From assembly GCA_009840595.1 (NCBI GenBank), contig VXNK01000052.1, positions 1-40,017 on the forward strand: DNA of 40,017 nt, in the 5' to 3' direction. The notes beneath the pieces were generated by a model. The model ran no database searches. It had not been told where the DNA came from and saw only the letters and a program-made list of their open reading frames with translations. Source of the stretch: Rhodospirillaceae bacterium (GTDB lineage Bacteria > Pseudomonadota > Alphaproteobacteria > Bin65). How positions within the stretch are numbered: the stretch's first letter is position 1; each line of letters starts with the position of its first letter. Both the position numbers and the translations under genes were made by a program. This document shows positions 1 to 40,017 of this stretch, one piece after another.

Positions 1-20
1 TTCCTCTTCGCGCCGGGCGG

Positions 21-145
21 GCTCTGAGCGAAGTCGAAGGGGAGAAATCCGGCTTGGGTTCCGTCGACGCCCAGGGTTTCAGCGCCTGGCCAGCCTCCGT
101 CGCCGGCCGGATTTCTCCACTCGCTGCGCTTCGGTCGAAATGACG
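21..145. repeat. Dispersed inverted-repeat element, copy 1
   Basis: Arms GGAGAAATCCGGC (41-53) and GCCGGATTTCTCC (106-118) are perfect complements of 13 nt. The left flank carries CTGAGCGAAGTCGAAGG (23-39), and a close copy of that motif recurs at 712-728. The right flank ends in CGGTCGAAATGAC, which resembles the arm of the second element. This looks like a non-coding dispersed repeat family of the kind common in some high-GC alphaproteobacteria. Confidence 0.6.
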
Positions 146-325
146 ATGAGGGACGGCACGGCAGGGCCGGCGGGCGGTTCCTGCCGATGCCCGGTACGGC
201 GCGGTCGCCGGAAAATCGCTTGACTCTCTGCTAAGGAACATTATATGAACATAAATCCTGCCGCACCGGCCCGCCGGGCGTCCGTTCCACCAAGCTGCGG
301 CGGCGGTGCGTGCAAAAAAACACTA

Positions 326-345
326 TAGACGGACCGGTCTGTCTA
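326..345. promoter_or_regulatory. TetR-type operator palindrome (orphan)
   Basis: A 20-bp palindrome runs from TAGAC to GTCTA around a central GACCGGTC, and 18 of 20 positions are symmetric. Palindromes built on GACCGGTC/AGACCGGTCT are typical operators of TetR-family repressors. It overlaps TATAGA/TATAGT, which could be a -10 box on either strand. No tetR gene lies within the window near it. The only reading frame just downstream (start near 381 or 385, after AAGGAAAC) runs straight into a repeat element at 461. Confidence 0.5.
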
Positions 346-460
346 AATCGGTAACGCGTTGAAAAACAAGGAAACACAATTTGAATGAAAGGTCAAAAAT
401 TCAGGAATATAGTCCGTTTCCGCCGATCCGGCCCTTCATCCGCCCGGACGCCCCCTCTCC

Positions 461-582
461 GTCATTCCGACCGAGCGGAGCGAATGGAGGAATCCCGGCT
501 CGAACTGTCCGACAGGAACCCCGGGTCCTGCGACGGGATTCCTCCGCTGCGCCGCCCGTTGGGCGGCTCCGGTCGGAATGAC
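461..582. repeat. Dispersed inverted-repeat element, copy 2
   Basis: Outer arms GTCATTCCGACC (461-472) and GGTCGGAATGAC (571-582) are perfect complements. Inner arms GGAGGAATCCCG (486-497) and CGGGATTCCTCC (534-545) are also perfect complements. The nested structure would fold into a long hairpin. The GGTCGGAATGAC end is shared, with a small change, by copy 1. Confidence 0.65.
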
Positions 583-615
583 GGGCAAGGGTGTAACGGG
601 CCGGGAGAAGCGGAA

Positions 616-641
616 CATGACGAATCATGACATTTCATGAC
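616..641. repeat. 10-bp phased CATGAC array, short
   Basis: CATGAC occurs at 616, 626 and 636, exactly 10 bp apart, so the copies lie on one face of the helix. The sequence between copies differs, which is not typical of simple slippage. A second array of the same motif lies at 826-871. Confidence 0.6.
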
Positions 642-663
642 ACATCCGAACCCCCTGACGCCT

Positions 664-790
664 GCCCCGGACCCCGATCCGGGGAGCGCAGCGACGATCC
701 GGGAGCCTGTCCTGAGCGAAGCCGAAGGGACCAGGGCCAACCGCAAAGAACGTGCCGGGCGACCCTGGGCCCCGGATCGGGGTCCGGGGC
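664..790. repeat. Dispersed inverted-repeat element, copy 3
   Basis: The arms at 664-684 and 770-790 are perfect 21-bp complements built on GGACCCCGATCCGGGG. An inner pair CCAGGG/CCCTGG lies between them. The left half contains CCTGAGCGAAGCCGAAGGG, related to the left flank of copy 1. Near-identical CCCCCTGACG sequences flank the element (651-660 and 823-832). They may mark a target duplication, or they may be part of the phased CATGAC/CCTGAC array. Confidence 0.65.
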
Positions 791-825
791 GACACGGCGT
801 TGCGTTCGGTGCGAGCCTGAAGCCC

Positions 826-871
826 CCTGACGAATCATGACCGATCATGACAAAACATGACATTTCCTGAC
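826..871. repeat. 10-bp phased CATGAC/CCTGAC array
   Basis: Five units start at 826, 836, 846, 856 and 866, in the order CCTGAC, CATGAC, CATGAC, CATGAC, CCTGAC, with an exact 10-bp period. This extends the pattern of the 616-641 array and lies about 110 bp upstream of the cupin gene at 982. It could be a cluster of protein-binding sites in helical phase or a degenerate decamer repeat; the sequence does not decide between these. Confidence 0.6.
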
Positions 872-981
872 ACTTCGATCATTATTCCCTGCAACATTCC
901 CTGCCCCGGCCGGAATCCCGGTGGAGTCCCGGAGGAAACCCGGTGGAATTCCCCTCCGGCCGGACGACGGAAGGAGCGGCC

Positions 982-1545
982 ATGACCTACAGTTTCGAAA
1001 CGTTCTGCGCCGACAACCGGCGCGCCTACGGTGCCGACGGCGTCGCCGACCTCGAAAGCATCCGGCTGAACCTCGAGCGGCTGATCCGGGAAAATCCGGA
1101 CTTCGTCGCGCGCGAATGCAATCCGGGCGACGACTACGGCTATCGCGAACTCTACACCGACCCGGAAAAGGGCTTCATCGTCTATTCCCACAAGAGCTTC
1201 GGCGGCCGGACCTCGCCGCCGCACGACCACGGCGCGTCCTGGGCGATCTACGGCCAGGCCTGGAACGCCACCGACATGACGGAATACCGCCGGCTCGACG
1301 ACGGCGCGCAGGACGGCCGCGCCAGGATCCAGCGCACGCGGGCCTACCGGCTCGAGCCGGGCCAGGTCGGCAAGTTCGGCCCGCACGATATCCACCAGAT
1401 CCACTTCGAGGACGATGCCGGTTTCATCCGGGTCACCGGCGCCGACCTGTTCGAGATCGACACGCTGACCTACGAGCCGGAGACGGACAGCGTGACGGTG
1501 ATCGGCGCCGGCTCGGCGGCCGGCGGGGAGCAGCCGCCGGACTGA
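982..1545 (+). CDS. Cupin-fold, cysteine dioxygenase-like protein
   Basis: This is a 187-residue soluble protein with no signal peptide. The motif SPPHDHGASWAIYGQ near residues 75-89 and HDIHQIHF near residues 135-142 supply the clustered histidines of a cupin metal site, as in cysteine dioxygenase and 3-mercaptopropionate dioxygenase relatives. The likely role is non-heme iron oxidation of a small thiol or similar molecule, but the substrate cannot be read from the sequence. I chose the ATG at 982 because AAGGAG lies 5 bases upstream; an ATG at 943 in the same frame lacks a good ribosome binding site and would add 13 residues unlike a cupin. The amidase at 1562 converges on it. Confidence 0.8.
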   Translation: MTYSFETFCADNRRAYGADGVADLESIRLNLERLIRENPDFVARECNPGDDYGYRELYTDPEKGFIVYSHKSFGGRTSPPHDHGASWAIYGQAWNATDMTEYRRLDDGAQDGRARIQRTRAYRLEPGQVGKFGPHDIHQIHFEDDAGFIRVTGADLFEIDTLTYEPETDSVTVIGAGSAAGGEQPPD

Positions 1546-1561
1546 GCGCAGGGGCGCGGCG

Positions 1562-3010
1562 TCAGTATCCCGGCGGCGGCGCGAAGCGGCGGTAGCCCTC
1601 CTCGATCAGCCCGGCCATGTGCAGGCAGGTCAGGTCGTCATACTGCCGGCCGACGATCTGGATGCCGACGGGCAGGCCGTCCGCCAGCCCGATCGGCGCG
1701 ACCGTCGAGGGCAAGTAGTAGCCGCAGGGATAGCCGGCCCAGAAGAGCTGGTCGACGACCGGCTGGGCCCGGCCGTTGACGGCGATCGTCCGGTCGTGGC
1801 GCTCGCCCGCCTGGTCGTGCGGGAAGGCCGGCGAGGCGGCGGCCGGGCACAGGAGCAGGTCGTAGGTCTCGAACCACGCCTCCCAGCCTGCCATGAGGGC
1901 GTAGCGGCGCTCGTTCCAGCGCAGCCAGTCGCGGTGCAGCATCGTCTGGGCTTCCAGCATCCGGCGGCGGTAGGGGATCGCGTCCGCCGGCAGGCGATCG
2001 AGATCCTCGCGCGCCTGCGCCATCATCTCGTCAGTCATGTGCTTGGAGGTCTCGGCGCGCAGCAGCAGCGTGTAGACCTCCATCGCCTCCGCGGTGGAGA
2101 AGCCGGGCTTCGCATCGATCTCGACGGTAGCGCCTTCGCCTTCGAGCCAGCGCGCGAGGGCGGCGATGGCATCCTGGTAGGACTGCTCGACCTCCGCCTG
2201 CGGATCGCTCAGCAGGACGCCGACGCGGTAGTCCCGCAGGTCCCACCTGCGCGGCGCCGGCAACTCCAGCCGCCAGCCCCGGGCGGCCGGGCCGTCGGCG
2301 CCGGCGAGGAGGCCGAAGGCCAGCTTGAGGTCCGCCGCCGAGCGGGCGAGCGGGCCGACCACGGCGATGTCGGTGGGCGCCCGGTCTCCCGGCAGCGCCT
2401 GGCCGCGGGCCGACACGATCTCCCAGGTCGGCTTGTGGCCGAAAACGCCGCAATAATGCGCCGGGTTGCGGATCGAGGCGCCGATGTCCGAGCCGGCGTC
2501 CAGCCCGGTCAGCCCCACGGCGAGCGCCGCCGCCGAGCCGCCGGACGAGCCGCCGGGCGTGCGGCCCAGGTCCCACGGATTGTTGCAGGTGCCGTAGATC
2601 GCGTTGAAGCTCTGCCAGTCGGCCAGCATGAAGGGCACGTTCGTCTTGCCGAAGACGACGGCGCCGGCGCCCCGGTAGCGCTCGACCGCGGCCGAGTCCG
2701 TCTCCGCGATGTTGTCGCGGTATTCCGGGACGCCCCAGGTCGTGGGCGAGCCCGCCAGGTCGTAGCTTTCCTTCACGGTGACCGGCAGGCCGTCCAGGGG
2801 GCCGGTTTCCTCCCCCGCCGCCCGGCGCCGGTCCGCAGCGTCGGCCTCGGCCCGCGCGCGCCCGGCGTCCTGCCAGACGATCGCGTTGATCGCCGGATTG
2901 TGCCGCTCGACGCGGTCGAGAAAATGCTCGAGCAGCTCGCGCGCGCCGATCTCCCGCGCCTCGAGCAGCGCCATCAGTTCGGTCGCCGTCTTGTAATGGA
3001 TTTCGGACAT
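1562..3010 (-). CDS. Amidase signature family enzyme
   Basis: This 482-residue amidase hydrolyses a carboxylic amide with a Ser-cisSer-Lys triad. The catalytic residues are visible: Lys80 in PVTVKES, Ser155 in TPGGSSGGSA, and nucleophile Ser179 in GSDIGASIRNPA. Length and motif order match the amidase signature family, which includes GatA, fatty-acid amide hydrolases and indoleacetamide hydrolases. No GatB or GatC neighbour is present, so a catabolic or detoxifying amidase is more likely than the tRNA amidotransferase subunit. The ATG at 3010 is preceded by GGGGAG; the open frame extends 112 codons further upstream, but that part looks non-coding. The gene is divergent from the oxidase subunit at 3321. 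The substrate is unknown. Confidence 0.92.
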   Translation of the reverse strand: MSEIHYKTATELMALLEAREIGARELLEHFLDRVERHNPAINAIVWQDAGRARAEADAADRRRAAGEETGPLDGLPVTVKESYDLAGSPTTWGVPEYRDNIAETDSAAVERYRGAGAVVFGKTNVPFMLADWQSFNAIYGTCNNPWDLGRTPGGSSGGSAAALAVGLTGLDAGSDIGASIRNPAHYCGVFGHKPTWEIVSARGQALPGDRAPTDIAVVGPLARSAADLKLAFGLLAGADGPAARGWRLELPAPRRWDLRDYRVGVLLSDPQAEVEQSYQDAIAALARWLEGEGATVEIDAKPGFSTAEAMEVYTLLLRAETSKHMTDEMMAQAREDLDRLPADAIPYRRRMLEAQTMLHRDWLRWNERRYALMAGWEAWFETYDLLLCPAAASPAFPHDQAGERHDRTIAVNGRAQPVVDQLFWAGYPCGYYLPSTVAPIGLADGLPVGIQIVGRQYDDLTCLHMAGLIEEGYRRFAPPPGY

Positions 3011-3039
3011 GCTGCGCTCCCCGTCGGTTCTCCCCATCC

Positions 3040-3070
3040 GGCACGATGGGCCCGGCACGATGGGCCCGGC
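3040..3070. repeat. 14-bp tandem duplication upstream of amidase
   Basis: GGCACGATGGGCCC occurs twice in tandem (3040-3053 and 3054-3067) followed by GGC, just upstream of the amidase start on the minus strand. A second short duplication, CCGCAGGGAAACG twice, lies at 3278-3303 before the oxidase subunit gene. Both are probably slippage products in the divergent promoter region. Confidence 0.7.
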
Positions 3071-3320
3071 TTCCGCCCGGCGCCGCAGCGGTATTGGCAG
3101 CCGGACGGCGGCGGGTCCAGAGAAACATGCCGGATCGGCGGCGAGGATGGCGAGGGCGCCGGTCAGATCCTTGCCAGGCCCCGAGGCAGACCCCCGGGGC
3201 AGACGCGGGCTTGGCAGCCCGGCCGCCGCTTGTGTATAGAGCGCATGCGAAGGGGCGTTCCCGGAAGCCGGGAAACACCGCAGGGAAACGCCGCAGGGAA
3301 ACGAGCGGGAGGCATCGAGC

Positions 3321-3458
3321 ATGGCCGACAATTTCGGCGAAGGCACCGCATTCTACGAAGAACACCGCAAGGCGTGGGGCTATTTCACGAAATGGGGCCT
3401 GCGCATCGTCGTCCTCAGCGCCGTCCTGACCGCGCTGGCCTTCTGGCTGGAGAGCTGA
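3321..3458 (+). CDS. aa3-type cytochrome c oxidase subunit IV (short)
   Basis: This is a 45-residue protein reading MADNFGEGTAFYEEHRKAWG, then one hydrophobic helix (about residues 24-43), ending in LES. The pattern of a short acidic head, HRKAWGYFTKW and one transmembrane span fits the bacterial aa3-type cytochrome c oxidase subunit IV family (COX4_pro_2), a small accessory subunit of alphaproteobacterial aa3 oxidase. GGGAGG lies 7 bases before the ATG. The catalytic oxidase subunits are not in the window, as is often so for this gene. It lies 88 bp upstream of the AhpD-like gene on the same strand. The family call rests on a short protein and is moderately sure. Confidence 0.72.
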   Translation: MADNFGEGTAFYEEHRKAWGYFTKWGLRIVVLSAVLTALAFWLES

Positions 3459-3546
3459 GCGAAGCGGCGCCTGCCGCCAATCCCCGGGCTGCGCCGCCGG
3501 CTTCGCCGTCTGCGGATACCCGGACGCCGCCAACGGGAGCCGGCCG

Positions 3547-4701
3547 ATGCCCGCCAGTTCCGCCCCCGCCGGTTCGACACCGGTCGAGACCTTCGATTAC
3601 CGTCACAGCCCGTTGCCGGTCCGCGAGGGCCTGGCGGCGTCCCAGCGGCGCGCGTGGACGCGGCTGGCCGAACCCGGCGAATGGTGGCCGGGCGCGGTCC
3701 GCATCGCCATCGCCGAGGAGACCCGCGCGGCGACCGCCTGCGCCTTCTGCGCCGAACGCAAGGCGGCGCTCTCGCCCTACGCCGTCACCGGCCGGCACAC
3801 CGCGGCGACCGACCTGCCGGACGTTCTGGTCGACACCGTCCACCGCATCCGCACCGACCCGGAGCGCCTGACCCGCCGGTTCTGCGACGCGGCGCTGGCC
3901 GGCGGGCTGAGCGACGGGGAATATGCCGAGACGGTCGCCGTCGTCGCCACGGTCGTCGCCGTCGATACCTTCTGCGACGCCATGGGGCTGCCGCGCCACG
4001 CGCTGCCCGAACCGGTTGCCGGCGAACCGCGCCGGCGGCGGCCTCCCGGCGCAAAGCCGGGGCTGGCCTGGATCGCAACGGTCGCGCCCGAGGACGTGAC
4101 GGAAGGCGAGGCCGGCATGTATGACGGGCTGGCCGGCGTGAACATCCACCGGGCGCTTTCGCTCGCGCCCGCCGAAGTCGCCGGCTTCTTCGATCTCGAC
4201 GCCGAGCATTATCTGCCCGATGCGCAGCTGCGCGATTTCGGCGTCGAATACCGCGCGCTCACCCATGCCCAGATCGAGTTTCTCGCCGCCCGGGTCTCGG
4301 CGATCAACCAGTGCGTCTACTGAACCACCAGCCACGCGGTGCTGCTCCGTGGGAGCGGCGAGCATACCGGCGACGACTACGACCTGACGGCCATTGTCGA
4401 TGATGGCGGGAGCGGCGGCGGACCCGGCGTTGGGGTCGCCGCGGCGGCGGCGCTGACCGCCTATGCCGACGCCTTCTTCGACGACGGCCGGGATTTCGCC
4501 GCAGCCCGGGACCGGCTGCACGCGGAAATCGGCGGCGAAGCGCTGGTCGACGCCGCCGGCGTGCTCGCCATCTTCAACGCGGTCGTGCGCATCGCCGACG
4601 CGACCGGCATTCCGCTGGAAGACCAGAAGGCCGAAATGTCGGCCGATTTCCGCGCCGTGCTGGGTATCGACGACTATCCCGCCGCTGCCGGGAAAGTCTG
4701 A
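3547..4701 (+). CDS. AhpD/CMD-family selenoprotein candidate (UGA at 4321)
   Basis: This frame is interrupted only by TGA at 4321-4323 and then stays open, with the same GC3-rich codon use, to TGA at 4699. Read through, it gives 384 residues in two AhpD-like halves. The first half carries ACAFCAERK (Cys65-Cys68). The second reads INQCVY-U-TTSHAVLLR, so Cys256 and residue 259 form CxxU followed by His263, exactly where AhpD proteins carry CxxC...H. The UGA therefore replaces the redox cysteine, the classic signature of selenocysteine. A SECIS-like hairpin follows. AhpD proteins are thiol peroxidases or reductants, and AhpD-like selenoproteins are known from metagenome surveys. The ATG at 3547 has GGGAG upstream. 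No selA, selB, selC or selD is in this window. The alternative is a Cys-to-stop mutation (TGC or TGT to TGA). Confidence 0.8.
4341..4359 (+). promoter_or_regulatory. Putative bacterial SECIS hairpin
   Basis: Seventeen bases after the UGA, GCTGCTC (4341-4347) pairs with GAGCGGC (4353-4359), including one G-U pair, around the loop CGTGG. The stem can close further to leave GTG. Bacterial SECIS elements lie inside the coding region just after UGA, with the apical loop roughly 16-37 nt downstream and a G among the first two loop bases. Both conditions hold here. A partial outer pairing of GGT (4338-4340) with ACC (4366-4368) is possible. Confidence 0.6.
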
Positions 4702-4810
4702 GCCCGGGCAGCAAAAGAAGCCGCGGCCCCGTCCTTCGGGAACCGCGGATTCCGGAACGTCGCCGGGAGAGAGAATCGGGCTTTCGGCGGCTTCCCGCCC
4801 CGGACCGGCC

Positions 4811-4842
4811 CACGCCGCTTCTGCGCGGCACGGGCCGGCGTG
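4811..4842. terminator. GC-rich hairpin between convergent genes
   Basis: CACGCCG (4811-4817) and CGGCGTG (4836-4842) are perfect complements between the AhpD-like gene and the convergent GYD gene. No run of T follows on either strand, so intrinsic termination is uncertain. Confidence 0.35.
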
Positions 4843-4848
4843 CGTTCG

Positions 4849-5127
4849 CTAGTCCCCTTTCGACGCCGCCGCCATGGCCGCGTCGTCGAACGCCGGCAGG
4901 CTCTCGAAGGATCCGAAGCCCTGTTTCACATACCACACGGAGAAATTCAGCATGGCTTCCGGCGACGGCGCGTTCGCGACATCGACGAAATCGTACCGGC
5001 CCTGGGTGTAGTTGATCGAATCGAACTCGATGCCGAGCTCGCTGGCCTTGGCGCGCGCCCGCTTCAGCCGTTCGTCGTGCCTGGTGAGCCACTCGTCGCT
5101 CTGCTTGCCGAGCAGTACATATTTCAT
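4849..5127 (-). CDS. GYD domain-containing protein
   Basis: This is a 92-residue protein beginning MKYVLLGKQSDEWLTRHDER, with a later stretch INYTQGRYDFVDVANAPSPE. This is the GYD-family pattern: a small alpha/beta domain named for a Gly-Tyr-Asp motif, here GRYDFV near residues 43-48. The biochemical role of the family is not established. The ATG at 5127 has AGGGAG upstream. The longer open frame to 5247 adds residues with no family match. The gene converges on the AhpD-like gene and is transcribed away from the exporter at 5424. Confidence 0.82.
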   Translation of the reverse strand: MKYVLLGKQSDEWLTRHDERLKRARAKASELGIEFDSINYTQGRYDFVDVANAPSPEAMLNFSVWYVKQGFGSFESLPAFDDAAMAAASKGD

Positions 5128-5423
5128 GACAATCTCCCTGTTGCGGGCTCCCTGTTGCGGGGCGCGGTCCCTGTCCGGATTCCGGCGCCCGCCGCGGTTA
5201 TCGACCGGCCGGACTCCGCCCTGACCGGGCTTCCCCGCCGCAGCCACGCGGCACGTCGCATACGGCAGCCGCGCCCGTCAACGCTCGATTCGGCACACGC
5301 GCCACGCTTGCCCGTCGCGGGCATTCGTTGCAAGGTTGCGCGGTCACGGCGGCAGGAAATCGGCCGCCGGGCCCGGGCAGAAAGCGCCGCACTCAAAACC
5401 TTCCGTCAGTTCGGCACGTCGAT

Positions 5424-7751
5424 ATGAATCTGGAAGCCTCCATCGCGCTCATAATGCGCCGCCGATGGCTGACCTTTCTTCTGTCATTGCTTCTCATGCT
5501 GGTTCTTGCCGCCGGCTCCGTCTTCATCGTCAATGTCGACGTCGATGTGCGAAATCATTTCGGCAAAGACGACCCCCATATCGTTGCGCTCGAACAGCTT
5601 GAAGATACCTACGCCCTCTCGGACGTCGCGCTCGTCACCGTAGCGCCGCGCAACGGCACGGTCTTCACCCGGCAAGCGCTTGTTGCCATAGAAGATCTGA
5701 CCGAACAGCTCTGGCAGACGCCCTACGCCACCCGCATCGATTCGATAGCAAACTATTCGCACAGCGAGGGCCGGGAGGACGAGCTGATCGTCGAGCGACT
5801 GATCGACGGCGCCGGCTCCCTGACCGACAGCGACCTGAAACGTATCGAGACAATCGCGCTCGAAACCGAGGAAGTTGCCGGGCGCCTGGTTTCGCGGAAC
5901 GGTGAGGTCGCCGGGCTGGTCGTCAGCATTGCGCTTCCCGAGAATCGGCAGCTGGCGCGCCTGGAGATCGTCGATTTCCTCAACGAAACGCTCGCCGCGG
6001 CCCGGGCGAAACATTCGGGCATCGACTACCACCTGACCGGCGAAATCGTCCTCAATCGCGCGATGCGCGACGCGATCAACGACGACATGGGCATTCTGGC
6101 TCCCCTCGCGCTCGTGACGATGCTGCTGATCGCCGTAATCCTGCTCCGCTCTGTCTGGGGCACCGTTGCGATCGTCGTGATGCTGATCGCCGTTTTCCTG
6201 TCCGCACTGGGCTTCCTCGGCTGGACCGGGATGAAGCTGTACGGCGAGAGCGGCGCGGCACTGTTCGTCCTGATGGCGGTCACCGTCGCACACTGCGTCC
6301 ACATCATCGAGGCCGTGATGGCGGGATTGCGCCAGGGCATGGACCGCAAGCAGGCGACGACCCATGCCCTGCAGGTCAACGTCTGGCCCGTTTTCCTGAC
6401 GTCGCTGACGACCGCAATCGGCTTCCTCAGCCTGAATTTTGCGGAAATGCCGCCGTTTCGGGTCATGGGCAACATGGTGGCGTTCGGCGCCATGGGCGCC
6501 TTCGTGTATTCGGTAACGCTTCTGCCCGTATTCCTTTCGGTCGTGCCCCTGCGCGCCCGGCCCGTGCGCGCCGGACATTCGGATTTCTTCGATCGCTTCG
6601 GGCGGTTCGTCGTTTTCCACCGCACGACGCTGCTCTGGTCATTCGGCGTCGTGGCCGTTGTGCTCGTTGCCGGCATTTCGCGGATCGAGCTCAAGGAGAA
6701 CTGGCTCGAACTGCTCGACGAAAGCTACGAATTCCGGCGCTCCACGGATTTCGTGAGCGAGAAATTCGCCGGCGTGGAGACTTTCGAATACTCACTCAAT
6801 TCCGGGCGCGAGGGCGGCGTAACCGATGTCGAATACCTGCGCCGCGTCGATGCGTTTGCGGAATGGTACCGGGCGCAGCCTGAAGTTTCCCACGTCTTCG
6901 TCATTTCCGACATCATGAAGCGGCTGAACAAGAACCTGCATGGCGACAAACGGGAATTTTACGCTATTCCGGACAATTCCGATCTCGCTGCGCAATATCT
7001 GCTGCTTTACGAGTTTTCCCTGCCGGAAGGCCGCGACCTGAACAACCTCATCGACGTCGGACGCGCGGCGACGCGGATGACGGTCACGCTCAAGAGCCTG
7101 TCCAACAACGAAAAGATTGCACTCGACGAACGCGCGCAGGCCTGGCTCCGGACCAACGCCCCCGGTATGGAAACCGGCGCCACCGGCGTCGCCGTCGTCG
7201 GCGCCAATTCGATCCAGCGGAACATCGAAGGCATGATGCGCGGCACCATCGTGGCGATGGCGATCGTCTCCCTGCTCTTGCTCTTCGTCTTCAGGAGCGT
7301 ACGGCTCGGCCTGATCAGCCTGATACCCAATTTCGTTCCGGCCGCCATGGCGTTGGGCCTGTGGGGCTATGCGGTCGGAGCGGTCGGGAACGCCGCGGCG
7401 GTCGTCACGGCGATCGCGTTCGGCATCATCGTGGACGACACGATCCACTTCATGACCAAGTATGTCGGCGCCAGGAAGCGCGGCCTGTTGCCTTCGGAGT
7501 CGGTACAATCCGCCTTTGGCTCGGTCGGCAAGGCGCTGGTGACGACGACGATCGTGTTCGGACTGGGATTCCTGGTGTTCGGCGCGTCGGGGATGACGAC
7601 CAATCAGGCGCTCGGCATGCTCGTCGGCATGACGGTCGTCATCGCGCTGCTGGCGGATTTCCTGTTCCTCCCGCCGTTGCTGATGGCGCTCGACGGGACC
7701 AGGGAGACGACCGCGCAGATCAGGGAACGGCTCAGCCGGCCGACCGCATAA
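5424..7751 (+). CDS. MMPL/RND-superfamily exporter
   Basis: This is a 775-residue inner-membrane protein. The layout is one transmembrane helix near residues 15-36, a periplasmic domain to about residue 220, a cluster of helices at about 225-375, one helix near 410, a second periplasmic domain to about 610, and a final helix cluster to about 760. The conserved segments GESGAALFVLMAVTVAHCVH and AIAFGIIVDDTIHFMTKY are diagnostic of COG1033/MMPL exporters, which are proton-driven and usually move lipids or hydrophobic compounds; hopanoid exporter HpnN is a relative. The start is uncertain: ATG 5424 has no clear Shine-Dalgarno sequence, ATG 5454 is possible, and a TTG at 5328 is in frame. The cargo is unknown. 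No periplasmic adaptor or outer-membrane channel gene is adjacent. Confidence 0.9.
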   Translation: MNLEASIALIMRRRWLTFLLSLLLMLVLAAGSVFIVNVDVDVRNHFGKDDPHIVALEQLEDTYALSDVALVTVAPRNGTVFTRQALVAIEDLTEQLWQTPYATRIDSIANYSHSEGREDELIVERLIDGAGSLTDSDLKRIETIALETEEVAGRLVSRNGEVAGLVVSIALPENRQLARLEIVDFLNETLAAARAKHSGIDYHLTGEIVLNRAMRDAINDDMGILAPLALVTMLLIAVILLRSVWGTVAIVVMLIAVFLSALGFLGWTGMKLYGESGAALFVLMAVTVAHCVHIIEAVMAGLRQGMDRKQATTHALQVNVWPVFLTSLTTAIGFLSLNFAEMPPFRVMGNMVAFGAMGAFVYSVTLLPVFLSVVPLRARPVRAGHSDFFDRFGRFVVFHRTTLLWSFGVVAVVLVAGISRIELKENWLELLDESYEFRRSTDFVSEKFAGVETFEYSLNSGREGGVTDVEYLRRVDAFAEWYRAQPEVSHVFVISDIMKRLNKNLHGDKREFYAIPDNSDLAAQYLLLYEFSLPEGRDLNNLIDVGRAATRMTVTLKSLSNNEKIALDERAQAWLRTNAPGMETGATGVAVVGANSIQRNIEGMMRGTIVAMAIVSLLLLFVFRSVRLGLISLIPNFVPAAMALGLWGYAVGAVGNAAAVVTAIAFGIIVDDTIHFMTKYVGARKRGLLPSESVQSAFGSVGKALVTTTIVFGLGFLVFGASGMTTNQALGMLVGMTVVIALLADFLFLPPLLMALDGTRETTAQIRERLSRPTA

Positions 7752-7877
7752 TCCGGGACATCGCAGGCGCCGATGGCGGGCCGGCATTTTGGTGAGGCCG
7801 GCAGGCCCGACCTGCCCCGGTGCGCCTCAAGCCGGCGCCGCCAGGCCGGCGCCCCCGCGGCCGGCGGGCGCGCTGCT

Positions 7878-9905
7878 TCAGGCGGGCAGTTCCCGCCTTT
7901 GCTCGACGACGCGGAATTTCAGCTTCTTGGTCGGCTTCATCGACGGAATCGGGTTGAATCTGAGCTCATAGTTCGATGGAGACACCGAAATCGTAAAGTA
8001 ATGCGCGATCATCATCATGTTGACCGTCATTTGCAGAAGCGCCTGCCGGATGCCGAGACAGGTGTGCGTGCCCAGTCCGTACGGCGCAAACCCGAAACTG
8101 CGGTGCGCGCTGCGCGGCGGCAGGTAGCGGTCGATATCGAACGAGAAGGGATCGGGGAACACCTCCTCCATATAGTGCGACGCCGCCTGGGCGATATAGA
8201 CGCGCGACCCGACCGGCAGTTCGTGCCCCTCGACCACACAGGAGTTCACCACATCCCGCACGGACATCGAGATGACAGGGTACATGCGCAGACATTCCTG
8301 AAGGAAGCGTTGAGTAACGTCGGTGGCGGATGGAGTGAAATCCTCGCCATGCGGATCGCCGTTGTCGAACAGGGCATCCGCCTCGCTTCGGATTCTGTCG
8401 TGGAGTTCAGGCTGCGAAACCATGGCGTAGATCGCGAAGCTGAGCATATCGCCGAAATACACGCTGGTTAGCCCCGTCGCCGTCAGAGCGAATCGCAGAT
8501 TCGATTCCGGCACCAATTGCGGATCGCTCACATTCAGGCCCAGCACGTCGTCTGCAAGGTTCCGCGGGCAACCGGCCCGCTGGGCGGGCGTGTGAACGCG
8601 CCGGACCCGTTCCAGCATCTCGTCAATGGCTTTCGCCCGGCGTTTCATGCCCGGAGTCTTCAGCATGAATTTGGGCATGGTCTTTATGATGTGAACGCTG
8701 AGCGCCCGTTCCTTGTAGGTGACCAGATCGTCGATCAGGTCCTGCGTATCGACCCCGACGTGGAGAGACGAGATCTGCTTGTTGACCATGCTTCGACACA
8801 TGGACCTGGCCGGGTAGGTCTCTCCGACCGCCCAACCCGCCATGAACCCGCGGACAAGATGGAAAAGCTGGTCGAGCTGGCCGGCCAGCCGTTCGCGTGA
8901 ATACGCCGGCGACATGGCCTTGCGAAGCCGGAAGTGATCGCCGCCGTCCAGCGACGGCAATACACCCGACGCGCCGAAGACTCTCTCGAAGTCGGCAAAA
9001 TAACCTCCGGCCCTCAGGTGCATCCGCCCGGTCTTGTGCACCCACCGGTTGACCGACGGGCCGGCGAGAAAGGTCATGGGTTTGGCAGTCGGCAGACGTA
9101 TCTGGAATACCGGGCCATACTCTTTGGCAAGGTCCGCAAAGAGCGCAGGAAGATGGCCCTTGCGCAGATGCCGATTCGCCAGCAGACGATGCAATGGAAC
9201 CTGCGGCATGCGCCGGGACAGAGCCGTGGGGCGACCCATTGGGCTGGAGATATTCTGTTCGACCGCCTCGGCTATGGAACGGCCGATCAGGTCCATCTTG
9301 CAGATAAGCTCGATCCGCTCTTCCGCCTGCTCGTCGAGTTCGAACATGAAGCGAAAGACGTCGCATGTATTGACAAGGCAAATGACGATCACATCCCTGG
9401 GATCGGGAAGCGTGTCGGTGAAGATGGCCTCGCTGATGCGCGTCTTGATGAACTGACTTGCAGAGCTCTCTTCCGCATCGCCTTGTCCCTGCACGAACCA
9501 GCGGGCGGGATTCAGCGTCCAGAAGTCGCCGTCATGATGTTCCAGGATCTTCCGATCCACCAGATTTTCCAGCGTCAGATCGATGACCGGCTCAATCTGG
9601 GCGGCGAGCCGTTCGATCCAGTACAGGGTGGTCCTTTGAACGGGTTCGTCCGCGATTTCTTTCAGTATCGGGTCCAGTGCGGGATCCCCGGTCTCCGTTC
9701 GGTCCAGGAGGACCAGCGACTCCATATCCGTGTCGATGCGGGAACGGAGCGAGAGTTCCGCAAGCACCGCGCCGGCGACGACGCATTGCAACCTCCAGCC
9801 GGGAACCTGGTGGAAGTACCCGGTCTCCTCGTTGAGGAGCATCAGGATGATCTCTTCGGGCAGACCCAGCGATTGGGCCGTCACACGCTCGGCAGAATCA
9901 GGCAT
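7878..9905 (-). CDS. GPP34-cytochrome P450 fusion protein
   Basis: This is a 675-residue two-domain protein. Residues about 10-220 match GPP34 (GOLPH3-like): SLGLPEEIILMLLNEETG, VVAGAVLAELSLRSRI, then DPILKEI and LPDPRDVIVICLVNTCD. In eukaryotes GOLPH3 binds phosphoinositide and glycosyltransferases; the bacterial role is unknown. Residues about 225-675 are a cytochrome P450 with helix-K ExxR (Glu537-Arg540 in ECLRMYP) and the heme loop FGFAPYGLGTHTCLGI with proximal Cys616. The frame is continuous with no stop between domains. The oxygen-activating acid/Thr pair of helix I is not obvious (LTSVYFGDMLSF, residues 479-490). The ATG at 9905 has AGGGAGG upstream; an ATG at 9983 would add 26 basic residues. 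The substrate is unknown, and no ferredoxin or reductase gene is near. Transcription converges on the MMPL exporter. Confidence 0.9.
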   Translation of the reverse strand: MPDSAERVTAQSLGLPEEIILMLLNEETGYFHQVPGWRLQCVVAGAVLAELSLRSRIDTDMESLVLLDRTETGDPALDPILKEIADEPVQRTTLYWIERLAAQIEPVIDLTLENLVDRKILEHHDGDFWTLNPARWFVQGQGDAEESSASQFIKTRISEAIFTDTLPDPRDVIVICLVNTCDVFRFMFELDEQAEERIELICKMDLIGRSIAEAVEQNISSPMGRPTALSRRMPQVPLHRLLANRHLRKGHLPALFADLAKEYGPVFQIRLPTAKPMTFLAGPSVNRWVHKTGRMHLRAGGYFADFERVFGASGVLPSLDGGDHFRLRKAMSPAYSRERLAGQLDQLFHLVRGFMAGWAVGETYPARSMCRSMVNKQISSLHVGVDTQDLIDDLVTYKERALSVHIIKTMPKFMLKTPGMKRRAKAIDEMLERVRRVHTPAQRAGCPRNLADDVLGLNVSDPQLVPESNLRFALTATGLTSVYFGDMLSFAIYAMVSQPELHDRIRSEADALFDNGDPHGEDFTPSATDVTQRFLQECLRMYPVISMSVRDVVNSCVVEGHELPVGSRVYIAQAASHYMEEVFPDPFSFDIDRYLPPRSAHRSFGFAPYGLGTHTCLGIRQALLQMTVNMMMIAHYFTISVSPSNYELRFNPIPSMKPTKKLKFRVVEQRRELPA

Positions 9906-9983
9906 TGGCCGTAGCCTCCCTGCTTCCGGATCCGTGACGCGGTACGGAGCGGGCATCCTTCGGCACCGGCGATGGGACCGCAC

Positions 9984-10076
9984 TCACGGGCGGCCCCCGG
10001 CGTATACGATCTCGAAAAGATTGCCCAAGTCGATGCCCTGACCGTAGAAGGCGGTGCCGCACAACATGTAGAGCAA
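9984..10076 (-). CDS. Possible 30-codon small ORF upstream of P450
   Basis: A minus-strand frame starting at TTG 10076 (or ATG 10067) ends at TGA 9984, 78 bp before the P450 start. AAGAGG lies about 8 bases before the TTG. The peptide includes GTAFYGQGIDLGNLFEIVYA and ends in GGRP; most of its codons end in G or C, as in real genes here. An in-frame TAA lies just upstream. I recognise no family. It may be a small protein, a leader peptide or chance. Confidence 0.25.
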   Translation of the reverse strand: MLYMLCGTAFYGQGIDLGNLFEIVYAGGRP

Positions 10077-10200
10077 AACTTCCGCCTCTTACCATGCCTG
10101 CGCGTATGCTACCCCAACTTCCGCCAATCGTCACGTTATTCGGATTATCGTACGATCTATCGGTGTTGTAAGCGGGGCAGTGCCCTGCTTTCAACTTCCG
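10077..10200. repeat. Three AACTTCCG direct repeats
   Basis: AACTTCCG begins at 10077, 10116 and 10193, with spacings of 39 and 77 bp. The first two copies extend to AACTTCCGCC. They lie upstream of the P450 fusion gene and may be regulator-binding sites; nothing in the sequence identifies the regulator. Confidence 0.4.
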
Positions 10201-10325
10201 GGAACGCGTGCCATGCCGGCCCGCGCCGATGGATCGGACCAGCGCTGCTGTTGCCGGGTCGTTCGGCACTGCAGATTCGACCCAGGCAAAATAGGCGACC
10301 GCGCGTCCGACGAAGGCCAGGCCCG

Positions 10326-11051
10326 TTACCGGCCCGCCCGGCCGGCGCGGGCCGCCCAGTAGTCCCAGGCGCGCTTGAGCGGGTTTGCGCCGGTGTTGGT
10401 TGCCCAGGAGAGCGCCATCTCGCCGTCGGACAGGAAGCGGATATCGCCCAGCGGGCGGGCGGCGAGCAGCAGCGCGGCATTGGTTTCGAGGTAGATCGCC
10501 TTCATGACCGTGTCGCGCAGGCCGGCGCCGGCGACGACGCAGCCGTGGCCGCGCATCAGGGCGACGCTGTGGCCGGCCAGCGTCCGCGCCAGGTCTTCGC
10601 CCTGCTCCTGGGTGGTGACCAGCATGTTCGTGTCGCCGAAGCGCTCGGCGATATCCCAGACCGGGATCGTATCGCCGATGCCGGACGCCATGTGGAAGAC
10701 CGGCTTCAGCGGTGCGCCGGTGACGCCGAAGGGGATCACCGACAGGCTGTGATTGTGGACGATGCAGCCGACGTCCGGGCGCGCGGCATAGATCGCGCCG
10801 TGGATCGGCCGTTCGAGATAGAGCGCCCGCGTTTCGCCCGCCGAAGGCCCGGCCGGTGCGCCGCCGAGGCCGAGCGTGACGATATCGCCTTCGTCCACCA
10901 GCTCCGGGCTGCGCGAAACCGAGATCAGGTAGCGGCCGGCGTCCCCGGGATCGCGCAGGCTGACATGGCCGAAGCCGTCGACCACGCCCTCGTGCGCGAG
11001 GATCCGGTTGGCCGTCACCAGATCGGCGATCAGCGTGTCCCTGTCGGTCAT
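10326..11051 (-). CDS. Class II aldolase/adducin-family protein
   Basis: This 241-residue protein belongs to the family of L-fuculose-phosphate aldolase and adducin heads. Visible features are GVVDGFGHVSLRDP near residues 22-35, the metal-ligand pair in CIVHNHSLSV, and a later histidine in LMRGHGCVV. These histidines bind the divalent metal that stabilises the enolate in retro-aldol or decarboxylation reactions. The substrate is not predictable. Members without a sugar-kinase neighbour are often annotated only to family level, and none is present here. The ATG at 11051 follows AGGGAA. It is divergent from aspS. Confidence 0.88.
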   Translation of the reverse strand: MTDRDTLIADLVTANRILAHEGVVDGFGHVSLRDPGDAGRYLISVSRSPELVDEGDIVTLGLGGAPAGPSAGETRALYLERPIHGAIYAARPDVGCIVHNHSLSVIPFGVTGAPLKPVFHMASGIGDTIPVWDIAERFGDTNMLVTTQEQGEDLARTLAGHSVALMRGHGCVVAGAGLRDTVMKAIYLETNAALLLAARPLGDIRFLSDGEMALSWATNTGANPLKRAWDYWAARAGRAGR

Positions 11052-11222
11052 CGATGCTTCCCTTCCTTCGCCGGCCCGCAGCCGAATCCGCGCCCGGCCG
11101 ACTTTACCGCGCGGATACCGCCGCTTGACAGGCCCCCGCCTGTCGCTACTTGTCCGCTGCGGGTCCCGCCGTAGGGCCTGCCGGATATTCCCAGACAGAG
11201 TCGGCCACGCCGGGCGCATTCG

Positions 11223-13004
11223 ATGCATCCCTTCCGCACGCATACCTGCGGCGCGCTGCGCGCCGACGATACCGGGCAGACGGCCCGCCTGTCCGGCTGG
11301 GTCCACCGCAAGCGCGACCACGGCAACCTGCTGTTCCTCGACCTGCGCGACCATTACGGCGTGACCCAGTGCGTCGCCGAGACCGGCGACCCGGCTTTCG
11401 CCGTCATGGACGAGGTCAAGCTCGAAAGCGTGCTCACGGTGACCGGCCCGGTCGTCGAACGCTCCGACGATACGGTCAACCCGAACCTGCCGACCGGCCA
11501 TGTCGAGGTGAAGGTGGCCGAGGCCCATGTCGAATCGGCCGCCGCGCCGCTGCCGCTCCAGGTCAACAGCGACACCGACTATGGCGAGGAAGTCCGGCTG
11601 CGCTACCGCTATCTCGACCTGCGGCGCGAGAAGATGCAGCGAAACATCGCCCTGCGCTCGGACGTCATCGCCTCGATCCGCCGGCGCATGATCGACCAGG
11701 GCTTCCGCGAATTCCAGACGCCGATCCTGACCGCCGGCTCGCCCGAGGGCGCGCGCGACTATCTGGTGCCGTCGCGCCTCCATCCCGGCCGGTTCTATGC
11801 GCTGCCCCAGGCGCCGCAGATGTTCAAGCAGCTGCTAATGATCGCGGGCTTCGACAAATATTTCCAGATCGCGCCCTGTTTCCGCGACGAGGACGCCCGC
11901 GCCGACCGCTCGCCCGGTGAGTTCTACCAGCTCGATTTCGAGATGAGCTTCGTGACGCAAGAGGACGTGTTCGCCGCGCTGGAGCCGGTGTTGCACGGCG
12001 TTTTCGGAGAATTCGGCGGCGGCCGGGCGGTGACCGCGCCGCCGTTCCCGCGCATTCCGTTCGACGAGGCGATGCTGAAATACGGCACCGACAAGCCGGA
12101 CCTGCGCAACCCGCTCGAAATCGTGGACGTCACCGAGGCCTTCCGCGGCTCCGGCTTCAAGATATTCGCAAGGTTGATCGAGCAGGGCGCAGTCGTGCGC
12201 GCCGTGCCCGGGCCGGGCGCCGGCAGCCGCGCTTTCTGCGACCGCATGAACGGCTGGGCGCAGGACCAGGACAAGCCCGGCCTCGGCTATATCTTCTGGC
12301 GCGAGGGCGCGGGCGCCGGGCCGATCGCCAACAATCTCGGGCCGGAGCGCGTCGCGCAGATTGCCGCCGCGACCAACGCAGCGGACGGCGACGCCGTCTT
12401 TTTCGTCTGCGACAAGCCGAAGGCGGCGGCCGAATTCGCCGGAATCGTGCGCACCAAGGTCGGCGAGGAGCGCGGCCTGGTCGCGCAGGACCGGTTCGAT
12501 TTCTGCTGGATCGTCGATTTCCCGATGTACGAGATCGACGAGGCGACCGGCCGGCTGGATTTCAGCCACAACCCGTTTTCGATGCCCCAGGGCGGACTGG
12601 AGGCGCTGGAGCGGGACGATCCGCTGGCGATCAAGGCTTTCCAGTACGACATCGTCTGCAACGGCGTCGAACTGTCCTCCGGCGCGATCCGGAACCACCG
12701 GCCGGAGATCATGGTCAAGGCGTTCGAGATCGCCGGCTATTCGGCAGCCGATCTGGAAGAACATTTCTCCGGCATGTTGAACGCGCTGAAATTCGGCGCG
12801 CCGCCTCATGGCGGTTCGGCGCCAGGCATCGACCGCATCGTCATGCTGCTGGCGGACGAGCCCAACATCCGCGAGGTCATCGCCTTCCCGATGAACCAGC
12901 AGGCCGAGGACCTGATGATGAGTGCGCCCGCCGAAGTGCCGCCGGAGCGGTTGCGCGAACTGCATCTCCGGCTGCGAGTACCGGCGAAGGCGAAGCCGGA
13001 ATAA
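11223..13004 (+). CDS. aspS: Aspartyl-tRNA synthetase
   Basis: This is a 593-residue class II synthetase that attaches aspartate to tRNA. The OB-fold anticodon-binding domain spans about residues 1-105 ([20 protein letters not shown]). Class II motif 2 is [15 protein letters not shown], the bacterial GAD insertion lies at about 290-420, and motif 3 includes [13 protein letters not shown]. Its length is that of bacterial-type AspRS. His33 in RKRDHGN corresponds to the histidine reported in non-discriminating AspRS (Pseudomonas aeruginosa H31), suggesting that it may also charge tRNA-Asn for GatCAB; that is inference. The ATG at 11223 is the family-typical start. The next gene, eipB, follows on the same strand after 131 bp. 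Confidence 0.97.
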
Positions 13005-13135
13005 GGCGCCCCGTCCCGGCTGTCTCCGGCGATATCGGACTTGCCCGATCCATTGGGCGGCTTATCCTGCGCAGACGGACTCCGGCGGCCAAGCCGTGGC
13101 TCGAAACGGCGCCGGAAACTCCGACGGGGCGCGCG

Positions 13136-13987
13136 ATGCAGCGGGACTGCCTGAAGGGATGCGCAGCGGCCGGCCTGGGTGCGATCTGCCTGGGTGCGGC
13201 AGGCCTGCTTCCGGTCCCGGGTACGGCGATCGCCGACAGCCTGGAAACCTTCGCCGCCCGGCAGGCGCCGCACAAGGCGATATATGCGCTGGCGGCCGAG
13301 CGGATGGGAGCCACGGCCGATCTCGCCCATGTCGGCGGCGCCATCTATTACGAAGTCCGCGAAACCTGTGACGCCTGGCGGATCCGCCAGCGCTTCCGGC
13401 TCCGCATTATCCGAAGCGGGCGCGAATCCGAAGAAACCGAAACCGACTCCGTACTGGTCGAGGCGCGGGACGGCCGGCGGCTGTCCTTCTCGGTCGTAAC
13501 TTCAGCCGACGGCACGGTAACGGAACGGCTGTCGGGCGTCGCAACGCTGAGCCGGATCGGCGGGCCGGGCGTTGTCGAGCTGAAGGAACCGAAACCGGAT
13601 CGCATACCTTTGCCCGCCGGCACCGTATTCCCGACCCGGCATTTCCTGACGGTGGTCCGCGCCGCCGAACTGGGCCGGCGGTCGGTCTGGTCGACGGTCT
13701 TCGACGGATCGGAAGAAGGCGGGCGGCACAGCGGAATCAGCGTCGTGATCCTGGGCCGAAAACCGTCGCCGGGCAAAGCGGAACCGCTGTCTATTCTGCG
13801 CCGGCCGGGCTGGTTGATGCGCGTTACCTATTTCTCCCCGGAGGCGGAGGACGGGCAGCCGACCTATTCGTTTCGCGCGCATATGACGGACAATGGTGTG
13901 GCGCGCAAAATGCTGCTCGATTTCGGCGCTTTCACCCTCACCGGCACCCTCATGGCGATCGAACCGCTGGAACGCCCCGAATGCTGA
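13136..13987 (+). CDS. eipB: EipB-family periplasmic envelope protein (DUF1849)
   Basis: This is a 283-residue secreted protein. A signal peptide runs to about residue 33 (cleavage near TAIA-DS). The pattern HKAIYALAAERMG, then GGAIYYEVRETCDAWRIRQR, then HMTDNGVARKMLLDF matches the DUF1849/EipB family of alphaproteobacteria. EipB of Brucella is a periplasmic beta-spiral protein needed for cell-envelope integrity and carries a disulfide between a cysteine in the CD.W motif and one at the C-terminus. Here Cys78 and terminal Cys283 are in the matching places, which supports the call. The ATG at 13136 begins the signal peptide. It is followed 10 bp later by the convergent dinB. Confidence 0.88.
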   Translation: MQRDCLKGCAAAGLGAICLGAAGLLPVPGTAIADSLETFAARQAPHKAIYALAAERMGATADLAHVGGAIYYEVRETCDAWRIRQRFRLRIIRSGRESEETETDSVLVEARDGRRLSFSVVTSADGTVTERLSGVATLSRIGGPGVVELKEPKPDRIPLPAGTVFPTRHFLTVVRAAELGRRSVWSTVFDGSEEGGRHSGISVVILGRKPSPGKAEPLSILRRPGWLMRVTYFSPEAEDGQPTYSFRAHMTDNGVARKMLLDFGAFTLTGTLMAIEPLERPEC

Positions 13988-13997
13988 GGCGTGGACG

Positions 13998-15290
13998 CTA
14001 GTCCGGACGCCGCCCGGCCGAACGCAGGCTCCGCCCCTTCGTTATTGCTTCCCGACCGAGTTTTTCGCGCACGGCGTCGATTGCATGCTCCGCCGCGGCG
14101 CGCTTGCGGGCTTCCGGGTCGAGCAGGTCCGGCGCCGCATTCGCGGTCGGCGACAGGTCGCTGAGCCCGACGCCGATCAGCCGGAAGGCCGTGCCGTCGC
14201 ATTCACCTTCGAGCATCGGCAGTGCAGCCCTGTACATATCCTCGGCAAGCTGGGTCGGCGCGCCGGTCTGGCGCCGACGGGTCCGGGTCCGGAACCCGGC
14301 CGTTTTCAGTTTCAGCGTCACCGTCCGCCCGGCAAGACCGGCGGCCTTCATGCGGCGCGAGACCGCCTCGCACAGCGGCCACAGACGGGCCTCGAGGGTC
14401 GCGGGATCGGACAGGTCCCGATCGAATGTCGTCTCCGAGGAAACGCTCTTCGCCGCGCTGCCGCGATGGACCGGCCGAATGTCCTCCCCGCGCGAGAAAT
14501 GGTAAAGCCGGCTGCCCAAGCTGCCGTAACGGGCCAGCAATTCCTTTTCGTCCATCGTCTGGAGCTGGCCGACGGTCCGGATGCCGTCGCGCGCCAGTTT
14601 CCGGCGCATCGCCTTGCCGACTCCCCAGACGATGCCGACCGGCCGGGCGGCGAGAAACGTCCGGGCCTCGCCGCGGCCGATAACGGAAAAGCCGCGCGGC
14701 TTGTCGAGATCGGAGGCGATTTTCGCCAGGAATTTGTTGTAACTCAGGCCGACGGAAGCGGACACGCCGGCCTCCCGCTCGATGCGCCGGACCAGCCTCG
14801 CCAGCACCATTGCGGGCGGCGCGCCATGCAACCGCGCCGTGCCGGACAGATCGAGAAAGGCTTCGTCGACGGAGACCGGTTCGACCGCCGGCGTCAGATC
14901 TTCCATCATCCGGCGGATATCCCGGCCGACCGACCGGTATTTCGCCATGTCGGGCCGGATGACGACGGCCTCGGGACAGGCTTTGAGCGCCTTGAACATC
15001 GGCATGGCCGAGCGGACGCCCTGGATGCGCGCGACATAGCAAGCCGCAGACACGACGCCGCGCCGGCCGCCGCCGACGATGACCGGCTTGTCGCGCAGCG
15101 CCGGATCGTCCCGTTTCTCGACGCTGGCATAGAAAGCGTCGCAATCGATATGCGCAATTGAAAGCGCGAACAGTTCGTCATGGCGAAGGATGCGCCGGCC
15201 GCCGCAGGCCGGGCAGCGGCGTCGCTCTCCGGCGCTGTCCGCTCCGGATTCGTCCAGCACGGAGTCGCAGTCGCGGCAGAAAGCGCTCAT
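13998..15290 (-). CDS. dinB: DNA polymerase IV
   Basis: This is a 430-residue Y-family translesion polymerase. It opens with a small zinc-ribbon-like element (Cys5, Cys8, Cys26, Cys29), as in many alphaproteobacterial DinB proteins. The palm follows, with Asp49 in [14 protein letters not shown] and Asp142-Glu143 in [12 protein letters not shown]. HhH DNA-binding ([14 protein letters not shown]) and little-finger regions come next. It copies past damaged bases and is usually SOS-linked, but I did not find a clear LexA box upstream. It lies in the same leftward block as rpmG, separated by a strong terminator, so it is probably transcribed on its own. Confidence 0.95.
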
Positions 15291-15363
15291 CGGCGATGCA
15301 GCGTCAACCGTTACCCGGCGCCCACCGTATCACAAAATCCGCCGGGCCCCGACAGCGCGGTAT

Positions 15364-15408
15364 CCGAACAGCAAAAAGCGCCGCCGGGGCCGGCAGCGCT
15401 CTGTTCGG
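15364..15408 (-). terminator. Rho-independent terminator of rpmG
   Basis: On the minus strand the inner stem AGCGCTGCCGG (complement of 15390-15400) pairs with CCGGCGGCGCT (complement of 15377-15387), with one G-T pair, and is followed by five T (complement of 15373-15377). An outer pair CCGAACAG (15364-15371) and CTGTTCGG (15401-15408) encloses it. This is the clearest intrinsic terminator in the window and lies 38 bp after the rpmG stop. Confidence 0.85.
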
Positions 15409-15445
15409 TATCGAATTCGGACGGACGGCGCGGTCCGCAAAGGCC

Positions 15446-15616
15446 CTATTTGATCTTCGCTTCCTTGAACAGCACATGCTTGCGGGCGATCGGGTCGTAC
15501 TTCTTCTTCTCCAGCTTCTCCGTCGTATTCTTGGGATTCTTGAACGTGACATAGAAGTAGCCGGTGTCCGCCGTACTGACGAGCCGGATTTGCTGGGTGT
15601 TGGGACGTTTGGGCAT
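15446..15616 (-). CDS. rpmG: 50S ribosomal protein L33
   Basis: This 56-residue ribosomal protein starts at ATG 15616 with [20 protein letters not shown] and ends in [12 protein letters not shown], the standard bacterial L33 pattern and length. It lacks the two CxxC pairs of zinc-binding L33 paralogues, so it is the zinc-independent form. Its place between the S41 protease and dinB, in the leftward block with rnr and topA, matches related genomes. It is followed by a strong intrinsic terminator. Confidence 0.97.
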
Positions 15617-15726
15617 GGTTCGGACGTTCCGCCTGCCGGCCGTTTCCGCGCCGGACCGATCGATCAGGGTCAGCGCGCAGAACATAGGCAAGCCCGGAGA
15701 CCTGTCAACCGGAAGCCGCGTTTCCG

Positions 15727-17397
15727 CTAACGCTGGTTTGTCGCGTCGCTCGAATTGTCTTCCGCACGTTCCCGCCCGTCCGACGCCTGAGCGGGTTCCG
15801 GGGCCGATGCCGTTAACGCCATCCGGTACAGGTGCGGTTCCGCCAGCAGGCGACGGGCGATTTCCATCTCGACATCCGGCGTGCCCCTCAAGGGACGCGC
15901 CGGGCACGCGGCGCGCAATGCCTGGACGTTCCCGGTTTCCGGCTCGCTGTGCCGTCGCCAGGCGTGGAAGGTTTCAGCCGAAGCGGTCTCGCCGGCGCTC
16001 AGCCGGGCGATGGCCCGGTGCCCGGCGCGGGCATCCCTGCGTTCGCTGCCGGTGCAGATGTTCGGCCGTATACCCAGACCCTGCAACGCATAGCCGGAAG
16101 GGGCGTGGAAGCGCGACCAGGTAAGGACGATCTCGCCGCCGTTGGGCAGGGAAGCGACGCTCTGCACCGTGCCCTTGCCGAAGGAATTGCTGCCGACGAC
16201 GACGGCTCGGCCGTTGTCCTGCAATGCTGCCGCGACAATCTCCGACGAAGACGCGGTGCGGCCGTTGATCAGCACCACGATCGGCTTGCCGCGCAGGATG
16301 TCGCCGTATCGCGCGCTATAGCGGCGCTGGCTCCCGGGATGGCGGCCGCGCGACTGCATGATCTCACCGTCGTCCAGAAACAGGTCCGAAATGCGAATTG
16401 CCTGCTCCAGCAGCCCGCCCGGATTGTCGCGCAGGTCGAGAATGGCGCCGCTCATCTCGCGCGTGCCGATAGTTGTGCGCAACCGCGCCACCCTGTCCGC
16501 TGCTTTCCGGGCTGTGTCGTCGCCGAACCGCGCGATGCGGAGATAGACCGCTTCGCCCATGCGGCGCGCCGTCACCGTCTGCGGCACGATGAAAGCGCGC
16601 CTGACGCTTACCGTCAGCGGATGTTTTCTGTTGGCGCGCTGCACGGTCAGCCGGATTTCGGTGCCGCGGCGTCCGCGCAGGCGCCGGACGACGTTGTTCA
16701 GGCTCATTCCCTTAATCGACACTCCGGCGATTGCGGCGATGATGTCGTCATCCTTCAGGCCGGCCTTGTCGCCGGGCGTGCCGGGCATGACCGAAACGAT
16801 TCGCGTGATCCCGTTTTCGGCCCGGATCGTCACGCCGATACCGCCATAGCCTTCGCGCAACGCCCGGTTCTGGCGCGCCTCGGCCGGCGTGGCGTAGCGG
16901 GAGTAGCGGTCGAGCGATCTCAGAGCCGCGCGGAACACGGCGCGATAGATTTCTTCCGGCCGGGCGTCGCGGATTTTCACCGACCGTTCGCCGGCGGCCT
17001 CGAAAGCGCGGACGGTGACTCCGGCCCAGCCGCGGATATCGTCGTCCGGCGGCTGTTTCAGGTCGGCAACGGTCGCCTCGTCGTACCGGATGGCGATTCC
17101 GTCGCCGGTCGGGATCGCGCGCGCCTTGGGGTCGACTTTCGACATGCCCTCGAGGCCCGACAGTGCGATGTCCCGAATCGGAACGGGGCGGATGTAGCGC
17201 GTAGCCACGAACCGGTACCCCGCACCGATAACCGATTCCCCGCCTGCGGACAGGGTCGCCGAAGTCAGGTCGCCCCGGCTCGCACAGGCCGTCGCCGCGA
17301 CCAGCACAAAGGCGATTGCGTAGCGCAAGCTCCAACGGGTCATGAATGGTCCGATCGATCGTCCGATGGCATTGCCGGGCGGATCGCGTCGTTCCAT
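15727..17397 (-). CDS. S41 C-terminal processing protease, lipoprotein
   Basis: This 556-residue peptidase cuts proteins near their C-termini in the periplasm. The N-terminus has a hydrophobic stretch ending VLVAATAC, so Cys38 is a likely lipidation site. A PDZ domain sits near residues 190-275 ([30 protein letters not shown]). The protease core has [14 protein letters not shown], the serine segment [11 protein letters not shown] (probable nucleophile Ser383) and Lys408 in SFGKGTVQ; the 25-residue spacing equals that of CtpB. The start at 17397 has GGAGA well placed; an ATG at 17343 is an alternative without one. A long tail after the core (about residues 450-556) resembles nothing I recognise. 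The neighbours rnr and rpmG fit the usual context. Confidence 0.92.
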
Positions 17398-17467
17398 GCG
17401 GTTCTCCGTATATCGTCCCGCCCGGGCACAGTGGTCACCAAATCGCCATTCCTGCCTGCCCGCGAAA

Positions 17468-17496
17468 AGAATTGTCGAGCAATACAGATTTGTCAA
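17468..17496 (-). promoter_or_regulatory. Possible promoter of the S41 protease gene
   Basis: The stretch 17470-17570 is strikingly AT-rich for this genome. On the minus strand TTGACA (complement of 17491-17496) is a perfect -35 box. Seventeen bp later lies AATTCT (complement of 17468-17473), a weak -10. The position between rnr and the protease gene fits an independent promoter. Confidence 0.35.
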
Positions 17497-17545
17497 TTTG
17501 TATTTCAATTTTTTCTTCAATATTTCAACCATTTGAAAGATACGG

Positions 17546-19786
17546 TTAAATTTTGTCTTTAATTGTTGGGCTGACTCTGCCTGCCGCCCGGTTGCCTTTT
17601 GCCCTTCGTTGCCGCCCCTTCCCGTCGTCCAGCAGATCGAAGAGCAGCCCCCCGGTAACGGGCACGGCATCGCGCAATCTCACCTGAACCGTATCGCCGA
17701 TTTGCACGGCAAGACCCTCCAATACGCCGCCCGGCCGCCGCTTCCTGCCGGCGCGACGAAAGCTGCTTTCGGGTAACAGGCTCATGGGAACCAGTCCGCT
17801 GGCGCCGGTACCGGCCAGGGTGACGAACAGGCCGGCCCGCGTGATGCCAGAGACCGTCGCCCCGAATGACGCGCCGATTTTATCCTGCAGGAAAGCGGCC
17901 ATGTACCGGTCGACGGCATCGCGCTCCGCCGCCATCGCGCGGCGCTCCGCGACGGAGATGCGCTCGCCCCAGTCCCGCATCGCCCCCTCCGCGCCGGCAG
18001 GCAGGCCGTCTGCGGCGCTACGGGCCATGCCGCCGACGATTGCGCGGTGGACGAGCAGGTCGGCATAGCGGCGGATCGGCGAGGTAAAATGGGCATAGCA
18101 CGGCAAGGCAAGGCCGAAATGCCCGCAATTCTCGGGGCTGTACGCCGCCTGGCTCTGGGCGCGCAGGACCAGTTCGTGGATTGTCCGGCCCTGGGGCAAG
18201 CCGGCGGTATGCTTCAGGATGCGGTTGAGGTCTGCCGGGCGGAGGCCGCTTGCAGGCAGCGGCACGCCCAAATCGTGAAGCGCCGACCTCAGGACTTCCA
18301 GTCCGTCGGCTGCCGGCGGCTCGTGAATCCGGTACATGCACGGCCGGTTGCGCCGCTCCAGATGCCCGGCCGCAGCGACATTGGCGGCGATCATGAATTC
18401 CTCGATCAGGCGGTGGCTGTCGTAGCGCAGCGCCGGCCGGATGTCGGAAACCCGGCCGGCCTCGTCGAGCAGGACCTGCCGCTCGGGAAGGTCCAGTTCC
18501 AGGGTCTCGCGCGCGGCGCGTGCCGCAGCGAGCGCCGTCCAGGCGCCGTAGAGCGGTTCGATGACCGGTTCGAGCAAAGGTGCGGTCGCCGTATCCGGAG
18601 CGCCGTCTCGAGCCCGCTGCACCTGCTCGTAGGTAAGGCGGGCGACGGAGCGCATGACGGCGCGCTCGAACCGGCGGCGAAGGGTGCGTCCGTCCGCGTC
18701 AATCGTGAGATGCGCCGCGATACAGGCACGGTCTTCGTTCGGACGCAGGGAACAGAGATCGTTGGACAGGCGCTCCGGCAGCATCGGCACGACCCGGTCG
18801 GGGAAGTAGACCGAGTTGCCGCGTTTGAGCGCTTCCCGATCCAGCGGCCGGCCGGGCCGGACATACCAGGCGACATCCGCGATCGCGACGATCAGCTTCC
18901 AGCCGCCGGGATTGCCGGGCGCGGTGTCTGTTTCGGCCCAGACAGCGTCGTCGAAGTCCCGGGCATCCTCTCCATCGATGGTGACCAGCGGGAGGGCGCG
19001 CAGGTCCTGCCGGCCGCTGCCGGACGCCGGCTGGAGGCCGGCGGCTTCGTCCAGAGCCTCTTTCGGGAACTCATGCGGGATGTCGTGGCTGTGGATGCAG
19101 ATCAGGCTGACCGCGTGCCGGCCGGACGCCGATCCGAAATTCTCGACCACCCGGGCCAACCGCGGGCCGAGCGGTTTGCCGGGAACGATCTCGGCCTCGA
19201 CCAGATCGTCGTTCCGGGCGCCGCCTTCCATGCCGCGCGGGATGGCGACGTCGTGGCGGACCCGCCGGTCGGTCGCGATCAACTTTCCACCGTACGGTCC
19301 GCCGGTGTCGTCCGCCCGGAAGATTCCCAGCACCCGGTCCGGGGCGCGGTCCAGCCGTTTCATGGTGCGGGCAGTCCAGATGCCGCCGCGGGGGCCGGAG
19401 AGGCGCGCCAGTACCCGGTCGCCGACGCCGGGCGGGCGTCCTCGCTCGGGCAGCAGCCGGATCGGCGGCGGCGCGTCCTCAACGTCCCAACGAACCGGCG
19501 CCGCCAGCACATCTCCGTCAGCGGTGACCGCGGTCACCTCGATCACCGTGACCTCGGGAAACTGCCCCGCCGGGCGATGACGGCGGCGCCCGGGCAGCAG
19601 CCCCTCCTCTTTCATTTCCTTGAGCAGGTCGCGCAGCCGGATGCGGTCGGCCCCGCTCAGGTTGAAGGCGCGGGCGATTTCGCGTTTGCCGACCGGGCGG
19701 CCGCTATCCTGAATGAACTCGAGAACCCGTTCGCGGGTCGGAAAGGGGGCGCGGCCCCCCGGCCTCGCGGATCGCTTGCCCGTCAC
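17546..19786 (-). CDS. rnr: Ribonuclease R
   Basis: This 746-residue 3'-5' exoribonuclease degrades structured RNA. An N-terminal winged-helix region (TRERVLEFIQDSGRPVGKRE) comes first, then cold-shock domains, then the RNB catalytic core with VTIDGEDARDFDDAVW (metal-binding aspartates) and a later GLALPCYAHFTSPIRRYADL, and finally an S1 domain (FGATVSGITRAGLFVTLAGT). A basic tail follows. I favour GTG 19786, with GAGAG upstream; the frame is open to a GTG at 19828 without a ribosome binding site. It lies 97 bp downstream of topA in the same direction. Confidence 0.95.
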   Translation of the reverse strand: MTGKRSARPGGRAPFPTRERVLEFIQDSGRPVGKREIARAFNLSGADRIRLRDLLKEMKEEGLLPGRRRHRPAGQFPEVTVIEVTAVTADGDVLAAPVRWDVEDAPPPIRLLPERGRPPGVGDRVLARLSGPRGGIWTARTMKRLDRAPDRVLGIFRADDTGGPYGGKLIATDRRVRHDVAIPRGMEGGARNDDLVEAEIVPGKPLGPRLARVVENFGSASGRHAVSLICIHSHDIPHEFPKEALDEAAGLQPASGSGRQDLRALPLVTIDGEDARDFDDAVWAETDTAPGNPGGWKLIVAIADVAWYVRPGRPLDREALKRGNSVYFPDRVVPMLPERLSNDLCSLRPNEDRACIAAHLTIDADGRTLRRRFERAVMRSVARLTYEQVQRARDGAPDTATAPLLEPVIEPLYGAWTALAAARAARETLELDLPERQVLLDEAGRVSDIRPALRYDSHRLIEEFMIAANVAAAGHLERRNRPCMYRIHEPPAADGLEVLRSALHDLGVPLPASGLRPADLNRILKHTAGLPQGRTIHELVLRAQSQAAYSPENCGHFGLALPCYAHFTSPIRRYADLLVHRAIVGGMARSAADGLPAGAEGAMRDWGERISVAERRAMAAERDAVDRYMAAFLQDKIGASFGATVSGITRAGLFVTLAGTGASGLVPMSLLPESSFRRAGRKRRPGGVLEGLAVQIGDTVQVRLRDAVPVTGGLLFDLLDDGKGRQRRAKGNRAAGRVSPTIKDKI

Positions 19787-19883
19787 ACCACTCTCTGTTC
19801 GCCTCCGGGATGCCACGCCTGTACACACACGCCGCCGGACGCCGGAATTAGTCCGTGGGCGGGTTTGCAGATTTCGCGGCGCT

Positions 19884-22493
19884 TCACCCGTTTGCCGAAG
19901 AAGCTTTCTTTGCCGGCGTCTTCTTTGCGGTCGCCTTCTTTCCGGCAGCCGGTTTCCGGGCGCCCGTCTTCGCCAGCTTCGGCGCCAGCAAGGCTACCGC
20001 CTCCTCCAGCGTGACCGTCTCGACGGTCGCACCCTTGGGCAGGCTGGCAAAAGTGCGTCCGACTTTGACATAAGGGCCGTATCGTCCCGCGCCGGCCGTG
20101 ACCGGCTGCTTTTTCTGCGGGTGCTCGCCGAGCGTGCGCTGTTCGCCGCCTTTCCGTTTCTGCCGGGCTTCCGCGAGCAACGATACGGCCCTGTTCGCAC
20201 CGATCTCGAACAGCTCCTCCCAGGAGTCCAGATTCGCGAAGACGCCGTCGTTCTGGACATAGGGCCCGTAGCGGCCGAGCGCGGCGGTAATCGGCTTGCC
20301 GTTGTCCGGATGGGTTGCAATGGCGCGCGGCAGCGAAAGCAGCTTCAGGGCGATTTTCAAGTCGACGGAGTCCGGATCGAGGCCGCGCGGCAGGGAACTG
20401 CGTTCCGGTTTTTCCGTTCCGGCAGAACCGGCCCGCTGGACATAGGGACCGTAGGGGCCGGTTTTCAGCTCGATCGCCGCACCGCTCGCCGGGTCTGCGC
20501 CCAGTTGCCGGTCGCCGTTGGCGGCGGCGTCGCGCACGCTCCCGTCGACGACGGCGAGCGGACGGGTAAAACGGCACTCCGGATAATTCGAGCAGCCGAT
20601 GAAACCGCCGTTACGGCCGATCTTCAGGCCGAGCCGGCCGTTCGAGCAGGCCGGGCAGGCGCGCGGCTCGGCGCCGTCTTCGCGGACCGGGAAGAAGTGC
20701 GGGCCGAGCGCCTCGTCCAGGGCCTCGATCACCCGTGCCCGGTCCAACTCCATCGCGTCGGCGATGGCGGCGCTGAACGCGGTCCAGAATTCGCGCAGCA
20801 GCTTCTTCCAGTCGGTCCGGCCGTCCGAGACTATATCGAGTTGTTCCTCCAGGCTGGCGGTAAACCCGTATTCGACATAGCGGCCGAAAAAATTGGTGAG
20901 GAAGCTGGTAACCACCCGGCCGCGGTCTTCCGGATGGAAGCGGCGCTTCTCGAGCCGGACATAGTTGCGTTCCTGCAGCACCTTGAGGATCGAGGCATAG
21001 GTCGAAGGCCGCCCGATGCCGAGTTCCTCCAGCCGCTTGACCAGGCTGGCTTCGGTATAGCGCGGCGGCGGCTGGGTGAAATGTTGTGCCGGGCGCACCG
21101 CCGTCCGGTCCACGGTTTCGCCTTCGCGAATCTCCGGCAGGAGACGGTTTTCGTCATCCGCCATGCCGCCGAGCCGTTCGGGATCCCGGTCGGACGGATC
21201 GTCCCGACCCTCGCGATAGAGTTTCAGAAAGCCGTCGAACCGAATGGTCGATCCGGTAGCGCGCAGCCGGGTCATCCGGTTCGCGCTCGCGATGTCGGCG
21301 GCGACCTGATCGAGAATCGCACTTTCCATCTGGGAGGCTACGGTGCGCTTCCAGATCAACTCGTAGAGTTTCGCCTGTTCGACGGTAAGGCGGCCCTCCA
21401 CATCGCCCGGCCGCCGGAACAGGTCGGTCGGCCGAATTGCTTCATGGGCTTCCTGGGCGTTCTTCGCCTTGGTCCGGTAGCGCCGCGGGCTCGCAGGCAG
21501 GTAGGAGCTGCCATAGTCGCGCTCGATCAGGCGTCGGCACCCGCCGATCGCTTCGCCCGAAAGCGCCGTCGAATCCGTGCGCATGTAGCTGATCAGGCCG
21601 ACGGTTTCTCCTCCGATATCGATGCCTTCGTAAAGATGCTGGGCAGTGCGCATGGTGCGGTCGGCGCTCATGCGCAGCTTGCGGGAAGCTTCCTGCTGCA
21701 GGGTGGACGTCGTGAAGGGCGGGGCCGGATGCCGCCGGGCCTGTTTGCGATCCACGCCGGCGCAGGCGAAGGAAGCCGCTTCGATTGCCGCGACGGCCGC
21801 CCCGGCCTGGGCTTCGCTGGCGATGGCGAGCCTGTCGAGCTTCTTGCCGTCGAGATGGGTGAGACGGGCGGTAAAGCGGTCGCGGCGCGGCGTCAGGAAA
21901 TCGGCGTCGACGGTCCAGTATTCCTGGCTCCGGAAGCGCTCGATCTCGTCTTCGCGCTCGCACACAAGGCGCAGGGCGACAGACTGGACCCGGCCGGCCG
22001 AGCGCGCGCCCGGCAATTTTCTCCAGAGCACCGGCGAAAGATGGAACCCGACAAGATAGTCGAGCGCCCGGCGAGCCAGATACGCGTCGACCAGGGGCCG
22101 GTCGATCTTGCGCGGATTTTCCATGGCCTCGCGGACGGCGTCTCGCGTGATTTCATGAAAGACGACACGGCGGATGTCGAGATTTTCGAGCCTGTATTTC
22201 TGCCGGAGCAGTTCCAGGACATGCCAGGAAATCGCCTCGCCCTCGCGGTCCGGGTCCGTTGCCAGGAAAAGGCTGCCGGCCTGCCGGGCGGCGCGCGCGA
22301 TCTCGTCGATCCTTTTTTTTGCGCGCGAGTCGACTTGCCAGGTCATGGCGAAACCGTTGTCCGGATCGACCGAGCCCTCCTTCTCCGCCAGGTCGCGGAC
22401 ATGGCCGTAGCTGGCGAGGACCTGCCAGTCCGCGCCGAGGTATTTGTTGATGGTTTTCGCCTTGGCCGGGGATTCGACGACGACGACGTTCAT
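19884..22493 (-). CDS. topA: DNA topoisomerase I
   Basis: This 869-residue type IA topoisomerase relaxes negative supercoils. A TOPRIM domain starts at MNVVVVESPAKAKTINKYLG and includes FLATDPDREGEAISWH. The active-site tyrosine lies in GLISYMRTDST. One four-cysteine zinc finger (RACPACSNGRLGL to GCSNYPECRF) is followed by several GPYVQ/GRYGPYV repeats of the C-terminal domain and a lysine-rich tail, the usual alphaproteobacterial form. ATG 22493 begins the TOPRIM domain, so it is the natural start; the open frame runs further upstream without family match. dprA lies 95 bp upstream in the same direction. Confidence 0.96.
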   Translation of the reverse strand: MNVVVVESPAKAKTINKYLGADWQVLASYGHVRDLAEKEGSVDPDNGFAMTWQVDSRAKKRIDEIARAARQAGSLFLATDPDREGEAISWHVLELLRQKYRLENLDIRRVVFHEITRDAVREAMENPRKIDRPLVDAYLARRALDYLVGFHLSPVLWRKLPGARSAGRVQSVALRLVCEREDEIERFRSQEYWTVDADFLTPRRDRFTARLTHLDGKKLDRLAIASEAQAGAAVAAIEAASFACAGVDRKQARRHPAPPFTTSTLQQEASRKLRMSADRTMRTAQHLYEGIDIGGETVGLISYMRTDSTALSGEAIGGCRRLIERDYGSSYLPASPRRYRTKAKNAQEAHEAIRPTDLFRRPGDVEGRLTVEQAKLYELIWKRTVASQMESAILDQVAADIASANRMTRLRATGSTIRFDGFLKLYREGRDDPSDRDPERLGGMADDENRLLPEIREGETVDRTAVRPAQHFTQPPPRYTEASLVKRLEELGIGRPSTYASILKVLQERNYVRLEKRRFHPEDRGRVVTSFLTNFFGRYVEYGFTASLEEQLDIVSDGRTDWKKLLREFWTAFSAAIADAMELDRARVIEALDEALGPHFFPVREDGAEPRACPACSNGRLGLKIGRNGGFIGCSNYPECRFTRPLAVVDGSVRDAAANGDRQLGADPASGAAIELKTGPYGPYVQRAGSAGTEKPERSSLPRGLDPDSVDLKIALKLLSLPRAIATHPDNGKPITAALGRYGPYVQNDGVFANLDSWEELFEIGANRAVSLLAEARQKRKGGEQRTLGEHPQKKQPVTAGAGRYGPYVKVGRTFASLPKGATVETVTLEEAVALLAPKLAKTGARKPAAGKKATAKKTPAKKASSANG

Positions 22494-22588
22494 GGCAGTC
22501 CGATCATCCGGTTTCGGGCGATGCGGGCGCCGCACCGGCCGGCCCCGCACATGGGACCCCGGCGCCGCGGCGTCAAGCAATTTACGGA

Positions 22589-23731
22589 CTATGCCGCCAC
22601 CAGCGCGACACGGTTGCCGGGATGGCGTTCGACCCTGCCGGCCAGTTCCAGCTCGAGCAGGGCGGCGGCGACGGTCGCCGGATCATCGCCGAGTTCGCGG
22701 ACCAGATCGTCGACCGGCGTCGGCGCCGGCGACAGGCAGTCGGCGAGCGAACGGCGGGCGTCGACGACGACGGCATCGGTGGCCATGCGCGGCGCTTCGG
22801 CAAGCGATTCCGGCGGCGAAACAGTCGGCATCGCCCGGCCCGGCGCCTCTCGCAATCCGGGTTGCAGCACCTGCAGGATATCGTCGGCGCTCTCGGTCAG
22901 GATCGCGCCGTCGCGCAACAGGCCGTTGGCGCCGGTGCAGCGCGGATCGAGCGGCGATCCGGGGACGGCGAACACGTCGCGGCCCTGTTCGCCGGCACAG
23001 CGCGCCGTGATCAGCGAACCCGATCGCGCGGCGGCTTCCACCACAAGAACGCCGCTGGCTATGCCGGAAACGATGCGGTTGCGGCGCGGGAAATGGCGGC
23101 CTTGCGGCTTCGTGCCGACGGGCTGTTCGGCCAGGATGGCGCCGCGGCCGGCGATGTCCTGCATCAGTTCTTCGTGCTCGGGCGGATAGCAGACATCGAT
23201 CCCGCCGGCGACGACGGCGACCGTGCCCGTCTCAAGCGAGCCGGCATGGGCGGCAGCGTCGATCCCGCGCGCCAGGCCGGACGCGACGGCGACGCCGGCC
23301 TCGCCGAGCCCTTGTGCGATGGTGCGCGCGATGCGCTTGCCGTTCGACGACGCATTGCGCGCGCCGACGATCGAGACGACCGGTGCGTTGCCCAGCGCTG
23401 CCGCGCCGGCGAGCGAAATCAGCGGCGGCGCATCCTCCGTCGTCGCCAGGCGCCACGGGTAGTCCGGTTCCTGTGCCGCAACCAGCCGGGCGCCGGCTTT
23501 CCGGGTTGCGGCGATCTCGGCCTCCGCCGCGGCAACCGACGCGATACGGACCGGCTTCGACCGGCCGCCGCGGCGGGACAGGTCGGGCAGCGCATCGAGC
23601 GCATCCGCGGCCGAGCCGAAATGGCGCAGAAGGTGCCAGAAGGTGACGGGGCCGACATTCTCGCTCCGGATCAGCCGGAGCCAGTCGGTCCTCTCCCGGT
23701 CCGTCAGCGCCTGCCGATGACCGTATTCCAT
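22589..23731 (-). CDS. dprA: DNA-processing protein DprA
   Basis: This 380-residue protein binds incoming single-stranded DNA and loads RecA during natural transformation. A helix-hairpin-like N-terminus is followed by the Rossmann core: SIVGARNASSNGKRIA, ASGLARGIDAAAH, GGIDVCYPPEHEEL and GVLVVEAAARSGSLITA. A winged-helix C-terminal domain (TPVDDLVRELGDDPATVAAA) ends the protein, as in many proteobacterial DprA. Related genomes place plsY directly upstream; here about 10.3 kb separates the two. It is divergent from the toxin-antitoxin-like pair at 23890. Confidence 0.95.
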   Translation of the reverse strand: MEYGHRQALTDRERTDWLRLIRSENVGPVTFWHLLRHFGSAADALDALPDLSRRGGRSKPVRIASVAAAEAEIAATRKAGARLVAAQEPDYPWRLATTEDAPPLISLAGAAALGNAPVVSIVGARNASSNGKRIARTIAQGLGEAGVAVASGLARGIDAAAHAGSLETGTVAVVAGGIDVCYPPEHEELMQDIAGRGAILAEQPVGTKPQGRHFPRRNRIVSGIASGVLVVEAAARSGSLITARCAGEQGRDVFAVPGSPLDPRCTGANGLLRDGAILTESADDILQVLQPGLREAPGRAMPTVSPPESLAEAPRMATDAVVVDARRSLADCLSPAPTPVDDLVRELGDDPATVAAALLELELAGRVERHPGNRVALVAA

Positions 23732-23820
23732 GAAGTTTCCAGACCAGGATTATCAGTTCGCTCTATGTTCCAGAAAGCGGGGGCCCAGTCAATCGATAAC
23801 CAGCGTCCCTAACTTTCAAA

Positions 23821-23855
23821 TAAGTACTTACTGAGTTATATTTCCATATATATGG
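23821..23855. promoter_or_regulatory. Palindromes upstream of PIN-domain operon
   Basis: Two perfect palindromes, TAAGTACTTA (23821-23830) and CCATATATATGG (23844-23855), lie in an AT-rich stretch just before the operon. Toxin-antitoxin operons are commonly repressed by their own antitoxin at such sites, so these are candidate autoregulatory operators. The dprA promoter may share the region. Confidence 0.5.
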
Positions 23856-23889
23856 TGTAACTATCGCGTTTGCATTTTGGAGACCTGCT

Positions 23890-24330
23890 GTGTCGAAATA
23901 CGATCCGCTCGCGGACCATCTGATCGAATCCGGGCAGCCTGTCGTACCCATGACGTTCGAAGAAATCGAAGGAATCATCGGTACGGAATTGCCGCCTTCT
24001 GCGTTCAGGCATCGGCCCTGGTGGTCGAACAATCCCTCGAACAGCGTCATTACCGACGCCTGGCTCAGAGCAGGGTACAAATCGACGGAGGTCGACATGC
24101 CGGGCCGCAAGCTGGTGTTCCGCAGGAGTGCACAGGACATTTCCGCTCCTGAATTCAGGGGAGGCGGGCCGGTGCATGGCGATTCGACAGCAGCAACGTC
24201 GAAACAGGCCGAAGCGGCGCCTTCGAATCTCTTCCAGCGAATTTTCGGTGCGCTCAGCGGTACGGTGACCGTGAAGGCAGACACCGACCTTACCGAGCCG
24301 GTCGGTACGGAATGGGATGCGGGGCGTTAA
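23890..24330 (+). CDS. DUF7662-type protein, candidate antitoxin
   Basis: This is a 146-residue protein. Residues about 3-78 (KYDPLADHLIESG, PMTFEEIEGIIG, WLRAGYKSTEVDM) match a small domain of unknown function found in many bacteria, classed as DUF7662 as far as I recall. A linker follows, then a tail GTVTVKADTDLTEPVGTEWD, which resembles the C-terminal toxin-binding peptides of VapB/Phd-like antitoxins. It ends 6 bp before a PIN-domain gene, the standard antitoxin-first order. I therefore infer an antitoxin in which the DUF7662 domain would supply DNA binding. The GTG start at 23890 follows GGAGA. The antitoxin role is inferred from context and the tail, not from a known family. Confidence 0.7.
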   Translation: MSKYDPLADHLIESGQPVVPMTFEEIEGIIGTELPPSAFRHRPWWSNNPSNSVITDAWLRAGYKSTEVDMPGRKLVFRRSAQDISAPEFRGGGPVHGDSTAATSKQAEAAPSNLFQRIFGALSGTVTVKADTDLTEPVGTEWDAGR

Positions 24331-24336
24331 CCGGAA

Positions 24337-24750
24337 ATGACCACATACCTGATTGACACCTGCGCGGCGATCTGGATTGCGAACGGCGATCCAATCCGGG
24401 AGCCGGCGGCAAGTACGCTACAGCAAATTCATAAAGAAATAGACGGTCTCGCAGTCTCTCCCATGACAGCGTGGGAAATTGCCATGCTCGAATCGAAGGG
24501 GAAAATCGCTCTATCGACCGGTCCGGAAATCTGGTTCGACCAGATTTGCGCGTTACCGGGAGTAGATATTGCCGAAATGCCACCGGCGGTGCTGATTGCC
24601 TCGTGCCGCCTGCCCGGTTCTCCGCCCGCAGACCCGGTGGACCGCATCCTGATCGCCACCGCACGAACTTTCGGCTTTACGCTGGTGACCCGCGACCGCC
24701 ATGTCCTCGATTATGGCGGCGAGGGCCATGTAAACGTCATGGGTTGCTGA
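24337..24750 (+). CDS. PIN-domain toxin (VapC-like)
   Basis: This is a 137-residue PIN-domain ribonuclease of the VapC type. The acidic metal-binding residues are in place: Asp7 in YLIDTCAAIW, Glu47 in SPMTAWEIAML, Asp99 or Asp102 in PADPVDRILIATA, and Asp120 in VTRDRHVL. VapC toxins cleave initiator tRNA or rRNA and are held inactive by the partner antitoxin, here presumably the upstream gene. All catalytic residues are intact, so the toxin should be active if expressed. It is followed by the convergent MDR dehydrogenase. Confidence 0.88.
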   Translation: MTTYLIDTCAAIWIANGDPIREPAASTLQQIHKEIDGLAVSPMTAWEIAMLESKGKIALSTGPEIWFDQICALPGVDIAEMPPAVLIASCRLPGSPPADPVDRILIATARTFGFTLVTRDRHVLDYGGEGHVNVMGC

Positions 24751-24814
24751 GGCTTTGGTCGGCATACCGATGGCTGGAATCGCGGGCCGGAAAAGCTGCA
24801 AGTAGCATGCTGCT

Positions 24815-25801
24815 CTACGGGGCAAGCACAATCTTCGGTGCGGCGGCGCGGCCGGCGCCGATGTCGGCGAAGGCGCGGGCGCCCTCTGAGAGCGGCCGGA
24901 CTTCGGCCCAGTCGAGCGAACCGAGACGCCCAGCGAAGATCGCCGCTGCCGTATCCCGGAAATCGGCGGCGCTGTAGGTGTAGGTTCCGATGAAGGTAAT
25001 CTCCTGAAGGGTCATGCGGCGGATGTCGAGTCCGCCCGCTGCCGAGCCGAGGCCGATATGCAGAATGGCGCCGCCCGGCCGTACAGCGGCGGACGCCAGC
25101 GCGCGTGTGGGCTCGAAACCGGCTGCGTCGATGACCAGGTCGACCTCTTCCGGGCTGTTCTCCGCCGCCGGATCGTAGACGCAGAAATCGCCGGCGCGCG
25201 CCACGATGCCCCGGCGCGCGGGATTGGTCTCGGCGATGTGGATTTCCGACGCGCCCTGTGCGTCCAGGACCAAAGCGGCGCCGAGGCCGACGGCGCCGCC
25301 GCCGATCACCAAGCAGCGCATCTCTTCGACCGGCCCGTCGAGGACCTGCTGCGCCAGACGCACTGCATGCCAGCCGCAGGCCAGCGGCTCGGCGAGGACG
25401 GCCTTCTCGGTCGGAACGCCATCGGGAATCGCGATGAGGTTGCCGGACGGCATGGCGAGCAGTTCGGCGAATGCCCCTTCGCGCGGCGGCATGGAGATTA
25501 TCTGGCGCGTCCCGCACAGATTGTCCCGCCCCGAACGGCAGGCCGCGCAGGCGCCACAGGTCACCAGCGGATTGACTGCAACACGGCTGCCCGCGCCCGG
25601 CCCGTCGATCACGGTGCCTGACACTTCGTGGCCGAGAATCAGCGGCGCCGGGCGTCGCTCGTCATGGCCGGCCCAGGCATGCATGTCGGAGCCGCAGATG
25701 CCGACATGCGCAACCTGGATCAGCGCCTCTTCACCGGGTTCAGGATCCGGCGTTTCGCGATAGACCAGTGTTTCGGGCCCTGTGTAGACGAGAGCTTTCA
25801 T
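24815..25801 (-). CDS. Zinc-dependent alcohol dehydrogenase (MDR)
   Basis: This is a 328-residue medium-chain dehydrogenase. The catalytic-zinc region is HVGICGSDMHAWAGHDE plus LILGHEVSGTV. Structural-zinc cysteines lie in TCGACAACRSGRDNLC. The NAD-binding fingerprint is CLVIGGGAVGLGAA. It overlaps the upstream SDR gene by 4 bp (ATGA), which implies translational coupling. In DHPS-degrading bacteria an MDR and an SDR dehydrogenase (HpsO and HpsP) interconvert the two DHPS enantiomers through the keto form; the pair here fits that role. I do not assign which of the two symbols applies. Confidence 0.9.
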   Translation of the reverse strand: MKALVYTGPETLVYRETPDPEPGEEALIQVAHVGICGSDMHAWAGHDERRPAPLILGHEVSGTVIDGPGAGSRVAVNPLVTCGACAACRSGRDNLCGTRQIISMPPREGAFAELLAMPSGNLIAIPDGVPTEKAVLAEPLACGWHAVRLAQQVLDGPVEEMRCLVIGGGAVGLGAALVLDAQGASEIHIAETNPARRGIVARAGDFCVYDPAAENSPEEVDLVIDAAGFEPTRALASAAVRPGGAILHIGLGSAAGGLDIRRMTLQEITFIGTYTYSAADFRDTAAAIFAGRLGSLDWAEVRPLSEGARAFADIGAGRAAAPKIVLAP

Positions 25802-26565
25802 TTCGCGGTGTATCCCCCGTCGACATACAGGATCTGTCCGGTGACATAGCCGGCCGAATCCGAACAGAGAAACAGGACGGGGCCGGCCAAATCGGCCAGT
25901 TCCCCGTTGCGCCCGATACAGGTCTGCGCAGCGTGCTTTGCCGCCAACGCCGGATCGCCGAACACCGGACCGGTCAGCTCTGTCGGAAAAAAGCCGGGCG
26001 CCAGCGCGTTCGCCGTAATTCCATCGCGCGACCAGGCCTCGGCCATCGCACGCGTCAACTGGGCGACGCCGCCTTTCGACGCGCCGTAGGCGAGCCCGCC
26101 GGGAAAGGCGCGGGCGCTTTGCAGCGAAGCGACATTGACGATCCGGCCCCAGCCGCGCTCTCGCATCGCGGGAACCAGTGCCCGGGCGAGAAAAAACGGC
26201 GCCGCCAAATTGATGTCGATGGTCCTACGCCATCCCTCGTCTGTGACGGCATCGGCCGGCTCACGGGTATTGACGCCAGCGGCGTTGACCAGAATTTCGG
26301 GCGGGCCGAAGGGCTGCGCGGTGCGCGCCGCCGCCGCTTCGATTGCCGAAGCATCGGACAGGTCGGCGGTGACGGCCGCCGTCTCGCCACCGGCCCCGGC
26401 GCGCCAGTCCTCGAGCGCCGAGCCGCGCCGGGCCAGGCCGACGACACGCGCCCCGGCCTGCGCCAGCGTTGTGGCGATTGCCCGGCCAATACCCGAACTT
26501 GCCCCGGTAACGCAGGCGGCTCGGCCCGCGACGCTGAACAGATCGGCGCGGTATAGTTTCGACAT
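25798..26565 (-). CDS. Short-chain dehydrogenase/reductase (SDR)
   Basis: This is a 255-residue classical SDR. The cofactor motif is ACVTGASSGIGRAIA, followed by NAAGVN, and the catalytic Ser-Tyr-Lys set appears in NVASLQSAR and YGASKGG. It ends GYVTGQILYVDGGYTAK, as usual for the family. It starts 4 bp after the HpsN-like gene and overlaps the MDR gene by 4 bp, so all three are one transcription unit. It is the probable partner of the MDR enzyme in oxidising or racemising DHPS at C2. The substrate is inferred from the operon. Confidence 0.9.
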   Translation of the reverse strand: MSKLYRADLFSVAGRAACVTGASSGIGRAIATTLAQAGARVVGLARRGSALEDWRAGAGGETAAVTADLSDASAIEAAAARTAQPFGPPEILVNAAGVNTREPADAVTDEGWRRTIDINLAAPFFLARALVPAMRERGWGRIVNVASLQSARAFPGGLAYGASKGGVAQLTRAMAEAWSRDGITANALAPGFFPTELTGPVFGDPALAAKHAAQTCIGRNGELADLAGPVLFLCSDSAGYVTGQILYVDGGYTAK

Positions 26566-26569
26566 TTCA

Positions 26570-27877
26570 TCAGCCGGCGGCGGAAAGGTCGAACGTCTCG
26601 TCCGGAAAGTATTTCTCCAGCCGGATGTCGGCCGTGCGGGCATGACCTTCCATCCCTTCGAGCCGGGAAATGCGGGCGGTTGCCTCGGCGACCGGTTTCG
26701 CTCCGTCGCGCGTGGCCTGCTGCCAGGTCACCAGCTTCATATATTTGTGCACAGAGAGGCCGCCGGTGTAGCGCGCCGCGCCGGACGTCGGCAGCACATG
26801 GTTCGGGCCGGCAGACTTGTCGCCGTACGCCACCGTCGTCTCTTCGCCGAGAAACAGCGAGCCGTAGCACTGCAGCCGACCGAGAAACCAGTCGAGGTCG
26901 GCAGCCTGGACATGCAGATGCTCGGGCGCATAGTCGTCGGCAATCCGGACGAGCGTCTCGCGGTCCGTTACGACCATCACTTCCGCCATGTCCCGCCAAG
27001 CAGCTTCGGCGCTCTTCCTGTTGAGGTCGGGCAGCGTCTCTATGCAGTGCGGAACGAGTTCGAGCACTCGTTCTGCGAGCGGACGATGGGTTGTGGCGAG
27101 CCAGACCGGAGAATTGTAGCCATGCTCGGCCTGGCCGACGAGGTCCCAGGCGACAATATCCGGATCGGCGGTTTCATCGGCCAGGATCAGGCTGTCGGTA
27201 GGACCGGCGAACATGTCGATGCCGACCCGGCCGAACAGGATGCGTTTGGCCTCGGCGACATACTGGTTGCCGGGGCCGACCAGAATATCGGCCCGGGGCA
27301 GGCCGAACAGTCCGAAGGCCATCGCCGCGATGCCCTGAACGCCGCCCAGCGCAAGGATCGTGTCGGCACCGCACAGGTCGGCCGTGTAGACGATTGCCGG
27401 CGCGATCCCGATACCGGGCCGGGGCGGCGAACAGGCGGCAATGTGGCCGCACCCGGCGACTTTTGCCGTGGTCACCGTCATCAGGGCCGAAGCGACGTGG
27501 CTGTAACGCCCGCCCGGCGCATAACACCCCGCCGCCTTGCACGGGATCGCCTTCTGCCCCGCGATCAGCCCGGGGGAAATTTCGATCTGCATATCGCGGA
27601 TCGTGTCCTTCTGGGCCTCGGCGAAGCGGCGGACATTGTCCCAGGCAAAGCGGATGTCGTCCTTCAGCTTTCGGGGCACCTGCTCCGCCGCGGCCTCGAT
27701 CTCGTCGCGAGCCAGGACGATGTTGCCGTCATAGCGGTCGAACCTGGCTGCATATTGCTTCGCCGCCTCATCCCCGCCGGCCTCGATCCGGTTCAGAATG
27801 TCCTGGACCGCCGCGCGGATATCGCTTGCGTCGTCCGTGGATTTCCTGGAGGCCTTCTTGAGATACTCGACGGACAT
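26570..27877 (-). CDS. hpsN: Sulfopropanediol 3-dehydrogenase HpsN (HisD family)
   Basis: This is a 435-residue member of the histidinol dehydrogenase superfamily. The zinc ligands align with E. coli HisD at constant spacing: Gln249, His252, Asp353 and His412. The catalytic pair Glu319-His320 is present in DDYAPEHLHVQ. The long match to HpsN in CYAPGGRYSHVASALM and SAGPNHVLPTSGAARYTGG, together with the suyAB and TRAP neighbours and no other his genes, points to HpsN, which oxidises (R)-2,3-dihydroxypropane-1-sulfonate to (R)-3-sulfolactate with two NAD. AAGGAT precedes ATG 27877. It sits 8 bp after dctM. Confidence 0.88.
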   Translation of the reverse strand: MSVEYLKKASRKSTDDASDIRAAVQDILNRIEAGGDEAAKQYAARFDRYDGNIVLARDEIEAAAEQVPRKLKDDIRFAWDNVRRFAEAQKDTIRDMQIEISPGLIAGQKAIPCKAAGCYAPGGRYSHVASALMTVTTAKVAGCGHIAACSPPRPGIGIAPAIVYTADLCGADTILALGGVQGIAAMAFGLFGLPRADILVGPGNQYVAEAKRILFGRVGIDMFAGPTDSLILADETADPDIVAWDLVGQAEHGYNSPVWLATTHRPLAERVLELVPHCIETLPDLNRKSAEAAWRDMAEVMVVTDRETLVRIADDYAPEHLHVQAADLDWFLGRLQCYGSLFLGEETTVAYGDKSAGPNHVLPTSGAARYTGGLSVHKYMKLVTWQQATRDGAKPVAEATARISRLEGMEGHARTADIRLEKYFPDETFDLSAAG

Positions 27878-27885
27878 CGCGATCC

Positions 27886-29217
27886 TTATTTGTAGCTGTC
27901 GGGCAGCAAGGCAGTAGAAATTTCGGGCAGGTAGGCGATCAGCAATACCACAAGCAGCATGAAGAAGACGAATGGAACCGCGCGCCCCGCGATCTTGAGG
28001 ATCGATTCACCCGTCAGACCCGAAACGACGAACAGGTTCAGCCCCAGCGGCGGCGTGATAAAACCGACTCCGAGGGCCGTGATCATCATCACGCAGAACT
28101 GGATTTCGTTCATGCCGATTTCCTGGGCGAGCGGCATCAGGATCGGCGCCAGAATGACGATGTTCGGTGTCGTCTCCATCACGCAGCCGGCCGCGATCAG
28201 GATGGCGATCATCAGCAGGATCAGCATGTAAGGGTTTTCGGTCAGGGAGGTGACCGCAAAGACGAACCCTTGCGGGACGCCGAGCGCAGCCATCGCCTGC
28301 GCGAGCGGCAGCGACATTGCGATGATCGGCAGGATTACACCGTTGACCTTGGCCGAACTCACAAGCATCGCGGGAAAGTCCGAAAGCTTCAGGGTGCCGA
28401 GGACGAAGCCCAGGAAAATCGTAATAACGACCGCTGTCGCGCCGGCTTCGGTTGGCGTCAACCGCCCCGAGAAGATGCCCCAGAAGATGACTCCGGGAAC
28501 CAGAAACGCGTACCAGCCGCTCCTCAGCGCCCGCCAGAGGTTGGCGGCCCATTCGGCTGTCGTGATGAGGTTTCCGCCCTCGTAGGCGTGGCGGCGATTC
28601 ACGACAATGTTCGTAACGAGGATCGATCCCAGGATCAAAAGTCCGGGAATCAACGCCGCCTGGAACAGGGTCGAAGCTGAAATCCCAAGGACCAGCCCGA
28701 TCACGATATAGGCGATCGACGGCGGAATCAGAATGCCGGTACAGGCGCCGGCGGCGACCAGCGCGCAGGCATGGGGGCGCGGATAGCCCGCTTCGACCAG
28801 CCGCGCGATCGTCATACGGCCGACCGCAGCCGCGCCTGCGGCATCCGAGCCGGAAATCGCGGAGAACATGCCGCAGACCAGAACGGTGGCGGAGCCGAAG
28901 CCGCCCTTGGCCCAGCAGGTCAACGCTTCCGCCACATCGAGGAACTTGCGGCTGAGACCCGTGCGCACCAGGACGTCGCCGGTCAAGATGAACAGCGGCA
29001 CCGCGGTCAGTGCGAAATGGTCGATCCCGTCGAACAGACTCTCGCCCAGCAGCGAAAGCGGCAACACGCCGGAGACGACCAGCATCGTCACGGCAGCCGC
29101 GCCGATCACGGCCCAGACCGGGACGCCCAGTGCGATCAGGATGACAAAGAGGATGACCGGGCCGTAGAAATCCCAGCCGATCGCCACGCCTTCCTGCTTC
29201 ATCTGGTTCCAAAGCAT
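27886..29217 (-). CDS. dctM: TRAP transporter large permease (DctM)
   Basis: This is a 443-residue integral membrane protein with about 12 helices, the sodium-coupled transport subunit of a TRAP system. Typical segments are GESLFDGIDHFALTAVPLFI, LTCWAKGGFGSATVLVCGM, SGSDAAGAAAVG and a late FITPPLGLNLFVVSGL. It starts 10 bp after the DctQ gene and ends 8 bp before hpsN, so it is in one operon. The context implies import of DHPS or a related sulfonate (HpsKLM-like system). Confidence 0.95.
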   Translation of the reverse strand: MLWNQMKQEGVAIGWDFYGPVILFVILIALGVPVWAVIGAAAVTMLVVSGVLPLSLLGESLFDGIDHFALTAVPLFILTGDVLVRTGLSRKFLDVAEALTCWAKGGFGSATVLVCGMFSAISGSDAAGAAAVGRMTIARLVEAGYPRPHACALVAAGACTGILIPPSIAYIVIGLVLGISASTLFQAALIPGLLILGSILVTNIVVNRRHAYEGGNLITTAEWAANLWRALRSGWYAFLVPGVIFWGIFSGRLTPTEAGATAVVITIFLGFVLGTLKLSDFPAMLVSSAKVNGVILPIIAMSLPLAQAMAALGVPQGFVFAVTSLTENPYMLILLMIAILIAAGCVMETTPNIVILAPILMPLAQEIGMNEIQFCVMMITALGVGFITPPLGLNLFVVSGLTGESILKIAGRAVPFVFFMLLVVLLIAYLPEISTALLPDSYK

Positions 29218-29227
29218 GGCGCGATCC

Positions 29228-29734
29228 TCAATCGAAGAGCCGTTCGCCCTCGTATACGGAGCGCCCGGCAGCGAAGTCTGAGATGTCGCGGAGTAGCGAC
29301 TGGATGAGGCGGAAGATCATCAGCGAGAAGCCGAGGGGCACGGCGGCCAGGAACCAGACCATCGACATGCGCAGGCCGTGGCTCACCGAGCCGAACTTCC
29401 ACGACACGCTCACCGTCTCGAAAGACCACCAGACCGCGAGCACGGCGATGATCATCATGACGATGTCGCCGAAGATGTAGAGGCAGGCCTTCACCCGCGG
29501 CCCGACATAGTTGAACAGGACGTCGATCCGGATATGCGCCCGGTCGCGCACCGCCGCAGCGGCGCCGATCCAGGCCAGGTAGATGAAGGCGTAGCGCACA
29601 ATCTCCTCGCCCCAGATCGAGGAGTAGGCGAACAGCTCGCGGCGCACGACCTCAACCGCCATGGTTGCGACGAGCATGGTGTAGAACACCAGCAACGCCC
29701 AGCGTTCGGCGTTTCGGTTCAGGATAGCCAACAT
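29228..29734 (-). CDS. dctQ: TRAP transporter small permease (DctQ)
   Basis: This is a 168-residue protein with four transmembrane helices, the small membrane subunit of the TRAP transporter. The characteristic stretch FAYSSIWGEEIVRYAFIYLA, followed by DRAHIRIDVLF, is the DctQ signature. I chose ATG 29734 because GGGGGAG lies just upstream; the frame is open to 29821 but that part is not family-like. It lies between the solute-binding gene and dctM. Confidence 0.93.
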   Translation of the reverse strand: MLAILNRNAERWALLVFYTMLVATMAVEVVRRELFAYSSIWGEEIVRYAFIYLAWIGAAAAVRDRAHIRIDVLFNYVGPRVKACLYIFGDIVMMIIAVLAVWWSFETVSVSWKFGSVSHGLRMSMVWFLAAVPLGFSLMIFRLIQSLLRDISDFAAGRSVYEGERLFD

Positions 29735-29839
29735 GCGCTCCCCCTTTCCGGGCCGGGTTCGGCCGATCGGGTGGCTGCTTCGATCTACGCGGTCGGTTTG
29801 CGCCGGGCGCGGCAACCGCACCCGGCGCGACGACAGCCG

Positions 29840-30994
29840 TCAGGCGTCGTGGACGTAGTACCGGCCCATCGTTCCAGCGGCTTCGACCAGCTTGTTGAAG
29901 GCGTCCATGGAACCGGCGAGACCGGTCTTGAAGCTGTTCCATTCGGAGCGCTGGTACCCGCCGGCGTCCTGCCAGACCTTCAGTTGAGCCTGGCTGAGCG
30001 AATGGAACTTGACCCCGGACTTGCGCAACTCGGCCATCGCGTAGTTCCGGGCTGCAGGGACCTTTGCGAGATTTTGCTGCGAGGTGATCTCCGCTGCAAA
30101 CTCGACCCCTTGCTTCACGTCTGCAGGCAGGTTGTTGAACCATTCGAGGTTGCACGAATAGACCTGGCTGTCCGGCACCGCCTGGGTGAAGGTGATGTGG
30201 CTGAGAATGTCCTTGAAGCCGAAGACGTGAAGCGCGCCGACCGCAGGATCGAGCGCGTCAGCGACCCCCTGCTTGATCGCCGAGGGAGTTTCGCCCCAGG
30301 CCACCGGCGTCGGGTTGGCGCCGACCAAGCGATAGTATTGCTGCAGCATCTTGGAGCCGGGGACCCGGAATTTGACGCCCTTGAGGTCGGCCGGCGAGAT
30401 CACCGCACCGGCGCCGCCCTTACGTACGGCAACGACCCGCGGATCGATCACGACATAGTAGAGCGGCTTGAAGCCCCTGGCCTCGACCTTGGGATGGACC
30501 GTCTTTTTCCAGTGGTCCGAGTTCACGAGGTTGACGAAGCGCTGATTGGCGCCGCACAGGTAGGGCAGGTTGATGAGGTCGACGACCGGCGCGAAAGGCG
30601 CGAAGTTGGACAGCGAATGCTGGGCCGCCTGGATCGTGCCGCCCTGGACCTTTTGGGCCAGCGCTCCGCCTGCGCCGAGCTGGCCGCCGGCTGCAAGCTT
30701 GACGTAAACCTTACCGTTGGTGGCGTTCTGGATGTTCTCCTTGAAGTCGAGTTGCATGATCGGATAGCTGCGGTCCGCCGTCAGCACATAGGCTGTCCCG
30801 ATCGTCATGATGTGTTTGGCGGCCCGCTTGCGCTGCGCTTCTTCCCGCGCCGTCTGGGCCGAGGCTTCGCTCGATCCAAGCACACCGGCCGCGGCCGCGA
30901 CCGCAGCTGCGGTAAATCCGCCGGTACCGACCAGTTTGACGAAATTTCTCCGTTCGACCGATGCGATCTCGGCTTTGGTCTTTTCGTCTGTCAT
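29840..30994 (-). CDS. dctP: TRAP solute-binding protein (DctP) with Tat signal
   Basis: This is a 384-residue periplasmic solute-binding protein. The signal peptide carries a twin-arginine motif, VERRNFVKLVG, before a hydrophobic Ala/Val/Gly stretch, so export by the Tat route is likely. The mature part matches DctP: VYVKLAAGGQLGAGGALAQKV, LKGVKFRVPGSKMLQQYY and later PAARNYAMAELRKSG. An arginine in the RVPGS region normally contacts the carboxylate or sulfonate of the ligand. ATG 30994 follows GGGAGG. It is the probable DHPS-binding component; the ligand is inferred from the operon. Confidence 0.92.
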   Translation of the reverse strand: MTDEKTKAEIASVERRNFVKLVGTGGFTAAAVAAAAGVLGSSEASAQTAREEAQRKRAAKHIMTIGTAYVLTADRSYPIMQLDFKENIQNATNGKVYVKLAAGGQLGAGGALAQKVQGGTIQAAQHSLSNFAPFAPVVDLINLPYLCGANQRFVNLVNSDHWKKTVHPKVEARGFKPLYYVVIDPRVVAVRKGGAGAVISPADLKGVKFRVPGSKMLQQYYRLVGANPTPVAWGETPSAIKQGVADALDPAVGALHVFGFKDILSHITFTQAVPDSQVYSCNLEWFNNLPADVKQGVEFAAEITSQQNLAKVPAARNYAMAELRKSGVKFHSLSQAQLKVWQDAGGYQRSEWNSFKTGLAGSMDAFNKLVEAAGTMGRYYVHDA

Positions 30995-31020
30995 CTTGTT
31001 TCCTCCCTTGGGATGTTCGT

Positions 31021-31227
31021 CTATTGGGTGTTGCCGCTGCGTGTTTCGGCTGCCTCCAGCATCAGGACGCCGGCCACGAACAGAAGCGCAGCGGCAAAGA
31101 GGGTCAGCATCTCCGCCACGTCGCTGAACGGCGTGCCGAGGCCCGCGGCGCCCAATGCAACGCTGGCGAAGAAGACGAGAAAGCAGATCAGTGCGCCGAC
31201 AAGGACTATGCGGCCTGTTCGAATCAC
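31021..31227 (-). CDS. Small two-helix membrane protein of TRAP operon
   Basis: This is a 68-residue protein with two hydrophobic helices (about residues 6-28 and 36-58) and a short polar tail. GTG 31227 is preceded by AAGGAG at good spacing, and it ends 26 bp before dctP, so it is probably the first gene of the sulfonate operon. It is too short to be a second DctQ. I recognise no named family. It may assist the transporter or sulfonate uptake. Confidence 0.65.
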   Translation of the reverse strand: MIRTGRIVLVGALICFLVFFASVALGAAGLGTPFSDVAEMLTLFAAALLFVAGVLMLEAAETRSGNTQ

Positions 31228-31281
31228 CTGGGCGTCTCCTTACCCCGACAGCCGGCGACCGAACTCGCCGTGCTACAGACC

Positions 31282-31310
31282 AGTATCGAGGCAATTTGTC
31301 GCCAATGCAA
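31282..31310 (-). promoter_or_regulatory. Possible promoter of the TRAP-hpsN operon
   Basis: On the minus strand TTGCAT (complement of 31305-31310) and GATACT (complement of 31282-31287) are separated by 17 bp. The -35 box overlaps the first LacI-type operator (31309-31316), as expected for repression. Neither box is a strong consensus match. Confidence 0.35.
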
Positions 31311-31337
31311 GCGCTTTTATTTCGATTTGAAGCGCTT
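31309..31337. promoter_or_regulatory. Two LacI-family operators, 21 bp apart
   Basis: AAGCGCTT occurs at 31309-31316 and 31330-31337, within GCAAGCGCTTTT and TGAAGCGCTTTC. These are palindromes with a central CG, the hallmark of LacI-family operators. Their 21-bp centre spacing is two helical turns, so two dimers could sit on the same face. They lie between the TRAP operon (minus) and the lacI-type gene (plus), and should control both. Confidence 0.75.
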
Positions 31338-31383
31338 TCATTACAAAAATCGCGGGATTTTCGAAAATGAAGCCGACCGGAAG

Positions 31384-32397
31384 ATGAGATCGCGGCCCAC
31401 ACTTGAGGACGTTGCCGGAATGGCAGGGGTCTCGACCGCCACGGTATCGCGTGTCCTGAACGAGCCTGAACGGGTCAGCGCGAAGACCCGCAGCCGGGTC
31501 GAGGCCGCAGTCGCCCATTTCGACTACACGCCGCATTTCGGAGGCCGGGCGCTCGCTTCGAACCGGACCAACACCGTGGGTGCGGTCATCCCCACTATGG
31601 AAAACGCCATCTTCGCCCGCGGCCTTCAGGCGCTGCAGGAGGCGCTGGCGGAGACGGGTGTCACTCTCGTCGTCGCCACGTCGAACTACGATCCGGAGCG
31701 CGAGGCACAGCAGATCCGTGCGCTTCTCGGTCGCGGTGTGGACGGGTTCGTGCTGATTGGCGAGGCACGGGATCCTGCGCTGTACGAAACGCTTGAGCGC
31801 CGCGGCGTGCCGTTCGTCCTCGTCTGGTCATGGCGACCCGATTGCCCCTGGCCTTGTGTCGGCTTCGACAACCGGGCGGCGGCACGCGCGATGGCGCAAA
31901 GGGTGCTCGATCTCGGGCACCGGCGCGTCGCCATGATCGCCGGCATCACCCGCGGCAACGACCGGGCCACCGCGAGAGTCAAGGGCGTGCGCGACGCGCT
32001 TACTGCGCGCGGCCTCGGACTCGACGAATCGAACCTGATCGAAACTCCGTACCAGCTGGAGGCTGGCGCCGATGCAGCGCGGCGGCTTCTGTCCGCGACG
32101 CCGCGACCTACCGTGATCGTATGCGGAAACGATGTGCTCGCCGCCGGCGCGCTCATGGCCATCCGCTCCCTCGGCCTGAACGCTCCGGACGATGTTTCCG
32201 TGACCGGCTTCGACGATATCGACCTGGCCCTGATCCTCGATCCGCCGCTCACCACCGTTCACGTTCCCCATCGCCGGATGGGCGATGCGGCTGCGAGATT
32301 GCTGCTGCGCCTGCGCGCCCAGGAGGACGACACTGCCAGCGTTGTCTTCGAGACGGGACTGGTGGAGCGCGGCTCCCTGGCCTCGGTAGGGACATGA
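31384..32397 (+). CDS. LacI-family transcriptional regulator
   Basis: This is a 337-residue repressor. The N-terminal helix-turn-helix is TLEDVAGMAGVSTATVSRVL with the hinge helix near YTPHFGGRALASNRT. A periplasmic-binding-protein-like sensor domain follows, with IPTMENAIFARGLQ and late VSVTGFDDIDLALILDPPLT. It is divergent from the transporter operon and upstream of suyAB, so it most likely senses DHPS, sulfolactate or a downstream intermediate. ATG 31384 is the only start that begins directly at the HTH; its Shine-Dalgarno (CGGAAG) is poor. Confidence 0.93.
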   Translation: MRSRPTLEDVAGMAGVSTATVSRVLNEPERVSAKTRSRVEAAVAHFDYTPHFGGRALASNRTNTVGAVIPTMENAIFARGLQALQEALAETGVTLVVATSNYDPEREAQQIRALLGRGVDGFVLIGEARDPALYETLERRGVPFVLVWSWRPDCPWPCVGFDNRAAARAMAQRVLDLGHRRVAMIAGITRGNDRATARVKGVRDALTARGLGLDESNLIETPYQLEAGADAARRLLSATPRPTVIVCGNDVLAAGALMAIRSLGLNAPDDVSVTGFDDIDLALILDPPLTTVHVPHRRMGDAAARLLLRLRAQEDDTASVVFETGLVERGSLASVGT

Positions 32398-32529
32398 AGC
32401 CCGGAAATGACAGCAACGAACTTCTGTCGATGGCAGTCGACAAACGGGACACGGCGCGCCCTTGCCGGACAAACGCCGGTATGGAACGCGCCGGTGGCAA
32501 AGCATGGATGTGAAGAACGGAGAAACCAA

Positions 32530-32811
32530 ATGATCGATTTCGTAGTGCATGACGAAGGCGACAGCGTAGGAGTGGTCGTCGTCGAGGGCGTCGAGGCAGG
32601 CGCAGAACTCACCGGCTGGATCATGGATCAGGACGAGGAAATCGCGTTCCGGGCGGCGAGCGATATCCCGATCGGCCACAAACTTGCGATCAAGCCGATG
32701 AAGACGGGCGACACCGTGATCAAATACGGCATCGACATCGGCCGCGTGGTGGCGGACATCGCGGTGGGCGAGCACGCCCATGTACAGAACATCAAGACCA
32801 AACGCTGGTAG
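32530..32811 (+). CDS. suyA: (2R)-sulfolactate sulfo-lyase small subunit SuyA
   Basis: This 93-residue SAF-domain protein begins [20 protein letters not shown] and includes [20 protein letters not shown]. It is the small subunit partner of UxaA-family lyases; next to suyB it is SuyA. With SuyB it cleaves 3-sulfolactate to pyruvate and sulfite. GGAGA precedes ATG 32530. It is separated from the regulator by 132 bp, in which I see no clear operator, and from suyB by 11 bp. Confidence 0.9.
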
Positions 32812-32822
32812 GAGGACACCCG

Positions 32823-33998
32823 ATGGCAATGGATCTGGCGAACGCGACGTTCCGGGGCTACCGCCGCGAGAACGGCCGGGTCGGCGTGCGCAATCATGTG
32901 ATCGTCCTTCCCGTCGACGACCTCTCGAATGCGGCGTGCGAGGCGGTTGCCAACAACATCAAGGGCGCGATGGCAATTCCGCACCCCTACGGCCGGCTTC
33001 AGTTCGGGGCCGACCTGGAGTTGCACTTCCGCACCCTGATCGGCACCGGCGCGAACCCCAACGTCGCCGCAGTGGTCGTGATCGGTATCGAGGAAGGCTG
33101 GACGCGACGCGTGGTCGACGGCATCGCCGAGACCGGCAAACCGGTCACCGGCTACGGCATCGAGATGCACGGCGACCACGAGACCATCATGCGGGCATCG
33201 AAGACTGCGCGCGAATACGTCCAGTGGGCGTCGGAAGCCGTGCGCGAAGAAGCGCCGCTTGCGGACCTTTGGGTATCCACCAAGTGCGGCGAATCGGACA
33301 CGACCTCGGGCTGCGGGTCCAATCCCACGGTCGGCAACGCCTTCGACAAGCTCTATCCGCTCGGCGCCACGATGGTCTTCGGCGAGACCACGGAGATCAC
33401 GGGCGGCGAGCATCTGGTCGCCGAGCGCTGCCGCACCCCCGAAATCCGCGAGCGGTTCATGTATATGTTCGACCGCTACCAGGAGGTCGTCGAGCGCCAC
33501 AAGACGAGCGACCTCTCCGAGTCCCAGCCCACCAAGGGAAATATCGCGGGCGGACTCACCACGATCGAAGAAAAGGCCCTCGGCAACATCCAGAAAATCG
33601 GCCGCGATTGCCTGATCGACGGCGTGCTCGACAAGGCGGAAACGCCGGACGGCCCCGGGTTGTGGTTCATGGATTCGTCTTCGGCCGCCGCCGAGATGGT
33701 GACCTTGTGCGCCGCGGCCGGCTTCGTGGTGCATTTCTTTCCCACCGGCCAGGGCAACATCATCGGCAACCCGATCCTGCCGAACATCAAGATCTGCGCA
33801 AACCCGCGTACCGTGCGCACCATGGGCGAGCATGTCGACGTCGACGTCTCGGGGCTGCTGCGCAGGGAAATGAACCCGGACGAAGCGGGAGACGCGCTGC
33901 TCGACATGATGATCCGCACCGCCAACGGAAGGCTGACGGCAGCGGAAGCCCTCGGCCATCGCGAGTTCGTGCTGACAAGGCTTTACGAGAGCGCCTGA
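32823..33998 (+). CDS. suyB: (2R)-sulfolactate sulfo-lyase large subunit SuyB
   Basis: This is a 391-residue UxaA-family lyase. Typical features are [20 protein letters not shown] at the start, [20 protein letters not shown] near residues 158-177 and [20 protein letters not shown] near 302-321. Altronate dehydratase is the nearest alternative, but the separate SAF subunit, HpsN and the TRAP genes identify sulfolactate lyase. It releases sulfite, for which no exporter or oxidase is visible here. AGGAGG lies 7 bases before the ATG. It converges on plsY. Confidence 0.88.
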
Positions 33999-34071
33999 GC
34001 CGGACAGCCCGGCCCGCGCGCGACGCACCGGCGGGGAAAGGCGCCGGCCCGGCGAAGCCGCCGCCCGTCCC

Positions 34072-34722
34072 TCAGGTCCGACCGATCCTTGGCTCCTCGC
34101 CGCGCAGCAGGCGGCGGATGTTGGCGGCATGGCGGATCCAGATCATGACGGCGAGCAGGCCGGCGACCTCCGCCATCTGATCGTAGAGGACCGGGCTGCC
34201 GGGGTCCGATGCCGCCAGCCAGCCCAGCGCCTTGGCGCCGATGGGTGCCACCAGAAAGGCGGCGAGCGCCGCCAGACTGGAAATGCGGAACGCCGCAGCG
34301 AAGAGCAGCCAGGTCAGGCAGGCCAGCGCGCCGACCGGCCAGCAGCCGGTGAGCAGGACGCCGAGCGCCGTCGCCACGCCCTTGCCGCCCCGAAACTTCA
34401 GCCAGACCGGAAACAAATGGCCGAGAAATGCGCCGGCGCCGGCGGCGACGGCGATATCGGGCCCGTACAGGCTGTAGCCGATCAGCAGGGCCGCCGCGCC
34501 CTTGCCGCCGTCGAGCAGCAGGGTGGCCAGCGCCAGGGGCTTGCTGCCGGTGCGCAGGACGTTGGTTGCGCCGATATTCCCCGAGCCGATGCGGCGCAGA
34601 TCGCCCTTGCCGGCGAGCCGGGTGAGCGTCAGGCCGAACGGAATTGTGCCGAGCAAATAGCCCGCCAGCAGCGCCGAGAGCAGATAGGGCCAGGCGAAGG
34701 CCCAGCTGATCGGGTCCGGCAC
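34072..34722 (-). CDS. plsY: Acyl-phosphate:glycerol-3-phosphate acyltransferase
   Basis: This is a 216-residue inner-membrane protein with several helices. It transfers an acyl group from acyl-phosphate to glycerol-3-phosphate, the first step of phospholipid synthesis. The conserved PlsY loops are all present: SGNIGATNVLR, LLLDGGKGAAA, FRGGKGVATALG. The GTG start at 34722 lies 12 bp after the pyrC-like gene. In related genomes dprA follows directly; here the sulfonate island intervenes. Confidence 0.96.
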   Translation of the reverse strand: MPDPISWAFAWPYLLSALLAGYLLGTIPFGLTLTRLAGKGDLRRIGSGNIGATNVLRTGSKPLALATLLLDGGKGAAALLIGYSLYGPDIAVAAGAGAFLGHLFPVWLKFRGGKGVATALGVLLTGCWPVGALACLTWLLFAAAFRISSLAALAAFLVAPIGAKALGWLAASDPGSPVLYDQMAEVAGLLAVMIWIRHAANIRRLLRGEEPRIGRT

Positions 34723-34734
34723 CGCCCGGCGTCC

Positions 34735-36063
34735 TTACGCCAGCCGGTCGTGCAGCACGCGCCCCTCGACGACCGTGCGCATCGCCATGCCCTGGACCGG
34801 AAGGTTGTCCCAGGGCGCGTTCTTGGACTTGCTGAGGAACGAGTCCGGGTCGATGCGCCAGGGCCGGTCCGGGTCGATCAGCACCAGATCCGCCGGCCCG
34901 CCCTTGCGCAGCCGGCCTTCGGCGAGCCCGAGAATGCCGGCCGGGCCGCCGGTCAGCTTGCCGAGCAGGTCCATCATGCCCAGCCGGCCCTTGTGCACCA
35001 GGGTCAGGCTGAGCGGCAGCAGCGTCTCCAGACCGGCGATGCCGTTCTCCGCCTGGGCGAACGGCACCCGTTTGCTGTCCTGGTCGTGGGGCGCATGGTC
35101 GGTGGCGATGGCGTCGATCGTGCCGTCGGCCAGTCCCTCGACGATGGCCTCCCGGTCCTCTTCCGTGCGCAGGGGCGGCGACAGTTTCGCAAAGGTCCGG
35201 TAGTCGCCGATGGCGGTCTCGTTAAGGGTGAAATAGGGCGGCGCGGTATCGCAGGTGACCGGCAGTTCGCGGGCCTTGGCGCGCCGGATGGCCTCGACAG
35301 CATCCGCGGTCGAGACATGGGCGGCGTGGTAGCGCCCGCCGGTCGCTTCGACCAGGCGCAGGTCGCGCTCGATGGTCATGACTTCCGCGACCGTCGGAAT
35401 GCCGCGCAGTCCGAGGCGCAACGCCATCTCGCCGCCGTTCATGACACCGTTCTCGGCCAATGCGGGATCTTCGGGATGCTGGACGATGAGGAGCCCGAAG
35501 GTCCGGGCGTAGTTCAGCGCCCGTTGCATGACCCGCGAATTCGCGATTGCCCGGGTACCGTCGGTAAAGGCCAACGCGCCGGTCTCCGCCAGCAGGCCCA
35601 TTTCGGTCAGCTCGCGGCCTTGCAACCCCTTCGTCGCGGCGGCGTAGCAGAAAACCTTGGTCGCCTTGACCTCGCGGGCGCGCCGGGCAATGAACTCGAC
35701 CCCGGCGACATCGTCGATCACCGGGTCGGTGTTGGGCAGGCAGACCATGGTCGAGACGCCGCCGGCGCCGGCGGCCGCGCTCGCCGTCTCGATGGTCTCC
35801 TTGTGCTCCTCGCCGGGTTCGCGCAACTGCGTCCGCATGTCGACCAGGCCGGGGGCCAGGATCATGCCGCGGCAGTCCACAACCTCGACCGAGGGCGGAG
35901 GTGCGTCGCTGAACAGCCTGGGTCCGAGATCGGCGATCGTCCCGTCGCTCGTCACCAGCGCGCCGGGCGTATCCAGGCCGCTCGCCGGGTCGACCAGCCG
36001 GGCGTTGACGTAGGCGACGGTGCCGGAGCGTTCGCCCCCGTGGCGTGTATTCGCGCCCGCCAT
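34735..36063 (-). CDS. pyrC: Dihydroorotase-like protein lacking metal HxH (PyrC')
   Basis: This is a 442-residue amidohydrolase of the dihydroorotase type. Its first metal-binding motif, normally DxHxH, reads VDMRTQLREPG here, so the two histidines are replaced by Arg77 and Gln79. Later elements (HAAHVST, IDAIATDHAPHD) are kept. In several bacteria a gene next to pyrB encodes an inactive dihydroorotase-like subunit needed for aspartate transcarbamoylase assembly; this looks like such a PyrC'/PyrX protein. It overlaps pyrB by one base (TGATG). A true dihydroorotase should exist elsewhere in the genome. Confidence 0.9.
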   Translation of the reverse strand: MAGANTRHGGERSGTVAYVNARLVDPASGLDTPGALVTSDGTIADLGPRLFSDAPPPSVEVVDCRGMILAPGLVDMRTQLREPGEEHKETIETASAAAGAGGVSTMVCLPNTDPVIDDVAGVEFIARRAREVKATKVFCYAAATKGLQGRELTEMGLLAETGALAFTDGTRAIANSRVMQRALNYARTFGLLIVQHPEDPALAENGVMNGGEMALRLGLRGIPTVAEVMTIERDLRLVEATGGRYHAAHVSTADAVEAIRRAKARELPVTCDTAPPYFTLNETAIGDYRTFAKLSPPLRTEEDREAIVEGLADGTIDAIATDHAPHDQDSKRVPFAQAENGIAGLETLLPLSLTLVHKGRLGMMDLLGKLTGGPAGILGLAEGRLRKGGPADLVLIDPDRPWRIDPDSFLSKSKNAPWDNLPVQGMAMRTVVEGRVLHDRLA

Positions 36064-37031
36064 CAACCGTCGTCCGGTTCCGGCAGGTTGCGGGTCAGCA
36101 CTTCCAGACAGGCCATGCGCACGGCGACGCCCATCTCGACCTGCTCCTGAATGGCGCTGCGGCCGATATCGTCGGCGACCTCGCTGTCGATCTCGACGCC
36201 CCGGTTCATCGGGCCGGGATGCAGGATCAGCGCGTCGGGTTTCGCGTTCGACAGCTTCTGCCGGTCCAGCCCGAAAAAGCGGAAATATTCCCGGATCGAC
36301 GGCACATAGCTGCCCTGCATCCGCTCGAGCTGGAGCCGCAGCATCATCACGATGTCGGCGTCCTTCAGGCCGTTCGCCATGTCGTGGAACACCTCGACAC
36401 CGAAACGCTCCATCGTGCCGGGCACGAGAGTCGGCGGGCCGATGACCCTGACCCGCGCGCCCATGGTGTGCAGCAGGAAGATGTTGGAGCGCGCGACCCT
36501 GCTGTGAACGACATCGCCGCAAATCGCCACGGTCAGGCCCTGCAGCCGGCCCTTGCGCCGCCGGATGGTGACTGCATCGAGCAGGGCTTGGGTCGGATGC
36601 TCGTGGGCGCCGTCGCCGCCGTTGACGACCACGCATTCGACCTTTTGCGACAGGAGGCTGACCGCGCCGCTCTCGGGATGCCGGCAGACCAGCACGTCCG
36701 GATGCATGGCGTTCAGCGTGAGCGCCGTATCGAGCAGCGTCTCGCCCTTTTTGATCGAACTGTGCTCGATCGACATGTTGACGACGTCGGCGCCGAGGCG
36801 CAGCGCCGCCAGTTGGAAGGACGTGCGGGTGCGCGTCGAATTCTCGAAAAACAGATTGATGACGGTCCGGCCGCGCAAGGCCTTGCCGGGCTTGCGCGCG
36901 CGCCGGTTGCGCTCGGCATAGTGGTCCGACCGGTCGAGCAGCAGGCTGATTTCGTCGGCCGAAAGGTCTTCGATTCCCAGCAGGTTGCGATGCCGGAATT
37001 CGAATTTCGGTTTTTTCAGCGGGACGGCCAT
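36063..37031 (-). CDS. pyrB: Aspartate carbamoyltransferase catalytic subunit
   Basis: This 322-residue enzyme joins carbamoyl phosphate and aspartate in pyrimidine synthesis. The carbamoyl-phosphate motif is [12 protein letters not shown] (about residues 61-72), followed by [18 protein letters not shown] and [14 protein letters not shown]. Length fits the family. ATG 37031 lacks a good Shine-Dalgarno sequence; an upstream TTG at 37070 is in frame. No PyrI regulatory subunit is present, as is usual beside PyrC'. The preceding transporter gene ends 46 bp upstream in the same direction. Confidence 0.96.
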
Positions 37032-37077
37032 TAAAGCCGCGATATAGGCACGCTCCGCAGCAAAGGGCAAGACGGCT

Positions 37078-37995
37078 TCAGGACGGCGAAGGGCTGCCGC
37101 CGCCCCCGGCGCTGCCGAGCTGGCGTTCCCGGATCCAGATATACAGGCCCGCCAGCACGACGAGGCCCGCGCCGAGTAGCGTCATGGTATCCGGATAGTT
37201 GCCGAAAATCGCGATGCCGAACAGGGCAGCCCAGACCAGTGTGGAATAGCCGAAGGGCGCGAGCAGCGACGCTTCGGAACGGGCGAAAGCCGCGATCAGC
37301 AGAAACTGCCCGGCGCCCGCCGTAAAGCCGCAGCAGGCCAGCCACAACCAGCCCAGCGGCGACGGATTCTGCCAGACGAACGGCATGACGGCCGAGGCGG
37401 CGACGATGCCGACGACCGGCGTCCAGAACATGGTCGTGAAGGGATGGTCGTCGGCCGCGATGGCCCGGGTGACGAGTTGGTACAGGGCGAAGCTGACCGA
37501 CGCGCCGAACGGCAGCAGCATGGCCCAGTGGAAGGCGCCGCCCGGCTGCATGATGACAAGTACGCCGGCGAAGCCGAACCCGACCGCCGCCCAGCGCCGC
37601 GGCCCGACCTTTTCGCCCAGGAACAGGACGCTCAGCACGACCAGGATCAGCGGCCCGGCATACATGATCGACGCGCTGGTCGCGAGGGTCAGGTAGAACA
37701 GGCTGCCGAAAAACAGGGTGTTGGTGCAGTACAGGATGGCGGAGCGTACCAGCTGTAACCGCGGCCGGTTCGGCCGGACCCGCCCGCGGTAGCGCGGCAG
37801 CAGGAACAGCGGCAGGAAGCACAGCCAGTGGAACAGCATGCGCCCCCAGGTGACCTGGAACACGCTCAATTCGTCGGCGAGGAACTTCACGAATACATTG
37901 GTGCCCATGAAGAACAGGGTGGCGCCGAGCATCAGCAGGATGCCGCTGCGGTCGGCGCGCCGGCCAGCGCTTTCACCGGGGGCGGCGGAAGGCAC
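37078..37995 (-). CDS. EamA-family (DMT) transporter, copy 1
   Basis: This is a 305-residue membrane protein with about ten helices in two EamA halves, the drug/metabolite transporter superfamily. Signs are [20 protein letters not shown] at the start, [20 protein letters not shown] and [19 protein letters not shown]. Members export amino acids, nucleotides, S-adenosylmethionine and other metabolites; the cargo is not predictable. It starts with GTG 37995, 16 bp after the next EamA gene, and may be co-transcribed with pyrB. Confidence 0.92.
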
Positions 37996-38011
37996 GGTCG
38001 CAGCCGGCCGT

Positions 38012-38896
38012 TCAGTCCGGGGCGGCGGCGCGACGGGTTTCGCGCCGCCAGATATAGAGGCCGCTGCCGATAATCACCGCCGCGCCGAGCAGCACCCACA
38101 GATCGGGCAGGTCGCCGAAGAGCCACCAGCCGAAAACGCCGGCGAACGGGAGCTGGACATAGATGAAGGGCGCCACGGTCGAGGCCTCGGCGAACTGGAA
38201 CGCCTTGATCAGCAAGAACTGGCCGGCAAAGCCGAAAAATCCCGTGAACAGCAGGAGCAGCCATTCTCCGGCGGTCGGCGGGCTCCACACGGCGAACGCC
38301 ATCGGGGTCGTGACCGCCAGTCCGACGAGGCTGGTGTAGAAGAACAGGGTGAGCGGGTGCTCGGAGAAGCTGAGCAGGCGGGTCGAGACCTGGTAGCAGG
38401 CGTAGCACAGGCTGGCGAGCAGGGGCAGCAGCGCCGCCCATTGCAGGAAATCCGTGCCCGGCCGCAGGATTATCAGCACGCCGAGAAAGCCGACCGCGAT
38501 CGCCGAGCGCCGCCGCCAGCCGACCGGCTCGCCGAGCGCCCAGGGCGACATCAGGGTTACGAGCAGGGGCGCCGAAAAGACCAGCGCCGTCGCTTCGGCA
38601 AGCGGCATCAGGCTGATCGCCCCGATACCGGCCAGGGTGCCGCCGGCCAGAAACAGGGAGCGCAGGATGTGCATCGCCGGGCGCCCGGTCCTGACCAGCC
38701 GGATCGTCGTCGGGGCCAGGAAGATCGGCACCGTGAGCAGGAAATGGAAAAGGTAGCGGCCCCAGACGACCGTTTCGTAGGGCTGTGTCGCTGTCAGGTA
38801 TTTCGCCGCCGCCTCCATCACGCTCAGGCAGAATATGGCGCCGATCATCAGCAGGATGCCGAGCCGGGGCCGGCTGGAGCGGGTGGAAGAGTTCAA
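38012..38896 (-). CDS. EamA-family (DMT) transporter, copy 2
   Basis: This is a 294-residue membrane protein of the same family and layout as its neighbour: GILLMIGAIFCLSVMEAAAK, ATALVFSAPLLVTLMSPWAL, GEPVGWRRRSAIAVGFLGV. The two are probably an old tandem duplication. The start is uncertain. The frame is open to TTG 39115, but that stretch is arginine-rich and overlaps a repeat, so I chose TTG 38896 just before the first helix; ATG 39016 is an alternative. It is divergent from the Rieske gene. Confidence 0.88.
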   Translation of the reverse strand: MNSSTRSSRPRLGILLMIGAIFCLSVMEAAAKYLTATQPYETVVWGRYLFHFLLTVPIFLAPTTIRLVRTGRPAMHILRSLFLAGGTLAGIGAISLMPLAEATALVFSAPLLVTLMSPWALGEPVGWRRRSAIAVGFLGVLIILRPGTDFLQWAALLPLLASLCYACYQVSTRLLSFSEHPLTLFFYTSLVGLAVTTPMAFAVWSPPTAGEWLLLLFTGFFGFAGQFLLIKAFQFAEASTVAPFIYVQLPFAGVFGWWLFGDLPDLWVLLGAAVIIGSGLYIWRRETRRAAAPD

Positions 38897-38902
38897 GGTG
38901 CG

Positions 38903-38928
38903 GGTCGGGCGAGGTCGGGCGAGGTCGG
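38903..38928. repeat. 10-bp tandem repeat upstream of EamA copy 2
   Basis: GGTCGGGCGA occurs twice in tandem followed by a partial copy. It lies between the two divergent genes, upstream of my chosen start for the transporter. It is probably slippage and has no evident function. Confidence 0.6.
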
Positions 38929-39132
38929 TCGCAGCGGGCCGTCGGCGGGTTTGCCGGCAAACCCGCAGGCGGCGTCTTTTGGCAGAGCCGGGAGCGGCGG
39001 GCAACCCGCCGGCCATGCCGCCTGCGCGCCGGCGCCATGCGCCGCCGCCCGAAATTTTCCTTGCGGTCCCCGCGCCTCCGGATATATCTGCACATGCAGA
39101 TAATTCAGCGCTCAATTCCGAGAGGACGGGCT

Positions 39133-40017
39133 ATGGACGGGCTGGAGAGTGCGAACGCTGCGGCGCGGATTGCCGGGCCAAGCAGCGATTTTTCGCGAAT
39201 TCCCTATCATCTGTACACCGACCGGTCGGTGTTCGACCTTGAGCAGGAGCGAATTTTCCGTGGGCCGACCTGGAGCTATCTCGGCTTTGAGACCGAGGTG
39301 AAAGAGCCGGGCGACTACATCACCGGCTATGTCGGGACGACGCCCTATGTCCTGACCCGGGACAAGGACGGCGCGCTTCACGCCTTCGTCAACCGCTGCG
39401 CCCATCGCGGCGTCGCCGTGGTCCGGGACCTGCGCGGCAACGCCCGCAACTTCACCTGCATCTATCACCAGTGGTGCTACGCGCTGAACGGCGACCTGAT
39501 CGGCGTGCCGATGATGAAGGGCATGCGCGGCGTCGGCGGCTATCCCGACGATTTTTCCGTCGACGGGCACGGGCTCCGAAAGCTCAGGGTCGAGACTTTC
39601 TCGGGTATCGTTTTCGGCACGTTCAGCGACGAGACGCCGCCGCTCGAAGACTATCTCGGCCCGGCGATCTGCGCCCGGCTCAAGCTGGTCTGCGGCCGGC
39701 CGATCAAAGTCACCGGCTATCACCGCCACACGATGCGCGCGAACTGGAAACTGTTCGTCGAGAACACGCGCGACATGTACCACGCGCCGATGCTGCACCC
39801 GTTCGTCTCGGTGTTCGAGATCGCCGACGCCGCGATGCAGGCGACCATGGAGATGAGCCACCGGGGCGGACTGAACTCGCTCCTCTCCGGATACAGACCC
39901 ACGGATGCCAGCGGCGGCCGGCCCCCGCCGCGCCAGGGCAAGAGCATTCAGCTCGAGGCACCGGATGTGGCGCTCGGTATTCCGGAATTCACAGACCGGC
40001 TGCCCATAAAGATAATA
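39133..40017 (+). CDS. Rieske aromatic ring-hydroxylating dioxygenase alpha subunit (partial)
   Basis: This gene runs off the window; 295 codons are visible with no stop. The Rieske [2Fe-2S] ligands are Cys89-His91 (NRCAHRG) and Cys109-His112 (CIYHQW). The mononuclear iron site follows in NWKLFVENTRDMYHAPMLH: Asp214 bridge, His217 and His222. The fold is that of the large subunit of ring-hydroxylating dioxygenases, which add O2 to aromatic or related rings; the substrate is unknown. The ATG at 39133 follows AGAGGA. A beta subunit or reductase gene could lie to the right of the window. Confidence 0.94.
   Translation, partial: MDGLESANAAARIAGPSSDFSRIPYHLYTDRSVFDLEQERIFRGPTWSYLGFETEVKEPGDYITGYVGTTPYVLTRDKDGALHAFVNRCAHRGVAVVRDLRGNARNFTCIYHQWCYALNGDLIGVPMMKGMRGVGGYPDDFSVDGHGLRKLRVETFSGIVFGTFSDETPPLEDYLGPAICARLKLVCGRPIKVTGYHRHTMRANWKLFVENTRDMYHAPMLHPFVSVFEIADAAMQATMEMSHRGGLNSLLSGYRPTDASGGRPPPRQGKSIQLEAPDVALGIPEFTDRLPIKII

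Follow-up and report, generated by a model that had tools for sequence, protein, structure and literature searches.

The gene, its product and its family

The window analysed in this study is a stretch of 40,017 nucleotides from a Rhodospirillaceae bacterium (contig VXNK01000052.1 of assembly GCA_009840595.1), and a complete gene on its forward strand, at positions 3547–4701, very probably encodes an AhpD-related selenoprotein of the NCBIfam family NF041238 ('alkylhydroperoxidase-related (seleno)protein'). The frame extends from the ATG at 3547 to a terminal TGA at 4699–4701 and contains a single internal TGA at 4321–4323, which would be decoded as selenocysteine (Sec). The translation gives a product of 384 residues with Sec at position 259, in the motif C256-V-Y-U259-TTS-H263, and with Cys65 and Cys68 in the first half.

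The neighbouring genes encode an amidase and a GYD-domain protein, both on the reverse strand, and an MMPL/RND transporter on the forward strand. They do not form an evident operon with the selenoprotein gene, and operon context was therefore rejected as a hint to function. The amidase and MMPL genes adjoin the gene in the closest orthologue too, and the GYD-domain gene (4849–5247, reverse strand), which is convergent with the selenoprotein gene, keeps this adjacency in the five closest orthologues. Elsewhere in the window, one reverse-strand frame at 7878–9983 joins a GPP34 (Golgi phosphoprotein 3-like) domain to a following cytochrome P450 domain, a combination that looks unusual.

The window protein matched NF041238 at 450.6 bits (cut-off 175) over positions 1–356 of the 357-position profile, shares with the family the CxxU motif and the two halves, and contains nothing that would exclude it from membership. 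The motif C-F/V-Y-U-T of the family, whose short name is AhpD_rel_CFYUT, appears as CVYUT at residues 256–260 of the window protein; among other members, those from Gammaproteobacteria have CFYUT. Two paralogues in the same assembly (C80:81099–82226 and C154:5907–6974), both 47% identical to the window protein, also match NF041238, giving the genome three copies; no match for the family was found on plasmids. With Pfam CMD (PF02627) the window protein scored 22.3 bits, just below the gathering score of 23, and one paralogue (L002) passed at 28.6 bits. CMD alone, with no sestrin family beside it, was listed for the window protein in Pfam at E-values up to 1, in a search where the HMMER filters drop weak matches. 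TIGR00777, which represents AhpD in the strict sense, gave 15.4 bits against a cut-off of 191.95, and the protein is far under the AhpD equivalog cut-offs.

An initial sequence-only reading of this locus had supposed that the fused two-domain form might be new, and this supposition has to be withdrawn. NF041238, matched over its whole length, is a CxxU family that used to go by the name 'hypothetical protein 1', given to it in work on the Sargasso Sea metagenome (PMC13188914, 2026). For 'hypothetical protein 1', a 2005 study had reported Sec sequences, four in number, together with Cys homologues, as well as a predicted SECIS element and a suggested redox function (PMC1088965), and fused two-AhpD proteins of bacteria were described in 2024 (PMC11429811). 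Neither the selenoprotein nor its two-half length is thus new. The AhpD-like 1 and 2 selenoproteins of the GOS data, which were filed under the general AhpD/CMD families COG2128 and pfam02627, have CxxU in an AhpD-type motif as the window protein does (PMC2398784). NF041238 has been catalogued, yet it is uncharacterised.

The internal TGA, its hairpin and the Sec machinery

The frame continues for 125 codons beyond the TGA with similar codon bias, as the sequence-only reading had observed, and the G+C content by codon position is indeed similar on both sides (0.75/0.55/0.88 upstream and 0.78/0.50/0.84 downstream). However, 8.8% of mononucleotide shuffles of this G+C-rich DNA stay open over 125 codons. 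Because such frames are common at high G+C, an open frame of this length is weak evidence by itself, and frame length with codon bias was rejected as sole proof of Sec; what decides the Sec call is comparative evidence.

In an alignment of 33 full-length members, one of them the window gene, all 33 have TGA at the Sec position; they come from the taxonomic family of the window genome, from other Alphaproteobacteria, from Gammaproteobacteria (OM182, K189A) and from one 'Deltaproteobacteria' MAG. The same codon was found at 18 further loci in a class search, giving 51 homologues read at the site in all, with no Cys codon seen. Both paralogues of the window genome carry one in-frame TGA each, at the same position as that of the window gene. 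Each of 80 NF041238 members listed from the Alphaproteobacteria class sample and two orders has exactly one internal TGA, its location at the Sec codon being established for the individually read members only. Cys variants, some of which the literature reports (PMC1088965), were not found among 385 class genomes and the two orders. Among the five closest orthologues dN/dS was ~0.13–0.21 after the TGA versus 0.19–0.27 before it, and purifying selection is as strong downstream as upstream.

These data also bear on whether the TGA is a true stop, caused by a nonsense mutation, a pseudogene or a sequencing error, which would leave a 258-residue protein truncated in the second domain. TGA does end genes in this genome, the window gene itself among them, but the identical TGA in 51 homologues, two of them paralogues in the same genome, the purifying selection beyond it and the presence of Sec machinery make such a stop exceedingly improbable. 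Chance nonsense had been judged unlikely from the sequence; together with a pseudogene and a sequencing error, it is ruled out by the conservation of TGA in all homologues. The reading of TGA 4321–4323 as a Sec codon is, on the comparison of sequences, strongly supported.

The genome search and the alignment of close homologues that the sequence-only reading had proposed both gave the outcome expected of a selenoprotein. A complete Sec machinery was found: selA, selB and an Ndh-SelD fusion scored above curated cut-offs, and together with a tRNA-Sec whose anticodon is UCA they cluster within 5.7 kb (C80:75267–80910). Across genomes, selA was present in 27 of 27 family-bearing genomes compared with 56 of the 385 class genomes overall (hypergeometric 3e-26, phylogeny ignored). 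Linkage of a family member to sel genes was seen in 8 of the 27 family-bearing genomes, from four families. In the window genome (G000), G004 and G017 the family member follows selA-selB-selC in opposite orientation, with Ndh-selD between them in G000 and G004; in G486, G513 and G607 the gene order is another one, the family member lying on the other side and adjoining selC, selD and selA; and in G002 and G003 it lies within ~6 kb of selA, judged by coordinates. The window copy itself is unlinked to sel genes.

Two gene arrangements may be recorded here as observations in their own right. In the segment C80:75267–82232 of the window genome, the series selA-selB-tRNA-Sec(UCA)-Ndh/SelD fusion is closed by an NF041238 gene that runs on the opposite strand. 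In another genome, G671, two NF041238 selenoprotein genes stand in tandem on the same strand (C9:214157–216428), with one TGA each.

The hairpin noted in the sequence-only reading, starting 17 nt after the TGA and having a G in its apical loop, was recovered by folding at 4340–4360 (nt +17 to +37 after the UGA), with nine pairs and the apical loop GUG at 4349–4351. Its folding energy is ordinary in this G+C-rich DNA (z = -0.15 against dinucleotide shuffles) and is weak as proof of a SECIS element, and codon choice and covariation were used instead. Against synonymous-codon shuffles, the hairpin of the window gene gave z = -2.8, with 0 of 200 shuffles folding as well; the same test was weak across the family (mean z -0.65). 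In the 42 distinct sequences, CTC is used for Leu267 in 41, AGC for Ser270 in 40 and CGT for Arg268 in 34, CGT making up ~6% of the Arg codons elsewhere in these genes. The CUC/GAG stem is paired in 41–42 of the 42 unique sequences. The pair +25/+29 is C-G in ten sequences, A-U in six and open in the other 26, which have a five-base loop. The A-U form is that of the third-paralogue group, in which the rare Arg codon AGG replaces CGT and the opposite base has changed too, so that the change is compensatory; the third paralogue of the window genome (C154:5907–6974) has this hairpin, with AGG and the compensating base. The G at +26 is constant, and Arg codons demand G there anyway. As a stem-loop just 3' of the UGA with a G in the apical loop, the segment qualifies as a putative bacterial SECIS element.

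The two predicted AhpD-fold halves

The AlphaFold2 model of the whole protein (pLDDT 86.7, pTM 0.89) predicts two halves that both have the AhpD fold. The C-terminal half, residues about 208–369 (4168–4653), resembles PDB 6k40 in fold (Z 13.1 over model residues 172–367) as well as in sequence profile (E 1.5e-13). It carries the predicted catalytic motif E244-x11-C256-x-Y258-U259-x3-H263 (4276–4335), all five positions of which are invariant in 33 of 33 members, in agreement with the earlier view that CxxU stands in for CxxC and that the relay His follows. This half shows the AhpD/CMD motif E-x11-C-x2-C(U)-x3-H in an all-helical fold, with spacing identical to that of Glu74, Cys86, Tyr88, Cys89 and His93 in YP_296737.1 (PDB 2prr; PMC4674687). 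Single-domain peroxidase-related AhpD proteins (PDB 6k40, 2prr, 3c1l, 2oyo; TIGR01926) have the C-half fold and the Glu-Cys-Tyr-Cys-His spacing in common with the window protein, whereas they consist of one domain, have a second Cys in place of Sec and have no N-half.

The N-terminal half, residues 17–163 (3595–4035), was modelled alone with pLDDT 95 and pTM 0.90. The 11 best structural matches to it are without exception AhpD/CMD-fold proteins, with Z 7.1–9.0, and the next row has Z 3.8; these values are modest for a helical fold, and it is the gap and the uniformity of the matches that support the AhpD assignment. A sequence profile of this half gave no meaningful match in the PDB. The sequence-only reading had described it as a normal CxxC-type half, and this description stands in part. 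The motif C65-A-F-C68 (3739–3750) has both Cys in 33 of 33 members and lies in a half with a predicted AhpD fold, but the half departs from a normal AhpD active site, because Lys72 is at the position where His is expected and the Glu that should precede C65 by 12 residues is missing. For the CxxC of the N-half, a structural role, metal binding and internal electron donation are all conceivable.

Among solved structures, Sestrin2 comes closest to the AlphaFold2 model over both halves (Z 17.0, 239 residues, 3.5 A, 12% identity). In Sestrin2 the AhpD-type fold is duplicated; the N-half holds Cys125, Tyr127 and His132, and the C-half has been turned to GATOR2 binding (PMC4674687). Human Sestrin2 (PDB 5dj4, 5t0n, 5cuf) and the modelled window protein both consist of two AhpD-fold domains fused in a single chain, and both show the C-x-Y-x4-H pattern. 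In contrast to the window protein, Sestrin2 has its active site in the N-half with the single Cys125, uses its C-half as a GATOR2/leucine module and has no Sec. The roles of the halves are reversed relative to Sestrin2, the canonical active site, with Sec, being C-terminal here. Other Sestrin traits, namely an N-half catalytic Cys with its relay and a helix-loop hinge bearing the acidic DDYDY at the active site of the C-half, are absent from the window protein, and its C-half active-site helix is intact in the AlphaFold2 model. The segment GDDYDL (residues 275–280) was considered as the Sestrin DDYDY and rejected, as only D279-L280 is conserved and the segment lies after the active-site helix.

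A 2024 paper, which does not cover selenoproteins, presented fused AhpDs from bacteria as analogues of Sestrin; in two of these the C-half is catalytic and the N-half is free of Cys (PMC11429811). The fused proteins of Corynebacterium, Comamonas and Ca. Rokubacteria have two AhpD domains per chain like the window protein, and in those of Corynebacterium and Comamonas the C-half is likewise the catalytic one. They were described as Cys proteins; unlike the window protein, those of Corynebacterium and Comamonas lack Cys in the N-half (PMC11429811).

Possible function and its alternatives

The window protein is most likely a Sec-dependent alkyl-hydroperoxide reductase. SelB and Sec-tRNA(Sec) would decode the UGA at 4321 as Sec, aided by the hairpin at 4340–4360, and the product would join two AhpD-fold domains in a single chain, in the manner of a fused AhpD dimer. 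Sec259 and Cys256, with Tyr258, His263 and Glu244, would form an AhpD-type redox centre in the C-half, where hydrophobic (alkyl or lipid) hydroperoxides could be reduced via a Se-S intermediate, and the Se-S bond would be reopened by some dithiol. The N-half would have lost the proton relay and kept the invariant CxxC. Taken alone, a peroxidase function appears reasonably probable; it is argued from motif and fold, because the Pfam CMD score is just under the gathering score and the AhpD equivalog cut-offs are far from being reached.

The AhpD/CMD fold also includes the debrominase Bmp8, and the window protein could be a Sec protein of this fold other than a peroxidase, e.g., a Bmp8-like reductive dehalogenase or a thiol-disulfide or selenium-handling enzyme tied to the Sec machinery. 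Bmp8 ties with AhpD among the single-domain structural matches (Z 13.2 versus 13.1), and a selenium-metabolism role would fit the position of a family member beside tRNA-Sec, selD and selA in at least six genomes with two gene orders. We nevertheless consider a non-peroxidase function quite unlikely, as the complete Glu-Cys-Tyr-Sec-His relay known from alkylhydroperoxidases is invariant and the window copy is unlinked to sel genes; the linkage seen elsewhere may reflect joint inheritance of the Sec trait and not function.

For the preferred hydroperoxide reductase, the dithiol that reopens the Se-S bond might be the CxxC of the N-half, in which case the protein would carry its own resolving step. 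This suggestion is a tentative one. C65 and C68 are invariant in all 33 members in a half otherwise without a relay, and the Cys-free N-half of the fused AhpDs of Corynebacterium and Comamonas also speaks for it (PMC11429811); however, the two Cys, together with the invariant H84 and H99, could bind metal instead.

The family never swaps Sec for Cys in our sample, recurs beside Sec-machinery genes and shares the two-domain plan of Sestrin. It is conceivable, if rather doubtful, that NF041238 represents a bacterial, Sec-only equivalent of the architecture of sestrins, i.e., a fused AhpD dimer with a Sec peroxidase in the C-half and an N-half turned into a CxxC donor or sensor, carried with the Sec-machinery genes as a unit. 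Biochemistry on NF041238 would give the family its first function, and the family may serve as a bacterial reference point for the division of labour between the halves of fused AhpD dimers.
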